Shown here piece by piece: positions 1-64,000 of a DNA stretch of 64,000 nt. A model generated the notes under the pieces. The model did no database searches. It had not been told where the DNA came from and saw only the letters and a list, made by a program, of their open reading frames with translations. The stretch comes from Terriglobia bacterium. GTDB lineage: Bacteria > Acidobacteriota > Terriglobia > Terriglobales > Acidobacteriaceae. The translations under genes and the position numbers were made by a program. Position 1 is the stretch's first letter. Each line of letters begins with the position of its first letter. The stretch spans positions 62,001-126,000 of the forward strand of contig JAIQEU010000003.1 in NCBI GenBank assembly GCA_020073665.1. The letters run 5' to 3'.

Positions 1-2
1 GT

Positions 3-122
3 TACCTTCCCTTCCTGGCCGATGTGCAGGAGATTCGCGGGGAGAAGGACGGGGATCATACGGTGTACCGGCTCCCAGCTATGCGGCGAGGCGGAGTCGT
101 GTGGGTAGAAAGCGTTCGGTAG
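3..122 (+). CDS. C-terminal end of an unidentified protein (partial at window start)
   Basis: An open frame enters from the left edge and ends at TAG 120-122, giving about 39 residues that begin YLPFLADVQEIRG and end GGVVWVESVR. The composition (Gly, Arg and aromatic residues, a V-V-W-V strand at the end) suggests the last beta-strands of a secreted or carbohydrate-active enzyme, but that is a guess. It converges on the hydrolase gene that ends at 148, with 25 nt between the stops and no obvious hairpin. Confidence 0.45.
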   Translation, partial: YLPFLADVQEIRGEKDGDHTVYRLPAMRRGGVVWVESVR

Positions 123-147
123 CGAGTTCGGACTGACGCGATTCACA

Positions 148-1230
148 CTAGCCCGGTTGTGCTGAGCTTTGGCGGTCTTGACTTACTTTCTCTACGACCC
201 TCCGGACTCCATATACCACTGCGTCAGGCCGATGGTTAGGAACGTCATGGCCGCTGCCCTTGGCGACCATGTAAGTGGCGTTGGTGGAAAGTTCTACCAG
301 CTCTCGTTGCAGTTTGTTCCAGTGCTGCTCTCGCTGGGGAGAGATTTCATCGGAGGGATCGGCCGGAGTGCGTTCAGGGTCACGCGCAATTACCACCAGG
401 GGAAGGTCCCCGAGCGGGCCCAGGCCGCGGATCTCGTCTGCGCTCTGGGGAAACTCCATCCATTGGGCATAGGCAGTGCGATAAATCTGGGAGCGGCAGC
501 CAATGGCCTGCTTGATCGGGCCAATTTCCGGTGGGCCGACGCCGCACCACCGGCGCCAGCGCGGCAGGCCGAGCGGCATGGTGAACTGCATCATGCGAAT
601 CCAGAGCCGGGTGCGCCAGTAGAAGGGCAGCAACTCGTCGGGATGCGATCCATCCACCAGCACCACGCCGGCCACTTCCTCGCGATACTTGTGGGCAAAC
701 ATCAGCGCATCGAAGCCGCCGAAGGAGTGTCCAACAATTATGTAGGGCGGCTTTTCTCCGGCCTTGGCGAGCAAGGCGTGCAGTTCTTCCACCATCACGC
801 TGGGAAGGCGCGGATTGGGGCTGGGGTCGCTCCATCCGTATCCGCCGCGGTCGTAGGAGCAAACACGAGTGAAGCGGGCGACTTCGGGCTGCACCCGGTG
901 CCAGTCCAGGTACGAACCCTCCAACCCGTAGTCGAGCACAACCGTGGGCCCGCCTTTGCCGGAACAATTAAGATGCAAGCGGTAGCCACCGATGTCGACC
1001 AGTTGTCCCGGAGGTTGATACAAACGCCGTTCGCGGCTCCGGCTTAGTGCCTCGTACACCGCGCCGACGCAGGCCATCACCAGGAGGAACGCCAGTTCCA
1101 CTGCAAGCAGGTAGCGTAACCCGCGCCAAAGATTTCTCGCGGTATCACCGTTCCCAGTGATAGCAGCCGCTGCGGCGAGCAGCAGAAGCATCAGCGGCAG
1201 TGCCACCAGTAGAACTGCGGCCCAGCGCAC
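148..1230 (-). CDS. Membrane-anchored alpha/beta hydrolase
   Basis: 360 aa. Two N-terminal hydrophobic segments (about residues 4-24 and 39-60) anchor an alpha/beta-hydrolase domain. The nucleophile elbow GHSFGG lies at 167-172 (Ser169), and a VDGSHPDE turn and a late GHDVPNH histidine (about H328) fit a Ser-Asp/Glu-His triad. The strand before the elbow and the DRGGYGWSD turn (about 127-135) are typical of this fold. The substrate cannot be told; the protein is probably an esterase or epoxide-hydrolase-like enzyme at the inner membrane. The start is GTG. There is no Shine-Dalgarno, but TACGTT lies 7 nt upstream on the coding strand, fitting a leaderless message. Confidence 0.8.
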   Translation of the reverse strand: MRWAAVLLVALPLMLLLLAAAAAITGNGDTARNLWRGLRYLLAVELAFLLVMACVGAVYEALSRSRERRLYQPPGQLVDIGGYRLHLNCSGKGGPTVVLDYGLEGSYLDWHRVQPEVARFTRVCSYDRGGYGWSDPSPNPRLPSVMVEELHALLAKAGEKPPYIIVGHSFGGFDALMFAHKYREEVAGVVLVDGSHPDELLPFYWRTRLWIRMMQFTMPLGLPRWRRWCGVGPPEIGPIKQAIGCRSQIYRTAYAQWMEFPQSADEIRGLGPLGDLPLVVIARDPERTPADPSDEISPQREQHWNKLQRELVELSTNATYMVAKGSGHDVPNHRPDAVVYGVRRVVEKVSQDRQSSAQPG

Positions 1231-1290
1231 CGGATGGAACGTACTGGTCAGGTTAAGAAGGTCCTTTCCGCAGCATGGCCCGCAGAATCT

Positions 1291-2574
1291 TCACGCCGCC
1301 CCAAACGGGTCTTCCAGCGACGGACTTTGCGGCGTGAACAACTCGGCGCCGTCGGCAGTGATGTGCATGTCGTCCTCGAGTCGCACGCCGAACTCGCCGC
1401 GGATGTAGATTCCCGGCTCGTCGCTGAACGTCATATTCGCCGCCAGGGACAGAGTGTTGCCGCGCACCAGGTAGGGCCATTCGTGGCCGTCCATGCCCAT
1501 GCCGTGGCCCAGACGGTGGGTGAAGAACTTGTAGTCCGGACCGTAACCGGCGTCGCTAATAACCTTGCGCGCAGCGGCATCGACGGCTTGGCACTCCACT
1601 CCCGGGCGAGCAGTCTTCAGCGCCGCGCTCTGCGCGCGGTGCACGATGTCGAACACCTTCTTCATTTTTTCCGAAGGCTGGCCCAGAACGAATGTCCGCG
1701 AAATGTCGGAGGTGTAGCCTTCCACCTCGCCTCCGCCATCCACCAGCACGATAGTTCCTGCGCGGATGACCTGCGGCGCGATTGAACCATGGGGGAACGC
1801 CGAGTACTCGCCCACTTGCGCGTCGGCTCCGCCCGAAAAGCCGAGCTGTTTATGCGCGGCTTCGATCAAATCTTCCAGTTGCCCTTGGGTCATGCCGTCT
1901 TTCAAAGCCTGGTACGCAGCCTGGTATGCGGTCCATGTGACCTTTGCCGCCAGGCGCATGAGTTCGATTTCGTGATCGCTCTTGTGCATCCGGCAGCCCG
2001 CGGTGACGGGAGTTGCGCTGGCGATATTCACTTGCGGCGACGCCTTGCCGATACCTTCGGTGAACACAAAACGTACTCTTTCTTCAGCACCGAGCTTGCC
2101 CGTCGCAATCCCCCGGTCCTTCAGGCCCTGGGCCACGCGCTGGTACGGGCTCTCGTCTTCTTGCCAAATGCGCAGGTCGGGCTGCTCGCCTTCGGGGGCC
2201 TGCGAGATCTGCTCCCTCGCACGACCTTCTTCAAAAGCTGGGCAAACGTAGAAGGCAGCGCCCTTGGCCGGCAACACCATGGCAAACAGCCGCTCGCCGC
2301 CCCGCCACTTTATGCCGGTGAAATAGTTGAGCGAGGTGCCTTCCATCAGCAGGATGGCGTCGAGACCATTTGCCTCCATCAGCCGCCGCGCGTTTTCCTG
2401 GCGCTCGCGGCGCTCCTCGAGGGTGATGGGCTTAGCTTGGTCTTTCATGGATTTCAGGTTGGCGATGGAGGGCGGCAGCGGAGAACCTTTCTCCTCGGCC
2501 AGGGCGGAATGTGCGACCAGAGTCGCGCTGGCGGCGATAGTGCTCACTTGCAGAAAACGGCGGCGGGAAACCAT
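1291..2574 (-). CDS. Tat-exported M24-family metallopeptidase (Xaa-Pro aminopeptidase-like)
   Basis: 427 aa. I chose the ATG at 2574 because GGAGG lies 5-6 nt upstream and the protein then opens with a Tat signal peptide (SRRRFLQ at residues 3-9, then a hydrophobic stretch ending near ALA). The creatinase/aminopeptidase (M24) domain is complete: VDGGGEVEGYTSDISRT supplies two Asp ligands, HGMGMDGHE the His, and DEPGIY and RLEDD the two Glu ligands of the dinuclear metal site. The upstream half is the usual creatinase N-domain. It should cleave X-Pro bonds in the periplasm; exact specificity is inferred. An upstream in-frame extension to 2715 has no support. Confidence 0.88.
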   Translation of the reverse strand: MVSRRRFLQVSTIAASATLVAHSALAEEKGSPLPPSIANLKSMKDQAKPITLEERRERQENARRLMEANGLDAILLMEGTSLNYFTGIKWRGGERLFAMVLPAKGAAFYVCPAFEEGRAREQISQAPEGEQPDLRIWQEDESPYQRVAQGLKDRGIATGKLGAEERVRFVFTEGIGKASPQVNIASATPVTAGCRMHKSDHEIELMRLAAKVTWTAYQAAYQALKDGMTQGQLEDLIEAAHKQLGFSGGADAQVGEYSAFPHGSIAPQVIRAGTIVLVDGGGEVEGYTSDISRTFVLGQPSEKMKKVFDIVHRAQSAALKTARPGVECQAVDAAARKVISDAGYGPDYKFFTHRLGHGMGMDGHEWPYLVRGNTLSLAANMTFSDEPGIYIRGEFGVRLEDDMHITADGAELFTPQSPSLEDPFGAA

Positions 2575-2595
2575 GGAACCTCCAGGGAAACCGCC

Positions 2596-2601
2596 ATTAT
2601 A
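2596..2601 (-). promoter_or_regulatory. -10 element of the M24 peptidase gene
   Basis: A perfect TATAAT on the minus strand lies 21 nt upstream of the ATG at 2574. No good -35 sits 16-18 nt further upstream. The adjacent divergent gene at 2670 has its own TAGAAT, so 2575-2669 is a divergent promoter region. Confidence 0.5.
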
Positions 2602-2669
2602 GGGGCAATTGGATTTGCTAACTGCGAATTTCAGACCGCGGACTGAGAGGATACCGATAGAATCGCCCG

Positions 2670-2849
2670 ATGGAGACCGGATTCCAATGTGCCGGCTGTG
2701 GTGAGTGGAACCCAACCAGCGTGGACGAATCCGCTGGCCGCGAGCAATCCTACGTGGAGGATTGCCAGATTTGCTGCAAACCGAACCTGCTCCATGTTCG
2801 CTTCGATCCGGTCGAGCAGGAATTTGTTATTACGGCGGAGTTGGAATAG
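2670..2849 (+). CDS. CPXCG-type cysteine-rich small protein
   Basis: 59 aa, beginning [13 protein letters not shown] and ending ITAELE. Cysteines at 7 and 10 (CxxC) and at 32, 35 and 36 (CQICC), with the [11 protein letters not shown] core, match the small CPXCG cysteine-rich family, here with CAGCG in place of the exact motif. A zinc ribbon is expected; no function is established. There is no Shine-Dalgarno; TAGAAT at 2658-2663 ends 6 nt before the ATG, fitting a leaderless transcript. It ends 16 nt before the YbjQ-family gene and is probably cotranscribed with it. Longer overlapping frames here lack family features. Confidence 0.82.
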
Positions 2850-2865
2850 TCTTCCCGGAGAAAGG

Positions 2866-3240
2866 ATGGCCTCGATGGCGACGAGTCAGAGCGTGCCCGG
2901 ACGAATGGTGGCCCACAGCATGGTAACCACGCAATTCGAACTCGACGGCTTCAAGGTGGTCCGCACCCTGGGAGTAGTGCGCGGGATCGTGGTGCGATCG
3001 CGCTCCATCTTCGGCACCATTGGCGCCGGCCTGCAGACCATTCTCGGCGGCAACATCACACTGCTCACCAATCTGTGCGAAAAAACCCGGGCCGAGGCCT
3101 TCGACCTGATGCTTGCCCACGCCGCCGAACTGGGCGGAAACGCCGTGGTCGGCGCCCGCTACGATGCGACCGAAATCATGCAGGGCGTCACCGAAGTGTT
3201 GGCGTACGGGACCGCCGTAGTGGTAGAACCGGTGAAATAG
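2866..3240 (+). CDS. YbjQ/UPF0145 family protein
   Basis: 124 aa. The fold is recognised from [20 protein letters not shown], the Glu-Lys-Arg-rich helix with repeated Ala, the [15 protein letters not shown] segment and a closing [10 protein letters not shown] strand, which is the usual YbjQ (heavy-metal-binding-annotated) arrangement at normal length. I chose ATG 2866 because CGGAG lies 5 nt upstream; ATG 2875 is also possible. Upstream in-frame codons overlap the CPXCG gene and look non-coding. The function of the family is uncertain; pentameric assembly is known from structures of relatives. Confidence 0.85.
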
Positions 3241-3263
3241 TCAGGTCGTTGACCATGCGGATC

Positions 3264-3689
3264 TCAGTCCTTGTACAGCCAGCCCGCGACCAGCGTCGCC
3301 AGAATCGAGCCCACCCACATGTCCAGCATCCAGCCCAAGGGGAACATGCGCTCAATGGGTGACCATGCGGCCCATGCGAAATTGTCGGGGAAGCCCGCCG
3401 CGAAGCCAACCAGGAACCCTATCTTCAGCGCAGTCTTTGGCCCGGGTCCGAGCGTGGCGCGCGACCACGCGTACAAGTGCGCCAGCATGATCGATACCAC
3501 AAACAGGATCACGATCCACTGGCCGAGGAAGAAGGGGTAGCGGGACTGCTTCAGAAACTGTCCGGCATCGGCCGCGGCCTGGTAGCGGGCATTCCCGATG
3601 ATCACTTGCCCCGCCACAAAACTCCACAGGAACCAGACCACGCCACCGGCCAGTCCGCCCATCCAGATGCGACCACGGTTCAAGCCCAT
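3264..3689 (-). CDS. Small integral membrane protein
   Basis: 141 aa with about four hydrophobic segments (near residues 9-31, 54-72, 87-103 and 119-137) and short polar loops. The start is well supported by GGAGG 7 nt upstream of ATG 3689. I do not recognise a characterised family; similar small four-helix proteins are common conserved hypotheticals in this type of genome. It converges with the YbjQ-family gene, 23 nt apart, and lies 93 nt downstream of the SRPBCC gene on the same strand. Confidence 0.75.
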   Translation of the reverse strand: MGLNRGRIWMGGLAGGVVWFLWSFVAGQVIIGNARYQAAADAGQFLKQSRYPFFLGQWIVILFVVSIMLAHLYAWSRATLGPGPKTALKIGFLVGFAAGFPDNFAWAAWSPIERMFPLGWMLDMWVGSILATLVAGWLYKD

Positions 3690-3782
3690 CGATGCACCTC
3701 CGAGGAGAAATCAACACCTGGAGCCGAACCACGGCCGGAGTGTACCACCATAAATGCTGCGGCCGGAGAGGTTCCCATTCTC

Positions 3783-4304
3783 CTAGCTCAGCAACTTTAC
3801 TAGCGCCGTTTGCCGGTATTCGAAAGCTTTCTGAAGCTGCGGGCCGACAAAAAACTTTTGGGCGAGGGCGCCCAGGAAGCCAAAGCCAATTTCATACTCG
3901 ATCACGTCCCGCACTATGGTTCCGTTCACACCGTTCCGAACCTCACCAACGAATTCGTGGCGGTGATGAAAGCGTTGAAACGGCCCCTTCTTCTGAATGT
4001 CGGCGAAGTGATGGTTCCATTCGAACTCGGTGATGAGGGCTATCCAGCGCGCCCGGAAGGGTAGGAAGGGGATCATTCGAAACGCGGTCACGATTTCCGT
4101 TCCCACGCCAGCAAGAGGCGGATGATCGGTAACGGTGGATTGCACTGCAGCAACCCCCGGAGGCGCCACTAGTTTCACTGTGATTAGTTCCGTTCCCGTC
4201 TGTGGTGGCATGATGCGAGGCAGGTTCCCGGGATTGGCAAAAAAGAGAAACACCCGCTCGACCGGCACGGGGACCCAGTGCACAAATTGAGCGTGATAGG
4301 TCAT
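3783..4304 (-). CDS. SRPBCC (START-like) family protein
   Basis: 173 aa. The pattern AQFVHWVPVPVERVFLFFANPGNL near the N-terminus, a middle Trp/Phe-rich strand (RWIALITEFEWNHHFAD), FQRFHHRHEF, and a C-terminal long helix after GFGFLGALAQKFFVGPQLQ is the usual SRPBCC ligand-binding fold, close to the group annotated as cyclase/dehydrase or cell-division-inhibitor-like. Its ligand is unknown. The minus strand carries TACAAT (4321-4326 in plus coordinates) 16 nt upstream of the start. Confidence 0.78.
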   Translation of the reverse strand: MTYHAQFVHWVPVPVERVFLFFANPGNLPRIMPPQTGTELITVKLVAPPGVAAVQSTVTDHPPLAGVGTEIVTAFRMIPFLPFRARWIALITEFEWNHHFADIQKKGPFQRFHHRHEFVGEVRNGVNGTIVRDVIEYEIGFGFLGALAQKFFVGPQLQKAFEYRQTALVKLLS

Positions 4305-4374
4305 TTTGAAGCGCGCTGAAATTGTACACGCGAGTGCGGGTGGCTCTTTATTTGTTTCCAGGTATCCTCACTGT
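4305..4374. promoter_or_regulatory. Divergent promoter region with two -10 elements
   Basis: The minus strand has TACAAT at 4321-4326, serving the SRPBCC gene. The plus strand has TATCCT at 4363-4368, six nt before the ATG of the dehydratase gene, which has no good ribosome binding site. Neither has a convincing -35 at 16-18 nt. Confidence 0.4.
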
Positions 4375-5328
4375 ATGGCGCTCTCGCTGCCGGCCATCGT
4401 TGAAGCTCAGAAAATCCTCAGCCGCCACCTGCCCGTGACGCGCCTGGTTGCCGCGCCATCGCTGTCCCGCGTTGCCAAGTGCCAGGTCCACCTGAAACTC
4501 GAGAGCGAGCTGCCAACTGGTTCGTTCAAGCCGCGAGGGGCGCTGTACGCATTGTCCCTGAACCTGGCGAGGCGAAAAGTGAGGGAAGTGGTGGCTTCCA
4601 GCACCGGCAATCACGGTGCTGCCGTGGCCTTCGCGGCCAGGCTGCTGGGTGTACCCGCGACCATCTTTTTGCCGGAAAACCCCAACCCGGTAAAGCGGGG
4701 GAAAATTGCTGATCTGGGTGCCAAGATCGTGGAACACGGGCGCGACATATCGGAAGCCTTCCGGGCGGCGTCCGCCTACGCGCAAGGCGCTGGCGTCTAT
4801 TTCCTGAACGATGCCACCGATCCGGACCTGCCCGCCGGTCCGGCAACGATTGCCTGCGAGATTCTCGACCAACTTCCCCAGGCCGACGCGATCTATGTGC
4901 CCATGGGTGACACAGCGCTGATTAGAGGCGTGGCGGCAGCCGCGAAGGATCTTTCCCCGCAAGTCAAGATCATCGGCGTGCAGGCCGAGCGCGCGCCCGC
5001 CTACTATCTCTCCTGGCAGAAGGGTCAAGCTGTGGCCACTGATACATGCGACACCATGGCGGATGGCTTGGCGACGCGCACGCCTGATGCGGAGAACGTT
5101 CGCGCCATTCGCGAATTGGTGGATGACGTCTTCCTGGTCAGTGAAGAGCAGATGCTTTCCGCCATTCACCATCTTCTGGTTGAAGAACACATTGTCGCGG
5201 AACCTGCGGGAGCCGCAACCACGGCGGCTTTGCTAGGCCGGAAGGACGCCATCCACGGCCAGGTGGTTCTGCTCGTGACCGGAGCTAACATTGCTCCCGA
5301 TGTGCTGCGTCGGGCCGCCTGCGGCTAG
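4375..5328 (+). CDS. Threonine/serine dehydratase-like PLP enzyme
   Basis: 317 aa, fold-type II PLP enzyme. The Schiff-base lysine is K52 in GSFKPRGA. SSTGNHGA at about 75-82 is the substrate/cofactor loop. A Gly-rich phosphate-binding segment and the C-terminal LLVTGANI close the fold. There is no C-terminal ACT regulatory domain, so it is like catabolic threonine ammonia-lyase or related dehydratases (serine, hydroxyaspartate), not IlvA. The reaction expected is L-threonine to 2-oxobutanoate plus ammonia. ATG 4375 was chosen because the domain starts here and TATCCT lies 6 nt upstream; the 23-codon extension upstream has no family similarity. Confidence 0.82.
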   Translation: MALSLPAIVEAQKILSRHLPVTRLVAAPSLSRVAKCQVHLKLESELPTGSFKPRGALYALSLNLARRKVREVVASSTGNHGAAVAFAARLLGVPATIFLPENPNPVKRGKIADLGAKIVEHGRDISEAFRAASAYAQGAGVYFLNDATDPDLPAGPATIACEILDQLPQADAIYVPMGDTALIRGVAAAAKDLSPQVKIIGVQAERAPAYYLSWQKGQAVATDTCDTMADGLATRTPDAENVRAIRELVDDVFLVSEEQMLSAIHHLLVEEHIVAEPAGAATTAALLGRKDAIHGQVVLLVTGANIAPDVLRRAACG

Positions 5329-5352
5329 ACGCAGCCGCCGGATCACGATAAC

Positions 5353-6363
5353 GTGTCTGGCATCGTGACTCTATCTAAGAACTTCTCCGCTTTACTGATC
5401 TTGCTGCTGGGCATATTTCTTGTGCCTGCCAGTCTTTTTGCCGCCTCCTATAAGTACATTCGCCTCGGTCAGAAAGAAGACAAGCAGGCCGCCACCGTGG
5501 CCGGCACTGCCATGCTCGGCGGTGGCGAAGATCTCGACGAAGCTTTTCGCTGGCTATGCGGCAAGGCCGGGGGAGGCGACTTCCTCATCGTGCGGGCCCG
5601 CGGCAGCGACGCCTATAACCCTTACGTCAACCAGCTATGCCAGGTCAATTCTGTGGCCACGCTGATTATTCCCAACCGCAAGGCGGCACAGGACCCCGCG
5701 GTCGCTGACATCATTCGCCACGCCGAAGCCGTCTTCATCGCGGGCGGTGATCAGTCCCGTTACATCAAGTTCTGGCGCGGCACCCCGGTCGAGGACGCCA
5801 TGAACGCCAACCTCGCCGCAGGGAAGCCGATTGGCGGTACCAGCGCCGGCCTGGCGGTTCTGGGAGAATTCACCTACGCTTCCTTTTATGACTCCACCAC
5901 CTCCAGGGACGCGCTCCGCAATCCCTACTACAAAGGCGTTACCCTGACCCGCGATTTTCTCAAGGTCCCGCACCTGGCAGACACGATCACCGATAGCCAT
6001 TTTGCCAAGCGCGATCGCATGGGGCGCACCCTGGTCTTCCTTGCTCGCCTGATGCAGGACGGCTGGTCGAAAGCGCCGCGCGACATTGCCATCGACGAAC
6101 GCTCCGCGATCCTGGTGGAAGCCGACGGCAAAGCTACCGTCATCGGGACTGGCCGCGGGGCGTACTTCCTGAGCACCACGCAGGCTCCCGAGGTCTGCCG
6201 AAAAAAGGCTCCTCTCACTCTTCTCAGCGTCACTGCTTACCATTCTCCGACCGGGGCGCACTTCGACCTCACTTCGTGGACGGGGGAAGGTGGTACGAGC
6301 TACTCGCTTTCAGTGGATCGGGGCGTGGTTCACAGCACGCACGCCGATGGTGCCTTGTATTAG
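5353..6363 (+). CDS. Secreted cyanophycinase-like serine peptidase (S51 family)
   Basis: 336 aa. An N-terminal signal sequence runs to about residue 31 (hydrophobic 11-29, then AAS). The S51/class-I-amidotransferase-like core includes FIAGGDQSRYI and the nucleophile elbow GGTSAGLAV (Ser164), followed by DSHFAKRDRMGRT with the expected His. Cyanophycinases hydrolyse beta-aspartyl-arginine dipeptides; an exported relative in an organism without evident cyanophycin genes here may act on other beta-aspartyl or peptide substrates. The start is GTG 5353, 24 nt after the dehydratase stop, so cotranscription is plausible. The Shine-Dalgarno is weak. Confidence 0.82.
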   Translation: MSGIVTLSKNFSALLILLLGIFLVPASLFAASYKYIRLGQKEDKQAATVAGTAMLGGGEDLDEAFRWLCGKAGGGDFLIVRARGSDAYNPYVNQLCQVNSVATLIIPNRKAAQDPAVADIIRHAEAVFIAGGDQSRYIKFWRGTPVEDAMNANLAAGKPIGGTSAGLAVLGEFTYASFYDSTTSRDALRNPYYKGVTLTRDFLKVPHLADTITDSHFAKRDRMGRTLVFLARLMQDGWSKAPRDIAIDERSAILVEADGKATVIGTGRGAYFLSTTQAPEVCRKKAPLTLLSVTAYHSPTGAHFDLTSWTGEGGTSYSLSVDRGVVHSTHADGALY

Positions 6364-6489
6364 CCCAAGACACGCCCATCCAAATGGCTTACCTGCTGCG
6401 GCTGACGAGCTCAAGCCTGGTTTGTGATTACTCTCGCCTTTCTGCTGTCGGGCCATCCCTCAACCGATGTTCGAAGCCTCACTGTTTTG

Positions 6490-6505
6490 TGTGATTTAGC
6501 GCACA
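6490..6505. promoter_or_regulatory. CRP/FNR-like operator upstream of the first Oar-type receptor
   Basis: TGTGA-N6-GCACA matches the CRP half-site consensus TGTGA-N6-TCACA at all but one position and lies 76-91 nt upstream of the receptor ATG. A further TGTGA half-site lies about 70 bp further upstream (around 6422-6427). The remaining 6364-6580 spacer shows no gene. Confidence 0.4.
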
Positions 6506-6580
6506 TACACGATGGTCGGGAGTGGCTTAGTGTTTGGTTTTCCGGCCATTCGTGCAGATTCGTGCAGAAAGGACCCTCCC

Positions 6581-9500
6581 ATGAAATCCTCCCGCTTCAT
6601 ATTGGGTGTTCTGGTCATTCTACTGAGCAGTGCGCTGCTCCTCTCCGCCCAGACCTCCCAGGGCCGCATCACCGGCCGGGTCATGGACTCCACCGGCGCC
6701 GTAATCGTCGGGGCCAAAGTGACCATCGAGAACCGTGGTACCCAGGCAAGACGAAATCTGGAGACGAACAACTCAGGAGATTACGTGGCCCCCGGGCTCG
6801 AGCCCGGCTTGTACTCGATCTCCGTCGAGGCACCCAACTTCCGCAAGGCCGTGCGGGAGCGGGTGCAGATCGAAGTAGCTAACGATCTAAGAATCGATTT
6901 TGAACTTCGGCCAGGCGCCACCAGCGAAGTGATGGAAGTGAAGGACGAAGCCCCGCTGGTGGATGCCACGACCACCACGCTGAGTGGCGTCTTATCCAAC
7001 ACGGCGATCAATGAACTACCGTTGCAGGGGCGCGATTTCCAGAACCTGCTGGCGCTCCATCCGGGAGTGCAGCGCGATCCTGGCGGAGGTTTCCACTCGG
7101 TGACCTCCAACGGTCTGCGGCCCGATGACAACAATTTCGTCATCGACGGAGCCAACGACAATGACGCTTATTGGGGCGAGACGGTGGTGAACGATGCCGG
7201 TATTCAGGGCACACCCGCCAGTACGCTCCCGCTCGACTCCATTCAGGAATTCAACACCCAGGAGCATCCCCAGGCCGACTACGGGGAGAAGCCCGGCGTG
7301 GTGGTAAACATCGGCATCAAGTCCGGCACCGATACCATCCACGGGACGGCTTATTACTTCGGGCGCAATGCCGCCTTGGATGCACGCAACTACTTCAATC
7401 CCGCGCCGCAGGCGGTGTCTTCGCTGATCCTTCACCAGTTCGGCGCTTCCGTCGGCGGCCCCATCCTCAAGGGCAAGTGGTTTTACTTTGCCAACTACGA
7501 AGGAGTTCGCTCCAAGGTGGGCAATCCCTATAATGCCTTCAGCCCGGTTACCACCTCGCTGGTAACGCCCAGCAATCCCGAAGGCGATCCGCGCTCCAGC
7601 ATCGTGGATGCACTGGCCCAGACCCACTGTGACCAGGTTCCACTCCCCGCTGAGTGCAGCCAACTGAGCCTTAACATGATTAAGCTGTTCCCGAACAATC
7701 CGGGTTACACCGCGGACCCCAACGACCCCACGATCATCAACTTCAATTTCAACAACCAGAATCGCGCTGACAACCTGGTGTTCAAGAGCGATTACCATCC
7801 CAGCGACCACCACGCTTTTTCCGGCCGCTACATTTACGCCAACAGCAACCAGATCGAAGAGGATGCGGTGCCGCTGCGCCCGGAGTGGCTCTCCCATGCC
7901 GCTCCCGTTACCCAGGTGTTCGGTGGGGATTGGACCTGGACCCCGAACTCCCGCTGGATCAATACCGCGCGCCTCAGCTTCAACAGTTTCTACGAGAAGA
8001 TTGCACCCGTCGATGCCAACGTGAATCCCACGCAGTACGGCCTGAACACCGGAATCACCGATCCCCGTCTGTTTGGTTTTCCGCGCATCAATCCCAGCAC
8101 GTCGTACTTCGATTATCTGGGCGGGAATTCCAGTTGGCCGACGTACACCTCACCCAGCCGTTCCCTGAACCTCTCGGACAGCGTTGCCTACACCAAGGGA
8201 AGGCACGCGTTGCGCTTCGGCGGGGATTTCAGCGACGGGAACGTGGAGTACTACCGTGCCGGCTATGGTCGCGGCCGCATCGATTTCCACTATCTCCCGG
8301 ACTTTCTTACCGGCAACGTTCGTTCCTGGCGGCTGCTCTACGGCGATCCGACGCGCAGCGTCACCATGAAGTCCTTCGGGCTTTTTCTGCAGGATGACTT
8401 TCGCGCCACCCGACGTCTTACTTTGAATCTTGGGCTCCGTTACGACGTCACCCTTCCAATCAAGGACTCCCAGAACCGGCTGGCGAACTACGTTCCCTCC
8501 CAGGGAATTGTGCAGGTCGGGTACGGCATCAGCGAACCCTACAAGACCAACTGGAAGAACTTTTCGCCGCGCGTGGGGTTTGCCTGGGACATGTTTGGAA
8601 CGGGAAAGACCATCGTTCGCTCCGGCTTCGGCATGATCTTCGTCCAGCCCTCGATCCGCAGCTTCATGTTCAATGGAGGTGGACTTAACCTGAATCCGAG
8701 TGCGCTGGTTCAACCCGGGGGGAACGGAACCATCGATGCCTATCTGTTGACGGGCGCCGATACCGGCTTGATCAATTGGACAGTGGCAGGGCCGATCTTC
8801 CCGGTCAATGACACGTCTCTCAATACCTGCGCCGCTGACAATCCGTGCAACATTTTCGGGGTTGATCAGAAGCTGAAGACTCCCTACGTGCTGAACTGGA
8901 ACTTGAATCTTCAGCATGAGCTGACACCCACCAGCGTGCTGCAGATCGCGTATGTGGCCAACCGTGGAGTCCAGTTGTACAGCACGGTGGACCTGAACCA
9001 AGTCAATCCTGCGATCGACGATGGCAGCGAGCAGCTGGGACGCCCCATGACCGCCAGTTGTGCTCCGCCCATCGGCCTCGGCCTCGGCGGCGCCCCCTGT
9101 TATCCCTACATTCGTTTTCTCAACTACCTGGGCAACCAGTCAACCTCTTCGTACCACAGCATGCAGGTTACGTTTACCAAGCGTTATTCCCGCGGACTCT
9201 ACCTCTTGGCCGGGTACACCTGGGCGCACGCTATCGATACGGCGGGTAACACCGATAACTTGGGCTACGTTCCTCAAAACAGTCTGAACTACGCTGCCGA
9301 AAGAGGGAACGGGGACTACGACATCCGCCACCGCTTTACGCTCTCTGCCACTTACAATTTGCCTTCTCGCAAAGCCTGGGGGCAACTGCTGGAGGGCTGG
9401 CAGGTGACCAGCATTGTCACCCTTCAGACCGGTTATCCAGTCCTTCTTTACGACAATACTTGGGACCTGTCGGGAACCGGAGAAGGGTACGACAATCTCA

Positions 9501-10015
9501 GCAACGAACGCTGGAACATCAAGGGCGATCCCTCGAACTTGAAGTGGTCAGCGACTGCGCCTATTCCGTTTCTGGCGAACACCGTGGACGATGACGGAAA
9601 CGTGCTTGCCCGGAGCCCGATATGCACGTCGGTGGCAAAAACTCCCGCGTTGCTGGCATCGCTGGACTACGTCGGCGGTTGCTATGCACAGAAAGGGACG
9701 GTCCTCTATCCCCAGGCGTTCTACACCTTCGGCAATATGGGACGAAATATCTTCCGTGGACCAGGCTTCTTGAACTGGGACGCGTCAATCACCAAGAGTT
9801 GGAGGGTCACGGAAAGAGTTAACCTTCAACTGCGGGGCGAGATGTTCAACGTTGCGAATCATGCGAACTTTGCCGCGGGCTCGGTCGGCAGCGAACTCGG
9901 CTCCCCCGACAGTCTCGGGCGCGCCGATGCCACACCGGACGTGCAAGCCGCCAACCCAGTGATTGGTTCCGGTGGTTCCCGTCACATCCAATTGGGAGTG
10001 AAACTGATCTGGTAA
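6581..10015 (+). CDS. Oar-like TonB-dependent outer-membrane receptor
   Basis: 1144 aa. Signal peptide about 1-25 (hydrophobic then SAQ), a carboxypeptidase-regulatory-like beta-sandwich (about 28-110, GRITGRVMDSTGAVIVGA), a plug domain with LPLQGRDFQNLL and DGANDND, then a long beta-barrel ending LGVKLIW, whose terminal aromatic suits BAM-dependent assembly. Barrel motifs such as ALRFGGDFSDGN, FLQDDFRATRRLTLNLGLRYD and FSPRVGFAWD are typical of Oar-like receptors expanded in Acidobacteriota, probably importing large organic substrates using TonB energy. ATG 6581 was chosen because AAAGGA lies 8 nt upstream and a signal peptide follows. Monocistronic: its own terminator follows at once. Confidence 0.9.
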   Translation: MKSSRFILGVLVILLSSALLLSAQTSQGRITGRVMDSTGAVIVGAKVTIENRGTQARRNLETNNSGDYVAPGLEPGLYSISVEAPNFRKAVRERVQIEVANDLRIDFELRPGATSEVMEVKDEAPLVDATTTTLSGVLSNTAINELPLQGRDFQNLLALHPGVQRDPGGGFHSVTSNGLRPDDNNFVIDGANDNDAYWGETVVNDAGIQGTPASTLPLDSIQEFNTQEHPQADYGEKPGVVVNIGIKSGTDTIHGTAYYFGRNAALDARNYFNPAPQAVSSLILHQFGASVGGPILKGKWFYFANYEGVRSKVGNPYNAFSPVTTSLVTPSNPEGDPRSSIVDALAQTHCDQVPLPAECSQLSLNMIKLFPNNPGYTADPNDPTIINFNFNNQNRADNLVFKSDYHPSDHHAFSGRYIYANSNQIEEDAVPLRPEWLSHAAPVTQVFGGDWTWTPNSRWINTARLSFNSFYEKIAPVDANVNPTQYGLNTGITDPRLFGFPRINPSTSYFDYLGGNSSWPTYTSPSRSLNLSDSVAYTKGRHALRFGGDFSDGNVEYYRAGYGRGRIDFHYLPDFLTGNVRSWRLLYGDPTRSVTMKSFGLFLQDDFRATRRLTLNLGLRYDVTLPIKDSQNRLANYVPSQGIVQVGYGISEPYKTNWKNFSPRVGFAWDMFGTGKTIVRSGFGMIFVQPSIRSFMFNGGGLNLNPSALVQPGGNGTIDAYLLTGADTGLINWTVAGPIFPVNDTSLNTCAADNPCNIFGVDQKLKTPYVLNWNLNLQHELTPTSVLQIAYVANRGVQLYSTVDLNQVNPAIDDGSEQLGRPMTASCAPPIGLGLGGAPCYPYIRFLNYLGNQSTSSYHSMQVTFTKRYSRGLYLLAGYTWAHAIDTAGNTDNLGYVPQNSLNYAAERGNGDYDIRHRFTLSATYNLPSRKAWGQLLEGWQVTSIVTLQTGYPVLLYDNTWDLSGTGEGYDNLSNERWNIKGDPSNLKWSATAPIPFLANTVDDDGNVLARSPICTSVAKTPALLASLDYVGGCYAQKGTVLYPQAFYTFGNMGRNIFRGPGFLNWDASITKSWRVTERVNLQLRGEMFNVANHANFAAGSVGSELGSPDSLGRADATPDVQAANPVIGSGGSRHIQLGVKLIW

Positions 10016-10036
10016 GAAAGCGGGTTTGTCATCCCG

Positions 10037-10067
10037 TGGCCCCGGCCATAACCGGGGCCATTTTTTT
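10037..10067 (+). terminator. Rho-independent terminator of the receptor gene
   Basis: Perfect 9-bp stem TGGCCCCGG / CCGGGGCCA (10037-10045 and 10052-10060) with a 6-nt loop, followed by seven T. It lies 21 nt after the receptor stop. Confidence 0.93.
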
Positions 10068-10260
10068 GGGTAAGCCAAGGCAGGGAACCCACGATTTCCA
10101 CAGGATGATTCACGGCAGGTACATGAAGATGCGAAGCCTTCGCCCATCCTGAACCAAGCTTCTAAACCCCACCCCTTGTGGTCACCTAGTCAGTTAGCCA
10201 CAACTTCTCGCGGTTTCCACAATGAGACAAAGTGACTGCTTAAGACTCTCAACTTTGTTA

Positions 10261-10288
10261 TTGACAACAAACCATTTAGGAGTAGGAT
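10261..10288 (+). promoter_or_regulatory. dcw-cluster promoter
   Basis: TTGACA at 10261-10266 (perfect -35) and TAGGAT at 10283-10288 (-10, 4 of 6) are separated by 16 nt. Transcription would start near 10295, inside the MraZ-type repeat array, leaving an untranslated leader of about 200 nt before mraZ. Upstream, 10068-10260 shows no gene, only a small hairpin around 10127-10147. Confidence 0.65.
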
Positions 10289-10334
10289 GTGGTCGAAAGT
10301 GGTAGAAAGTGGTCGTGACAGTGGTGGTCGTGGG
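10289..10334 (+). promoter_or_regulatory. MraZ-box array (GTGGT direct repeats)
   Basis: GTGGT occurs at 10289, 10299 and 10309, exactly one helical turn (10 bp) apart, then again at 10321, with GTGGG at 10330. MraZ is known to bind short TGGG-type direct repeats spaced by 5 nt upstream of its own operon. The array overlaps the predicted transcription start, so MraZ binding should repress the cluster (autoregulation). Basis: repeats seen directly; binding inferred. Confidence 0.75.
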
Positions 10335-10496
10335 CGTAGGTGAAACACCGAGAGGCGCCAGTGGGATTTGAAGCTGACACCCCCAAAAACAGCCCAATCG
10401 AACCTGGTACGACCGATATTTTGACCGCTTTTACCTCCCTCGCTGTTGTGGCAGTAGCTGCTCAGAAGTCTCGTGCCCCCTTAAAGGGTCATAAAC

Positions 10497-10937
10497 ATGT
10501 TTCGCGGCAATCACCCAACCCGCGTCGACGAAAAAGGACGGCTGAAGGTCCCGGCGGAGTTCAAGCGCGTCATCGACGAGAAGTACGGCACGCAATTTTA
10601 CATCACCAGCCTGGATGGCAAGGTTGCACAAGTGTATCCCTTCGAGGAATGGGAACGGATCGAGCAGAAGCTGGCAGGGCTCTCCACCTTCAATCCTACG
10701 AAGAAGAAGTTCCTGGACCGCGTGAACTATTACGGGCAGGCGGTAGAGATGGACAGCCAGGGGCGGTTGCTGATTCCGCAACTGCTGCGCGACGCGGCCC
10801 AGATCAAGGGCGAGGTCGCGGTGCTGGGCAACCTGACCTATCTGGTGGTGCGGAATATCGAAGTGTTCCGCAAGGAAATCGCGGAGACGCCGTTCACTCC
10901 TGACGATGAGAAGACGCTCGACGATCTGGGCATCTAG
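10497..10937 (+). CDS. mraZ: Transcriptional regulator MraZ
   Basis: 146 aa, the usual family length. Two AbrB-like swapped-hairpin halves are visible: FRGNHPTRVDEKGRLKVPAEF near the N-terminus and YGQAVEMDSQGRLLIPQLLRD in the second half, each with the D-x-x-G-R-L signature. It binds DNA as a ring-shaped oligomer and regulates the dcw operon; the repeat array 160-210 nt upstream is its likely target. AAAGGG precedes the ATG by about 8 nt. Its TAG stop overlaps the GTG start of rsmH by one nucleotide, so the two are translationally linked. Confidence 0.95.
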   Translation: MFRGNHPTRVDEKGRLKVPAEFKRVIDEKYGTQFYITSLDGKVAQVYPFEEWERIEQKLAGLSTFNPTKKKFLDRVNYYGQAVEMDSQGRLLIPQLLRDAAQIKGEVAVLGNLTYLVVRNIEVFRKEIAETPFTPDDEKTLDDLGI

Positions 10938-11890
10938 TGGACGAGGGTTCAACAGACACCCCTCAGGGGGTTGGGCATGGACGCAGCGAAACTGGCCATG
11001 TTCCGGTTCTTTTAAAAGAAGCGATCGACTTTTTAGCCATCCGGCGTGGCGGGACCTATCTCGACGCTACGGTGGGCCTGGGCGGGCACAGTTACGAAAT
11101 CGCAAAACGCCTCGGCGCACCGGGTCATTTGATTGGGCTCGATAAAGATCCTGCGGCGCTGGGAATCGCGCGCAGCACGTTGCATGACCGTAGCGCCGGT
11201 ATTCCCGGAGCAGAAGGGGACTGGCCGCAGGTGACGCTGCTGCAAGGCTCGTTTGCCGAAGCCGGAGCGAGGTTTAGTCCGGCGACTCTGGACGGCATTT
11301 TGGCCGACCTGGGGGTGAGCGGCCTGCAGTTAGGTAACGCCGCGCGAGGCTTTAGTTTTCAGGCGGAAGGACCGCTCGACATGCGGATGGACCCGCAAGC
11401 CGAGCTGACCGCCGAACAAGTGGTAAATCAGACGGACGAGGTCACACTCGCGAATCTGATTTACGAATTCGGTGAGGAAAGGAGGTCGCGGAGAATCGCC
11501 AGAGCCATTGTCCGGTCGCGGCCGATACGATCTACCGCACATCTTGCGGATGTCATATCAGCCGCGGCCCGGCCAATGAATCAGGCGGAACGCAGAATTC
11601 ATCCCGCGACGCGCACCTTTCAGGCTCTCCGAATCTTCGTAAACCGCGAACTGGACGATCTGCAGGCGCTGCTGAAGTCGGCGCCGCAGCTGCTGAAACC
11701 GGGCGGCAGGCTGGTGATCATCGCCTTCCACTCGCTGGAGGACCGCATCGTGAAAGATGCCTTCCGCGAGGGAGTGACGCAGGGACACTACAAGCTGCTG
11801 ACCAGGAAACCGGTGACGGCGTCGGAAGAAGAGATTGATCGCAACCCGCGGTCGCGCAGCGCGAAATTACGCGCCGCGGAAAAAGTTTAG
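10937..11890 (+). CDS. rsmH: 16S rRNA (cytosine(1402)-N4)-methyltransferase
   Basis: 317 aa, SAM-dependent methyltransferase of the MraW/RsmH family. Characteristic blocks: GHVPVLLKEAIDFL, YLDATVGLGGHS (SAM loop), LADLGVSGLQL, RGFSFQAEGPLDMRMD, HPATRTFQALRIFVNREL and IAFHSLEDRIVKDAF. It methylates C1402 in the ribosomal P site. The start is GTG at 10937, overlapping the mraZ stop (TAGTG). Confidence 0.95.
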   Translation: MDEGSTDTPQGVGHGRSETGHVPVLLKEAIDFLAIRRGGTYLDATVGLGGHSYEIAKRLGAPGHLIGLDKDPAALGIARSTLHDRSAGIPGAEGDWPQVTLLQGSFAEAGARFSPATLDGILADLGVSGLQLGNAARGFSFQAEGPLDMRMDPQAELTAEQVVNQTDEVTLANLIYEFGEERRSRRIARAIVRSRPIRSTAHLADVISAAARPMNQAERRIHPATRTFQALRIFVNRELDDLQALLKSAPQLLKPGGRLVIIAFHSLEDRIVKDAFREGVTQGHYKLLTRKPVTASEEEIDRNPRSRSAKLRAAEKV

Positions 11891-11946
11891 CCTCGGAGAA
11901 ACTGCTGAGGCGTCCCGGCACGGCTTAGGGTAAGGCGTGCCGGGGC
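11891..11946. other. Two intergenic hairpins after rsmH
   Basis: GCCTC...GAGGC (11891-11912) forms a short stem, followed by CCCGGCACG (11915-11923) pairing with CGTGCCGGG (11937-11945). No T run follows, so they are more likely processing, stability or attenuation elements than terminators inside the dcw operon. Confidence 0.45.
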
Positions 11947-11997
11947 AAGGCATCCGGGCAGCTCTGTGGTAGAGCTCAGGTGGGACGGAGGTTGTAG

Positions 11998-12156
11998 ATG
12001 TACACGGGAACACTGATTGAACAGTTGATTGCAACGGTGGAAAGGGCGGAGCAACGCTCGCAGGAATCAGCCGACTCGATTGAACTCGATCGCTTGTCTG
12101 CCATGAATCCTTATCAAGTCTCAGCAAACCAACCAGCTCTACTCGGGGTGGCATAA
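11998..12156 (+). CDS. 52-aa dcw-embedded small protein
   Basis: 52 aa, beginning MYTGTLIEQLIATVERAEQ and ending NQPALLGVA. A strong GGAGG lies 5 nt upstream of the ATG, and the TAA stop abuts the ATG of ftsL with no gap, so translation is almost certainly coupled. The sequence is an amphipathic helix rich in Glu, Gln and Arg with no membrane segment. I do not recognise a named family. Its position between rsmH and ftsL suggests a lineage-specific accessory of division or of FtsL expression, but that is inferred from position only. Confidence 0.7.
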   Translation: MYTGTLIEQLIATVERAEQRSQESADSIELDRLSAMNPYQVSANQPALLGVA

Positions 12157-12615
12157 ATGGCCGCAGTGGCGCAGAGTCCAGCTCCAACCAGCCGGCGCCG
12201 TCCGTGCTGGACCGGAACACCAGAAATCTATTTCACCAAGCCCATCGACAACTCGCGCCTGGTGAAAGTGGAAGACCCGGTTCGCAGCCGGGAGATGCGG
12301 CAGTTCGGCATCGCGCTGAGCTGCCTGTTTCTACTGGTGATGACCTACGCCTGGCAACACTTCAAGGCCATTGAATACGGATACAAAATCGAGACGCTGA
12401 AGGTTCAACGCGAAGACTTGACCGAAATGAACCGCGCGCTGCGCCTGGAAGAAGCGTCTCTGCGTGACCCCGAACGCATCGACACCCTGGCGCGGAAACT
12501 TGGCTTGCAGTCACCCCAGGCCGGCCAGGTCATCCGCATGGACACGGCTGGACCGGATAGCAGCACGCCCGAGTTGGCCAGCGCAGCTCCGGTCTCTGTA
12601 ATTTCGGTACGTTAA
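12157..12615 (+). CDS. ftsL: FtsL-like cell-division protein
   Basis: 152 aa bitopic membrane protein. A cytoplasmic N-region of about 48 residues is followed by one transmembrane segment (about 50-66, FGIALSCLFLLVMTYAW), then a periplasmic coiled coil (IETLKVQREDLTEMNRALRLEEASL) and the FtsL/DivIC signature DPERIDTLARKLGLQSP. It should join FtsQ and a DivIC/FtsB-type partner at the septum and activate FtsWI. It directly abuts the 52-aa ORF. Confidence 0.85.
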   Translation: MAAVAQSPAPTSRRRPCWTGTPEIYFTKPIDNSRLVKVEDPVRSREMRQFGIALSCLFLLVMTYAWQHFKAIEYGYKIETLKVQREDLTEMNRALRLEEASLRDPERIDTLARKLGLQSPQAGQVIRMDTAGPDSSTPELASAAPVSVISVR

Positions 12616-12731
12616 GCTCGGCAGATTGACCGCAGATGTGCGGGTATGAATGTCCGCGCACATCGGTGGCCAGATTTTCGGCGGCATCGCCTTAACTGGT
12701 GGGCCGCCATGTTTGTCTAAGGATTAACCCG

Positions 12732-14933
12732 GTGGCGGCCAACACACCCCGCAACAGCACCAACGTCAGGCTTTACCTGCTGGGCGGGATGCTTGTGCTC
12801 TGGTGTTGCGGCATCTGCCTGCGCCTGGTCTACCTGCAGATTTTTCAATACGGTCAATTCGAGCAGCGCGCGCAGCACCAGCAGCAGCGCACCGTGGACG
12901 TCGCCGCCCGGCGTGGCATCATCTATGACCGCACAGGGCGCGAACTCGCGATGTCCATCTCGGTGGATTCCGTCTTCGCGGTGCCCACCGAAGTTCCGGA
13001 TCTGGCCGGCACCATCTCGCTGATTGCCCGCATCACCAAGGCGGATCCCCAGGAATTGCTGGCCCGTTGCAAGGCCGGCCACACCTTCTGCTGGGTGGCA
13101 CGTAAGGCCGACGCAGAGACGGCGGAGCGCATCCGTTCACTCAATCTGCGTGGCATTTATTTTCAGAAGGAATCCAAGCGCTATTACCCCAAGCGGGAAC
13201 TCGCAGCCCAGGTGCTGGGCTACGTTGGAATGGACGATGAAGGCCTCAGCGGCATTGAACGCGAATATAACCAGCAGTTGCGAGGCAAGCCCGGCCGCAT
13301 GCTGATCTCGGTGGACGCGCGCCGCAAGTGGTTTGGCAGCGTGGAGAAGCAGCCTGACCCGGGCGAGAACGTGGTCCTCACCATCGACGAGAAAATCCAG
13401 TACATCGCGGAGCGCGAGCTCGAGACCGCGATGGAGCAGACCCACGCCGAAGCCGGTACCGTGATTGTCGAGAACCCGCACACCGGCGAGATCCTGGCCC
13501 TGGCCAATCGCCCGACCTTCAATCCTAACGTTTCCCGGGAAATTACTCCGCCCAGTCTGAAAGACCATGCAGTCAGCGATGTCTACGAGCCGGGTTCGAC
13601 TTTCAAGCTGGTCACCATCGCTGCCGCGTTGGAAGAGAGATTGACCCGTCCGGACGAGGTCTTTGATTGCCAAATGGGTTCCATTGTCTTCAATGGCATG
13701 CGAATCCGCGACAGCAAACCCCATGGCCTGTTGCCGGTGTCCGACATTCTTGCCGAATCCAGCGATGTCGGCACCATCAAGATCGGCCTGCGCCTGGGGG
13801 ATGATCGCTTCTACAAATATATTCAGGCCTTCGGCTTTGGACAGCCCACCGGCGTCGAACTTCCCGGGGAGACTCGCGGACTCACCAAACCGCCCAGCCG
13901 CTGGTCGAAGGTCTCCATAGCAGCCATCTCGATGGGGCAGGAAATCGGCATCACTCCCCTGCAACTGACCGGGCTGATCTCAACCATGGCCAACGACGGC
14001 ATCTGGGTAGCGCCCAGGATCGTTGCGGCTACCACCGAGCCGCAGAGCACGCCCCAGACCATCGCGTTCCGTCCGGCTGGGGAGCGCCGCGTCATTTCGT
14101 CGCTGACCGCCGCACAGATGCGACAGATGATGCAGGGTGTCGTGCTTCATGGCACGGGGAAGCGAGCCCTACTCGAAGGCTACAGTTCTGCTGGAAAGAC
14201 CGGCACGGCGCAGAAGGTGGATCCAGCAACCCACGCCTACTCGCACACCAAATATGTGGGATCGTTTGCCGGCTTCGCGCCTATCAATAATCCAGCAATC
14301 GTTGTAGCTGTGATCCTGGACTCCGCCGTGGGACTGCATCAGGGCGGACAGGTCGCAGCTCCCGTGTTCCGGCGTGTCGCTCAACAGGTGTTGGAATACA
14401 TGCATTCCCCGCACGATGTCGAGCTGCCGCCCAACCGGCAGGTCCTGCTGGCGGAGCGCCGGGTCAAAGATCAGGACCTGGAAGAGGGTTCTCCTGATCA
14501 TCTGGGCGAGAGCCTCGAGGTTGCGGATGCCGGAACCGCGGATACCACCACCGCTCCGGTCGGGCTCCCCGCCAAGCCATCGCCCGAGATTAGCGCCACC
14601 GGTGTAGTGCCTGCGGCAATGCGGGAGCGAGAGCCGCAGCCAGGGCGCGGACCTGATCGACCGCAACCGTCGGCCGTCGAGGCAAAATCGGACACCACAC
14701 CCGCGCCGCCAGCCAGCCTCCCGGCCAGCGGTACGGTAGTGCTCGACGTGGAGCAGGGCGGGATTGTCGTTCCTTCGTTCGTGGGCAAGAGCGTGCGCGC
14801 CGCCATCGAAATGGCTGAGGAGGTCGGGCTCGATTTGGACGCTGTTGGCAGCGGCTTGGCGCGTGACCAGTCGCCTGCGCCCGGATCACACGTGGCGGCT
14901 GGGACAAAGATAACGGTGAGGTTTCAGCGGTAG
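12732..14933 (+). CDS. ftsI: Division transpeptidase FtsI/PBP with C-terminal PASTA domain
   Basis: 733 aa from GTG 12732, chosen because TAAGGA lies 8 nt upstream; an in-frame GTG at 12699 lacks this. One N-terminal membrane anchor (about 15-36), a dimerisation domain, then the penicillin-binding transpeptidase domain with active-site S289 in GSTFK, ESSDVG as the second motif (Asp where SxN normally has Asn) and K489TG. A Pro/Ala-rich linker leads to one PASTA domain (about 675-733, VVPSFVGKSVRAAIEMA). It crosslinks septal peptidoglycan with FtsW. PASTA in this position recalls Gram-positive and deltaproteobacterial division PBPs. Confidence 0.9.
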   Translation: MAANTPRNSTNVRLYLLGGMLVLWCCGICLRLVYLQIFQYGQFEQRAQHQQQRTVDVAARRGIIYDRTGRELAMSISVDSVFAVPTEVPDLAGTISLIARITKADPQELLARCKAGHTFCWVARKADAETAERIRSLNLRGIYFQKESKRYYPKRELAAQVLGYVGMDDEGLSGIEREYNQQLRGKPGRMLISVDARRKWFGSVEKQPDPGENVVLTIDEKIQYIAERELETAMEQTHAEAGTVIVENPHTGEILALANRPTFNPNVSREITPPSLKDHAVSDVYEPGSTFKLVTIAAALEERLTRPDEVFDCQMGSIVFNGMRIRDSKPHGLLPVSDILAESSDVGTIKIGLRLGDDRFYKYIQAFGFGQPTGVELPGETRGLTKPPSRWSKVSIAAISMGQEIGITPLQLTGLISTMANDGIWVAPRIVAATTEPQSTPQTIAFRPAGERRVISSLTAAQMRQMMQGVVLHGTGKRALLEGYSSAGKTGTAQKVDPATHAYSHTKYVGSFAGFAPINNPAIVVAVILDSAVGLHQGGQVAAPVFRRVAQQVLEYMHSPHDVELPPNRQVLLAERRVKDQDLEEGSPDHLGESLEVADAGTADTTTAPVGLPAKPSPEISATGVVPAAMREREPQPGRGPDRPQPSAVEAKSDTTPAPPASLPASGTVVLDVEQGGIVVPSFVGKSVRAAIEMAEEVGLDLDAVGSGLARDQSPAPGSHVAAGTKITVRFQR

Positions 14934-15021
14934 CACCTCGTCTCGGTGCTTTCGGGCATATCTCGCTTGCCCAGGAAAAGCTTTGCAATGACCGGCGAGG
15001 CGTCGGCGCTGCCGCGTGCCC

Positions 15022-15027
15022 TATAAT
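15022..15027 (+). promoter_or_regulatory. Internal -10 element before murE
   Basis: A perfect TATAAT ends 8 nt before the murE ATG, and no Shine-Dalgarno separates them, so a leaderless murE transcript is possible. A small hairpin AGCACC/GGTGCT (14932-14950) at the end of ftsI precedes it. No -35 is visible at 16-18 nt. Confidence 0.45.
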
Positions 15028-15035
15028 CCAAACCA

Positions 15036-16559
15036 ATGAACCTCCTCCAACTCCTGGATGGCGCGGAAATCCTCTCGCAGAGCGGCAATCCCAGCGTGCG
15101 CGGCCTGGAGTACGACTCGCGCCGGGTGAAGCCCGGGGATGTCTTTCTCGCCATGCGCGGGGAATCGAGCGATGGAAACAAGTTCATCGACCAAGCCATC
15201 GCGGCGGGTGGGGTCGCCATCGTTACCGATTCCGCGACTGAAATCCCGCGCCCCGGGGTTGCGTGGGTCCAAGTGCCCCACGGCCGGCGGGCACTGGCGC
15301 GTCTCAGCGCCAACTGGTGTCGTCGTCCCGCCGAGCGGCTGGCCATCAGCGGCGTGACCGGTACCAACGGCAAGAGCACCACCAGCTTTCTTATCGAATC
15401 GATCCTTGCAGCCGCCGGCCGCAAGAGCGCGTTGATCGGGACCATCGAGTATCACGTTGCCGGAAAGATCTTACCTGCGCCCCACACCACCCCTGAAGCG
15501 CTGGAACTGAACCGCCTGTTGGCGGAAGCGCTGGGGGATGGTGCGACGGAAGCAGTGATGGAGGTTTCGTCGCATGCCCTGGCCCAGCAACGGATCTTTG
15601 GCATTCCCGTGGACGTGGCGGTGTTCACCAACCTAACCCGTGACCACCTCGACTATCACCACACCATGGACGAGTACTTCGCCTCGAAGCAGATGCTGTT
15701 CGAGGGCTGTGGCGCGGAGCCGCCCCGAGTTGCGGTGCTCAATACCGACGACGACTATGGCCAGAAATTAGTCAAGGTCAGCACCAAGCGCAGCGCGGAA
15801 GTCCTGACCTATGGCTTGGCCAAGGGCGACTTCCATGCCGACAAGGTTGACATCACGCCGCGCGGCACCCGCTTCAACCTGGTGACTCCGCAGGAGACCA
15901 TCTCGCTTTTCTCTCTGCTGATAGGCAAGGTGAACGTGTACAACGTCCTGGCTGCTGCCGGCGCAGCCTACGCGCGTGGCTGCAAGCGCGAAGCCATTGC
16001 CCAGGGCGTGGAAGCGCTGGCGCGTGTGCCTGGCCGCTTTGAGCGCGTGGATTGCAAGCAGCCGTTTACGGTGGTCGTGGACTACGCTCATACCGACGAT
16101 GCCCTGCGTAACCTGACCGCGCTGGCGCGCGAGTTTGTCAGCCAGGCCGGGCAGAAGGGGCGGATCATCACGGTGTTCGGTTGCGGTGGTGACCGCGATC
16201 GCGCCAAGCGTCCGCTGATGGGCGAAGCCGCCGGCCGGGGCAGCGACCTGGTGTTTCTGACTTCGGACAACCCGCGCAGCGAGGACCCGCTGGCCATCAT
16301 TAACGATGCCATGGTCGGACTGCAGCGCTCCGGCGCAAGGTATGCGGTGGAACCGGATCGGAAAAAGGCAGTGGCACTCGCTGTGCGCGAAGCCGGTCCG
16401 GGCGACATCGTACTCATCGCCGGCAAAGGCCACGAGAAGGTGCAGGTTACGCGAGAGGGATCCGCTCCCTTCGACGACGTGGAAGTTGCTCGAGAGATTT
16501 TGCGCCAGGCCGGTTACGAATGCGAAGCCGCCAGCGCGGGAGCGGGAAAATCCTCATGA
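15036..16559 (+). CDS. murE: UDP-MurNAc-L-Ala-D-Glu:meso-diaminopimelate ligase
   Basis: 507 aa Mur ligase. The N-terminal UMP-binding domain has YDSRRVKPGDVFLAMRG. The central ATPase domain has GTNGKST (P-loop) and NLTRDHLDYHHTM. The C-domain has FGCGGDRDRAKRP, the DNPR motif (SDNPRSEDP) that marks meso-DAP specificity, and a terminal GKGHE. The cell wall is therefore predicted to be DAP-type. Its stop overlaps the murF start (ATGA), so the two genes are translationally coupled. Confidence 0.95.
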   Translation: MNLLQLLDGAEILSQSGNPSVRGLEYDSRRVKPGDVFLAMRGESSDGNKFIDQAIAAGGVAIVTDSATEIPRPGVAWVQVPHGRRALARLSANWCRRPAERLAISGVTGTNGKSTTSFLIESILAAAGRKSALIGTIEYHVAGKILPAPHTTPEALELNRLLAEALGDGATEAVMEVSSHALAQQRIFGIPVDVAVFTNLTRDHLDYHHTMDEYFASKQMLFEGCGAEPPRVAVLNTDDDYGQKLVKVSTKRSAEVLTYGLAKGDFHADKVDITPRGTRFNLVTPQETISLFSLLIGKVNVYNVLAAAGAAYARGCKREAIAQGVEALARVPGRFERVDCKQPFTVVVDYAHTDDALRNLTALAREFVSQAGQKGRIITVFGCGGDRDRAKRPLMGEAAGRGSDLVFLTSDNPRSEDPLAIINDAMVGLQRSGARYAVEPDRKKAVALAVREAGPGDIVLIAGKGHEKVQVTREGSAPFDDVEVAREILRQAGYECEAASAGAGKSS

Positions 16560-17941
16560 AGCTGCCGCTCGCGCGCATTGCCGAGTTCCTCTCCGCCACC
16601 GGTGAGTTCGATCACAAAGCCGTGTCCCAGGGATATGGCATCGACTCGCGCACCATCCAGCCGGGCGAGCTGTTTTTTGCGGTGAAGGGCGAGCGCCTGG
16701 ACGGCCACGATTTCGTGCCGCAGGCATTGGAGAGAAACGCCGTTGCCGCGGTGGTGCGTAAGGACCAACTGGCCCGCTACCCGGTGAAGACCAGGCTCAT
16801 GGCGGTCGACGACACCCTGGTCGCACTGCAGACATTGGCCACGGCGGTGCGGCGAGTGTGGGCGAAGCCGCTCGTCGGTGTAACCGGATCAGCCGGCAAA
16901 ACCACCACCAAGGAAGCGATCGCCCACATGCTGTCCACGCGCTTCCGCGTGCTGAAGTCCGAAGGTAATTTCAATAACCATTTCGGGCTGCCACTCATGC
17001 TGCTAAAGCTGGAGCCGGAACAGGATATTGCGGTGATCGAGATGGGCATGTCCCACCTCGGCGAGATTGCCGCCCTGGCCCGGATCGCCCAGCCGGAAAT
17101 CGGCGTGGTGACCTGCGTGGCGCCCGTACACCTCGAGTTTTTCGACTCGATTGCGAGCATCGCGCGGGCGAAGTATGAGCTGGTTGCCTCTCTACCCGCC
17201 AGAGGGACTGCGGTGCTGAACGCCGACGACGAGTACGTTTCGCAGTTCGGTCGCGACTTCCATGGCAAGGTAGTGACCTTCGGCATGCGTCCGACCGCGG
17301 ACGTGCGGGCCGAAAACATCGAACCGCGCGGACCGGCAGGATCCACGTTCGACGTGGTCGTAGGCGCCTGCCGCGAAAAGGCCACCTTGCCGCTGGTGGG
17401 GACACACAACATCTACAACGCGCTGGCAGCGGTTGCCGTCGGACTGGAGCGGGGCCTCACCCCATCCCAGGCGGTGGGGGCGCTGGCTTCGCTCGCGCCG
17501 GCCGACAAGCGCGGGCAGGTCGTCCAACTCGGCAACATCACGGTCATCAACGATTGTTACAATTCCAATCCGAAGGCCTTGGATGCCATGGTGGATGCTC
17601 TGGCCAGCATGCCGGCAAGCCGCCGCATCGTGGTTGCCGGTGAAATGCTCGAATTGGGACCGACGGGCGAACATTTACACCAGCGCTCCGGCGAGCACAT
17701 CGCAGAACGGAAGATTGACGTCCTGCTGGGGGTACGCGGCTTGGCGCGAACCATGGTCGAAGCCGCCCGGCAGAAGGGGATACGCGCAGACTTCGTCCCC
17801 ACGCCCGAGGAAGCGGGAGAATGGCTGGCACGTGAGACCCGTGCGGGCGACGTAGTGCTGCTAAAGGCATCGCGCGGGGTGAAGCTGGAAAATGCCCTCG
17901 CAACCTGGAAGGCGCATAGGGCTGCAGCGGGGAACGCGTAA
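16556..17941 (+). CDS. murF: UDP-MurNAc-tripeptide:D-Ala-D-Ala ligase
   Basis: 461 aa. YGIDSRTIQPGELFFAVKG marks the N-domain, GVTGSAGKTTTKE the P-loop, HLGEIAALARIAQP and NDCYNSNP the later conserved blocks, and LELGPTGEHLH a C-domain motif. It adds D-Ala-D-Ala to the UDP-MurNAc-tripeptide in the cytoplasm. ATG 16556 overlaps the murE TGA by 4 nt; the longer frame starting at 16520 has no family similarity in its extra residues. No ddl gene lies in this cluster. Confidence 0.95.
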   Translation: MKLPLARIAEFLSATGEFDHKAVSQGYGIDSRTIQPGELFFAVKGERLDGHDFVPQALERNAVAAVVRKDQLARYPVKTRLMAVDDTLVALQTLATAVRRVWAKPLVGVTGSAGKTTTKEAIAHMLSTRFRVLKSEGNFNNHFGLPLMLLKLEPEQDIAVIEMGMSHLGEIAALARIAQPEIGVVTCVAPVHLEFFDSIASIARAKYELVASLPARGTAVLNADDEYVSQFGRDFHGKVVTFGMRPTADVRAENIEPRGPAGSTFDVVVGACREKATLPLVGTHNIYNALAAVAVGLERGLTPSQAVGALASLAPADKRGQVVQLGNITVINDCYNSNPKALDAMVDALASMPASRRIVVAGEMLELGPTGEHLHQRSGEHIAERKIDVLLGVRGLARTMVEAARQKGIRADFVPTPEEAGEWLARETRAGDVVLLKASRGVKLENALATWKAHRAAAGNA

Positions 17942-17996
17942 CTCGTCAGCGAAGGCTGACGACGGACGACCCAAGACTGACGACTAAGGGGGCGGA

Positions 17997-19130
17997 TTGC
18001 TTTATTGGCTGCTGTACCTGAAGCTGTTCCATTACTTCCCGCCCTTCCGCATCTTTCGCTATTTGACGTTTCGCACTGCCTTTGCGAGCCTGACCGCAAT
18101 GTTTACCGGGCTCATCGTTGGCCCCCTGGTCATCAATCGTCTCCGCGAGTTTCAGATTGGCCAATTCATTCGCGAAGAAGGGCCCAAGGCCCATCAGAAG
18201 AAAGCCGGCACGCCCACCATGGGGGGCTTGCTGATTGCCATTTCCATCGTCGTGCCGACCCTGCTGTGGGCTGACCTGAGCAATCGCTTTGTCTGGATCG
18301 CGGTCTTGTCGACCTGCGCCTTCGCGGCCATCGGCTTTGCCGACGATTACAGCAAAGTAGCGCACCGTCGCAACCTGGGCCTGACCGGAAAAGCCAAGCT
18401 GGGTTTTCAGATCGCCACCAGCATTCTGATCGCGGTCGCCCTGATCGCCATGCAGACCCAGGGCATGTATTCCACCAAGCTGTTGGTACCTTTCGTGAAA
18501 CAGTTCCGTCCCGACCTGGTCATCCAAAGCCTGGTGCATAATCCACACCTCTGGCCGTTGGCGTTCCTGCCCTTCGTGGCATTCGTGGTCCTGGTGATCG
18601 TCGGCTCGAGCAACGCCGTGAATCTGACGGACGGTCTCGATGGGTTGGCCATTGGCTGCACGGTGATCGCCGCCGGCGCCCTCGCGGTCCTCACCTACGT
18701 CAGCGGCCACGCCACCTTCGCCGCCTATCTCGAACTGCAGCGCATGCCGCAAGTCGGTGAGTTGACCATCTTCTGCGGCGCCATGGTGGGGTCGGCCATC
18801 GGGTTCCTGTGGTACAACGCGCATCCCGCCGAAGTATTCATGGGCGATGTGGGCTCGCTGGCCCTGGGTGGCGCTATCGGTACGGTTGCGGTCATGATCA
18901 AGCAGGAACTGCTGCTGCCCTTTATCGGCGGGGTCTTCGTGATCGAAGCCGTGTCCGTGATCCTGCAGGTGGGATCGTATAAACTGCGCAAGAAGCGCAT
19001 CTTCAAAATGGCCCCCCTGCATCATCATTTTGAGCTGCTGGGCTGGTCGGAATCCAAGATCATTGTCCGCTTCTGGATCGCGTCGCTGGTGTTTGCATTG
19101 TTCGCGCTGACCACCCTGAAATTGAGATAA
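17997..19130 (+). CDS. mraY: Phospho-MurNAc-pentapeptide transferase
   Basis: 377 aa, about ten transmembrane segments. Conserved Asp motifs: FADDYSK and NLTDGLDGLA, plus KAGTPTMGG and a late APLHHHFELLGWSE. It transfers phospho-MurNAc-pentapeptide to undecaprenyl phosphate, making lipid I. The start is TTG 17997 with an AAGGGGG ribosome site about 5 nt upstream, and the protein begins MLYWLLYLKLFHYFP. The short 17942-17996 spacer is a low-complexity CTGACGAC/GGACGAC tract. Confidence 0.95.
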   Translation: MLYWLLYLKLFHYFPPFRIFRYLTFRTAFASLTAMFTGLIVGPLVINRLREFQIGQFIREEGPKAHQKKAGTPTMGGLLIAISIVVPTLLWADLSNRFVWIAVLSTCAFAAIGFADDYSKVAHRRNLGLTGKAKLGFQIATSILIAVALIAMQTQGMYSTKLLVPFVKQFRPDLVIQSLVHNPHLWPLAFLPFVAFVVLVIVGSSNAVNLTDGLDGLAIGCTVIAAGALAVLTYVSGHATFAAYLELQRMPQVGELTIFCGAMVGSAIGFLWYNAHPAEVFMGDVGSLALGGAIGTVAVMIKQELLLPFIGGVFVIEAVSVILQVGSYKLRKKRIFKMAPLHHHFELLGWSESKIIVRFWIASLVFALFALTTLKLR

Positions 19131-19140
19131 AGAAACATCC

Positions 19141-19212
19141 ACCACGGAGGTACGGAGACACGGAGAAGGCCTGGATTAATCATTTTTCTCCGTGCCTCCG
19201 TGTCTCCGTGGT
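19141..19212. repeat. Imperfect inverted repeat built of CGGAG-type units (element A)
   Basis: Left arm 19141-19167 and right arm 19186-19212 (27 nt each) are reverse complements with three mismatches. Each arm consists of three direct 8-9-nt units (ACGGAG / CTCCGTG). The 18-nt loop is AT-rich. The mraY-murD junction is filled by it. A related single arm precedes ftsW (20644-20672). Confidence 0.85.
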
Positions 19213-19230
19213 AGGTTTTGACTTCAGGTC

Positions 19231-20616
19231 TTGACTTCAGTGGACGTCAACAACAAACGCGTGCTGGTGGTCGGCCTGGGCAAGTCCGGGGTGGCGTCGG
19301 CGCTGTTTCTGAAGGCGCGCGGCGCCCGAGTCACAGTGTCCGATGCCAAGACCCAGGACGAATTGGGCGCGGAAATCCCGATCCTGCTTGACCACGGCAT
19401 CGCGGTTGAGACAGGTGGCCATGGCGAACGTACCTTCCGCGAGCAGGACTTGATCGTGGTCAGCCCCGGCGTGCCCGTGGACGCGCCTCCGTTGGTGCAG
19501 GCCCGGGCCCTGGGCGAGACCGTCATCGGCGAAATCGAACTCGCGGCCCAATTCCTGCCGGGACGCATCGTTGCCATCACGGGTTCCAATGGCAAGACCA
19601 CGACCACAACCTTGGCGGGCGAAATCATCGCAGCGGGTGGGTACCCAACCGTGGTTGGCGGCAATATCGGTACACCCGCGATTTCGCTGGTCGAAGCCGC
19701 TAGGCAAGACGGCTTCGCCGTGCTTGAAGTTTCCAGCTTTCAGCTTGAGACCATCGCGACCTTCCACACGAAAATCGCGGTGGTACTCAACATCACCCCC
19801 GATCACCTGGACCGCCATCGCACTTTCGAGGCCTACGTAAACGCGAAAGCCCGCATTTTCGAGAACCAGAACGCCGCGGACTTCGCCGTCCTCAATGCCG
19901 ATGATGCTGCCACTGCTGATCTGGCTGGCCGCACCAAAGCCCAGGTCTTCTGGTTCAGCCGTAAGCAAGAAGTTCAGCAGGGCGCGTACGTGCGCGACGG
20001 GAAGATTCTCTTCCGCGATGCCGCGGGCCAGCGCGAGATCATGCCGGTCTCCGAGATTCCGCTCAAGGGCGCGCACAATGTGGAGAATGTTCTGGCCGGT
20101 GTCGCCGTAGGCATTCTGATGCAATGTGCTCCCGAGCGTATCCGCCAGACGGTTCGCGAATTCAAAGCAGTCGAGCATCGCCTTGAGTACGTCACTACGA
20201 TTCGCGGAGTCGAGTATTACAACGATTCCAAGGCGACCAATGTTGACGCCACCATTAAAGCGCTGGAATCGTTTCCCGCCAACATCCACATCATTCTCGG
20301 TGGCAAGGACAAAGGCAGCGACTACACCGTGCTGAAAGACCTGCTCCGGCAGCGGGTGAAACGCGTCTACACCATCGGCGCCGCCGCGGCCAAGATCGAG
20401 TCGCACATCAAGGGTGCCGCGGAAATCGTCCATGCCGAGACCCTGGACAGCGCCATCAAACGCGCCGCCGCCGCGGCCCAGCCTGGGGACACCGTTCTGC
20501 TGGCCCCTGCCTGCGCCAGCTTCGACCAGTTCAACAGCTACGAGCATCGGGGAAGAGTGTTCAAGGAAGTGGTACGGGGGCTAGCCGGACCGGAGAAGTC
20601 CGAACCAACAAAGTAA
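19231..20616 (+). CDS. murD: UDP-MurNAc-L-Ala:D-Glu ligase
   Basis: 461 aa from TTG 19231 (or 458 aa from GTG 19240). RVLVVGLGKSGVASALFL opens the Rossmann N-domain; ITGSNGKTTTT is the P-loop; NITPDHLDRH and YYNDSKATNVDAT are Mur-ligase blocks; LAPACASFDQF closes. It adds D-Glu to UDP-MurNAc-L-Ala. Start choice is hard: there is no clear Shine-Dalgarno, and TTGACTTCAG occurs twice (19218-19227 and 19231-19240), duplicating the candidate start region. A junction repeat (element A) lies just upstream. Confidence 0.94.
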   Translation: MTSVDVNNKRVLVVGLGKSGVASALFLKARGARVTVSDAKTQDELGAEIPILLDHGIAVETGGHGERTFREQDLIVVSPGVPVDAPPLVQARALGETVIGEIELAAQFLPGRIVAITGSNGKTTTTTLAGEIIAAGGYPTVVGGNIGTPAISLVEAARQDGFAVLEVSSFQLETIATFHTKIAVVLNITPDHLDRHRTFEAYVNAKARIFENQNAADFAVLNADDAATADLAGRTKAQVFWFSRKQEVQQGAYVRDGKILFRDAAGQREIMPVSEIPLKGAHNVENVLAGVAVGILMQCAPERIRQTVREFKAVEHRLEYVTTIRGVEYYNDSKATNVDATIKALESFPANIHIILGGKDKGSDYTVLKDLLRQRVKRVYTIGAAAAKIESHIKGAAEIVHAETLDSAIKRAAAAAQPGDTVLLAPACASFDQFNSYEHRGRVFKEVVRGLAGPEKSEPTK

Positions 20617-20643
20617 CGTCCTGTTCGAAATCCACAGAAAAAA

Positions 20644-20672
20644 TCCTCCGTGGCTCCGTGCCTCCGTGGTGG
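20644..20672 (+). repeat. Single arm of the CTCCGTG repeat family before ftsW (element B)
   Basis: Three CTCCGTG-type units closely match the right arm of the 19186-19212 element, but no opposing arm is present. The open frame of ftsW extends back into it; those codons are not part of the gene. Confidence 0.7.
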
Positions 20673-20684
20673 AATTGCTCTTCC

Positions 20685-21776
20685 ATGGCAAAGCGCGTGA
20701 GTGCCGATCGCTGGCTGTTCACCGTGACCCTGCTGCTGGTGTTTGTGGGGCTGGTGATGGTGTTCAGCGCCTCGGCGGTAATGGCCAAGGAACGCTACGG
20801 ATCGGGCTACACCTTCGTACTGCGCCAGCTTGCCTGGGCTGCGACCGGAATTCTGGCCATGGTGATCGCCATGCGCATCGACTATCGCCGCTACAAGCAT
20901 CCGGCGGTGGTGTTCTCGCTGCTCGGCGTCACTTCGCTGATGCTGATTTCCGTCTTCCTGCTTGATCGTGCTCACAATACACATCGCTGGCTGCACTGGG
21001 GTGGGTTTTCATTCCAGCCCTCGGAAGTGGCCAAGCCGGCACTCATTCTCTTTCTCGCGTACTTTCTGGACAGCCGGCCCAAGTCCATCAACGACTGGCG
21101 AAATACGCTTCTCCCCGCGATCACGCCCACCGTGTTGTTTATCGTGCTGATTGTTTTCCAGCCTGACCTGGGCACCGCCATCGCCTGCGCCGCCGTCACC
21201 GGTTGCATACTGTTTGTGGGCGGACTCGACCTGCGTTATCTCGGCTATGCTTTTCTTGCGTCTATCGTGCCGCTCTATCTGGCGATTTTTCATGTTGCCT
21301 ACCGCCGCGACCGCATCCTGGCCTTTCTGGATCCTTATTCTGACCCGCAGGGACGCGGTTTCCACATCATCCAGTCGCTGATCGCAGTCAGCACCGGCGG
21401 CATCACCGGACTGGGCTTGATGGAAGGGAAGCAGAAGTTGTTTTACCTGCCCGAACCCCACACCGATTTCATCTTTGCTGTAACTGCTGAAGAATTAGGA
21501 TTGGTGGGAGCGTTGTGCGTGGTCGCGCTGTTCGCGATTTTCCTGTGGCGCGGCATCCGCACCGCCCTGCACACTCAGGACATGTTTGGCCGCTATTTGG
21601 TAGTAGGAATCACCAGCATGGTCGTGGTGCAGGCTTTTATCAACATCAGCGTGGTCCTGGGGCTAATGCCTACCAAGGGCATCCCGCTGCCTTTCGTTTC
21701 CTACGGTGGATCGTCGCTGTTCGTGACCCTGGCGTGTGTTGGCGTGCTGCTGAACGTGAGCAAGCAGGCGGACTAG
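20685..21776 (+). CDS. ftsW: Lipid II polymerase FtsW (SEDS family)
   Basis: 363 aa, about ten transmembrane helices. SEDS-family signatures: LVMVFSASAVMA in the first helix, HRWLHWGGFSFQPSEVAKPALILF, FQPDLGTA, YRRDRILAFLDPYSDPQGRGFHIIQSLIAVSTGGITGLGLMEG (conserved extracellular loop), LPEPHTDFIFAVTAEELG and LPFVSYGGSSL. It polymerises glycan strands at the septum with FtsI. ATG 20685 is chosen because the upstream extension derives from the CTCCGTG repeat; the ribosome binding site is weak. Confidence 0.95.
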   Translation: MAKRVSADRWLFTVTLLLVFVGLVMVFSASAVMAKERYGSGYTFVLRQLAWAATGILAMVIAMRIDYRRYKHPAVVFSLLGVTSLMLISVFLLDRAHNTHRWLHWGGFSFQPSEVAKPALILFLAYFLDSRPKSINDWRNTLLPAITPTVLFIVLIVFQPDLGTAIACAAVTGCILFVGGLDLRYLGYAFLASIVPLYLAIFHVAYRRDRILAFLDPYSDPQGRGFHIIQSLIAVSTGGITGLGLMEGKQKLFYLPEPHTDFIFAVTAEELGLVGALCVVALFAIFLWRGIRTALHTQDMFGRYLVVGITSMVVVQAFINISVVLGLMPTKGIPLPFVSYGGSSLFVTLACVGVLLNVSKQAD

Positions 21777-21879
21777 GCTTCCAGGGTTTTCCGGATGTAT
21801 AAGATTGCGGAAGCGCCCTCTTGCTCGGGTGCCCTCTCGAGTTGTTACAATAACGCGCTCATCCAAAGGACAACCCACC

Positions 21880-23151
21880 ATGGCTACACGCTTCGGGATC
21901 GCGGCTTCTCTAGTTTTGTTCTGCGCCGGATTGCAAGGGCAGGTCACAGCCATCAAGGCTGGAAAAATGATCGACACCGACGCCGGCACCGTGCTCAGCA
22001 ATCAGATCATCCTGGTGAAGGGCGGCAAGATCGAAGCGGTTGGCGGCAACCTCAGTATTCCTTCCGATGCTAAGGTGATTGACCTCTCCGGCATGACCGT
22101 ACTGCCGGGGCTGATTGATTGCCACACGCACCTGACCGACAGCTATGCAGACGCAGATCCGCTTTCGGAATTGCGTAAGACCTCTGCCTTCGATGCGTTT
22201 CAGTCGATCCCCAACGCGAAAGCGGTCCTGCTCGCCGGATTCACCACCGTGCGTGATGTGGGCGCGTATCGCGCTCTTGTGGATGTGGCGTTACGCGACG
22301 CCATCAACCGCGGTGACTTGGTTGGCCCGCGCATGTACGTGGCTGGTGCTTACATTACCATCACAGGAGGCGCCGGAGCAGTCACCGGGTTCGCTCCTGA
22401 CATTATTCTTCCCTGGGACCTGCACTTTGGAGAAGCCAACAGCCCGTGGGAGGTGCGGCAGAGGATTCGCGCTCTCGCCAATCAGCGCGTCGATCTCGTC
22501 AAGGTGCTGGCAACCGGCGCAGTGTTGACCCACAACAGCAATGTGAAGTCTGCTGAATTCACGCCCGACGAATTGAGCGCCGCAGTGCAAGAGGCCCAGA
22601 GTTTTGGACTGCGCGTGGCGGCACACGCACATAGTCCGGAAGGCATCAAGAACGCGGTGCGCGCCGGGGTTGCTTCGATCGAGCACGGCAGTCTCGCGGA
22701 CGACGAGTCCAGACAACTGATGAAACAGCATGGTACCTACCTGGTGCCTACGCTCGAGATTGGCGAGTGCGTACTCGACCCCGCGCATGAGCCTCCGGAT
22801 TTCGTGGAGCATGGGAAGCAGGTTGCTCAGGCGCAGCGGGAGAACTTCCGTAAAGCCGTGGACGCAGGAGTGAAGATTGCCTTTGGCACCGACATCAGCG
22901 TCTGTCCCTTCGGCACCAACGCACGCGAGTTCGGGTTAATGGTGGAGTACGGCATGACTCCGATGCACGCGATTCAGGCAGCTACGGTCAGTGCGGCTGA
23001 CTTAATCGGGGTCTCGTCGAAGATTGGCTCCATCAAGCCGGGTAAATCTGCGGACATCGTCGCCGTCCAAGGTGATCCGCGGAAGGATGTCCGCGTGCTG
23101 GAGAAAGTCAGTTTCGTGATGAAGGAAGGTCAGGTGTACAAGCAGGAATAG
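21880..23151 (+). CDS. Exported amidohydrolase (prolidase/imidazolonepropionase-like)
   Basis: 423 aa. A signal peptide (about 1-21, FCAGLQGQ) is followed by the amidohydrolase beta-sandwich (GKMIDTDAGTVLSNQIILVKGGKIEAVG), the metal-binding DCHTHLTD (HxH), a carboxylated-lysine region (VDLVKVLATGAV), AAHAHSPEGI, IEHGS and a final FGTDISV aspartate. All metal ligands of the superfamily are present. Related acidobacterial enzymes are annotated as Xaa-Pro dipeptidases; the substrate here is inferred. ATG 21880 has AAAGGA 9 nt upstream. It starts the four-gene block that separates ftsW from murG. Confidence 0.85.
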   Translation: MATRFGIAASLVLFCAGLQGQVTAIKAGKMIDTDAGTVLSNQIILVKGGKIEAVGGNLSIPSDAKVIDLSGMTVLPGLIDCHTHLTDSYADADPLSELRKTSAFDAFQSIPNAKAVLLAGFTTVRDVGAYRALVDVALRDAINRGDLVGPRMYVAGAYITITGGAGAVTGFAPDIILPWDLHFGEANSPWEVRQRIRALANQRVDLVKVLATGAVLTHNSNVKSAEFTPDELSAAVQEAQSFGLRVAAHAHSPEGIKNAVRAGVASIEHGSLADDESRQLMKQHGTYLVPTLEIGECVLDPAHEPPDFVEHGKQVAQAQRENFRKAVDAGVKIAFGTDISVCPFGTNAREFGLMVEYGMTPMHAIQAATVSAADLIGVSSKIGSIKPGKSADIVAVQGDPRKDVRVLEKVSFVMKEGQVYKQE

Positions 23152-23180
23152 TGCTGCGCTGAACATCGCGGCTGGTACCC

Positions 23181-24080
23181 ATGCCAGAACTGCCGGATAT
23201 TGTCGCCTATATCAGCGCGCTCGAGCCACGGATCGTCGGTCAGCCACTGCAGCGAGTACGGCTGTCAAATGCCTTTCTGCTGCGAACCGCCCAACCACCG
23301 CTTGCGAGTGTGGAGGGCCGTATTGTGCGCGAACTGCGGCGAATTGGAAAGCACATCGTAATTGGAGTGGAGAACGATCTCTGGCTGGCGCTTCACTTGA
23401 TGATTGCCGGCCGGTTGCACTGGCGGGTACCAGAGGCAAAGCTGGCTGGCCGTCAGAGTCTGGCGGCTTTCGATTTTCCCAATGGTTCTCTGGTGCTCAC
23501 CGAAGCCGGCACAAAGCGCCGCGCATCGTTGCACGTACTCAGTGGCGAGGAGAGCTTGCATTCGATCGATGCTGGGGGAATCGATATCTTCTCCAGCAAT
23601 CTCAATTCATTTCGTGCAGCGCTCGCGGCTGAAAACCACACGCTCAAGAGAGCGCTTACGGACCCACGCCTGGTGAGCGGGATCGGCAACGCGTATTCGG
23701 ATGAGATCCTGCACGCTGCTCAACTTTCCCCCATCGCCCTCACCCACAGACTGGGGTCGCAGGAGTGGGAGAGGCTGTTCGCGGCGACCCGTCACACTCT
23801 TGAGCTCTGGGTAAACCGACTGCGCACCGAGGCGATGGCCGGCTTTCCGGAGAAGGTGACCGCGTTTCGCAAGGATATGGCCGTCCATGGGCGCTATGGC
23901 GAGCCGTGTCCGAGGTGTGGCGACACGGTCCTACGGATCCGCTACGCCGACAAAGAAACAAACTATTGTGCTCGATGCCAGACGAATGGCAGAGTTCTGG
24001 CGGATCGGAGTTTGTCTCGGCTATTGGGATCGGACTGGCCGCGCACCTTGGAAGAGCTGGAAGCTTTAAAAGGCCGTTAA
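23181..24080 (+). CDS. mutM: Formamidopyrimidine-DNA glycosylase family protein
   Basis: 299 aa, Fpg/Nei family. The N-terminus PELPDI (processed Pro nucleophile and catalytic Glu) replaces the usual PELPE. IGKHIVIGVENDLWLALHLMIAGR follows, then the helix-two-turn-helix LVSGIGNAYSDEILHAA and a C-terminal zinc finger with four cysteines (CPRCG and CARC). It excises oxidised purines such as 8-oxoG. The finger reads ADKETNYCARC where Fpg normally has GRSTFFCPRC, so the Arg finger differs and lesion preference may too. No relation to the neighbouring cell-wall genes is known. Confidence 0.85.
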   Translation: MPELPDIVAYISALEPRIVGQPLQRVRLSNAFLLRTAQPPLASVEGRIVRELRRIGKHIVIGVENDLWLALHLMIAGRLHWRVPEAKLAGRQSLAAFDFPNGSLVLTEAGTKRRASLHVLSGEESLHSIDAGGIDIFSSNLNSFRAALAAENHTLKRALTDPRLVSGIGNAYSDEILHAAQLSPIALTHRLGSQEWERLFAATRHTLELWVNRLRTEAMAGFPEKVTAFRKDMAVHGRYGEPCPRCGDTVLRIRYADKETNYCARCQTNGRVLADRSLSRLLGSDWPRTLEELEALKGR

Positions 24081-24090
24081 AGACGCAACC

Positions 24091-25542
24091 TCAGTTCCCG
24101 ACCTTGGTATCAAACACGCCCGTCTCTACCCGGCCCCCGCGCTTTACCTGCACAAACAGCCGGTAGTCCCCGGCCTGCGGGAACCCGTAAGGGAAGGAAA
24201 CCTCCGGTGACAACTTCATCGCATGGTTGGCCATGTTCATGTCCATCGTTCCACCAGAATCTTTTTGCACCACGGCCAACGCCGCCATGGGCACCGATCC
24301 CGCGGGATGAATGTGCGCGAACACACTTTCGTCGGAGCGCACGAACACGGCGTGTCCAGCCATGCCCATATACGGTTCGAGATCGCTCGCGGGCTTGCCG
24401 CCTTTATCCTCTACCCGGAACCGGAACCAGCTCAGTTTGCCGATCGCGGGCGCAGACTTATCCGGCTCCCATACCATGCGTCCGCCATCGGCCAGCGGAG
24501 AGATGCGGTCCGAACCAGCCCCAAACGCGGGCGCGCTTACATCGGAGTCATCTCCCGCGAGCGGTTTGCCCGCGATCTGTGGAAGATCCATCTCCGTCAC
24601 CATAGTGTCGGGAAACCCGGTCTCGCGCACCACGTCGGCGAAAAGTTTGTAGTGACCGGCATCGATCGCCGGCAGGTCCAGCGCAAACGCTCCGTCCGGT
24701 CTCTGCTCAGGATGCAAATGATAGAAGCGGTCCATCGCCGGCACCCGCAACAGGAAAAGATGCATGAGGTGTCCGTGATCCGGGATCAGTTGCATGGACC
24801 AGGATCGTTTGCGGAGATCGTGCCAATGGGACGCCCCCATCCGCAGTACCAGGTGCCCACCGTTCTCCAGACTTGCGGCAAGCGGAGGCGCTTGGTACAG
24901 CATGTCGTACCTCTGCGTGCTGGCTTCCGAGTTCCACCACCAGTTCCCCAGAAACAAAATGCCCAACACAAGGACGGTCGCTACCACCATGGCGATGCGG
25001 CCACGCCGGATGCCCTTCGTCTGGGGCGCAGCGCCGGGATCGACTGAACCCTCGCGTGCCGCCGCACCGGCGATCGCAACCACGCCGAAGACCAAGAACA
25101 GCATCAATCCGAACAGAAGCGCTCCTAACTCTTTTTGCATGGGCAGAGTGCGACGCGCAAATGCGGCTACGGGTACGGCCAGTTTGCCGGCACCTTTGGG
25201 TCCGTCCACATCGGCTCGCACCTCCCACGAGCCCGAAGCCATCAGCCAGACTTTTCCGGTAAACGACTGCGGATCGTCCGGGACCACCTGCATCACATCG
25301 GGCGTGGGTGGAAATCCCGGGTCCTTTCCAGTGAGGTAGACCGGCACAATGTGGATGCCGGTGACGGTGCCGGACGTGGAGCGCACTTCCACCTGTGCCA
25401 CGCCGGGAATCATTGCCGGCGGACGCACCGTGACCAGCAGGTGATAGGGTCCGGCGTCGCCCTCGTAGTACACATCGGGGCTGCCCACGTGCGCGAAGGC
25501 CGCGGTGGTTGACATTAAGAAAGCCAGCACAAGAATACGCAT
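24091..25542 (-). CDS. Exported membrane protein with His/Met-rich periplasmic domains
   Basis: 483 aa from ATG 25542, chosen because a clean signal peptide (MRILVLAFLMSTTAAFA) follows. Order: signal peptide, a beta-rich FixH/YtkA-like region (about 20-115), two membrane segments (about 141-161 and 185-203), then a large periplasmic region with DHGHLMHLFLL, FYHLHPEQ, YMGMAGHAVFV, FAHIHPAGS and a Met/His run (GTMDMNMANHAMK). These motifs suggest copper or another soft metal as ligand; that is inference. The partner gene upstream on the same strand encodes a polytopic membrane protein and the two are probably cotranscribed. Confidence 0.7.
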   Translation of the reverse strand: MRILVLAFLMSTTAAFAHVGSPDVYYEGDAGPYHLLVTVRPPAMIPGVAQVEVRSTSGTVTGIHIVPVYLTGKDPGFPPTPDVMQVVPDDPQSFTGKVWLMASGSWEVRADVDGPKGAGKLAVPVAAFARRTLPMQKELGALLFGLMLFLVFGVVAIAGAAAREGSVDPGAAPQTKGIRRGRIAMVVATVLVLGILFLGNWWWNSEASTQRYDMLYQAPPLAASLENGGHLVLRMGASHWHDLRKRSWSMQLIPDHGHLMHLFLLRVPAMDRFYHLHPEQRPDGAFALDLPAIDAGHYKLFADVVRETGFPDTMVTEMDLPQIAGKPLAGDDSDVSAPAFGAGSDRISPLADGGRMVWEPDKSAPAIGKLSWFRFRVEDKGGKPASDLEPYMGMAGHAVFVRSDESVFAHIHPAGSVPMAALAVVQKDSGGTMDMNMANHAMKLSPEVSFPYGFPQAGDYRLFVQVKRGGRVETGVFDTKVGN

Positions 25543-25613
25543 GCAGTTCTTCAAGCTCTTATACTTTGATGACAATGATCTTAGAGGACACACCGAGGCT
25601 CTAACCGGAATCC

Positions 25614-26805
25614 TCACCTACGCACTCTTCCCAGCCAGTTGCCCCACATCATTCCGACCCGTGCCGACAGAATGGTGGCGACCAGAGCAATCCCCAGACC
25701 GATCCAGAACTCTGCCCGCGTCTTCTCATACGCTGAGAATTCCCAGGCCAGATGATAGTCCGACGGACGCATGAAGTACCCGAAATAACCCATGCCAAAG
25801 ACCCAGGTTCGCGCTGCTGGCTTCATCAGGAAATTCGCCCATGGCCAGTTGAAGGCGATTCCCGCGGCGAAGAACCCTGTTCCCGCTGTTACCGCCTGCA
25901 CAAAGTTTCCCCGGTCAGCGAACCGCTTCCGCAAGTAATCCAACGCGAACGCCCCCGGTAGGAGCAGCACAGGAAAGCCGAGAGGGACCATGCGTGTGAC
26001 CTGTGTAAACACCGGCCCCAGCTTGGCTTCCGCGGGAAACAGAGGGAAAATCCAAAGCCCGGCAAGCCACATCCCCATGTAAATTGCGGCTACGATCGTT
26101 GCCGCCCACTTATGTCCCGAGGCTTGCGCCACGCCCATCAGCACCAGCGGCGCCACCATTCCCAGCACGCGGTAGAAAATCGCGCTATGCATGAGGGTCT
26201 GGTCGCCCAGGTACTCAAAGCCCAGCATCATGAGCAACGAAAGCAGCAACGAACCCACGTAGAGCAGAAGATGGTTCAGCCGCACTCGTGCCGCACCCTC
26301 GGAAAGATTCAGGCGTCCGGCGATCAGCACCAGCCCGCCAAAACCCATAAAGAAGATGCCAATGACCAGCACCACGTGCGGCGGGCTCAGGATCTTTACG
26401 TCCAGCCCGAACGAATCGTGCCACCAGTTGTCGAACGGCGCCGAGGTCAGCATGGCGAAGCCGCCCCAGGCGGAAATGAAGGCCCCCAGCGGCCCGCGGA
26501 ATCCCCAGATCTTCACCGACGCATCCTTGGCCAGCGCATCTCCCGCGAAGGTTGTGTGCAGGATCAGGTAGGCGCACGCGAGTCCGGTAAGCACGGCCCC
26601 GAACTGGATCGCCATATGGGCCGGAGTCCAGAAAGTGTCTCGGCCAATGCCGGTGTGCCAGGAAATGTCCCAGTACAGACCGAATGTTCGAGGTGACGGC
26701 AAGGACGGCGGACCAGACATACCACGGAACGGCGGTGACTCGGGCCGCCGACCATTCTCTAGCCGCGGCGGGCGCCGGCATAGGCAGACGAACACTACCA
26801 GCCAT
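25614..26805 (-). pseudogene. Polytopic membrane protein gene with an apparent frameshift near its 5' end
   Basis: About 395 codons if the frame is restored. The main frame (from about 26690 down to 25614) encodes roughly ten membrane helices beginning at GLYWDISWHTGIGRDTFWTPAH. In the main frame the residues before it (RRPPRLENGRR...) are charged and unnatural, while the other frame from ATG 26805, with a GGGGTG site upstream, reads a good N-terminus ending WYVWSAVLAVTSNI. Removing one T at about 26681-26690 joins them as ...AVTSNIGLYWDISW. Either a sequencing error or a real inactivating shift. The function is unknown; it is paired with the His/Met-rich gene. Confidence 0.6.
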
Positions 26806-26939
26806 ACGAACACCCCACGGCGTGCAAGTCTAACAAATGGTCGGGACTGGCTCAATTCCTGCAACCGGACTCAACCGTCCAGGCGCGCGCCACCAGAATG
26901 TTAACCGCCCTTCCCGCACCTCCCTCCCGCGGTCTGATT

Positions 26940-26945
26940 TATAGT
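26940..26945 (+). promoter_or_regulatory. -10 element of murG
   Basis: TATAGT ends 6 nt before the murG ATG, with no Shine-Dalgarno between, fitting leaderless transcription. murG needs its own promoter here because two reverse-strand genes separate it from ftsW. Confidence 0.5.
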
Positions 26946-26951
26946 CACTGC

Positions 26952-28040
26952 ATGCGTGCCATTCTGGCGGGAGGCGGGACCGGCGGACACGTGATCCCGG
27001 CGCTCGCCATCGCCCAGGAACTGCAAAAGCAGTACGGTGCCGAAGTGATGTTCATCGGCACGGCCCGCGGTATCGAGAACCGGCTGGTGCCGGCCGCCGG
27101 CTTCGCACTGCGATTGGTAGAGGTGGGCGCGCTGAAAAACGTAAGTCTGGCGACGCGCCTCCAGACCATGTTCGATTTGCCGCGCGCGGTGTGGGAGGCT
27201 CGGCGCGTTCTTGCCCAATTCAAACCTGGCGTAGTGATCGGTGTAGGCGGCTACGCCTCCGGGCCAGCGATGATGGCGGCTATGCTGTGCCGAATTCCAA
27301 CCGTTGCCTTCGAGCCGAATGTCGTTCCGGGATTCGCCAATCGTGTGGTCGCGCGCTTTGTGTCGGCGGCGGCAGTCCACTTTTCTGAAACTGCGCGATA
27401 CTTCCGTCGCGCCGAAGTCACCGGGGTGCCGGTGCGGCAGGCATTCTTCGAAATTGCGCGCCGCAGTCCCAGCAAAGAAAATCCTACCGTGCTGGTGTTT
27501 GGTGGAAGCCAGGGCGCCCATGCCATCAATCAGGCGGTGATGGAATCGGCTGCGGCATTGCAGGCGCGGGTGCCAGGGATTCGCATCGTCCATCAAACCG
27601 GCGAACGTGACTATAATGACGCACAAGCGGCGTACGCGCCCATGGGTGGCTCGGTCCAGGTTTTTCGTTTCATCGACGACATGCCAGGCTATTTCGGGCA
27701 GGCTGACCTGCTGGTGTGCCGTTCCGGGGCCAGCACCGTGGCCGAAGTGGCAGCAGCAGGGAAGCCGGCAATCTTTGTTCCCTTTCCACATGCCGCCGAC
27801 GATCACCAAAAACGCAATGCAGAAGCCTTGCAGCGGGCCGGGGCTGCTGTCTTGCTTGAGGAATCGAACCTAAGCCGCGACACTCTGGTGGAGGCGATCA
27901 GTTCGCTGTTAAGCAACCCGGCGCGTCTCGAACAAATGGGCGAAGCCGCGCGCAGGCTGTCGCATCCCGACGCGGCCCGAGACATCGCGAAAATGGCCGC
28001 GCGGCTGGCGGGAGAAAAAGCTAGCCACGGATTTGACTGA
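26952..28040 (+). CDS. murG: UDP-GlcNAc:lipid I GlcNAc-transferase
   Basis: 362 aa GT28 glycosyltransferase. [19 protein letters not shown] is the N-terminal Gly-rich loop; [79 protein letters not shown] are the family blocks that bind UDP-GlcNAc and lipid I. It makes lipid II on the inner leaflet. ATG 26952 starts directly before the family N-terminus; upstream codons are not conserved-looking. The last residues SHGFD and the stop are encoded by an arm of a junction inverted repeat (element C). Confidence 0.95.
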
Positions 28041-28099
28041 TCTTCACGGATTTTTCTATTTCTTTGTTTTATCCGTGAGAATCCGCGCAAATCCGTGGC
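28024..28099. repeat. Imperfect inverted repeat at the murG-murC junction (element C)
   Basis: Left arm 28024-28051 (GCCACGGATTTG... ACGGAT) and right arm 28071-28099 pair with one indel and a few mismatches around an AT-rich 19-nt loop. The units are ATCCGTG/CACGGAT direct sub-repeats. The left arm contains the murG stop codon (28038-28040), so the element has grown into coding sequence or captured it. Confidence 0.8.
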
Positions 28100-28116
28100 A
28101 AAGAAGTTGACCTTAA

Positions 28117-29544
28117 ATGTTCGCTCGAATACAACGCATTCATTTCGTCGGCGTCGGTGGCATCGGCATGAGCGGGATTGCCGAAGTCCTGCTTAACCTT
28201 GGCTACAAGGTTTCCGGCTCCGATCTGAAGGCCTCGGCGATCACCCACCGGCTCGCCAGCCTGGGCGCCATCCTCTTTGAAGGGCATCGCGCGGAAAACG
28301 TTGCTGGCGCCGAGGTCGTCGTGGCCAGTTCCGCCATCGCTGCCGACAACCCCGAACTGACGCAAGCCCATGCGCTTCATGTCCCGGTCATTCAGCGCGC
28401 CGAAATGCTGGCCGAACTGATGCGCCTGAAATACGGCATCGCCATCGCGGGCATGCACGGCAAGACCACGACCACTTCCATGGTTGCCGCGGTGCTGGCC
28501 GCCGGAGAACTCGATCCCACAGTCGTGGTCGGCGGACGCGTCGATGCCATGGGCTCGAACGCGCGCCTGGGCAAGTCGCAGTACCTGGTCGCCGAAGCCG
28601 ATGAGAGCGACCGCTCGTTTCTCAAGCTCTCGCCCATCCTCGCCGTCATCACCAACATCGACCGCGAGCACATGGACTGCTACCGCAACATGCGCGACGT
28701 GAAGCGTGCATTCCTCGACTTCATGGATCGCGTGCCGTTCTATGGCGTGGTGGTCGTCTGCAACGATGATCCTCTGCTGCGCCGGCTGTTTCCGCAGATG
28801 CGTCGCCGGGCGGTGACCTATGGCACCCGTAAGGGTTCCGATTTTCACATCAAAGTCGGCAAGCCTGAACTCCAGCCCGGCGCGAACCTCTCGCTCAGCC
28901 GCTTTCATGTCACCTATCAGGGACAGAATCTCGGCGAGTTTCGCCTGCATGTACCGGGCGTGCACAACATCCTGAACGCCACTGCAGCTATAGCGGTAGG
29001 AATTGGGTTGGACATCAAGGTCGAGCAGATTCGCACGGCCCTGGAGAATTTCCGTGGCGTGGACCGCCGCTTCCAACTACGCGGCAAGGCCGCGGGGGTC
29101 AGCGTGATTGATGACTACGGACATCACCCCACCGAGATTTGTGCCACCCTGTCCGCCGCCCGGCAATGCGGCTACCGCAAAATCCACGTGGTTTTCCAGC
29201 CGCACCGCTACACCCGCACCCAGTCGTTGATGGATGAATTCGCCAACGCGTTCCACGATGCGGACACCCTGCTGGTACTGGACATCTACGCCGCCAGCGA
29301 GGCACCGATCGAGGGCATCACTGCCCAGGCCTTGGCCGAACGCATTCAAGACGTCGGCGAGCAGGACGCCCGCTACGTCGCGTCGTTTGCGGACGCGGCA
29401 AATGCCGTTGCCGCCGCTGCCGCCGAGGGAGACATGATCCTGACCCTGGGCGCCGGCAGCGTTTCGCAGTTGGGGCCGATGATTCTGGAGAAGTTGGAGG
29501 CAAAGGCTGGCGCGATTGCTTCTGCCGCAGGACCTCATCACTGA
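28117..29544 (+). CDS. murC: UDP-MurNAc:L-alanine ligase
   Basis: 475 aa. IHFVGVGGIGMSGIAEVLLNLGYKVSGSDLK is the N-terminal UDP-binding fold; GMHGKTTTTSMVA the P-loop; EADESDRSFL and ITNIDREHMDCY central blocks; YGHHPTEI and FQPHRYTRT the C-domain. It adds L-Ala to UDP-MurNAc, the first step of stem-peptide assembly. No murB or ddl follows, unlike in many dcw clusters. Confidence 0.95.
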   Translation: MFARIQRIHFVGVGGIGMSGIAEVLLNLGYKVSGSDLKASAITHRLASLGAILFEGHRAENVAGAEVVVASSAIAADNPELTQAHALHVPVIQRAEMLAELMRLKYGIAIAGMHGKTTTTSMVAAVLAAGELDPTVVVGGRVDAMGSNARLGKSQYLVAEADESDRSFLKLSPILAVITNIDREHMDCYRNMRDVKRAFLDFMDRVPFYGVVVVCNDDPLLRRLFPQMRRRAVTYGTRKGSDFHIKVGKPELQPGANLSLSRFHVTYQGQNLGEFRLHVPGVHNILNATAAIAVGIGLDIKVEQIRTALENFRGVDRRFQLRGKAAGVSVIDDYGHHPTEICATLSAARQCGYRKIHVVFQPHRYTRTQSLMDEFANAFHDADTLLVLDIYAASEAPIEGITAQALAERIQDVGEQDARYVASFADAANAVAAAAAEGDMILTLGAGSVSQLGPMILEKLEAKAGAIASAAGPHH

Positions 29545-29674
29545 TAGCGGGGCTGCCCTATTTTTCCCGGAACTCCGCCCCTCCCCTCCCCGTACATAAC
29601 AAACAGCGACACCTCGATAACGATTTTCCGGGTCCCCCGTCTAATTTGGCGTAAAGCGCGGTAAGGAGTGGCAA

Positions 29675-30103
29675 ATGGCTTCTGATAAAGCACTCTACTG
29701 GATGGCGGTAATCGTTCTGACCATGGGCATGTGCAATTCCTTCGTAAACGCCCATCCAGACTGGGCCCAAGCCGTGGCCGAGCGGCCCCTTATGCTGGCC
29801 GACGCGGCCTGCAGCCGACTCACGAACCTGGCCACCGTTGCCGACCTGATGTTTGGACGCAGCCAGACCGGCATCGCCCGCAGCCAAGTGGCTATGGCCC
29901 GGGTTCAGGGCCGTCTGGCGTCGGTGCAGGCGCGCATTGCGTCCCGCCAAGCCCAAATGGCCCGCGTGGAAGCGCAACAAGTCCGCACGTTTACGATGGA
30001 ACGAATGAACCGGACGGTCGTCATCTGCCCCCAGCAGAACAAGGAGACAGTCGCCCCCGACGCGCCGGTAATCCAGGTTGACGATTCGGACGACACGAAT
30101 TAG
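29675..30103 (+). CDS. 142-aa membrane-anchored heptad-repeat protein in the dcw cluster
   Basis: An N-terminal signal or anchor (about 7-26) is followed by a helix whose residues about 68-106 fall into perfect heptads (ARSQVAM, ARVQGRL, ASVQARI, ASRQAQM, ARVEAQQ), then a short acidic C-tail (DDSDDTN). GGAG lies 9 nt upstream of the ATG. I do not recognise a named family. A periplasmic or cytoplasmic coiled coil between murC and ftsQ suggests a divisome accessory, by position only. It occupies the place held by murB or ddl in other clusters. Confidence 0.75.
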   Translation: MASDKALYWMAVIVLTMGMCNSFVNAHPDWAQAVAERPLMLADAACSRLTNLATVADLMFGRSQTGIARSQVAMARVQGRLASVQARIASRQAQMARVEAQQVRTFTMERMNRTVVICPQQNKETVAPDAPVIQVDDSDDTN

Positions 30104-30291
30104 GCGAATCCAGTTCAGCAAATTGCGTCCCATCACCAGCCCCCAGCTACCCGCCACCTGCGACCTGACGTCTGACGTCAGCCTTTCCTGCCCCTCTGTG
30201 CAAGACGAATCAACATTTCCTCTATCTCAATTTGAAAAAAGCAGTTATAGTGTTTCCGCTCAAGCGATTCGCTGTCGACAACTGACCTGAT

Positions 30292-31599
30292 TTGGTGGCA
30301 AGGAAAAACAGCCCTACCATCTCGCAGGCGGAGTTGTACCCACCGCCGGACGAACCAACGCGTGACGAGCTAGACGACGCGCGGGTGCTCGATTTGGATG
30401 TGGAACAGGAATCGCCATTCCTGCGCGGACAAAAGCGTGTCTCCGTTCGCCGGGGTTCACTACCGAAAAAAACCGCCACTCGCCTGACCTGGGCCGCGGT
30501 TGCCCTGGTTGTGGTTGTGCTGTCCGGCATCGCGGTGGGCGCGCTTTACCACTACGGCGAACGCTCCTGGCGTTTCCGCGTGGAATCGAGCGATGACATC
30601 GAGACCGCCGGCCTGGAGAACGTTTCCCGTGCGCAAGTGATGGAAGTGATGGGCGGCGACATCGGTCGCAACATCTTCTTTGTGCCGCTGGCCCAGCGTA
30701 AGACCCAGCTCGAGCAAATTCCCTGGGTTGAGTCGGCCAGCGTAATGCGCTTTGTCCCCAATCGCCTCAAGGTTGAAATCCACGAGCGCACGCCGGTAGC
30801 GTTCGCGCGCGTGGGTTCCCGGATTCTCCTGATCGATTCCGGCGGAACGCTGATGGAGTTGCCCGGCGCGGGTAAGAAGAAATATTCATTCCCGGTAATT
30901 CTGGGGATGAATCCCGGCGAGCCGCTCTCCACCCGTGCGCCGCGCATGAAGATCTACAACGACCTGGTCAGCCAGCTCGATTCCAGCGGCGCCCATTACT
31001 CGCAGGACTTGAGCGAAGTGGACCTGTCCGATCTGGATGACGTGAAAGTGACGGCGAACAATCCCCAGGGCGAAGTGCTGGTCCACTTGGGGTCCTCGAA
31101 TTATCTGGAGCGCTACAAAATCTACGTGGCCCACGTGCAGGAATGGCGCCAGCAATTCGACAAGCTGGAGTCGGTGGACCTCCGCTACGACCGCCAGATC
31201 ATCGTGAACCCGGACCTTCACGGCGCGGTGAAACCTGCGCCGCTCTCGGTGTCGGCTGCCAAAGCCGCCATGGCAGCGGGGGTGAAGCCAGCGGCACTCA
31301 TCACCCATGCAGTGGTGGGGCCCAAGCCGCTTCCACCGCCGGTGGTTGTTCCGGGCAAAGTCGCGGTGAAACCCGCCGCCAGCAAGAAAGTTGTGAAGTC
31401 CTCGCATCACAAGGCCGCGGTAAAAAAAGCCAAAGGCAAGAACTCAGCGCCACCCAAGACAGTGGTCCAGGCGAAGGCCACGCCGCCGCCAAGTCCGGCG
31501 GTGAAATCCAGCGTTGCGCTGGCCACAAAGCCCGCGGCTGATGCAGGCAAAACCAAGAAACCGAGTCCGGCAATTACCAAGGGGCAGGATCATCCATAG
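30292..31599 (+). CDS. ftsQ: Division protein FtsQ (DivIB) with long basic tail
   Basis: 435 aa (TTG 30292; GTG 30295 equally possible). A cytoplasmic region of about 64 residues, one transmembrane helix (about 65-86), a POTRA domain (about 94-165: WRFRVESSDDIETAGLENVSRAQVMEVMG ... VEIHERTPVAFARV) and a beta domain up to about 305. Residues beyond about 310 form a Lys/Ala/Pro-rich tail (KKVVKSSHHK, KKAKGK, TPPPSPAVK) not found in typical FtsQ, ending one nucleotide before ftsA. It scaffolds FtsL/DivIC and the FtsWI complex. Confidence 0.88.
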   Translation: MVARKNSPTISQAELYPPPDEPTRDELDDARVLDLDVEQESPFLRGQKRVSVRRGSLPKKTATRLTWAAVALVVVVLSGIAVGALYHYGERSWRFRVESSDDIETAGLENVSRAQVMEVMGGDIGRNIFFVPLAQRKTQLEQIPWVESASVMRFVPNRLKVEIHERTPVAFARVGSRILLIDSGGTLMELPGAGKKKYSFPVILGMNPGEPLSTRAPRMKIYNDLVSQLDSSGAHYSQDLSEVDLSDLDDVKVTANNPQGEVLVHLGSSNYLERYKIYVAHVQEWRQQFDKLESVDLRYDRQIIVNPDLHGAVKPAPLSVSAAKAAMAAGVKPAALITHAVVGPKPLPPPVVVPGKVAVKPAASKKVVKSSHHKAAVKKAKGKNSAPPKTVVQAKATPPPSPAVKSSVALATKPAADAGKTKKPSPAITKGQDHP

Positions 31600-31600
31600 C

Positions 31601-32821
31601 ATGGCGAACCAGTACGAACACCTGATTACCGCGATTGATGTAGGCAGCGCCAAGACCTGTGCGCTGGTGGCGGAGATTACCGACGCCGGCCTGCGCTACC
31701 GCGGCCATGGCATCGCCGAGTCGCGCGGTTCGCGCAAGGGCGTGATCGTGGACCTGGACAAAGCCGTCGGGTCCATCCAGAAAGCGGTGGAGCAGGCGGA
31801 AGACGCCGCCGGTGTCCCCATCGAGCGTGCCCTGCTGGGCGTGGCGGGCGCGCACGTGCGTGGCGTGAACAGCCACGGCGGACTCAGTTTCGGTACACGC
31901 TCGCGCGAAATTACCCGTGAAGAAATCCGTCTCGCGGTGGAGAAAGCCCGCGCCATTCCGCTTCCCGCCGACCGCGAGATTCTTCACCTGCTGCCACAGG
32001 AGTTCATTCTCGACGACCAAGCGGGAGTGCACGATCCCCTGGGCATGATGGCCACGCGCCTGGAAGTGCGAGTTCACATGGTGACCGCCGCGTCGAGCGC
32101 GGTGCAGAACGTGGTCACTGCGGTGAACCGCGCCGGCGTGCATGTGGACGACACCGTGTTTGAGCCGCTGGCGGGCGCGGATGCTGTGCTGCGCGCCGAC
32201 GAGCGCGAACTCGGCGTGTGCCTGGTTGATCTGGGTGCGGGCGCCGCCAACCTGATTGTGTTCCAGGAAGGCGCAGTCATTCACACCGCGGTGATTCCAA
32301 TCGGCGGCGACCACTTCACCAGCGATCTCTCCGTGGGACTTTGCACGCCCGTAGCCGAAGCCGAGAAAATCAAGAAGCTTTACGGCAACGCCATCGTGAC
32401 GCTGATTCCCGAGGGCAACGAGGTGGAAGTCCCATCGGTTGGCGACCGGCCCTCGCGTCTGATTTCGCAACGCATGATCGGGGAGATCCTGGAGCCGCGG
32501 GCCCGCGAGTTGTTTGAAATGCTGCGCGACAACCTGCGTCACGCCGGCATGCTGGAAGTTTGTGTGGGAGGAATCGTGTTGAGCGGTGGGGCTTCGCGCC
32601 TGCCCGGAATTCTCGACATTGCGGACTCGGTGCTGCGGCGGCCGCTGCGGCTCTCGTGGCCTACGCCGCTGGCGAAAATGCCGGCGACCCTGGCGGAGCC
32701 CGAGTACGCCACAGTTCTGGGCCTGGTGTTCTACGGACATCGTGCCCGGCTCGCCCGCGGCATTCAGGACGAGCGCTGGAGTTCACGCTTGACCGCGCTA
32801 TTCGCGAAGAAGGGCGCGTAA
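31601..32821 (+). CDS. ftsA: Cell-division protein FtsA
   Basis: 406 aa actin-like ATPase. TAIDVGSAKTCALVAEI is the phosphate-1 motif; the 1C subdomain follows; LVDLGAGAANLIVFQEG is phosphate-2; VLSGGASRLPGILDIAD the adenosine motif. FtsA tethers FtsZ to the membrane and recruits the divisome. The terminal residues (SSRLTALFAKKGA) fit the amphipathic membrane-targeting helix. ATG 31601 overlaps no family residues upstream; the longer frame inside ftsQ is spurious. Confidence 0.94.
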   Translation: MANQYEHLITAIDVGSAKTCALVAEITDAGLRYRGHGIAESRGSRKGVIVDLDKAVGSIQKAVEQAEDAAGVPIERALLGVAGAHVRGVNSHGGLSFGTRSREITREEIRLAVEKARAIPLPADREILHLLPQEFILDDQAGVHDPLGMMATRLEVRVHMVTAASSAVQNVVTAVNRAGVHVDDTVFEPLAGADAVLRADERELGVCLVDLGAGAANLIVFQEGAVIHTAVIPIGGDHFTSDLSVGLCTPVAEAEKIKKLYGNAIVTLIPEGNEVEVPSVGDRPSRLISQRMIGEILEPRARELFEMLRDNLRHAGMLEVCVGGIVLSGGASRLPGILDIADSVLRRPLRLSWPTPLAKMPATLAEPEYATVLGLVFYGHRARLARGIQDERWSSRLTALFAKKGA

Positions 32822-32921
32822 AGAAAGTGGTCAGTTGCCAGTAGTCGGGAGTCCGGGAACCGCACGGCTTCAGGCGGTATCCCCAACGGCAAGAGCACGG
32901 AAATTCATTGAGGTGAAGTAG

Positions 32922-34154
32922 ATGAAAAAAGAGAATGACATTCGCATCAGCTTCAACGAAGAGGCCCGCAACGACGCCAGGATCAAGGTCATCGGGGTGG
33001 GTGGAGGCGGCAACAACGCGGTGAACCGCATGATCGATGCCGGCATGGAAGGCATCGAATTCGTGGTTGCCAACACCGACCTGCAGGCGTTGCGGATGTC
33101 GCGGGCGCCCATGAAAATCCAGCTCGGCGTCAAACTCACCAACGGCCTGGGCGCCGGCGCCAATCCCGACGTCGGCCGCAAGGCCGCGCTCGAAGATTCC
33201 GACAAGATTATCGAAGCCCTGGAAGGCGCCGACATGGTCTTTGTCACCACCGGCCTGGGCGGCGGCACCGGCACCGGCGCTGCCCCCATCATTGCGTCCC
33301 TGGCCAGCGAGATGGGCGCGCTTACCGTCGCGGTGGTAACCAAGCCATTTGCGTTCGAAGGCAAGCGCCGCATGCAGCAGGCGGAGCGCGGCATCGCCGA
33401 GTTGATGGAGTCGGTGGACACCACCATCGTCATCCCCAACGAGAAGCTGCTGGCCGTCGCGCAGGACGCCGGCTTCTTCGAGTCCTTCCGGGTGGCCGAC
33501 GACATCCTCCGCCAAGGCGTGCAGGGCATCTCTGACATCATCACCATTCCCGGGATCATCAACCGCGACTTCGCCGACGTGAAGGCGATCATGCAGGGAA
33601 TGGGCTATGCCGTCATGGGCACCTCGACCGCCAGCGGTGCGCGTCGCGCCACTGAAGCAGCGCAAAAAGCGATTGCCTCGCCGCTGCTCGAAGCCGGGGC
33701 CATCGACGGAGCTCGCGGCATTCTGATCAACATCACCGGTTCCACTTCGCTCAAACTGGCCGAGGTGCAGGAAGCCTGCACCATCATTCAAAACGCCGCG
33801 CATGAAGACGCCAACATCATCTTCGGCGCGGTGCTGGATGAGAAGATGAAAGACTCGGTGAAGATCACGGTTATTGCCACCGGGTTCAAGCAATGGGATA
33901 GCCGCCGCCGACATCAGGAAACGCACACCAGCTTCACGGTGTCGCGCGAAACGGATGATTTTCCCGAGATGGATTCGGATGTGGAGCCACCTCCGCCACC
34001 CATGGTGATGGAAGCAGCGCCGGCGCCCCCACCGGCCCTGGCGCCCAGCGAGGTGATTTCGCTCGACAGCATGCGCAACGCCATGATCGCGAACTTCGAG
34101 CAGGAGGACCTTGACGTCCCCGCCTTCCTGCGCAAGCGCAGCGAGGCGATATAG
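32922..34154 (+). CDS. ftsZ: Cell-division protein FtsZ
   Basis: 410 aa tubulin-like GTPase. [24 protein letters not shown] and the GTP-binding GGGTGTG at 113-119, then the T7-loop region [18 protein letters not shown] flexible linker rich in Pro and acidic residues (about 335-390) ends in the conserved C-terminal peptide [13 protein letters not shown], which binds FtsA. GAGGTG precedes the ATG by 6 nt. The 100-nt spacer after ftsA contains part of a GGTCAGTTGCCAGTAGTC low-complexity tract. Confidence 0.97.
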
Positions 34155-34164
34155 GAGAGAAAAC

Positions 34165-34232
34165 TTGAACTGCCGAGATCGCCGAGAAAAAACCTGAGTT
34201 TCTCCGCGATCTCGGCGTGCTCAGCGGTTCAA
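34165..34232. repeat. Imperfect inverted repeat after ftsZ (element D)
   Basis: Left arm 34165-34188 and right arm 34200-34232 are complementary, except that the right arm contains one extra 9-nt unit (CACGCCGAG in reverse-complement sense). Units are GCCGAG/CTCGGC. It may act as a bidirectional terminator for the convergent ftsZ and 34229-34576 genes; the stop codon of the latter falls inside the right arm. Confidence 0.8.
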
Positions 34233-34576
34233 TGCTTTTCTGTAGCTTGTCTGCCGACGGCGTCAATCCGCCGTTCCATCTGGTCCAGCAGCATCTGCCA
34301 CATTTCAATATCCAGCTCGAACTGATGGTTTAAGGGTGTCGTCGAGCTTCCCACGAAGGCCAGGTTGGTCCTCATCTGGTTCAGGACTACGCGCATCTTC
34401 TGCACGTCTTGCTTCATGGCTTGCTGATCTGCGTCAACGGTCGGGCCTGCCTGTGCCGCTGGCGCCGCGGAAGGTGCTTTTGATGGCGAAACCGGCTTGG
34501 TGTTCTGCCCAACCGCCGTCGAAGCGAGTATCGCTAGGAACAGGATCGCCAGGGTCATGCGCATGTTGTGTGTCAT
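34229..34576 (-). CDS. Small exported protein of unknown function
   Basis: 115 aa from ATG 34576, supported by GGGAGG 5 nt upstream. Signal peptide (MTHNMRMTLAILFLAILASTAVGQ), a Pro/Ala/Ser linker, then an amphipathic helical region rich in Met, Gln and Asp (QQAMKQDVQKMRVVLNQMRTN ... MWQMLLDQMERR). I do not recognise a family. The last codons and stop lie in a junction repeat (element D). It converges on ftsZ. Confidence 0.7.
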   Translation of the reverse strand: MTHNMRMTLAILFLAILASTAVGQNTKPVSPSKAPSAAPAAQAGPTVDADQQAMKQDVQKMRVVLNQMRTNLAFVGSSTTPLNHQFELDIEMWQMLLDQMERRIDAVGRQATEKH

Positions 34577-34644
34577 ACCGCCTCCCACCATGTCCCCATT
34601 CTAGCTCGCACTTTTCCGGACAAGTTGCGTCCCAAAATCACCTC

Positions 34645-34674
34645 TTGTATAGACGTTCGATATGAGTGTATATT
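34645..34674 (+). promoter_or_regulatory. Promoter of the cytochrome P460 gene
   Basis: TTGTAT (34645-34650) and TATATT (34669-34674) with 18-nt spacing, 25 nt upstream of the ATG; the -10 matches the consensus at five of six positions. Confidence 0.5.
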
Positions 34675-34699
34675 GCCCCTCAACGAAGGAGCGACATAC

Positions 34700-35284
34700 A
34701 TGAAGAAAGCTCTGTTGTTTCTCACCATTGTTATGTGTTTTGTTGTGTTGCCTGGGGCCAGCTCCGATTCGCGCGATGCCGTTCCCAAATACAACGCCAG
34801 CAATGAACTGCTGCGGCCGGAGAACTATCGCGAATGGATCTTTCTCTCCTCCGGCCTGGGAATGAGCTACAGCTCCGGATCCAATGAACACATGATGTTC
34901 ACCAACGTGTTCGTGCCGCAGTGGGCTTACCAGGAATTTCTCAAGAGCGGGAAGTGGCCTGACAAAACCACGTTTGTGGTGGAAGAAAGAAATTCTCAGA
35001 CCAAGGGTTCCATCAACAAAGTCGGCCATTTCCAAACCGACCGGATGGGCTTCGGCGTAGAAGTAAAGGACAGCCGCCTGCCGGACCAGTGGGCCTATTT
35101 CAATTTCGATGAAGATTCCAAGTCGGCGAAAGCCAACCCCAAGGAAGGCTGTTTTCAGTGCCACGAAAACCATGCCGCCGTCGAGCACAGTTTTGTGCAG
35201 TTCTATCCGACGCTGAAACCGGTGGCCAAGAAATTCGGGACCTATCGGCAAGAGCGGGAAAACGTAGACGGGGCGGGCAAATAG
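34700..35284 (+). CDS. Exported cytochrome P460-family haem protein
   Basis: 194 aa from ATG 34700 (AAGGAG 8 nt upstream). Signal peptide about 1-21; mature domain with ENYREWIFLSSGLGMSY, FTNVFVPQWAYQEFLKSGKWPDKTTFVVEER and the single c-type haem site CFQCH (about residues 153-157) followed by ENHAAVEHSFVQFYPTL. This is the P460 domain layout; ammonia-oxidiser P460s oxidise hydroxylamine or NO, whereas non-nitrifier members have unknown substrates. The Lys that crosslinks to haem cannot be assigned from sequence alone. Confidence 0.82.
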   Translation: MKKALLFLTIVMCFVVLPGASSDSRDAVPKYNASNELLRPENYREWIFLSSGLGMSYSSGSNEHMMFTNVFVPQWAYQEFLKSGKWPDKTTFVVEERNSQTKGSINKVGHFQTDRMGFGVEVKDSRLPDQWAYFNFDEDSKSAKANPKEGCFQCHENHAAVEHSFVQFYPTLKPVAKKFGTYRQERENVDGAGK

Positions 35285-35329
35285 TTTTCCGGTTTCCCGC
35301 AGATGCATGGTTAGGAATAAAATCATGCG

Positions 35330-35419
35330 ATGGCCAAGAAAACGGAGATGAGCAATTCGTCCCTATGGGTCTTTACACTGATCCTGTTGGCGTTGGCCGC
35401 CTGGATCTATTTCAAGTAG
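35330..35419 (+). CDS. Possible 29-aa single-pass membrane protein
   Basis: A short frame MAKKTEMSNSSLWVFTLILL... ends AWIYFK: charged N-terminus, one hydrophobic helix, one C-terminal Lys. AGGAA lies about 14 nt upstream, which is rather far. It may be a real small membrane protein downstream of the P460 gene; short length keeps confidence low. Confidence 0.35.
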   Translation: MAKKTEMSNSSLWVFTLILLALAAWIYFK

Positions 35420-35502
35420 GCCCGGTAGGGTTCAACCGGAGCGTTCGGCGTCTGAAGCAGACCGGAACGTCGCATGTCTTGCTTCCTGCTTCGGGCTGCG
35501 CT

Positions 35503-38500
35503 TCAATTTGAGCTATCCGGCTTGCTCAGATCAGCATGGGAACCAGGCACCTGGCTGGCCTTTCGCGCGATCAGGAGAAAGCTCTTGGCGCGTGCGTCCT
35601 TCTCGAGCGCCTGCAGTCGCGCCCTTCCGATGGCCGTTTTGCCGGACTTCATTTCGATTTCACCCAGCGCTAGGCGGGCCTCGAATTGGTAGGACACGTA
35701 GCCGAGCCGTGTCACTTCTGTCAGCATGCTCTCCAACGTCTTTGCCGCCTCGTCGGTTTTGCCTGCCTCCGCCATGACCCGCGCGGCGGACAATGTCGCC
35801 TCCAGGCGTGGCAAACGGTCCCCAGTTTTTTGTGAGAGTGCAATCGCCTGATCGGCGGCTTTTTGCGCCTCTGCCAATCTCTTCTGCGCAAGCAAAGCAC
35901 GAGCCAGAGTTGCGTAGGCCACGGCTTCCAGCTCCGGAGATTTCTCTTTCTCGAACTCGGCTGCGGCTTCCCGCGCCAGTTTTTCGGCCTCGGCTGGTTT
36001 GCTTTCCTCGAGCGAAAGTTGCGAAAGCTGGGCTTGGCTCTGCGCGGCGTTGCCCGCTTCGCCGATCTGCTGCCGGAGGGCCAACGCCTCTTCCTGCCGC
36101 TTGCGCGCCTCGGCCAAGTCACCCTGCGCCATCAGCACGTCGCCCAGGCCGTAGATGGCGTAACCTTCGCCGCGGCGATGTGCAGTTTCACGATGCAGCT
36201 GCAGGGCTTGCTCATATCTTTTTTTGGCATTTTCCAGGTCACCGACTTCCTCAAGTACCGCTGCCAGATTAGCCAGGGTTGAGGCCATGCCGCGCTTGTC
36301 GCCGATGGCGGTGAAAACCTGCAAGCCCTCTTCATTCATCCTGCGAGCAGCTTGCAGATCCCCAAGACCATCGAGCACGTTGGCCAGATTACCCAGGGAC
36401 CCAGCCACACCCGATTTCGAATCGGTTTCGCGGTCGATTTTCAGAGTCTGCTCGTAGTATGTCTTGGCTTCTTCCAGCCGGCCCTGCTCGTAGCAGGCAT
36501 TGCCAATACGGTTCAGGGCTGCCGACATGCTCTGCTCCGCGCCGATCTGGCGGAACACGGCCAGGGCGTCCTCGAAAGACTTCTGGGCGCCGGGAAAGTT
36601 GCCCTTGTCGTAGAGAACATCTCCGCTGAATTCCAGCGCGAGGGCGGCTCCCTGCTGATCGCCGGCGGCGGTGAGCCGTGGCCGGGCTTCGACGAAGGCT
36701 GCGGTGGCCTGATCGGGCTGGCCTTGACGCTCCCAGGCCAAGCCTTCCGACAGTCGCGCCTGTGCCACCACCAATCCCGCGCCTTGCGCCCGGCCCTTGG
36801 TCGCAGCATTGGCCGCTGCCGTTTGTTGCCGCTTGAAATCACCGAGCGACCCCGCCGCCTTGGCTTCCATCAGATCGATGCGCGCGTCATCTCCGGTGGG
36901 CGCGGGCAATTTATGCAGCGCATCCAGCGTGGCCAGCGCATCCTTGCCCTGGCCTCCCGCGGTTTGCGTGTTAGCCAGGCGCAAGCCGTAGTCGAGGTTG
37001 TCAGGGAAGAATCCCCAGAGCGTGCGGTAAATCTCGATCGCTTTGGGCCAGTCGTGCCTGAGTTCGTGGTAACGTCCCTCGATAAACAGTCGCTCCTCAC
37101 GCGAAAGGTCGGCCGACAAATCAAACGCCTGCTTGGCTTGCTCTTGCGCCTTGGCGTCGTATCCCAAGGCGGACCATGCCGCGGCCAGAGCGGAGTGGGA
37201 AGGCGCGTGCTTGGGATCGGCCGCAACCGCCCGCTGCAGCAGATCGCGCGCCTCGAGCGTTTCGAAGACGCGTAACTTGGCCAGGCCCTCGGCATAGAAA
37301 CGCGCCGCTTCGGGATTGGCAGGAAGCGAGGCTTTTACATCGGAAGCTTCCGAAGCCGTCACCTCTCCCACCCCGAGCTTGCGGCGTAACTCCGCTCCGC
37401 TGCGCGAGACCAGATCCAGCAACTCATCTTCGGTTCCAGTTTCTGATACGGTGGCGATAGTCTCTCCGGCCCCCGCGTCCTGCAGGCGGAAATCGAGGCG
37501 GATTTTTCCACCCCCATCTTTCCCCAGCGCCAGATACGAACCCACCACCACCAGGTCGCTGCCCAGGTGTTTGCGGATTCTTGCCAGCGTCGCGCTCCCG
37601 AAGCTGTCCTCATCCCCCAGCCAAAGGTCCTGCTTCATGCGCGCCACGTTTTCTCCTGGAACTGCCCGCAGTTTCTCGCCGGCCGCCAGTTCTGTGGTGA
37701 GCATCTCTGCCAGCGCGGTTGAGATCCAGGCTTGATCGGGCTTGCCCGACAGGTTCTTGAACCCGATCACGGCCACCGAGCGGCGCGAGGTCAAGGTGGG
37801 GCCTGTCGCTACGGGCGGAGTCCGGCGCAGCAGATCGCGCAAGCCCCCGATATTCAGAACTCCTAGGACCGCAAGCACCATGACCGCCACCGCCGCGGCC
37901 CACATCCACAATCGCCGCGGTTGCCGACGAGACATGGGAGCGACACCGCTGCTCAGACGCTCCAGATCCACCCGCAGTTCTCTCGCGGACTGGTAACGCC
38001 GGTTTGGGTCCTTGTCCAGCGCCTTGATCACAATGCTTTGCAGCGCCGGCGAGATCTGATGGTTGTGCGAACTGGGTGGTGATGGCTGCCGCTCCAGAAT
38101 CGCCCCGATTAATTGCGGTCCAAAAACATCCGGAAACGGACGCTTGCCGGTGGCCATTTCATAAAGCACCGCCCCGGCCGAGTAGACATCGGTGCGCGCA
38201 TCCGACTTCTGACCGCGCAGTTGCTCCGGCGCCATGTAAGGGACGGTCCCGCTGACTTGCTCGACCTTGGTCAGGGTCTCGGTCACCGCCGTGGTGTCTT
38301 CCGGCTGATTCCACTGCGCCAGTCCAAAGTCAAGAATCTTCAAGCGGCCATCATTGGTGAGCCGCAGGTTGCCCGGCTTCAAATCGCGATGCACGATGCC
38401 TTGCGAGTGTGCCGCTTCCAAACCGTCCGCCAACTGCGCGCCCAGGCTGAGCACTTCCGCTTCCGCCAGCGGCCCGGCCGCCAGCTTGGTATCCAGGCTG

Positions 38501-38775
38501 ACGCCAGTGACTAATTCCATCACCAGGAAGTCCACACCGTCCTGTTGCCCAAACTCGTGCACCGCACCAATGTGGGGATGGTTCAACTTGGCCAGAGCCA
38601 TGGCTTCGCGGCGGAAGCGGCGGCGCGCATTCTCATCGGCGAGCATGCCGCTGGGCAGGACCTTCAACGCGACATCGCGATCCAGTTGCTCATCATGAGC
38701 GCGGTAAACCACACCCATGCCCCCGGCCCCGATTTTTTCCAATACGCGGTAATGGGACAGCTTCTGGGGAATCAT
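35503..38775 (-). CDS. Ser/Thr protein kinase with TolB-like domain and TPR repeats
   Basis: 1090 aa from ATG 38775, directly before the kinase fold. Kinase domain about 8-270: GAGGMGVVYRA, VALK (K38), HRDLKPGN (129-136), DFG (149-151), APEQLRGQ. A membrane helix follows (about 286-307), then a TolB/FlgO-like segment (SVAVIGFKNLSGKPDQAWISTALAEML) that in this class resembles a nucleotide-cyclase-associated N-domain, then about ten TPR units to the end. The family senses envelope or metabolic cues and phosphorylates unknown targets; TPRs are periplasmic if topology is standard. There is no clear Shine-Dalgarno. An upstream extension to 38913 is unlikely. Confidence 0.85.
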   Translation of the reverse strand: MIPQKLSHYRVLEKIGAGGMGVVYRAHDEQLDRDVALKVLPSGMLADENARRRFRREAMALAKLNHPHIGAVHEFGQQDGVDFLVMELVTGVSLDTKLAAGPLAEAEVLSLGAQLADGLEAAHSQGIVHRDLKPGNLRLTNDGRLKILDFGLAQWNQPEDTTAVTETLTKVEQVSGTVPYMAPEQLRGQKSDARTDVYSAGAVLYEMATGKRPFPDVFGPQLIGAILERQPSPPSSHNHQISPALQSIVIKALDKDPNRRYQSARELRVDLERLSSGVAPMSRRQPRRLWMWAAAVAVMVLAVLGVLNIGGLRDLLRRTPPVATGPTLTSRRSVAVIGFKNLSGKPDQAWISTALAEMLTTELAAGEKLRAVPGENVARMKQDLWLGDEDSFGSATLARIRKHLGSDLVVVGSYLALGKDGGGKIRLDFRLQDAGAGETIATVSETGTEDELLDLVSRSGAELRRKLGVGEVTASEASDVKASLPANPEAARFYAEGLAKLRVFETLEARDLLQRAVAADPKHAPSHSALAAAWSALGYDAKAQEQAKQAFDLSADLSREERLFIEGRYHELRHDWPKAIEIYRTLWGFFPDNLDYGLRLANTQTAGGQGKDALATLDALHKLPAPTGDDARIDLMEAKAAGSLGDFKRQQTAAANAATKGRAQGAGLVVAQARLSEGLAWERQGQPDQATAAFVEARPRLTAAGDQQGAALALEFSGDVLYDKGNFPGAQKSFEDALAVFRQIGAEQSMSAALNRIGNACYEQGRLEEAKTYYEQTLKIDRETDSKSGVAGSLGNLANVLDGLGDLQAARRMNEEGLQVFTAIGDKRGMASTLANLAAVLEEVGDLENAKKRYEQALQLHRETAHRRGEGYAIYGLGDVLMAQGDLAEARKRQEEALALRQQIGEAGNAAQSQAQLSQLSLEESKPAEAEKLAREAAAEFEKEKSPELEAVAYATLARALLAQKRLAEAQKAADQAIALSQKTGDRLPRLEATLSAARVMAEAGKTDEAAKTLESMLTEVTRLGYVSYQFEARLALGEIEMKSGKTAIGRARLQALEKDARAKSFLLIARKASQVPGSHADLSKPDSSN

Positions 38776-39179
38776 TTGGGGGAGAATTTCCGATCCGTGT
38801 GCGGCAATGTTAGACGGCACACCCAGGAAGGTCAACGCGCGAAGGGGAGGTTTAACACAAAGAAGACAACCCTGCCGGCTGTTCGGTCGAGCCCGCGCAA
38901 AAAGGGAAAACATTTACCACAAATGGGGGTATCGCAGGAGTAATCATACCCCTCGTTACGAAAGGCGTATAGATGCGTCTTGTATATCGTTAAGTGCCTA
39001 CATATCAATTGAATACCGAGAATTCGGCTAGTTTTCCAATAAATGACTTTTTGGTTGCGGAACCCACCTTAAGTCCCTTACTATCGCAGAGATGCCGAAA
39101 TTCAGCCGGTGGCAGGGATCATTGGCAGGTCTCGTGCATCGTAAATAGAGTGATTTCCGGGGACAGGTACAGGGGATTG
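38776..39179. promoter_or_regulatory. Divergent intergenic region with a GGGGTAT palindrome
   Basis: About 400 nt between two divergent genes, AT-richer than neighbours. GGGGTAT (38926-38932) and ATACCCC (38946-38952) form a perfect 7-bp inverted repeat with a 13-nt gap that could be an operator. I see no gene, RNA or convincing sigma-70 pair. Confidence 0.4.
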
Positions 39180-40433
39180 ATGTCCAGCAAGGGTAGTGCT
39201 CTCGTTCGCTTCTTCGTAGTTTTCCTCACGTCGCTGCTGTTCTCTGCCAGCGGCATTGCTGCCACCGTCAATACCCGCGCGCTGAGTTCACACCGCTCGA
39301 AGTCGCCGAAAGTCAGCGAGAGCCAGCGCACCAGGCAACGTATGAGCCGTCTGGCGCGCAGCCGTGCCGCGCGCTCCAGCGCCGCGCGGGCGGGCACCGC
39401 ACACGTGGTGCGCACCAGCCATCGCCGTCGTCGCTACTACGAGCGCTTCACTGCCAGCTCGTTCACCGATGACGTGACTGCGGGCGACATCACCACCGGT
39501 GAAGATCCTGTGGTTCGGCAGGCCGCCATCGATGCCCTGGGAAACATGAATGGCACCGTGCTCGCGGTCGAGCCCACCAGTGGCCGGGTTCTGGCCATGG
39601 TGAATCAGAAGCTGGCTTTGTCGAGTGGCGCGCAACCCTGTTCCACCATCAAACTCTCAGTCGCTTTGGCCGCGTTAAGCGAAGGCCTCATCTCCAAAGA
39701 CTCCGAAATCAAACTGGGCCGCCGCAGCCGCATGAATCTGACTACCGCCTTGGCCCATTCCAACAACGCCTACTTCGAGGCGCTGGGCCGGCAGTTGGGA
39801 TTCGAAAAAGTCAGCTACTACGCTCATCAGTACGGGCTGGGTGAACTTGCCGGCTACAATTTATCAGGTGAGCAACTCGGCACTTATCCCGACGAGGAAA
39901 TTCCTTCCAAGCTGGGCGGCGTCGGCAAAATGTGTTCGTTCGGGGAAGGCATTTCCATGACCCCGCTGCAGTTGGGTGCCCTGGTTTCCGCGATTGCCAA
40001 CGGCGGCACGCTCTATTACCTGCAGCATCCGACCTCGCCGGAAGAAGTCGCCGACTTCGAGCCCCGGGTGAAGCGTCGCCTCGACATCGCTCCCCTGATT
40101 CCGGAAATCTCCGACGGCATGGCGGGCGCGGTCAGCTACGGCACTGCGCGCAGCGTGCGCATGAACTTTAACGAGGAAGAGATTCTGGGCAAGACCGGGA
40201 CCTGCTCCCGCGCCGGCACCCGTTTCGGCTGGTTTGCTTCTTACGCCAACACCGACGTGGGCCGCATTGTGACCGTAGTTTTCTTGCAAGGTGGACGCCC
40301 CACCTTCGGCCCCAAGGCGGCGGAAATTGCTGGCCGCATGTATCGCAACCTGTATGACCACCAGTTCTTCGTCAGCCGCCCGGCGCTACCAACCGACACG
40401 GCGGGCGTGAAGACGACCGGCGAGCCCCAGTAG
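39180..40433 (+). CDS. Exported penicillin-binding transpeptidase-like protein
   Basis: 417 aa from ATG 39180 (AGGGGA upstream). Signal or anchor about 8-28, a very Arg/Ser-rich region (about 38-88), then a transpeptidase domain: ILAV-type strand GTVLAVEPTSGRVLAMVN, active-site S155TIK158, S194NN196, and K338TG340 with TCSRAGTRFGWFASY. All three catalytic motifs are present, so it is probably active, with a lone penicillin-binding domain close to class-B PBP/D-transpeptidase or class-D beta-lactamase folds. It lacks the PBP dimerisation domain. Cell-wall crosslinking or beta-lactam sensing are both possible. Confidence 0.8.
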   Translation: MSSKGSALVRFFVVFLTSLLFSASGIAATVNTRALSSHRSKSPKVSESQRTRQRMSRLARSRAARSSAARAGTAHVVRTSHRRRRYYERFTASSFTDDVTAGDITTGEDPVVRQAAIDALGNMNGTVLAVEPTSGRVLAMVNQKLALSSGAQPCSTIKLSVALAALSEGLISKDSEIKLGRRSRMNLTTALAHSNNAYFEALGRQLGFEKVSYYAHQYGLGELAGYNLSGEQLGTYPDEEIPSKLGGVGKMCSFGEGISMTPLQLGALVSAIANGGTLYYLQHPTSPEEVADFEPRVKRRLDIAPLIPEISDGMAGAVSYGTARSVRMNFNEEEILGKTGTCSRAGTRFGWFASYANTDVGRIVTVVFLQGGRPTFGPKAAEIAGRMYRNLYDHQFFVSRPALPTDTAGVKTTGEPQ

Positions 40434-40504
40434 GATCGCTCAACCCGAAGTCTGGCCGCCCGTCTTCCAAACTCTCTGCCTTTGCGGAGCCGTTCCGCTC
40501 GCAC

Positions 40505-40510
40505 TAGGAT
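40505..40510 (+). promoter_or_regulatory. -10 element of trmO
   Basis: TAGGAT ends 6 nt before the ATG at 40517, with no Shine-Dalgarno in the gap, fitting leaderless transcription. Confidence 0.4.
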
Positions 40511-40516
40511 GTCCTA

Positions 40517-40993
40517 ATGGACATCATTCTCCATCCCATTGGCTGGGTTCATTCCGCGGAAAACGGGCCTCGGGAAGATTATTGGGGCGATGTGGTTTCC
40601 GAGATTCACCTGGCGAGCCATTTCTCCCCTGACACTCTGGTTGGCCTAGAGGAGTTCTCCCACATCGAGGTGCTGTTTCATCTTCACGGTGTCGACGAGT
40701 CCGCCATTGTGCAGGGTAGCCGACACCCGCGCGGCAATCCCCAGTGGCCCCGCTGCGGTATCTTCGCGCAACGAGCCAAGGCCCGCCCCAACCGGATCGC
40801 CGCTACCATCTGTGAGTTGCTGTCAGTCGAAGGATTGACGCTGCAGATCCGGGGATTAGACGCCCTCAACGGTTCGCCGGTGCTGGACATCAAACCTGTT
40901 TTCGCCGAGTTCCTGCCCCACCAAACCTCACTCCGCCAGCCGGAGTGGTCACATCAAATGATGGCAAATTACTTTGCCTCCGGGAAACCGTAG
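40517..40993 (+). CDS. trmO: tRNA (N6-threonylcarbamoyl-A37)-N6-methyltransferase TrmO
   Basis: 158 aa, single-domain TrmO/YaeB fold. HPIGWVHS opens; FSHIEVLFHLH, HPRGNPQWPRCGIFAQRAKARPNRI and LDALNGSPVLDIKPVF are the family signatures. TrmO methylates t6A37 in some ANN-decoding tRNAs using SAM. It lacks the C-terminal extension of E. coli TrmO, as in many bacterial homologues. Confidence 0.9.
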   Translation: MDIILHPIGWVHSAENGPREDYWGDVVSEIHLASHFSPDTLVGLEEFSHIEVLFHLHGVDESAIVQGSRHPRGNPQWPRCGIFAQRAKARPNRIAATICELLSVEGLTLQIRGLDALNGSPVLDIKPVFAEFLPHQTSLRQPEWSHQMMANYFASGKP

Positions 40994-41011
40994 GCTGTGC
41001 CCACAAACCAA

Positions 41012-41045
41012 AACGCCCAGCCATGGGGCTGAGCGTTCATTTCTT
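41012..41045. terminator. Bidirectional terminator between trmO and the ABC ATPase
   Basis: AACGC-C-CAGCC pairs with GGCTG-A-GCGTT (one internal mismatch, 4-nt loop ATGG). On the plus strand TTTCTT follows; on the minus strand the tract reads TTTTGG. It separates two convergent genes. Confidence 0.6.
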
Positions 41046-41073
41046 CTGACGTCTGGTGACGGACAACTGACGA

Positions 41074-41823
41074 CTAGCGACCGGGTTTCCGCACATCGCC
41101 TGCGATCACGCCGTCCCTGATGTTGATCACGCGATGTGCGTACTCGGCGATGTCGTGCTCGTGGGTGACCAGCACAATAGTATTTCCCTGGGCGTGCAGG
41201 CGGTCCAGCACTGCCATGATCTCGTTGCCGGTTTGCGAGTCCAGGTTGCCGGTGGGCTCGTCGGCCAGGATGATGGAGGGCCGGTTCACCAGTGCCCGGG
41301 CAATCGCCACCCTTTGCCGCTGTCCGCCGGAAAGCTCGTTGGGCTTGTGCATCATGCGCGTTTCCATGCCCACCGAGGTCAAGGCTTCTTTGGCGCGCTG
41401 CACTCGTTCTTCGGTTGGGATCCCGGCATAGATCAGCGGCAGTTCCACGTTGTGCAGGGCAGTGGCCCGGGCCAGCAGGTTGAAGGTCTGGAACACAAAG
41501 CCGATTTCTTTATTGCGGATACGCGCCAGTTCGTCATCGTCCAGTTCGCTCACTTGCTGGTTGTTCAACCAGTATTGTCCCTTGGTCGGAGAATCCAGGC
41601 AGCCGATCAAGTTCATCAGGGTCGATTTTCCGGACCCCGAGGGCCCCATAATTGCGACGTACTCGTTGCGCTCGATGCGCAGGTTCACCCCCCGCAAGGC
41701 ATGGACCTGCTGTTCCGAGTCCATGTCGTAGGTCTTCCACAGGTCGACCGTGGCGATCATGCAATGGTCGGGTGCTGCCGACACCGGGGGCTGCGAAATG
41801 TTGATAACTTCTGCCGTTGCCAT
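41074..41823 (-). CDS. ABC transporter ATP-binding protein (MacB/LolD type)
   Basis: 249 aa from ATG 41823, supported by AGGAG about 7 nt upstream. Walker [11 protein letters not shown]-loop [22 protein letters not shown], signature LSGGQRQR, Walker [16 protein letters not shown], switch H in [13 protein letters not shown]. The family pairs with FtsX-type permeases. No permease lies next to it, and the HlyD-type adaptor is directly upstream on the same strand, so the expected third component must be elsewhere, perhaps in trans. Confidence 0.9.
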
Positions 41824-42000
41824 TCTTTTCTCCTCTTCCGCCACCTGCTCCTCGTTCCGATCTGTGCCCCGCTATGCCTCTAGTTCCCGGTCGACTCTTG
41901 GTTGGACGAGCCAGACTGACAGTCGTTAGTGGTTAGTCTACGCGTTCAACCTGCCCTTTGCGGCCGGTCCAGCCCAACGATTTGCTTTACGCGGTACTCG

Positions 42001-43398
42001 CTACTCGGTGCTTTCTTCTTCTTTCTTTGGCGCAGTGTTGTCCACTTTCACGCTGGCTCCAGGCTTCAGGGTGCGCAACACCTTGTAGCTGCCGGTCACG
42101 ATCTCATCACCATCCTTGAGCCCGCTCAACACTTCGATGTCGGTCGTACCCGTGATCCCGGTATCGATGGGCACGAATTCAGCCTTGCGGTTGCGGATGA
42201 CGAAGACTCCCTGGATCTCCTGTTTGTCCTTATTCTTATCTTTCGATGCTTCCTTCGGCGGAGCTGCCGCTTGCACCGACCCCTTGTCGTTGCTCTGTTG
42301 CTCCAAGTCGGCTTTCTGCCGTACAGTCAGCGCTTGGATCGGGATGGTCAGCGCATTGCTGCGGGTCGCAGTCGTCACCTTGGCCGTGGTGGAGAGGCCG
42401 GGTCGCAAGTTGTCCGGCGGGTCTTGCAGCGTGACCACTACCTTGAAATCCTTGGCCTCCTGGCTGGCCGTGGTCTGCTGCGAGGTGGCCATGCCGGTTG
42501 AGCGCACAATCGCGTTGTTCCCGATCTCGGTGACTACACCCTTGAAGATCTTCTTGGGGATGGCGTCAATGGTCACTTCTGCAGGTTGACCGAGCTTGAC
42601 GTTGACGATGTCGGTTTCATCCACCCGAACCTCGGCCGTGATCACCGACATGTCGGCAATCGACATCAAGGTGCTGCCGGGCGAGTTCTGGATGCCGATG
42701 ACCACCGTCTCTCCTTCTCGCACCGGCAGGTTGGTAATCATCCCGTCAAAGGGTGCGGCATAGGTCGTTTTCTGCAACACATCAGATACCCGCGTCAGGT
42801 TGGCGCGAGTCTGCGTAATGCGCCGGTCCGCCGATTCCTTTTGCGCCTTGGCTTGGGCGATCCGTGCTTGCGCCTGGGCCAGGCCTGCGTCGGCAGATTC
42901 CCACGCGTTCTTCCGGCTGTCGTACTCGGACTTCGCGATCAGCGCTTCCTGGTACAGTCCCTGGGCGCGGTCCCAGTCCAGCTTCATGCGATCGGCGTCG
43001 GCCTTCGCCCGGTTCAGGTCGGCGACGGCAGTCTTCCAGCCCGCGTCCGCCGCAACCGCGTCCGTCTGCGCGGCTTCCAGCGCGGCCTGTGTCGCATTCA
43101 CGTCGGCTGCCGACTGCACGTTTTCCAGTTGTGCCAGCAATTGACCCTTCTTCACCCGGTCGCCTTCCTTCACGTACAGTTTCGTAATCTTGCCGAAGGC
43201 GTTGGCCCCGATGTTCACGTAGGTCTTGGGCTTGATTTCACCCGACGCGCTTACCACGGAAGCCAGATCCATCCGCTGTGACTTGCCGGTCTGCACCGTC
43301 GCCACGTTCTTGTGACTCTGGTAAACGGTAAAACCGACAATGCCCGACAGCAGCAGGGCCACACCTACGCCGATCGCGACTTTCTTCCAGGTGCTCAT
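42001..43398 (-). CDS. HlyD/MacA-type periplasmic adaptor protein
   Basis: 465 aa from ATG 43398 (GAGGGAG 4 nt upstream). N-terminal membrane anchor (about 6-27), lipoyl half-motif and beta-barrel (KTYVNIGANAFGKITKLYVKEGDRVKKGQLLAQLE), a long alpha-hairpin (about 95-215, Ala/Gln/Lys-rich), second lipoyl half, barrel and membrane-proximal domain. A charged insert (AAPPKEASKDKNKDKQ) sits near residue 390. With the adjacent ATPase it resembles a MacA-type tripartite efflux pump lacking its permease at this locus. Confidence 0.88.
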   Translation of the reverse strand: MSTWKKVAIGVGVALLLSGIVGFTVYQSHKNVATVQTGKSQRMDLASVVSASGEIKPKTYVNIGANAFGKITKLYVKEGDRVKKGQLLAQLENVQSAADVNATQAALEAAQTDAVAADAGWKTAVADLNRAKADADRMKLDWDRAQGLYQEALIAKSEYDSRKNAWESADAGLAQAQARIAQAKAQKESADRRITQTRANLTRVSDVLQKTTYAAPFDGMITNLPVREGETVVIGIQNSPGSTLMSIADMSVITAEVRVDETDIVNVKLGQPAEVTIDAIPKKIFKGVVTEIGNNAIVRSTGMATSQQTTASQEAKDFKVVVTLQDPPDNLRPGLSTTAKVTTATRSNALTIPIQALTVRQKADLEQQSNDKGSVQAAAPPKEASKDKNKDKQEIQGVFVIRNRKAEFVPIDTGITGTTDIEVLSGLKDGDEIVTGSYKVLRTLKPGASVKVDNTAPKKEEESTE

Positions 43399-43708
43399 TG
43401 CTCCCTCTAACGCCCGCAAAACCACGTCCGAAACCCATTCCGCTCCAGCCAATGCGCAGACGGCGAGCGCCCGGGGTGCACGTCCTCTAGATACGGCTTA
43501 GCCCGGTCAAAAGTTCCCCCGAAAGTCGTGACGGCAAACGGGTAACGAGATGCCTGGCCGGGGATATGGGTTTGCGGACAACCAGATCATTATAACTGTT
43601 GGTCCGGACGCGAGCCTTTCCCGGGCACCCATTCTAGAACGCCGAGTCGTGAGATTTTTACAACCCCTGACAACCCTCTACAATTTGTTTACATCGCAAG
43701 ACTTAGCC

Positions 43709-43737
43709 TTGAATTGGGCTCGGCAAAGACATAGAAT
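43709..43737 (+). promoter_or_regulatory. Sigma-70 promoter of the GWxTD operon
   Basis: TTGAAT (43709-43714) and TAGAAT (43732-43737) with an ideal 17-nt spacer; transcription would begin near 43745, giving a leader of about 32 nt with AAGGAG before the ATG. The rest of the 43399-43708 spacer is non-coding with no other clear signal. Confidence 0.7.
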
Positions 43738-43776
43738 GAGAGGACTGAGTGTGTCCCGTTTAAGGAGTGCCCCCGA

Positions 43777-45513
43777 ATGGTAGGTCCAGGTTATCGAAAT
43801 CTGTGCGCTTTTCTGCTCGTGGCCATCATCGGTTTAGGGTCTTCTGCCGCGGCGCAGGGGTCCAAGTCCGACAATTCTGATTCTACGGCTCCCGCAGCTT
43901 CCCAGGGGCAGGGAAGCGCTGACAGCCAGGATCCACTGAAGCGACCCATCAGCGACAAGCAAAGAAAAGAAAACGAAAAACGCTTCAAGCAGGAAGTCAG
44001 CGGCACCTACAAGAAGTGGCTCAATGAGGACGTGATCTACATCATCACCGACGAAGAGCGCGCCGCGTTCAAGCAGCTTTCCAACGATGAAGAGCGCGAC
44101 AACTTCATCGAGGCCTTCTGGCAGCGCCGCGATCCCACGCCCGATACTGTCGAGAACGAATATAAAGAAGAGCACTACCAGCGCATCGCCTACGCCAATG
44201 AACACTTCGCCTCCGGTGTCCCCGGCTGGAAGACCGATCGTGGCAAGATCTACATCATGTACGGGAAGCCGGATGAGATCGATGCTCACCCCTCGGGGGG
44301 ATCGTACGAGCGGCCGTTCGATGAGGGTGGCGGAGAGACTTCTACTTATCCCTTTGAGGACTGGCGCTACCGCTACATCGAAGGCATCGGGCAGGAAGTC
44401 ATGATCGAGTTCGTGGATCCCTGCATGTGTGGCGAGTATCACATGACGCTCGATCGCTCCGAGAAAGATGCGCTCCTGTACACCCCCAATGGAGGCCTGA
44501 CCCTGCAGGAGCAGTTGGGCCGTGCGAGCAAGGTCGACCGGTTTACCCACGGTGGCTTAGAAAAGTTGGGTCTCGGGCCAGGTCCGAACGACACCCAAGC
44601 TAAGGAGTTTGACCGCCTGGACCAGTTCTACAAACTGCAAAAGCCGCCGGCGGTGAAGTTCAAAGACCTGGAGGAAGTGGTCAGCCACAAGATCAACGTC
44701 AACCTGATGCCGTTCGACGTGCGTGCGGACTTCGTCAAGGTGACCAGCGACACCGTGCTGGTGCCGGTCACGGTGCAGGTGAAGAACCGCGATGTAACTT
44801 TCATCAACAAGGATGGGGTGCAGCGCGGCACGGTCAACATTTTTGGCCGGGTCACCACGCTTACGGGACGAATCGCGCAGACTTTCGAAGACACGGTTCA
44901 GGTGGATGTTCCTGCAGAACTGCTGCCCAAAGTAACGGAGAATGCCTCGGTGTACTGGAAGGCGCTTCCGTTGCGACCCGGCCGCTACCGTTTCGACGTT
45001 GTAGTGAAGGATGTAAACGGTGACCGTGTGGGCACCTGGAGTCGGGGCATACAGGTTCCGGAGTTTAACGACGACAAACTGGCGTCTTCTTCTCTGATCC
45101 TGGCTGACCAGATGGAACCCGTCGCAGCGAAAAATGTTGGCACCGGAAGTTTCGTGATCGGCACCACCAAGGTGCGTCCGCGCGTGGCGCCGTCCGACGG
45201 CAAGCCAATGGTGTTCAAACGTGGCCAGAAACTGAATCTCTGGATGCAGGTGTACAATCTCGGGGTCGACGAAAAGACCCACAAGCCTTCGGCCACAGTG
45301 GAGTACGATGTGGTCAATGCAGCAACCAATAAGGCCGTGATTCATACCGTGGAATCGACGGACCAAATGGGAAATGTCGGCGACCAGATGACGCTGCAGA
45401 AGACGCTCTCGGCCGCCAATCTTGATCCGGGTACCTACCGTATCCAGATCAAGGTGAATGACAACGTTTCCAAGCAGATGGTGGATCCTTCGGCGATTTT
45501 CGCCGTCGAGTAG
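43777..45513 (+). CDS. GWxTD domain-containing exported protein
   Basis: 578 aa. Signal peptide about 8-27. After a Ser/Asp/Gln-rich linker, the GWxTD domain (about 68-240): YKKWLNEDVIYIITDEERAAF, RDNFIEAFWQRRDPTP, RIAYANEHFASGVPGWKTDRGKIYIMYGKPDEI. The GWKTD motif itself is at about 146-150. Beta-sandwich domains follow (about 300-578). The domain is known from Acidobacteriota and Bacteroidota-like lineages and its function is not settled. It has its own promoter, and a barrel protein follows 36 nt downstream. Confidence 0.9.
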   Translation: MVGPGYRNLCAFLLVAIIGLGSSAAAQGSKSDNSDSTAPAASQGQGSADSQDPLKRPISDKQRKENEKRFKQEVSGTYKKWLNEDVIYIITDEERAAFKQLSNDEERDNFIEAFWQRRDPTPDTVENEYKEEHYQRIAYANEHFASGVPGWKTDRGKIYIMYGKPDEIDAHPSGGSYERPFDEGGGETSTYPFEDWRYRYIEGIGQEVMIEFVDPCMCGEYHMTLDRSEKDALLYTPNGGLTLQEQLGRASKVDRFTHGGLEKLGLGPGPNDTQAKEFDRLDQFYKLQKPPAVKFKDLEEVVSHKINVNLMPFDVRADFVKVTSDTVLVPVTVQVKNRDVTFINKDGVQRGTVNIFGRVTTLTGRIAQTFEDTVQVDVPAELLPKVTENASVYWKALPLRPGRYRFDVVVKDVNGDRVGTWSRGIQVPEFNDDKLASSSLILADQMEPVAAKNVGTGSFVIGTTKVRPRVAPSDGKPMVFKRGQKLNLWMQVYNLGVDEKTHKPSATVEYDVVNAATNKAVIHTVESTDQMGNVGDQMTLQKTLSAANLDPGTYRIQIKVNDNVSKQMVDPSAIFAVE

Positions 45514-45549
45514 CAGCCGCAGCTTGGTTGTGCATGAGGTGGCAGCGCT

Positions 45550-47238
45550 ATGGTGCGTAAGCTCGGGTTATTCGTGATCGCGCTGGTTCTGACGGTACCA
45601 GTGCAGGCTGCGGACCGGCCCGGTTCCATCGCGGGATACGTGCGCAGCGCCAGCGGTGTCCCCCAAATGGGCGCCATGGTCGAAGTGCTGGGTGCGGCGG
45701 TCCAGAACCTAAAAGTGTTCACCGACGCCAACGGCTTCTTCTCTGCCGGAGGGCTGTTGCCCGGCACCTACAGCATCAAAGTTTCGGCTCCTTCTTTCCT
45801 TCCGGCATGGCGTGAGCGGGTGGGACTGCGCGCCGGCGGTACGATCACGCTCAACGTCACCTTGAGTCGGCTGTTCGAGGCCATCCAGGTGGTCCCCATG
45901 CGCGGACCCGCGGAGGAAGACGACTGGAAGTGGGTGTTGCGTTCGGTTTCGAACCGTCCCATCCTGCGGGTGTTTGATGACGGTTCTGCCATCGCGATGG
46001 CAAAGGCGGACGGCGGTAGCGATCACGATCTGCGTGGTACCTTGTCGTTCCTGGCGGGCTCGGGGTCGGACGGCTACGGCGGCAACGCCGATATGAGCAC
46101 CGGGTTTTCGGTGCAGAAGTCGATCTTCGCTGCGGGGACCATGGCGGTGGGCGGCAACGTAGGCTACGGCAGCAACTCTCCTGCCGCCGTGCTGCGTGCC
46201 TCCTATGCCCACAAGCTGGCCAACGGTTCGGTGCCGCAAGTGGCCTTCACCATGCGTCGCCTGGCCTCGCCTGACGTGAACCTGCACAATGCCGCCTTGC
46301 AGGCGTTGGCCCTGACCACCTCCGACGACCTTACCCTGGGCGACGTCCTGGAACTGAAGTTCGGCAGCGAACTGCAAACCATCCAGTTCATGGGCCGGGT
46401 GAATGCTTTCCGGCCGTTTGGCTCGGCTGACCTGCATCTCACGCCCCACACCGTGGTGGAGTACAGCTATGCCACTTCGCAGCCGGATAGCCGCCTGGAC
46501 AAAGGCTTCGACTCGGCGCCGGCAGACCTGAGCGAGTCCGGGCCACATGTCAGCCTCGCTGGGTTCTCGCCCGCGATCGAGCGCTCACATCATCACGAAC
46601 TGTCGCTCTCGCAGAAGGTGGGCAAGAACAATTTGCAATTTGCGGTGTACTCCGACCAGGTATCGAATCCCGCACTGACCGGCGTAGGGGAACTCACCGC
46701 CGCGAGTGGGGAAGTGCTGCCTGACCTTTATTCCGGAACGTTCACCTACCGGGGATCCGAACTGGATACGCGTGGCCTGCGCGTGGTGTTGCAGCGACAG
46801 CTGAATTCCGACCTCACGGCCACCCTCGACTACGGCTACGGCGGCGTACTCGACCTGGCCAAAGAGGATGCCACCTTGCAGGATGCACGCGGGTGGATGG
46901 TGAAGAAAGATCGCCACACCGTCGCGGCTAAACTCAGCGGTACGCTGCCCTGCTCCAAGACCAACTGGATTGCTTCTTACCGCTGGATCAGCGGCCAGAG
47001 TCTGACCCCGGTGGATATGTTCAACTCCTCCGCCGGACGGGCCGATCCCTACCTGAACATCTTTATCCGGCAACCTATTCCCGGAACCCGGTTCCTGCAA
47101 ACCCACATGGACGCACTGGTCGATCTGCGCAACCTGCTGGCCCAGGGATACGTCCCGGTCATGGGCCAGGACGGCCACACCGTTTACCTGGTGCAGTCGG
47201 CGCGGGCCATCCGCGGCGGCGTAGCGTTTACCTTCTAG
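45550..47238 (+). CDS. Outer-membrane beta-barrel protein with carboxypeptidase-regulatory domain
   Basis: 562 aa. Signal peptide about 1-21, a carboxypeptidase-regulatory-like domain (about 25-112, GSIAGYVRSASGVPQMGAMV), then a barrel of alternating hydrophobic strands ending AFTF, the terminal Phe expected for BAM substrates. It lacks a TonB box and plug, so it is not a full TonB receptor. GAGGTGG precedes the ATG by 7 nt. The short distance to the GWxTD gene suggests one operon and a shared role at the outer membrane. Confidence 0.78.
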   Translation: MVRKLGLFVIALVLTVPVQAADRPGSIAGYVRSASGVPQMGAMVEVLGAAVQNLKVFTDANGFFSAGGLLPGTYSIKVSAPSFLPAWRERVGLRAGGTITLNVTLSRLFEAIQVVPMRGPAEEDDWKWVLRSVSNRPILRVFDDGSAIAMAKADGGSDHDLRGTLSFLAGSGSDGYGGNADMSTGFSVQKSIFAAGTMAVGGNVGYGSNSPAAVLRASYAHKLANGSVPQVAFTMRRLASPDVNLHNAALQALALTTSDDLTLGDVLELKFGSELQTIQFMGRVNAFRPFGSADLHLTPHTVVEYSYATSQPDSRLDKGFDSAPADLSESGPHVSLAGFSPAIERSHHHELSLSQKVGKNNLQFAVYSDQVSNPALTGVGELTAASGEVLPDLYSGTFTYRGSELDTRGLRVVLQRQLNSDLTATLDYGYGGVLDLAKEDATLQDARGWMVKKDRHTVAAKLSGTLPCSKTNWIASYRWISGQSLTPVDMFNSSAGRADPYLNIFIRQPIPGTRFLQTHMDALVDLRNLLAQGYVPVMGQDGHTVYLVQSARAIRGGVAFTF

Positions 47239-47334
47239 CGCAGCTTACAAACTCATTATGCGGTAGGTCTGGGGAAAGGCCCGACTTCAGTGGTGCCGTA
47301 GTGTCTGGCTGGAGAATTCTGCGCCCGGGCAGAA

Positions 47335-47607
47335 TTAGGCGCTGCGCGGCTGCCGCCAAGCGGTTCGGTCTGGCGGAGTGGGCCGTGGCTTCCGCGGGGC
47401 GGCCCCAAGAGGCGCGTCCGTCTTCGGATCGAAATGTGCTACCAGCACCCGGCCGGACGCGGCGGCAGGAAGCAGAACGCGGCTGGACCGCCCTAGCCTT
47501 AGTGCCGAGGCCACCGCGTCGCCTTGCTGAATCTCAGCGGCACCGCGCCGGTAGCGGCTGACCACCGCTTCCGCGCTTTCATCATCAAAAGCAATCCAAC
47601 GAACCAT
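47335..47607 (-). CDS. 90-aa conserved-looking hypothetical protein
   Basis: Starts MVRWIAFDDESAEAVVSRYRRGAAEI and ends in a basic Pro-rich tail. The region up to VAHFDPKTD looks structured (alpha-beta). I choose ATG 47607; residues upstream of it in the longer frame (Cys-rich, from 47670) look random. No recognised family. It converges on the barrel gene. Confidence 0.5.
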   Translation of the reverse strand: MVRWIAFDDESAEAVVSRYRRGAAEIQQGDAVASALRLGRSSRVLLPAAASGRVLVAHFDPKTDAPLGAAPRKPRPTPPDRTAWRQPRSA

Positions 47608-47918
47608 AGGGGCCCCGGCTGGCTGGCAACCTGGGAGGGTGGCCAATCCGCATATTCTACACGAGTTCACCGCTGCGTCGAGGCCGGTTTCGGATAAGTC
47701 AGGTGCTGATCTCCCGTTTTCTATTACGGCCGGCCTGGGTTACAATTCGCCTTCCCAATACTGAACAGTTCTGGAACAGCACAAAGAGTTTGTTCTTTGT
47801 TGTGACCCGGTCGCGGAGCTAAACTGCGTACCTACCGCAGAGAGTCAGGCAACGTGAACCGAATCGCAGGTGTAGCGATGCGGAGTTTCCATCAATTGGG
47901 ACAAAAAGGAGAACCGAT
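47608..47918 (+). promoter_or_regulatory. Leader region of the second Oar-type receptor
   Basis: About 310 nt without a gene. TACAAT at 47741-47746 is a candidate -10. A stem CACAAAGA/TCTTTG-TTGTG around 47778-47805 could form in the leader. AAGGAGA lies 7 nt before the ATG. No known riboswitch class is recognised. Confidence 0.35.
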
Positions 47919-50900
47919 ATGAGAGTGAGGATGATCCTCGCTTTTGTCATTTTGGCGGCAAGTTCGCTGCTGGCACAAACCTTTCGTGGAACCATTCTCG
48001 GGACGGTGACCGACGCGTCGGGCGCGGTGATTTCGGGCGCCAAGGTCACGGTTCGCAATGTGGCCACCGGGTTGGAACGGACGACCCAGACCAGCGCCGA
48101 CGGCAGCTACAGTGTCCCTGAATTGCCGTTGGGCACGTACACCGTGACCATTTCTCAATCAGGGTTCCAGACCTCAGTGACCACCGGTGTGGTGGTGGAT
48201 GTGGCCACCGAACGCCGGGTGGATGCTGCCCTTAAGACCGGCCAGGTGGAGCAGCGGGTTGAGGTCTCCGGTGAAGAACTGCCCCAGGTGGAGACCACCT
48301 CGGCCGAACTGGGCGGCACCCTGACCACCGAGGCCATCGCCAACATTCCGGTCAACGGACGCGACTATACCAAGCTGATCTACTTGAACCCGGGCGTCTC
48401 CGGGTCTCCCGACCAGATCAGTGATTCGCCGGGCTCGTTCGGTACCTTCTCCATGAACGGGTCGCGCGGCCGCGCCAATAACTTCCTGCTCGACGGCACC
48501 GACATGAACGACGGCTTCCGCAACGATCCCGCCATTAACGAGGCCGGAGTGTTCGGCGACCCGGCGACTATTCTCCCGATCGATGCCGTCGCCGAACTGC
48601 GCGTGCTTTCCAACTACGAGGCCGAATACGGACGCAACAGCGGCGCGGTAGTAAATATCGTGACCAAGAGCGGTACCAACCAGTTGCATGGATCACTGCT
48701 CGAGTACAACCGCACCAGTTCGATCGGCGGCGCCCGCAACTTCTTCAACACGGCGGGCTCGCAGGACCCGTTTCACAACAACCAGTTCGGCGGTTCGCTG
48801 GGCGGCCCGATCATAAAGGACAAGACCTTTTTTTATGTGGATTATGAGGGGCAGAGGGAATCGGGAGCGCAGTCGGGCACGAGTTGCGTACCTGATCCGC
48901 GCCAGATTGCTGCGGATCAACTGGCAATCGGAACCACAAACCAGGTGACTGCGGCGATTCTTGCTCGCAATCCGTGGCCCACACCCAACATCCCGGTAGT
49001 GTACGATCCGGCTACGATTCCGGGCTACGATACCGGGTGTCCTACGGGTCAGAATCTTGCCATCTCCACTCGTTTCAAAAACCGAGTGGACAGCCTCATT
49101 GCCAAGATCGACCACAATTTCAATACCAACAATCTGCTGACAGGGCGCTACTACTTTGGCGACAGCGACCAGAGTTTCCCCTTCGCACAGTTGGCGGGAG
49201 GACTTCTGCCCGGCTTCAACACCGTGACCCCGACGCGGGTGCAGCTGGTGTCGCTTTCATACGTAAAGGTAGTCAATGCGAATCAGGTCAACGAAGCGCG
49301 CTTGGGATGGAATCGGTTCGTCGAAGGTTTCTTCCCCGAGGACAGCAGCTTCAATCCGACGACGATCGGATTGCAGACGGGTGTTACTTCACCGTTCGAC
49401 TTCGGCCTACCGAAGATTTCGCTCGCGAATTTTTCAGTAATCGGTGCGACCAACTCTATCCCGAGGTCGCGCGTGGATTCCAACTGGCACTTCATTGACA
49501 ACTACTCGTGGAAGTGGGGCCGGAACGACATCAAGTTCGGTTATGAATTCCGCCGGACAACTATTCAGCTCATCCAGGACAATACTTTTCGGGGCAAGCT
49601 CAGCTTCCCCGACCTCACCTCATTCCTTCAGGGCTTGCCCGACGATGGCAAGCAGGTACAGGGAAATACCCTGCGTCACTCTCACGAGAACAATCACGGA
49701 TTCTATATTCAAGACAGCTTCCGCATGAATTCCCGGTTGACGTTCAATTTCGGCGTCCGCTGGGACTACTTCGGTGTAGTGGGCGAAAAGAACAATCTTT
49801 TTTACCGCCTGGATCCGGCGGCTGCGTTCAATGTGTCTCCAACGAACCAACTCTACGACAAGGATTACAACAACTTTGCCCCACGTCTCGCGTTTGCCTA
49901 CGACGTAACCGGCAAAGGACGGACGGTCGTCCGCGGCGGCTGGGGCCTGTTTTACGATGCCTTCGCGCAGGACATCTTCTTGGGTCACGTGCCTTACAAC
50001 TGCGCGTTTTGCCCGGGACCTGCGTACATCGGTGTAGGGCCAGCAGCGATCGGGGCTGCGGGGCTTTTCGGTGGCGCACTCGACCCGAATACTCCAGTGT
50101 TTTCGGGATTCTCTCCCCTGAGTGACTTTTTCGCGGCGGACCCACATATCCGCACGCCCTACACCCAGAATTTCAACCTCAACTTCCAGCAGCAGGTGGG
50201 CAAGGCGGTCTTCCAGATTGGTTATGTTGGGGCGAGGGGAACCAAGCTGTTCCGCTTCCGAGACATCAACCAGCCGAGCCAAGCGCAGATCACCGCGTCC
50301 GATTTGGCGGACGGGGTGACGAGCTACGGCGTGCCACGAACGGTCTACCCCGCTCTGTTCTACGTTAACCAGGCAGAATCCACGGCTAGCTCCACCTATC
50401 ACTCGTTGCAAACGAGCTTCCGGATGAATGGCTGGCATGGGCTAACTTCGGCGGTGAACTTCGTCTGGTCGCACTCGATCGACAATGCCAGTGACAGTGA
50501 AGACTTTATTCCCAACGCAGCCCAACCCAACAACAGCCTGTTGCCGGCCTTGGAGCGCGGCAATTCCAACTTCGATATCCGGCGGCGCTTCACCTGGAAC
50601 TTCGGATACCAACTTCCTAAGATGGGTGGCGACTGGTCCAAGTTGAAGAACGGTTGGGGCTTCGATGGTGTGCTGAATCTGCAGGACGGTCAGCCCTTCC
50701 AACTTAACTACAACTTCGAGGGCGACTACTCGGGAGCCAGCGAGGGATTTGACCGGCCGGATGTGGTTGGCCCCATTCGCTACGGCAGCGGCGCCAACAG
50801 CGTCGACCTTTCGGCCTTCCAGACGCCCTGCACGTTTGGAGCAATTTTTCCGTTCGATCCCAATACGATTGACGAATCGAATTGTCTCGCAGGCACTCGC

Positions 50901-51245
50901 CACTTCGGCAACCTGGGACGCAACTCGCTCAAAGGCCCCACCTTCAAAGAGCTCAATTTTTCCGTATTCAAGGACACGGCTCTCACCGAGCGCCTGAACA
51001 TGCAGATACGCGCCGAGTTCTTCAACCTATTCAATCACCCCAATTTTGCCAATCCGAATTTGCCGAACTTCATTACCGATCCGGCGACCAACGGGTTGGA
51101 CAGCCAGGGTCGCGGCGCACTCGTGCTAGGGACGGGCCATTCGTACCTGCCTCTTGCCGCCACCGGCGACGTGGGCATCGGCAACCCCTTCCTGGGCGGC
51201 GGTGGGCCACGCGGCGTGCAGTTCGCAGTCAAGTTCACGTTCTAA
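47919..51245 (+). CDS. Oar-like TonB-dependent outer-membrane receptor
   Basis: 1108 aa. Signal peptide about 1-20, carboxypeptidase-regulatory domain (about 22-105, GTILGTVTDASGAVISGA), plug with IPVNGRDYTKLIYLNPGVSG and LLDGTDMNDGF, then a large barrel ending FAVKFTF. Barrel blocks include DNYSWKWGRNDIKFGYEFRR, YIQDSFRMNSRLTFNFGVRWDYFG and FNLFNHPNFANPN. Same family as the 6581-10015 receptor, but clearly diverged in sequence. Probably monocistronic; a strong terminator follows. Confidence 0.9.
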   Translation: MRVRMILAFVILAASSLLAQTFRGTILGTVTDASGAVISGAKVTVRNVATGLERTTQTSADGSYSVPELPLGTYTVTISQSGFQTSVTTGVVVDVATERRVDAALKTGQVEQRVEVSGEELPQVETTSAELGGTLTTEAIANIPVNGRDYTKLIYLNPGVSGSPDQISDSPGSFGTFSMNGSRGRANNFLLDGTDMNDGFRNDPAINEAGVFGDPATILPIDAVAELRVLSNYEAEYGRNSGAVVNIVTKSGTNQLHGSLLEYNRTSSIGGARNFFNTAGSQDPFHNNQFGGSLGGPIIKDKTFFYVDYEGQRESGAQSGTSCVPDPRQIAADQLAIGTTNQVTAAILARNPWPTPNIPVVYDPATIPGYDTGCPTGQNLAISTRFKNRVDSLIAKIDHNFNTNNLLTGRYYFGDSDQSFPFAQLAGGLLPGFNTVTPTRVQLVSLSYVKVVNANQVNEARLGWNRFVEGFFPEDSSFNPTTIGLQTGVTSPFDFGLPKISLANFSVIGATNSIPRSRVDSNWHFIDNYSWKWGRNDIKFGYEFRRTTIQLIQDNTFRGKLSFPDLTSFLQGLPDDGKQVQGNTLRHSHENNHGFYIQDSFRMNSRLTFNFGVRWDYFGVVGEKNNLFYRLDPAAAFNVSPTNQLYDKDYNNFAPRLAFAYDVTGKGRTVVRGGWGLFYDAFAQDIFLGHVPYNCAFCPGPAYIGVGPAAIGAAGLFGGALDPNTPVFSGFSPLSDFFAADPHIRTPYTQNFNLNFQQQVGKAVFQIGYVGARGTKLFRFRDINQPSQAQITASDLADGVTSYGVPRTVYPALFYVNQAESTASSTYHSLQTSFRMNGWHGLTSAVNFVWSHSIDNASDSEDFIPNAAQPNNSLLPALERGNSNFDIRRRFTWNFGYQLPKMGGDWSKLKNGWGFDGVLNLQDGQPFQLNYNFEGDYSGASEGFDRPDVVGPIRYGSGANSVDLSAFQTPCTFGAIFPFDPNTIDESNCLAGTRHFGNLGRNSLKGPTFKELNFSVFKDTALTERLNMQIRAEFFNLFNHPNFANPNLPNFITDPATNGLDSQGRGALVLGTGHSYLPLAATGDVGIGNPFLGGGGPRGVQFAVKFTF

Positions 51246-51262
51246 GCAGATCTGGCATACAC

Positions 51263-51294
51263 AGGCTCCTCCCTTAGTCGGGAGGAGCCTTTTT
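51263..51294 (+). terminator. Rho-independent terminator of the second receptor gene
   Basis: Perfect 11-bp stem AGGCTCCTCCC / GGGAGGAGCCT with a 6-nt loop (TTAGTC) followed by five T, 18 nt after the stop. Confidence 0.95.
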
Positions 51295-51423
51295 GATTCG
51301 CCACCTGCCCCCTGCCACCCGCTCCCACCCCGGCAGCCGTATCCCTTAGGTCACTTGGGCCCATCCCCCGCCAGTGATAGATTCCGCAGCAGAACCCAAA
51401 ATCCCTATCTTGAGAGATTTCTG

Positions 51424-52875
51424 ATGCGCCGTTTTGCCTGCATCCTGCTGCTGGTCTGCTTGGCGTTTGCGATGCCCGCCTTCGCCCACCACATTAAGAC
51501 GGGTGCAACCAAGACCATGCCTCTGACTACTTCGTCGCCCAAGGCGCGCGACCTGTACGAGCGGGCGATGACTGACTACGAGAACCTCTACCTGGAGCGG
51601 GCCAACCTGGGCTGGCGGGCTGCCGCCGAAGCTGATCCCAATCTTGCCCTGGCATTTGCCTGGATCGCGTTCAACAGCCGCAATCCGGCCGAGGCCAGCG
51701 CCGCCCGCGAAAAGGCCAAAGCCTTGGCTGCCAAGGCATCGCCCGGTGAACAGCTCATGGTCCAGTGGATCACCAACGTGCAGGAGACCAAGTTCATTGC
51801 CGGCATCGCCGCCATGAACGACATGCTGGAGATGTATCCCAAAGACAAACGCCTGGCCTACCTGGTGGGAAACTGGTTGATGCTGGTGGGCGACTACGAA
51901 CGCGCCGGCAAACTGTTCGAACGCGCCCTGGCGCTCGACAAGAACTATCCCGCCGCGCTGAATGACCTGGCCTATGCCTACGCTCGCGACCGCCACTACA
52001 ACCAGGCATTTGACGCCATGCAGCGCTACATCGTGGTGCTGCCCAATCAACCCAATCCCCAGGATTCCTACGCCGAGATCCTGCGCATGTCGGGAAATTA
52101 CGAGGGAGCGCTCGAGCACTATCGGGCGGCCCTGAAAATCGATCCCGGCTTTGTTTCTTCCCAACTGGGACTGGCCGACACCTACGCGCTCATGGGTAAC
52201 CAGGCGCAGGCTCGGGCGGAGTACGACAAGGCCATCCAGAGTGCGAGCACCGACGCCGACCGGCTGGACTACGGGTTGCAGAAGGCCGCGACCTGGGCGC
52301 GCGAAGGCAATCTGGCGGAAGCAGACAAAGCTTTTCTGGCCGTGGCGGAGCGGGCCCATGCCTCGGGAATCGACCTCGAAGAAGCCCAGGCGCACCGCAG
52401 CATGAGCCTGTATCAGACCGATGACGCAGTTGCCCTCAAACACCTGGAAGCCGCCGAAGACGCTTTGAGCCACCAGGCAAATATTGCGCAGTCCGACAAG
52501 GATCAGGAATTGGCCCGCATCCTGCAATATCGGGCGGTGCGCGCATCCCACTCCGGTAATCAGGAGCTTGCCGACAAGACGTTGCACCAACTCGAGACCA
52601 TGGCCGGCAGCAGCCGCGACATGATCGTCCAGAGTTGTTACCACGGCGCGGCGGGGGCTCTGCTCGTGGCCAAGGAAAAATTTGCCGACGCCATTCCGCA
52701 CCTGGAAGAGGATCGCGATAATCCCTACTCGATGGCGCTACTGTCTCGCGCGTATTCGGAGACTGGCGCCAACGACAAGATGCACGAAATCGAAGCCCGG
52801 CTTCGCTCCACCAATGCTGCCACCATGGAACAGGCCATGGTCGTGCCCGCTGCCCGGGCCAAGCGGCCGGAGTGA
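51424..52875 (+). CDS. Secreted tetratricopeptide-repeat protein
   Basis: 483 aa from ATG 51424, where a clear signal peptide starts (MRRFACILLLVCLAFAMPAFAHH). About eight TPR units follow, with typical spacing of Gly/Ala/Tyr and Pro (RAGKLFERALALDKNYPAALNDLAYAYARD; GNYEGALEHYRAALKIDPGFVSSQLGLADTYALMG). No enzymatic domain. It should act as a periplasmic scaffold; the partner is unknown. The longer frame from 51154 lies over the terminator and is spurious. Confidence 0.85.
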   Translation: MRRFACILLLVCLAFAMPAFAHHIKTGATKTMPLTTSSPKARDLYERAMTDYENLYLERANLGWRAAAEADPNLALAFAWIAFNSRNPAEASAAREKAKALAAKASPGEQLMVQWITNVQETKFIAGIAAMNDMLEMYPKDKRLAYLVGNWLMLVGDYERAGKLFERALALDKNYPAALNDLAYAYARDRHYNQAFDAMQRYIVVLPNQPNPQDSYAEILRMSGNYEGALEHYRAALKIDPGFVSSQLGLADTYALMGNQAQARAEYDKAIQSASTDADRLDYGLQKAATWAREGNLAEADKAFLAVAERAHASGIDLEEAQAHRSMSLYQTDDAVALKHLEAAEDALSHQANIAQSDKDQELARILQYRAVRASHSGNQELADKTLHQLETMAGSSRDMIVQSCYHGAAGALLVAKEKFADAIPHLEEDRDNPYSMALLSRAYSETGANDKMHEIEARLRSTNAATMEQAMVVPAARAKRPE

Positions 52876-52999
52876 ATCGTGATCATCCATTTCGGGAGAA
52901 TCGATCCCAAATTGGAATCCCAGCTGGCAGTTCTCAGCTCTCAGTTCCCGAATCATCTTGCTGATAGCTGACATCTTTTTGTGATACCCTCTCTCTCCC

Positions 53000-53332
53000 A
53001 TGTCACCTCCTAAGCCCGAACGCCGCGCTCGACGGCGCATTCCCGCGAGCGTTCCAGTCGCGATCAAAGCCGGAGCGGGCGCGATCCACGCTTCGGGCCA
53101 GACCCGCGATCTCAGTACCAGCGGGATTTTTCTTTACACCGATTCCGAGATCGGGAAGGGAAGTGAGTTGGAGATCGTGCTGGTCCTGCCGCCGGAACTC
53201 ACTCGCGGTGAGAAAGGCTGGGTGTGCTGCCGGGCGTCGGTGGTACGCGTGGAAAAGGGCGGCGACGGCGGAGCTTTTGGCGTGGCGGCCAGCATCAAGA
53301 GCATCGAGATGCTGCCTGAAATCCCCGGTTGA
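53000..53332 (+). CDS. PilZ-domain protein
   Basis: 110 aa single PilZ domain. The N-terminal basic stretch RRARRRIPASVPV supplies the R-x-x-x-R half-motif and RDLSTSGIFL the D/N-x-S-x-x-G half-motif, so cyclic di-GMP binding is likely. Such stand-alone PilZ proteins act as effectors of motility, secretion or exopolysaccharide; the target is unknown here. TACCCT lies 9 nt before the ATG and there is no Shine-Dalgarno. Confidence 0.88.
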   Translation: MSPPKPERRARRRIPASVPVAIKAGAGAIHASGQTRDLSTSGIFLYTDSEIGKGSELEIVLVLPPELTRGEKGWVCCRASVVRVEKGGDGGAFGVAASIKSIEMLPEIPG

Positions 53333-53554
53333 TCAGCGATCCCCTCCAGCAATTGGCCGGCAATCGCCTATTTTGCACCATTTTCTGTGCAATTCTGCGT
53401 GGGTCAGCGGCGGCATTCAAGTCCTGGCAAAACCTGCCGATGGAATACTCAAAAAAAAGTAGTGCACATGCATCGAGGTTGGTGCAATAATGCTGGCCCT
53501 TGAATTGCTCTGGTTCAAGACAACAGAGAATATCGAACTCAGGTAGGTCCGGCC

Positions 53555-53902
53555 ATGTGGATGGAAAAGCTATCGAGTGGCGTGTTGTGCATACTGACCC
53601 CACTCGGGCCGCGGTACATCAAACCCTCGTTCCTGCAGCGGGTATACCTGCTGTGGATTTTTCGCCACTTCCCCATTCTTCCGCCGCAAGTGCTCAGCCT
53701 CCGGCAGCAGCGTTTGTTTGACGCGCTGTGTAATGACGATCGCTACGTCGCCGAGCCCAACCAATTCGGGGATGCGCCTGTACTGGGAACTCTGGAGCGG
53801 CGTCCGGTGATCGCCACGTCGGCTTTACCGCCTCGCCGTCCCAGCAGTCGTGCGGAGGAAGCCGTATCCCGGCTGGCCGATGGTTTGCAGCAACGCTCCT
53901 GA
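53555..53902 (+). CDS. 115-aa hypothetical protein
   Basis: Begins MWMEKLSSGVLCILTPLGPRYIKPSFLQRVYLLWIFRHFPILPPQVLSLRQQRLFDALC, which looks conserved in composition, with a basic aromatic region and a helix; the C-terminal 45 residues are Arg/Pro/Ala-rich and disordered. CAGGTAGG precedes the ATG. I do not recognise a characterised family. The upstream 53333-53554 spacer has CTTGAA/TTCAAG hairpin arms but no gene. Confidence 0.6.
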   Translation: MWMEKLSSGVLCILTPLGPRYIKPSFLQRVYLLWIFRHFPILPPQVLSLRQQRLFDALCNDDRYVAEPNQFGDAPVLGTLERRPVIATSALPPRRPSSRAEEAVSRLADGLQQRS

Positions 53903-53942
53903 TCCCCACGGTGTGGGTTTGGTTGGCGCGTTATCTCCACAC

Positions 53943-53981
53943 AAAAATCCCGTGACGAGGAGGGGAGTACCTCGCCACGGG
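53943..53981 (-). terminator. Rho-independent terminator of the Spy-like gene
   Basis: CCCGTG-A-CGAGG (53949-53960) pairs with CCTCG-C-CACGGG (53970-53981) with one mismatch. Read on the minus strand the stem is followed by ATTTTTG. It lies 39 nt past the stop at 54020. Confidence 0.75.
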
Positions 53982-54019
53982 AAGAGTCCGTTCCGTGAAA
54001 GCTCATTCAATGCAGAAGA

Positions 54020-54523
54020 CTATTGGTCGTCTGTTTCGGACTCTTGAAACGGTTTGCCGCCCTTAGCGGAAGGCATCTCGCCGCACGGACCTTCACCGCC
54101 GCCGCGATGCATGCCCCGCATGCCGCCACCGTGCCCGCCTTCACTGTGCTGTGCCCGGCAAGCTTCGATTGCCGAGCGCTGTTGCGGAGTCATCAGGGCT
54201 TCGATCTGCTGCCTGGCCTGCTGGTGGATCTGCTGAATCTGTTGGTGCTTCTGCTGGGCTGAGAGCGAAGAGTTGTTGCAGATCGCCGAAACTTGCGAGC
54301 GGGAATTCTCTTCGATCTGGCGGCGCTGCTGTTGCGCCTGCTGCGAGACGCCCGCCTGCTTCCAACAGGGTTCCCGCCGTCCGCGCCGGCCGGTAGTGGA
54401 CGGGTTGGTGGACGAGGGCGGAGCCGGAGAGGTCGGCCGCGGCGTGACTTGCGCCAGCGCGGGCCATGCTGAGAGTAGAAGCAACAGGGTGGCTGCGCTT
54501 CCGAGCCGATACAAAGTGGTCAT
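54020..54523 (-). CDS. Exported Spy/LTxxQ-like protein with Gly/His-rich tail
   Basis: 167 aa. Signal peptide about 1-24 (LLLLLSAWPALAQ), Pro/Ser linker, then a long Gln-rich helix with LSAQQKHQQIQQIHQQARQQIEALMTPQQRSAIEACRA, similar to the LTxxQ helix of Spy/CpxP-type periplasmic proteins, then a Gly/His/Met-rich tail (HGGGMRGMHRGGGEG) that could bind metal. GGAGG lies 6 nt upstream of the ATG. A periplasmic chaperone or metal-stress role is inferred. Confidence 0.72.
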   Translation of the reverse strand: MTTLYRLGSAATLLLLLSAWPALAQVTPRPTSPAPPSSTNPSTTGRRGRREPCWKQAGVSQQAQQQRRQIEENSRSQVSAICNNSSLSAQQKHQQIQQIHQQARQQIEALMTPQQRSAIEACRAQHSEGGHGGGMRGMHRGGGEGPCGEMPSAKGGKPFQESETDDQ

Positions 54524-54788
54524 CTAAATCCTCCTGTTGCGGAAACCCAGGAGAGGGAGAAAAGTTGCTGCAAAAGTGCCACCGCGATTACTCAAGGGAA
54601 GGCGAACCCGGTCCAAGGGACACCGGTTGGTCGCGTTACCAGCCCCTGTGTTATATTCGTTGCGGTAGCGTAATCGATTGATGCGATTGGTTTCCGCGGC
54701 TTCCCAAGCCGTGTGATGAGCGGATCGCCGGCAGCCCCCGCAGCGAAGCAACGCGGCAGCTCCCAGGGATGTAAGCTCAACCCAGAAC

Positions 54789-54864
<76 letters not shown>

Positions 54865-54908
54865 TCCTCATCCTCCAATGGAATGAAGCACTTGGAGGGT
54901 CCGCACCA

Positions 54909-54931
54909 ACTGATCTTAATCAGTAGGTTGT
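54909..54931 (+). repeat. Third partial copy of the tRNA-Lys anticodon arm
   Basis: Matches the tRNA from ACTGA through the variable loop with a 2-nt deletion in the anticodon loop; ACTGAT-CTTA-ATCAGT is itself a perfect hairpin. It lies 45 nt inside the left end. Could be a scar of an earlier insertion or an accessory recombinase site. Confidence 0.6.
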
Positions 54932-54992
54932 GGCGCGCGCCTGATTCGCCATTCACTGCAACCTCCACTCGTTTATCCACTTGCGAAAAAAT

Positions 54993-55032
54993 CCTAGACC
55001 TACTGACTACTTTTGAGCCTAGACCTACTGAC
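54993..55032 (+). repeat. Left-end direct repeats
   Basis: CCTAGACCTACTGAC occurs twice, at 54993-55007 and 55018-55032 (25-bp period). The core CTACTGAC recurs at the right end (57123-57243). Together they resemble arm-type sites of tyrosine recombinases. They overlap the 3' end of the XRE gene. Confidence 0.65.
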
Positions 55033-55425
55033 CCCATCCGCTCTCGTCCGACTCGTCTCTGCCACCGCCTTGACTTGCACAAGGAAAAGCTCTCGCTCAT
55101 CGCGTGTCAACAGCGGAAACAGGATGTAGCAAGGGGCGACCCTTGGGTCGATCCCGGCAGCTTGCCATGCCGCATCTCCGAATCGAAAAATCATTTTGTC
55201 TTTCATCACCCGCCTGCGCAGCTCCTTCTGCTTCAGGCCAAGTGACGTGCAAAGCCTTTCCAGTGTTGAATCTGACGGCAGACACTGCCCCATAATCAAC
55301 TTCCTGACGTGCTCGTAGGTGACCCCGACACGGCGGGCAAGCTCCGGCGCAGAAAGTCCCATTTCGATCATTCGCTGCTCAAGCCGCGCATTGAAGAACC
55401 CTAGCCGTTCTTGGGTGATCGCCAT
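55000..55425 (-). CDS. XRE-family (CI-like) regulator of the island
   Basis: 141 aa. Helix-turn-helix at about 14-70: RMIEMGLSAPELARRVGVTYEHVRKLIMGQCLPSDSTLERLCTSLGL. The second half (FRFGDAAWQAAGIDPR... LLTRDERELFLVQVKAV) is a helical region without the Ser-Lys autoprotease of LexA/CI, so it is not self-cleaving. AAAGG precedes the ATG by 6 nt. It is divergent from the second XRE gene across a palindromic operator. The last codons and the stop are formed by the left-end direct repeats. Confidence 0.85.
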   Translation of the reverse strand: MAITQERLGFFNARLEQRMIEMGLSAPELARRVGVTYEHVRKLIMGQCLPSDSTLERLCTSLGLKQKELRRRVMKDKMIFRFGDAAWQAAGIDPRVAPCYILFPLLTRDERELFLVQVKAVAETSRTRADGVSRSRLKSSQ

Positions 55426-55435
55426 AATAGAACCT

Positions 55436-55487
55436 TTGACTGCTATCTAAACGCTGTCTACTTTAAGGCTGTAGACCTAAAGTAGTC
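55436..55487. promoter_or_regulatory. Symmetric divergent promoter/operator between the two XRE genes
   Basis: Perfect 8-bp inverted repeat CTACTTTA (55458-55465) / TAAAGTAG (55478-55485), flanked symmetrically by TTGACT (55436-55441) and AGTCAA (55482-55487). TTGACT-N17-TACTTT serves the plus strand; the minus strand reads TTGACT-N18-TAAAGT. Either regulator bound here would block both promoters, as in phage-like switches. Confidence 0.7.
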
Positions 55488-55505
55488 AAGACGCAATATT
55501 AGGGC

Positions 55506-55766
55506 GTGCAAAACGACCCGAAGAAGTTGGTTGGTATGCGGATTCGAGAGCTTCGCTTAGCGAAGGGGATTTCTCAAGAGGCTCTGGCTGATGAGGCGGG
55601 TCTCCATCGCACCTACATGGGAAGCGTTGAGCGTGGAGAGAGAAACATCAGCCTAGAGAACATCGTACGGATCGCGACGGCACTAGGGGTATCGGCCAGT
55701 GATTTGCTCGTGAATCTCAAGGCAGGCCGTCGGACATCAGCGGGACTCCAAGAACGCAAGTCTTGA
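55506..55766 (+). CDS. Small XRE-family regulator (C-protein-like)
   Basis: 86 aa, nearly all one helix-turn-helix: MRIRELRLAKGISQEALADEAGLHRTYMGSVERGERNISLENIVRIATALGVSASDLLV. This sequence type is shared by restriction-modification controller (C) proteins and phage repressors. The start is GTG 55506, right after a palindromic operator. It reads toward the HEPN pair and is separated from it by 87 nt, so it probably controls their timing. Confidence 0.88.
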   Translation: MQNDPKKLVGMRIRELRLAKGISQEALADEAGLHRTYMGSVERGERNISLENIVRIATALGVSASDLLVNLKAGRRTSAGLQERKS

Positions 55767-55853
55767 ACTGGCTTCCACATAGGCGTAGCCTCTCATGCAG
55801 CTACATAGCCATCAGAAATCTGAGGCCACTTCAATGAAGGGAGAGACAAATCT

Positions 55854-56357
55854 TTGGACGAAAAAGGATTCAAAGAGCTAGTCAAGAAGCTCGAAGAAGT
55901 CAACGCGGTGATCACTAAGCTCGACCCCGCGATCCGATCAGAAGCGTTCTCCCTACTAAAGCCGTACTTGGGAACTCGTGGTTCTTCACACGGAGGTTCT
56001 TCTGAAGAAACGACACCAGACGGTGGCGACACGGACGACGCCGAGGCATTCTTTACTAAGCACCCTGAAGGAAAGCCCGCAGACAACGCTGTGCTGGCCG
56101 CAGGCTATCTTTATAGCCAGTACGGGTCTCAGGCATTTTCCCTCGCAGAAGTTCGTGAGGTTGCGGACGCGGCGGGAATCACGATCCCCCAACACCTCAA
56201 CATGACATTCAAGCAGTCTCGTCGGAAAGGAAAAGGTCTGTTTCAGCACGTCGGTAAGAATCAGTTCAAGCCCACTGTTCATGGAGAGGCATACTTTAAG
56301 GGCACTCTGAGTGCCAAGAAGGGAACCAAATCTCGCAAGACTAGTGAGGAATCGTGA
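55854..56357 (+). CDS. Winged-helix-like island protein, partner of the HEPN protein
   Basis: 167 aa from TTG 55854 with AAGGGAGAG upstream. An N-terminal helix (about 1-40), a Gly/Ser/Thr/Asp linker (about 41-62), then a domain (about 63-152) with DNAVLAAGYLYSQYGSQAFSLAEVREVADAAGITIPQHLNMTF, matching in pattern the winged-helix domain of the next protein (DKCLAVIYYEQRYNGKDSLTVEEIRTAIRNARIP). The tail is Lys/Ser-rich. Its TGA overlaps the GTG start of the next gene by 4 nt. Antitoxin, sensor or DNA-binding partner are all possible. Confidence 0.7.
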   Translation: MDEKGFKELVKKLEEVNAVITKLDPAIRSEAFSLLKPYLGTRGSSHGGSSEETTPDGGDTDDAEAFFTKHPEGKPADNAVLAAGYLYSQYGSQAFSLAEVREVADAAGITIPQHLNMTFKQSRRKGKGLFQHVGKNQFKPTVHGEAYFKGTLSAKKGTKSRKTSEES

Positions 56358-57094
56358 CACTGGTGGAGTTCATCGCTCCGCTACGAGACGCCCCCAATCG
56401 GGACAAGTGTCTAGCCGTCATTTATTACGAGCAACGGTATAACGGCAAGGATTCACTCACTGTGGAGGAGATTCGCACTGCCATACGGAACGCTAGAATC
56501 CCTAGAGCAGCGAAGATCAACGTCGCTGACGTGCTGGTAAAGAGCGGTCATTACGTGGATAGCTCCGGCGTGAAGGGACAGCGCCGACTCTGGAAGTTGA
56601 CTGAGTCTGGGCAGCAGAGAGTGCGCACTTTATTGGGGCTTCCAGAAGCGGAACCGGAACTTGAGCACGATGCTGCAACTTTGGAGGGGCTTGCTTCAAA
56701 AATATCGGACGTGGATGTTCGTGGTTATGTCGAAGAGGCGATCAAATGCCTGAAGGTGAGCGCGCTCCGCGCCGCGATAGTGTTCCTTTGGACAGGCGCG
56801 ATCCGAACACTGCAAGAAGTTGCTCTAAAGAAGCCAAGTGGTACGCTCAACGCGGCGATCTCTAAGCATGACCCCAAAGCTCGAACTGTCTCGAAGATTG
56901 AAGACTTCGCATACATAAAGGACGCGACAACGTTGCTCGCGCTTCAAGAACTGGGAATCCTCGACAAAGGGGAAAAGCAGACGTTAGAAGAAGGTCTTAA
57001 CCTCCGCAACCGATGCGGCCATCCGACAAGCTACAAGCCGGGAGTGAAGAAGGCATCGAGTTTCATCGAAGACATCCTTGGAATCGCCTTCTAG
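56354..57094 (+). CDS. Winged-helix plus HEPN-domain protein (candidate RNase effector)
   Basis: 246 aa from GTG 56354, overlapping the preceding stop (GTGA). N-terminal winged-helix-like domain about 13-96. A C-terminal all-helical domain about 105-246 carries R218-N-R-C-G-H223, an Rx4H motif with Asn after Arg, the catalytic signature of HEPN ribonucleases. HEPN enzymes act in toxin-antitoxin, abortive-infection and anticodon-nuclease systems. Whether it is active, and its RNA target, are inferred. The pairing with a smaller winged-helix protein and two repressors fits a controlled toxin. Confidence 0.72.
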   Translation: MTLVEFIAPLRDAPNRDKCLAVIYYEQRYNGKDSLTVEEIRTAIRNARIPRAAKINVADVLVKSGHYVDSSGVKGQRRLWKLTESGQQRVRTLLGLPEAEPELEHDAATLEGLASKISDVDVRGYVEEAIKCLKVSALRAAIVFLWTGAIRTLQEVALKKPSGTLNAAISKHDPKARTVSKIEDFAYIKDATTLLALQELGILDKGEKQTLEEGLNLRNRCGHPTSYKPGVKKASSFIEDILGIAF

Positions 57095-57122
57095 TCTGTG
57101 CTGATGTCGCCGCCCCTACACA

Positions 57123-57243
57123 TACTGACTCGTTTCCACCTACTGACTCTTAGTTTTTGATTTCACAACCAACTGACTCTCGCAGTCGATTCGAATGTGT
57201 GTTTGAAATGAACCACTTCATGTGTGTGCCAACCTACTGACTC
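57123..57243 (+). repeat. Right-end repeat array of ACTGACTC units
   Basis: TACTGACTC at 57123, 57140 and 57235 and AACTGACTC at 57171, all in the same orientation as the tRNA, whose anticodon region reads AACTGACTC. No gene occupies 57095-57364; this array and a terminal AT-rich stretch are all I see. Confidence 0.65.
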
Positions 57244-57364
57244 TGGTTGTGCGTTTTTAGGCAGATTTGCGGGAGAATACTGCGCAACGATCTGAGAGCG
57301 TTGGATTTAACACGAAGAGAGTGGTTGAAAACACAACCACAAGATGTGTTTGAGAAGTGCACAT

Positions 57365-57410
57365 ACTCTTAATCAGTAGGTTGTAGGTTCGATTCCTACC
57401 GCGCTCACCA
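57365..57410 (+). repeat. Right attachment site (46-bp duplicate of tRNA-Lys 3' end)
   Basis: Identical to 54819-54864, including the anticodon CTT, T-arm and CCA. Similarity stops exactly at the CCA. The following 57411-57627 spacer shows no supported gene, although TGTGCCCA repeats near 57481-57501 recall sequences seen next to integrase genes. Confidence 0.92.
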
Positions 57411-57627
57411 CCTAAATCAAAGACATACTTTGCTTTAGCTGTACCTTTCCGGTTTCGCTTGGATTCACGTTTTTCGCGCTGTGCCCAAAATTGTGCCCAC
57501 TGGAAGGTGAAGGGAATAAGCTCGGTCTGTATGAAGGCGCGAAGTGAAGCAGGGTCAATGAGTGTAATCGGGATTTTTCACCAGTTGATGGTTGCCTAGT
57601 CGTGGCCGCTCGGATTACTTCCGAGTT

Positions 57628-57894
57628 GGCGGGTGGCCCAGACAATGAAGGGGGTGCCCCATCTCATTCGCGCAGTTGGCGAATGAGTGGGCGACTGCCG
57701 ACGACTCTTGGACTCTCTGGGCAGTCGCAATGCAGTCTTCGCCGCACCAGACCAGAGCTTTGACCCATGTTATCTTCGACCCATGTTGCGATCTGATTGC
57801 GCCCGCGCCCACTCATTCGCACAAATCGCGATTGAAGTGGGGTGCCCCGTTCTCTTCAGTTCTGCTTCGGTGGGGAATGTCTGGGCCACCCGCC
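57628..57894. repeat. BIME/MITE-like element with 17-bp perfect terminal inverted repeats
   Basis: Ends GGCGGGTGGCCCAGACA (57628-57644) and its exact reverse complement (57878-57894). Inside each end is a REP palindrome (CATTCGC...GCGAATG; 57651-57693 and 57806-57848) in opposite orientation. The centre contains GACCCATGTT twice (57762 and 57778). No coding sequence. A REP with the same outer sequence lies at 59553-59622 next to a RAYT remnant, the likely mobilising enzyme family. Confidence 0.8.
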
Positions 57895-57933
57895 TAAACC
57901 TACGCGTTGACCACCACTTGGATGCCTTAACAG

Positions 57934-58230
57934 TCATTGGCATATGCCCCTTCCGGCAGGAACGAGATACATACCTGTCTTTCGATAGATGAAGTCCGGA
58001 GTGCCATCGTAGATGAAATGAAGCCAGAACAACGTTGGAGAAGCCTGATTTTGCGTTGGCTCCGGATTAAACAGGTCTACGTGGCTCCCAGTCTGACCAG
58101 TCGTTTGGTCTATCGTGACATGAGTCGAGCAGAACCAGTTAGAATCCCGGAGACTGGTTTTCCCTCGCTCCATGGGATTGTACTTATCGACTGTCGTCGG
58201 ATGAAGGCCAGTGTCAGACCCGTTGTTTGC
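57934..58230 (-). pseudogene. Orphan RHS-like C-terminal tip
   Basis: An open frame (about 99 codons, stop at 57934) with no start or core domain upstream. NGSDTGLHPTTVDKYNP, HVTIDQTTGQTGSHVDLFNPEP and FIYDGTPDFIYRKTG resemble tips of acidobacterial RHS-type proteins. It lies downstream of, and on the same strand as, a truncated RHS gene and the small membrane gene, the usual position of displaced tip cassettes. The overlapping plus-strand frame 57937-58329 is less plausible. Confidence 0.45.
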
Positions 58231-58257
58231 GGCTTTGATTTCTGTCTAAACGGCACT

Positions 58258-58671
58258 TCACTTTCTCTCTATAGCAGTGGTGCATACCAAGAACAGGGTC
58301 ACTATCAACAAACTCGGCCACAGACCTGAGGTAGCAGCGAGCAGAAATTGATAGGGCGGAAATACGCAAGCAAGAAAAAGCCATCGTACGTCAGTCCACC
58401 CATGAATCTGCGCGAACCCTCCGTTTGCAAACGTCGTCGCTATGCTAAGTAAGATGGGTCCCAAAAAATACAACCCGATCAGTATCCAGATGCTCTCACG
58501 ACCTTGCGGAGAGACCCATCGGCGCAGCGCCCAGCAGAGCGAGAAACCTACCAAAGCCACAAAGTTGGCGATGAGCACATTCGTATTTGAACGTTCGACA
58601 GCAAAGACCAGAATGATTGGAAACCAGAATGATGCCGCTCCACCTATAGCCCAGAAGACATGTCTGATCAT
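58258..58671 (-). CDS. Small four-helix membrane protein, possible RHS immunity protein
   Basis: 137 aa from ATG 58671, supported by GGGAG 6 nt upstream. Four membrane helices (about 8-25, 31-50, 61-81 and 100-132). It starts 12 nt after the stop of the RHS fragment on the same strand, which is where cognate immunity genes sit. No family is recognised; a membrane immunity protein would fit a pore-forming or cell-wall-acting toxin, but that is inference from position. Confidence 0.55.
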   Translation of the reverse strand: MIRHVFWAIGGAASFWFPIILVFAVERSNTNVLIANFVALVGFSLCWALRRWVSPQGRESIWILIGLYFLGPILLSIATTFANGGFAQIHGWTDVRWLFLACVFPPYQFLLAATSGLWPSLLIVTLFLVCTTAIERK

Positions 58672-58683
58672 AGTCACTCCCAG

Positions 58684-59552
58684 TTAGTAAAAAAATGCTC
58701 CGACAAGGCAAACGGCGTGGGAATCCGTAAACGAAATGAACGATGGCAGCGGAAGGAACGGTTTGTTGGGTACTCCTGGTCCTCCTGGAGTCATGCTGTA
58801 GGACCCAGTACTAGCGTCCCAATATGTCTGGAGACAACCTCGCGCTGAATTGGCATAGCGCGTCGTGCCTGCGTTCCTGCATACGAAATTCAACGGGCCA
58901 CCGCTTCCGTATACGGAGCAACTAGATGGATCTTTGTACGGCCAGTGTTTTCCTTGCGACTGCTGTGCTCCGTTGGGCGTATTGTTGTTTGCGGCGTTGT
59001 TCGCGGCTAGCAATATGCGGCCATAAGTGTTATATACGATCGTGGTATGCGAGCAATGCTGGAACGGATTTGACCCAGTTCCCCAACACCAGGCGAGCAC
59101 TGTTCCTGAGGGCATGCCCGGATGGTAACGGGACATAGAAAAGGGACTGTCAAATATGTGAAGGCCGTCGGCGTCGAAGGCGGCGCGATCGCATTGTCCA
59201 GTGCAGGCCGCCGCAAAACCTCGGGTGAGCAATGGGTCGAGAAGATCACATGAGGACAATCCACCACCGATAAGACATTCCCTTTCACTCACCATGCCGT
59301 CGATGGCTACGAGGTCATTACCCCTCAGGTCTAACGGGCACTCCTGCCTGCTCTTGTCGCAGTGAATCAGCCCGAGCAGATCGACCGCTATGAGTGGCAT
59401 ATTGGCCACATAGGCGTACCGATTCCAGGTCTGTGGATTCGCCGCATCCGCCGCCCCCAGCCCAGCCGGGTCGGGCTGAATCCAACGGCCTGACACGGGA
59501 TGATATTCCCTGTAGAGAAAGTCGTACAGTCCCGAAACCGTGTCTTGATTCT
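58684..59552 (-). pseudogene. Truncated RHS protein: end of core plus C-terminal tip
   Basis: Begins in a REP element, with no RHS YD-repeats upstream. GLYDFLYREYHPVSGRWIQPDPAGLGAADAANPQTWNRYAYVANMPLIAVDLLGL is the RHS-repeat-associated core end (DLLGL where DPLGL is usual), followed by a Cys-rich variable tip of about 220 residues (FAAACTGQCD, WCWGTGSNPFQHCSHTTIVYN). The frame runs on through the REP to an ATG at 59592, which is not an authentic start. The tip is unfamiliar; it could still be a toxin domain, now silent unless recombined. Confidence 0.7.
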
Positions 59553-59622
59553 GGCGGGTGGCCCAGACAATCGTGGAGGGTGCCCCATTCATTCGCGCAC
59601 TTTGCGAATGAGTGGGCGACTC
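59553..59622. repeat. REP element at the RHS/RAYT junction
   Basis: The 17 nt at 59553-59569 are identical to the terminal repeat of the 57628 element; a palindrome ATTCGC-GCACTTT-GCGAAT follows. It cuts the RHS gene on one side and supplies the stop codon of the RAYT remnant on the other. Confidence 0.8.
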
Positions 59623-59794
59623 TCACCACTCCCGTCTCCAAACCTCTCCACCGCACGACGTTTCAACTCCAGCGGCCACTCGTGAAGATTCACCCGCACC
59701 AGGCCGCGCTCTCCGCAGGAGTACGCACGAAAGCTGCTCCGCTTCCACTGATCGGGTTGGTCCACCAGTCCGCGTTTTAGGGGGTTGCGCCATC
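59589..59794 (-). pseudogene. RAYT (REP-associated Y1 transposase) C-terminal remnant
   Basis: The frame reads NPLKRGLVDQPDQWKRSSFRAYSCGERGLVRVNLHEWPLELKRRAVERF up to RKVRE and a stop inside the REP. NP-x-KRGLV-x-QP-x-x-W-x-x-SSF is the C-terminal signature of IS200-like RAYT transposases. A TGA at 59795-59797 breaks the frame upstream and the catalytic HUH/Tyr part is absent. Inverted REPs flank it on both sides. Confidence 0.8.
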
Positions 59795-59850
59795 AGAGTA
59801 ACCACCACACTTCGTGCTTGACTGTGACCGCCATCTCAGCCAGATTGTGA

Positions 59851-59898
59851 CAGCACCCACACATTCGCAAAAGGCGCGAATGTGTGGGGCACCCGGCG
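59851..59898. repeat. Inverted REP element upstream of the ADOP gene
   Basis: GCACCCACACATTCGC ... GCGAATGTGTGGGGCACC, opposite in orientation to the 59553-59622 REP and lacking the outer 17-nt sequence. It forms the far side of the RAYT remnant. Confidence 0.7.
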
Positions 59899-59954
59899 TT
59901 GCATATGAATAAAGTTTCGCGGCAACGTGGCTGGATTTTGACAGCGAGGCAAAC

Positions 59955-62405
59955 ATGAGCGGATTTTGGCAGGACTTCCGGTACGCGGCGCGAGTGCTCG
60001 GCAAGAATCCCGGCGCCACTGCCATCATGGTGTTCACGCTCGCGCTGGCGATTGGCGCGACGACGGCGATCTTCAGCGTGGTGTACGGAGTTTTGCTGCG
60101 CCCGCTGCCATATTCCGGCGCCGACCGCATCATGGCGGTCTCTGAAGTGAACTCAAACGGCAGGCCCTCGCGCCTGGCGGACCCGAACTTTGACGACTTC
60201 CGCGATCAAAGCCATAGCTTTCAGTCCATCGCGAAGTACGCGGCCGGCACGGTTTCTGTTTCCGGAGCAGCGCAGCCGACGCGCACTACAGTGGCAAGGG
60301 TAACGCCGGAGTTTCTCACCGTATTCGGCGTTGAGCCGATCGTCGGACGGGATTTCACGGCGAGTGATGACCAGAAGGGAGCGGCGCCGGCCGCGCTGGT
60401 GAGCTACGGTTACTGGAGGCAATACCTCGGATCGGCGCAGGACCTTTCGCAATCGCACCTGAAAATCAACAACGCCGTCTACTCCGTGATTGGCGTGCTT
60501 CCTTCGGGATTTCGATTTCCGAATGCGGTGGAAGTGTGGCTTCCCGCCGATATAGATGGCGAGAATCTAAGCCGCACATCGCACAATTATTCCGGGGTCG
60601 GCCGGTTGAAAGACGGTGTAAGCGTCGATCAGGCGCGCCAAGATATCAGCGCAATTGCGCGCAGGATCTACCAGGCGTCGGATGAGAAGAACGATTACTT
60701 ACTCAGGGATGGAACTGTAGTTCCACTGCACGATTCCCTTACAGGCACGGTACGATCGCCGCTGCTGATTCTTCTGGGCGCGGTGGGATTCCTGTTGCTC
60801 GTGGCGTGCGCGAACGTTGCGAACTTGCTCCTGGCGCAAGCGTCGGTGCGCGAGCGCGAGCTTTCGATTCGCAGCGCTCTCGGCGCACGGCGCGGCCGCC
60901 TGGTGCGCCAATTTGTGACTGAGGCATTTTTGCTCTCGCTGATCGGCGGAGCTCTGGGAGTCCTCGCCGCGCTGTGGGGCGTCGGCGGATTGGTCGCCCT
61001 GGCTCCGGAAAATCTGTCGCGGCCCGACAGCGTTTTCGTAAGCGTGCCGGTGCTGCTCTTTGCGTTCTTGCTCTCCACTGCGGTGGCTGTTGGGCTGGGC
61101 GCGTTTACAGCTGCGCGAGCGACCCGAGGTGATTTGAGGCAGGGCCTTGCCCAAGGCGGGCGCGGGCAGGCCGGATCGCAAGGTAGCCAGCGCGTGGGGC
61201 GAGCGATTGTCGTGGCACAGATCGCCATCACGCTAGTGCTGGTGATCGGCGCGGGTTTGCTGGGACGCAGCTTAATGAAAGTCCTCGAAGTGAATCCAGG
61301 ATTCCGCGTGGACAAGATCGTGGCCATGGACGTCTCGCTGCCGTGGGTGGAAGATCCCAAAGTGAAGTCGGCCCAGGGAATTTTCTTTTCGAACTTGATT
61401 GACCGGCTAAAGCAAATCCCCGGCGTGCGCGGCGTGGGAGCGGCAAGCGCGCTGCCCATGGACGGCGGACTGCCCGACGGAATGTTTTTGCTGATGACGC
61501 AGAATGAAGCTCCCAAAACGATGGACGGCTTCGAGGCGTTGTTCAATCAAAAGGAACGGATCGGCAATGCGGATTTTTGTGTGGCGACCGACGGATATTT
61601 CCGGGTGCTGGGAATTCCGCTGATCCGCGGACGAATGTTCGACGAGCGTGACGGCGCGAACGCGCCCCACGTGGCAGTGATCAGCGAGTCGCTGGCGCAC
61701 GACCGCTGGCCGCACCAGGACCCGATCGGACACACCATTGAATTTGGAAATATGGATGGCGATGTGCGTCTGCTGACGATTGTGGGAATCGTGGGCGACA
61801 CGCACGAATACGGTCTCGACGAGCCGGCGCGACCGACGGTCTATGTGAACTTGTTCCAGCGGCCGCGCGCGGAGATGACGTTGACGATGCTGAGCGATGC
61901 TGACACGCGCTTGGTAAGCTCGGCCGCGCGGGGAATCTTGCAGGACCTCGATCCGGAAATTCCGACGAGCTTCCGGACATTCCAGCAAGTGTATTCCGCC
62001 TCGCTGGGTTCGCGAAAATTCAACCTGATACTGATCGGATTCTTCGGAATCACTGCGCTGCTGCTGGCGACCGCCGGAGTGTTTGGCGTGATGGCGTATT
62101 CGGTGAGCCGGCGCACGCGCGAATTCGGCGTGCGCGTCGCGCTTGGCGCCACATCCGGGGACGTGCTGCGCATGGTTCTGGGGCAAGGAATGCGCACCAT
62201 CTTGATCGGCGTGGCGATTGGAATCGTGGGATCGTTCGCGCTGACGCAGACGGTGTCGTCGCTGCTGTTCGGCGTGACGGCAACAGATCCGGTCACATTC
62301 GGGGGAGTGACGCTTTTGTTGGTCGCAGTGGCGCTGCTGGCTTGTTACATTCCGGCGAGGCGGGTGACGAAAGTGGATCCGATGGTGGCGTTGCGCTACG
62401 AGTAG
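59955..62405 (+). CDS. ADOP-family ABC transporter permease
   Basis: 816 aa with the duplicated MacB-type layout: N-terminal tag FWQDFRYAARVLGKNPGATAIMVFTLALAIGATTAIFSVVYGVLLRPLPY, MacB periplasmic domain, FtsX core (about 265-400 with PLLILLGAVGFLLLVACANVANLLLAQASVRERELSIRSALGARRGRLVRQF), second TM1-periplasmic unit, and second FtsX core with RTREFGVRVALGATSGDVLRMVLGQG, ending PARRVTKVDPMVALRYE. Eight membrane helices. No ATPase is adjacent, as expected for acidobacterial duplicated orphan permeases. GCGAGGC lies about 5 nt upstream of the ATG. Confidence 0.93.
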   Translation: MSGFWQDFRYAARVLGKNPGATAIMVFTLALAIGATTAIFSVVYGVLLRPLPYSGADRIMAVSEVNSNGRPSRLADPNFDDFRDQSHSFQSIAKYAAGTVSVSGAAQPTRTTVARVTPEFLTVFGVEPIVGRDFTASDDQKGAAPAALVSYGYWRQYLGSAQDLSQSHLKINNAVYSVIGVLPSGFRFPNAVEVWLPADIDGENLSRTSHNYSGVGRLKDGVSVDQARQDISAIARRIYQASDEKNDYLLRDGTVVPLHDSLTGTVRSPLLILLGAVGFLLLVACANVANLLLAQASVRERELSIRSALGARRGRLVRQFVTEAFLLSLIGGALGVLAALWGVGGLVALAPENLSRPDSVFVSVPVLLFAFLLSTAVAVGLGAFTAARATRGDLRQGLAQGGRGQAGSQGSQRVGRAIVVAQIAITLVLVIGAGLLGRSLMKVLEVNPGFRVDKIVAMDVSLPWVEDPKVKSAQGIFFSNLIDRLKQIPGVRGVGAASALPMDGGLPDGMFLLMTQNEAPKTMDGFEALFNQKERIGNADFCVATDGYFRVLGIPLIRGRMFDERDGANAPHVAVISESLAHDRWPHQDPIGHTIEFGNMDGDVRLLTIVGIVGDTHEYGLDEPARPTVYVNLFQRPRAEMTLTMLSDADTRLVSSAARGILQDLDPEIPTSFRTFQQVYSASLGSRKFNLILIGFFGITALLLATAGVFGVMAYSVSRRTREFGVRVALGATSGDVLRMVLGQGMRTILIGVAIGIVGSFALTQTVSSLLFGVTATDPVTFGGVTLLLVAVALLACYIPARRVTKVDPMVALRYE

Positions 62406-62421
62406 CGGGCAATTGCGTTAA

Positions 62422-62465
62422 TTCCCACTCATTGGCAGACGATGCGAATGAAGGGGGCACGCGGC
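62422..62465. repeat. Degenerate REP element
   Basis: TTCCCACTCATT ... GATGCGAATGAAGGGGGCAC matches the REP palindromes at 57.6-59.9 kb with several mismatches. It fills part of the 280-nt spacer between the permease and the decarboxylase. Confidence 0.6.
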
Positions 62466-62687
62466 AAACTCGTTGTCGAGAATTTTCCGTGAGGATCAAA
62501 GTTCCAATTGAAATGGGGCGCCACCGATCCACCGAACCGGTGGGGCGTCCCGGATTAAGCACGTAATAAATGCCGAAACTCTGCCCGCCATTGGCCGTTT
62601 GTGCAGACAAACTGGGGCCGGTTTGTTCTCACAATCGCGCTCCAGCGATACACTCAGACCTGGCGCTCGATTCGCCCTTGACGACTT

Positions 62688-64000
62688 ATGACACCTGAAG
62701 AATTTCGCAAGACTGGGCACCAATTGATTGATTGGATCGCCGACTACCGTGCCCGGGTAGAGCAACTGCCGGTGATGGCCCGCACCGCGCCGGGTGAGAT
62801 CAAAGCTCAGCTCCCGGACGCACCTCCGCAAGCTCCCGAGCCATTCGACGCCATCATTCACGATCTTGACCGGATTATTCTGCCGGGGTTATCGCACTGG
62901 CAGCATCCCCGGTTCTTCGGATACTTTCCGTCGAATGGCCTGCTGGCCAGTGTACTCGGGGACTACGTCAGCACCGGCCTGGGCGTGCTTGGCATCTCCT
63001 GGCAGTCGAGCCCGGCCCTCACCGAGCTTGAGGAAGTAGTCACCGACTGGATGCGGCAGATGGTGGGCCTTTCCAGCGCGTGGAGCGGAGTCATTCAGGA
63101 CACGGCTTCCACCAGCAGCCTGGTGGCGCTGCTGTGTGCCCGCGAGAGAACAACCAACTACGGACTGAGCCGCGGCGGTCTGCAGGCCGAAGCGAAGCCG
63201 CTGGTGGTGTATGTCTCCGCTTACAGCCACAGCTCGGTTGACAAGGCCGCCCTGCTGGCAGGCTTCGGCCGTCACAACGTGCGGCTAGTGCCTCATGACC
63301 AAAACTACGCCATGCGGGCGGATGTGCTCGAAGAACTGGTTGAGCTTGATCTCGCCGCCAGCCTGCGGCCATGTGCCGTGGTGGCCACCACCGGCACCAC
63401 CACATCCACCGCGCTCGATCCCATCGAAGCCATCGCACGTGTTACCCAGAAGCACCGGCTCTGGCTGCACGTGGACGCGGCCATGGCGGGATCCGCCATG
63501 ATCCTTCCGGAGTGCCGCTGGATGTGGCAGGGAATTGAGGGAGCCGACTCCCTCATACTCAACGCTCACAAATGGTTAGGGGCGGCCTTCGATTGCTCCT
63601 TGTACTACGTCCGGGATTCCGAGCATCTGGTGCGGGTGATGTCCATCAACCCCAGCTACCTGCGCTCGGCCGCCGACAGCCAAGTGAAGAACCTGCGCGA
63701 TTGGGGGCTTCCGCTGGGACGCCGATTCCGCGCGCTGAAGCTCTGGTTCCTGATCCGCGAACAGGGTATAGAGGGTCTGCAGGCTCGTCTTCGCCGTGAC
63801 CTGGCCAACGCGCAGTGGTTGGCGGAGCAGGTGCGAAGCACGCCGAATTGGCGGGTACTGGCGCCGGTACCCTTGCAAACTGTCTGCGTACGCCACGAGC
63901 CGCCGGGATTGGAAGGAGACGCTCTGGACCGCCATACCCAAGCCTGGGCGGACCGGATCAATCGCTCGGGTCTTGCCTATCTCACGCCCTCGGTTCTGGA
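62688..64000 (+). CDS. PLP-dependent aromatic-L-amino-acid decarboxylase (partial, 5' part)
   Basis: About 437 residues to the window end without a stop. Group II decarboxylase: MTPEEFRKTGHQLIDWIADYRARVEQLPV, HPRFFGYFPSNGLLASVLGDYVSTGLGVLGISWQSSPALTELE, HSSVDKAALLAGFG, LWLHVDAAMAGSAMI and Schiff-base K295 in NAHKWLG. It should decarboxylate tyrosine, DOPA, tryptophan or phenylalanine to amines; substrate specificity cannot be told. There is no clear Shine-Dalgarno before ATG 62688. The frame has no stop before 64000, so its C-terminus lies outside. Confidence 0.92.
   Translation, partial: MTPEEFRKTGHQLIDWIADYRARVEQLPVMARTAPGEIKAQLPDAPPQAPEPFDAIIHDLDRIILPGLSHWQHPRFFGYFPSNGLLASVLGDYVSTGLGVLGISWQSSPALTELEEVVTDWMRQMVGLSSAWSGVIQDTASTSSLVALLCARERTTNYGLSRGGLQAEAKPLVVYVSAYSHSSVDKAALLAGFGRHNVRLVPHDQNYAMRADVLEELVELDLAASLRPCAVVATTGTTTSTALDPIEAIARVTQKHRLWLHVDAAMAGSAMILPECRWMWQGIEGADSLILNAHKWLGAAFDCSLYYVRDSEHLVRVMSINPSYLRSAADSQVKNLRDWGLPLGRRFRALKLWFLIREQGIEGLQARLRRDLANAQWLAEQVRSTPNWRVLAPVPLQTVCVRHEPPGLEGDALDRHTQAWADRINRSGLAYLTPSVL

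Follow-up and report, generated by a model that had tools for sequence, protein, structure and literature searches.

A candidate orphan RHS tip and immunity cassette between two REP/BIME elements in the genome of a Terriglobia bacterium

We identified a compact set of RHS-derived genes in a 64,000-nucleotide stretch of DNA (the window) that is part of contig C48 of the 5.4-Mb genome of a Terriglobia bacterium. On the minus strand the order is RHS core end, Cys-containing linker, variable tip (tip A), a gene for a 137-aa membrane protein, and the frame of a further tip (tip B). The set is bracketed by two REP/BIME elements (59553-59897 and 57628-57894). We consider it likely that the set represents an orphan RHS tip/immunity cassette that was probably imported, that is now silent or provides immunity alone, and that carries a putatively membrane-active tip A. 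The toxicity of the tip, its membrane target, the immunity function, the silence and the import are all things that we infer. The kind of locus is already known, and the tip and the candidate immunity protein are outside the families described in the libraries used.

The RHS fragment occupies the reading frame 59592-58684(-), called as an ORF of 302 aa. The RHS core end (59368-59556, minus strand) is recognized by TIGR03696 at residues 13-75 of 302 (E 2.1e-13) and has 76% nucleotide identity over 199 bp to a long RHS ORF of the same genome (1,468 aa, G000:C2). Residues 12-133, which comprise the core and the Cys-containing linker (59194-59364, minus strand), have 59% amino acid identity to that ORF, and the linker is common to other acidobacterial RHS tips. 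The first DPxGL motif of the core is present; the second reads DLLGL, compared with DPLGL in the long resident ORF. The gene had been described in the initial annotation as an RHS core end with a Cys-rich tip, and the core match, with the Cys-containing linker and the tip in the same frame, agrees with this. The proposed interruption of the gene by a REP at its 5′ side is also borne out. The TIGR03696 match begins at the edge of the REP copy at 59553-59569, and the called start codon, along with the first ~11 codons of the ORF, falls in the REP. Thus, the RHS gene is 5′-truncated. A REP copy elsewhere in the genome (L115) codes for a near-identical peptide, MNGVPSAIVWATR. The fragment has neither the RHS body nor a translation start outside the REP, and no long RHS gene adjoins it in the part of the window examined.

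The REP/BIME at the cut end (59553-59897) has GGCGGGTGGCCCAGACA at 59553(+), a degenerate inverted copy with 3 mismatches at 59881-59897(-), and inverted arms at 59578-59616 and 59856-59894 (87%). The element at the far end of the cassette (57628-57894) is a REP pair (BIME), with inverted copies at 57628(+) and 57878(-) and no mismatch. Genome-wide, the REP end GGCGGGTGGCCCAGACA has 12 copies at up to one mismatch, versus none for the reversed control. A candidate transposase ORF (L113, G000:C38, 9748-10377) was found ~1 kb from one REP copy; by a motif compared by eye, it resembles a REP-associated tyrosine transposase. We rejected the idea of a REP-borne mobile cassette, as no RHS core motif was found in the four stretches examined that have other REP copies. 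The GC3 of the three cassette frames is 0.52-0.55, compared with 0.73 for two other genes in the window and 0.66 for the long resident RHS ORF. Imported DNA would show such low values, and thus the cassette is probably imported.

A second element lies close by. The 3′ 46 nt of a tRNA-Lys(CTT) gene (54789-54864) are exactly repeated at 57365-57410, and a 28-nt part of this repeat has just these two occurrences genome-wide at up to one mismatch. The 2.5 kb between the repeats has a GC content of 0.52 and looks like an att-flanked mini-island (54819-57410). It has four larger ORFs, none of them an integrase gene: two code for HTH proteins, one of which is C-protein-like (E 1.8e-26), and the other two lack a Pfam match. 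One mini-island protein (246 aa, 56354-57094) carries the sequence RNRCGH, which resembles a HEPN RNase motif, and has a weak PADLOC match to PD-T7-3 (E 0.0025). It is possible that the mini-island is a small defence island.

Tip A (58684-59193, minus strand) is the variable part of the RHS fragment and carries the motif N-x-x-R-x-C-L-Q ... H-x-x-C. In a search of 399 genomes of the class, G091 alone was clearly above noise (45% identity, E 1.7e-10), so the notion that relatives of tip A are common was rejected. In the same search the tip of G271 had a per-genome E of 0.012, and the third match (G226, 8.8e-4) proved to be a non-RHS ORF. The region VCRNAG..YAN[SC]..R.CLQ and the later H..C have shorter similarity to the RHS tips of G271 and G188. 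A model built from the window and G091 sequences, run against 4,518 ORFs of the collected loci, returned G271 (E 7e-5), a non-RHS frame (L098, 0.009) and G188 (0.035); the motif in G271 and G188 had first been spotted by eye and was scored afterwards, and the G271 locus had itself been collected through the tip search. With a four-row tip profile and 396 genomes of the phylum, the genome studied here was the sole one clearly above noise; three further matches at E 0.001-0.01 are in frames of 64-135 aa. A scan of named contigs with the tip pattern gave 9 matches, two of which were confirmed: JASHOS010000276 (G091) and JAMCWK010000141 (G271). The named contigs with tip A come from Terriglobia and Acidobacteriota MAGs.

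The initial annotation proposed to look for tip homologues joined to full RHS proteins. In G188 and G271 the ORF with the tip relative bears an RHS core and has 428 and 345 aa, respectively, neither of them full length, and the G091 ORF is without a core. Each of the three loci has at least one further RHS core bearing its own tip. We identified no Pfam or PDB sequence match for the distal part of tip A, and the RHS core was the sole match above cut-off when the whole fragment was compared with NCBIfam. Neither tip A nor the membrane protein was matched by PADLOC. The earlier impression that the tip and the membrane protein are unfamiliar is thus upheld for Pfam, NCBIfam and PADLOC, the RHS core aside. 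The structure model of tip A (four-row alignment) is poor, with a pLDDT of 40, and so lends no structural support to a toxin fold. By eye, many acidobacterial RHS tips in the collected loci end near a Cys.

The gene for the 137-aa membrane protein (58258-58671, minus strand) follows closely. The last base of the RHS stop codon is at 58684 and an ATG follows at 58671, which confirms the 12-nt gap reported previously. The gene is preceded by its own ribosome-site-like GGGAG. Its product is hydrophobic, and the high-confidence model made from a 12-row alignment (mean pLDDT 90.9, pTM 0.83) has helices at residues 2-25, 32-53, 60-80, 92-115 (broken at 104) and 118-136, with an extra short helical turn at 85-88. 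The protein had been annotated with four helices, which is slightly off, as the model gives five. None of the 12 alignment rows has a convincing Pfam match. Comparison of the model with the PDB gave a best Foldseek E of 1.4, and with VIA a best Z of 4.7 (rmsd 5.2 over 102 residues). No family was singled out and a fold assignment was dropped; the protein may nonetheless have a known fold.

Homologues of the membrane protein were identified at E below 1e-3 in 11 class genomes besides the genome studied here (399 scanned), and some of them reproduce the pairing seen in the window. For G091, the tip search and the membrane protein search separately reach neighbouring genes, and 8 nt separate the tip gene from the first ATG in the homologous frame. 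The G188 contig has three RHS cores; one with a same-motif tip is followed by a membrane homologue after 37 nt. The gap from tip to membrane gene is short in three genomes, given the 12 nt in the window. The suggested support, a homologous tip with a homologous membrane gene next to it in other genomes, thus exists in G091, and in G188 with a same-motif tip. The best homologue (G087, 5e-16) is 1,060 nt downstream of the sole RHS core match of that genome; the gene directly upstream of it is a 235-aa ORF without an RHS core, and by eye there is an RHS-repeat-like stretch on its other side. In total, 3/11 homologues are on the same strand as an RHS core and no more than 1.7 kb downstream of it, with those of G091 and G188 directly behind a same-motif tip, and the three genomes belong to different families. 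By a hand estimate from core counts, with the distance chosen afterwards, chance alone would place ~0.01 of the first 11 homologues at 2 kb or less from an RHS core. The G271 tip is also followed by a hydrophobic protein, and G271 is not among the genomes with a membrane homologue in the class scan.

Most homologues have other surroundings. For eight of the 11, checked by motif pattern and by profile, there is no RHS core motif in the 7.7-17 kb around, and the profile puts no RHS core nearby either. A profile search of 367 genomes of the order found 18 places in 17 genomes, 13 of them not already known. These 13 were checked by motif pattern for about 1.5 kb on each side, and all 12 that could be assessed have no RHS motif within that distance; the thirteenth (G997) starts 11 bases from the contig start, with its upstream side out of view. 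Six weak matches (E 0.003-0.01: G364, G223, G324, G328, G220, G347) looked unrelated on inspection by eye and were left out. The initial annotation had held that finding the membrane gene without RHS tips in relatives would count against it, and taken literally this is what most homologues show. Thus, the family is mostly stand-alone and not dedicated to RHS proteins, yet with three RHS-linked homologues against the ~0.01 of the hand estimate it is enriched behind RHS tips. This position is a recurrent minority context for the gene. A tree was built from 21/25 membrane protein rows, leaving out G997, G839, the second G304 copy and G001, which were partial or doubtful. On it, the RHS-linked rows require three label changes, two of them forced by well-supported branches. 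With 92 of 500 shuffles giving a number as low as this, the label shows no clustering and the RHS-linked rows form no single clade. This fits repeated recruitment beside RHS tips, or repeated tip loss.

Tip B (57934-58245, minus strand) is a 103-codon open frame that starts 12 nt past the stop of the membrane gene, in the same frame, with its first ATG at 58173. Among 4,518 ORFs, its similarity is to the C-terminal part of an RHS tip in L102 (G198, E 1.4e-4) and, weakly, of one in L040 (G063, E 0.05), with a non-RHS protein (L103, E 0.003) scoring between the two. Against the G198 genome alone the E is 0.0018. Both RHS tip relatives share C-S-x-H ... H-V-D-x-x-N-P near the C-terminus. A match in G156 (E 0.009) was rejected as a tip B relative, as it is in a non-RHS protein. 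By eye, the G198 tip is followed by two small hydrophobic ORFs, and one such ORF overlaps and follows the G063 tip. In the window, we identified no immunity-like ORF between tip B and the BIME, and tip B thus looks like an older displaced tip. A displaced second RHS-like tip had been noted behind the membrane gene, and a core-less frame that resembles RHS tip ends is indeed what lies there.

The genome has nine RHS core matches, of which five are on contig C16 within 5 kb. At this locus (L037, G000:C16) the five cores are carried by short core-plus-tip ORFs and by the end of a longer ORF (1,649 aa), and the downstream ORFs differ in length. Small genes also stand behind arrayed short core-plus-tip ORFs in G062, G188 and G045. 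Across the collected loci, an ORF with at least three hydrophobic segments by a simple hydropathy count is behind 19 of 38 RHS tips, versus 33 of 264 non-RHS ORFs; the 38 include the tip in the window, and the loci are a non-random set, some of them collected for these very genes. That about half of the sampled tips precede a hydrophobic protein suggests that the membrane may be a common target of sampled acidobacterial RHS tips. The search for the T6SS sheath protein VipB (PF05943, the one T6SS family searched) succeeded in the E. coli control and gave no match in any of four genomes (85-100% complete), which makes delivery by a known type of T6SS unlikely.

We propose that tip A is the C-terminal, polymorphic domain from an RHS protein whose 5′ body was lost, with the five-helix protein as its putative linked immunity protein. 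Tip B would be an older, displaced tip whose own immunity gene is gone. Lacking a start signal beyond the REP, tip A in its present form is most likely not delivered. The cassette would persist in silence, open to fusion with a long RHS gene, while the membrane gene may still provide immunity through its own GGGAG. As part of an intact RHS protein, tip A would probably attack the inner membrane, and the membrane protein would block it there. Orphan rhs-CT/rhsI pairs are described as usually lacking translation starts and as open to activation by recombination with the main rhs gene (PMC3967940), and the pore-forming RHS tip Tse5 as being blocked by the membrane immunity protein Tsi5 (PMC9637101, PMC10684867). 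On these precedents we propose that the tip here is membrane-active and that its immunity protein is a membrane protein. With an identity of only 76% over 199 bp between the orphan core and the long RHS ORF of the genome, easy activation by recombination is doubtful.

Other explanations must be considered. The locus may be decayed debris, a dead remnant of an RHS locus beside repeats and a tRNA insertion site, in which the tip and the membrane gene are non-functional; we give this a substantial chance, if somewhat short of even. The 5′ end cut at the REP, the lack of a start signal outside it, the DLLGL where the resident RHS ORF has DPLGL, and a tip B with neither core nor immunity gene are all as expected of debris. 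Set against these features, a run of three frames (about 288, 137 and 103 codons) is still open, the tip A residues common to G091, G188 and G271 are intact in the window, and the gap from tip to membrane gene is similarly short in three genomes. A membrane protein of a stand-alone family that is behind the tip by chance is quite improbable. The homologues without an RHS core nearby (8/11, and all 12 assessable of the further 13) and the scatter of RHS-linked members on the tree would suit such a bystander, but chance poorly explains three RHS placements besides the window in different families, two of them directly behind a same-motif tip, when the hand estimate is ~0.01.

We also regard it as unlikely that the RHS tips are surface or membrane-anchoring domains, with the downstream membrane proteins as partners in export or anchoring. 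Such a role could account for the hydrophobic ORFs behind 19/38 sampled tips, for four genomes of four without a T6SS sheath gene, and for a tip without a toxin family match. It accords less well with the core-plus-tip arrays (L037, L038, L092), where differing tip ends and downstream ORF lengths follow the polymorphic toxin cassette pattern as outlined in a comparative survey (PMC3482391). The orphan tip/immunity cassette is thus the reading that we retain. The layout of a polymorphic toxin locus, as originally proposed, stands as far as adjacency and the G091 and G188 pairs are concerned; it is qualified by a membrane gene that comes from a mainly stand-alone family.

Acidobacteriota are common in soils. 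Their RHS proteins are little covered in the literature searched, with the chief mention in a 2012 comparative survey, and the window offers a testable tip/immunity pair. More tentatively, and with doubts outweighing confidence, the locus may represent a new family of RHS tips (N-x-x-R-x-C-L-Q ... H-x-x-C) that is membrane-active and T6SS-independent in Acidobacteriota, along with a new five-helix immunity family recruited several times from stand-alone genes. Those stand-alone genes may be orphan immunity genes against the toxins of neighbours, and if this is true, they would reveal which soil bacteria are in conflict with one another.

The cassette can be compared with several known systems. 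Polymorphic toxin cassettes, as surveyed in PMC3482391, have the same toxin-immunity gene order, occur as arrays of stand-alone cassettes and include acidobacteria among their carriers; they differ in that the tip and the membrane protein of the window have no Pfam, NCBIfam or PADLOC family above cut-off. By description, Ssp6/Sip6 of Serratia marcescens (PMC6889166) is similar in that the gene for a pore-forming effector is directly followed by one for a small membrane immunity protein; it differs in that Ssp6 is a small effector. Closer in form is Tse5/Tsi5 of Pseudomonas aeruginosa (PMC9637101, PMC10684867), which combines an RHS C-terminal domain, with a core that ends at DPxGL motifs, and a membrane protein. 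Tse5 is delivered by a T6SS, whereas no T6SS sheath gene was found in the four genomes here, and Tsi5 is described with two predicted TM regions, compared with five modelled helices in the window protein. The orphan rhs-CT/rhsI of Salmonella Typhimurium LT2 (PMC3967940) is alike in having a truncated core piece, a variable C-terminal domain, a linked small gene and no start of its own. The LT2 orphan is downstream of the main rhs gene, to which it has 95% identity over 522 bp, compared with 76% over 199 bp to the ORF at G000:C2, and the window differs further from the LT2 pair, as described there, in that its linked gene codes for a membrane protein.
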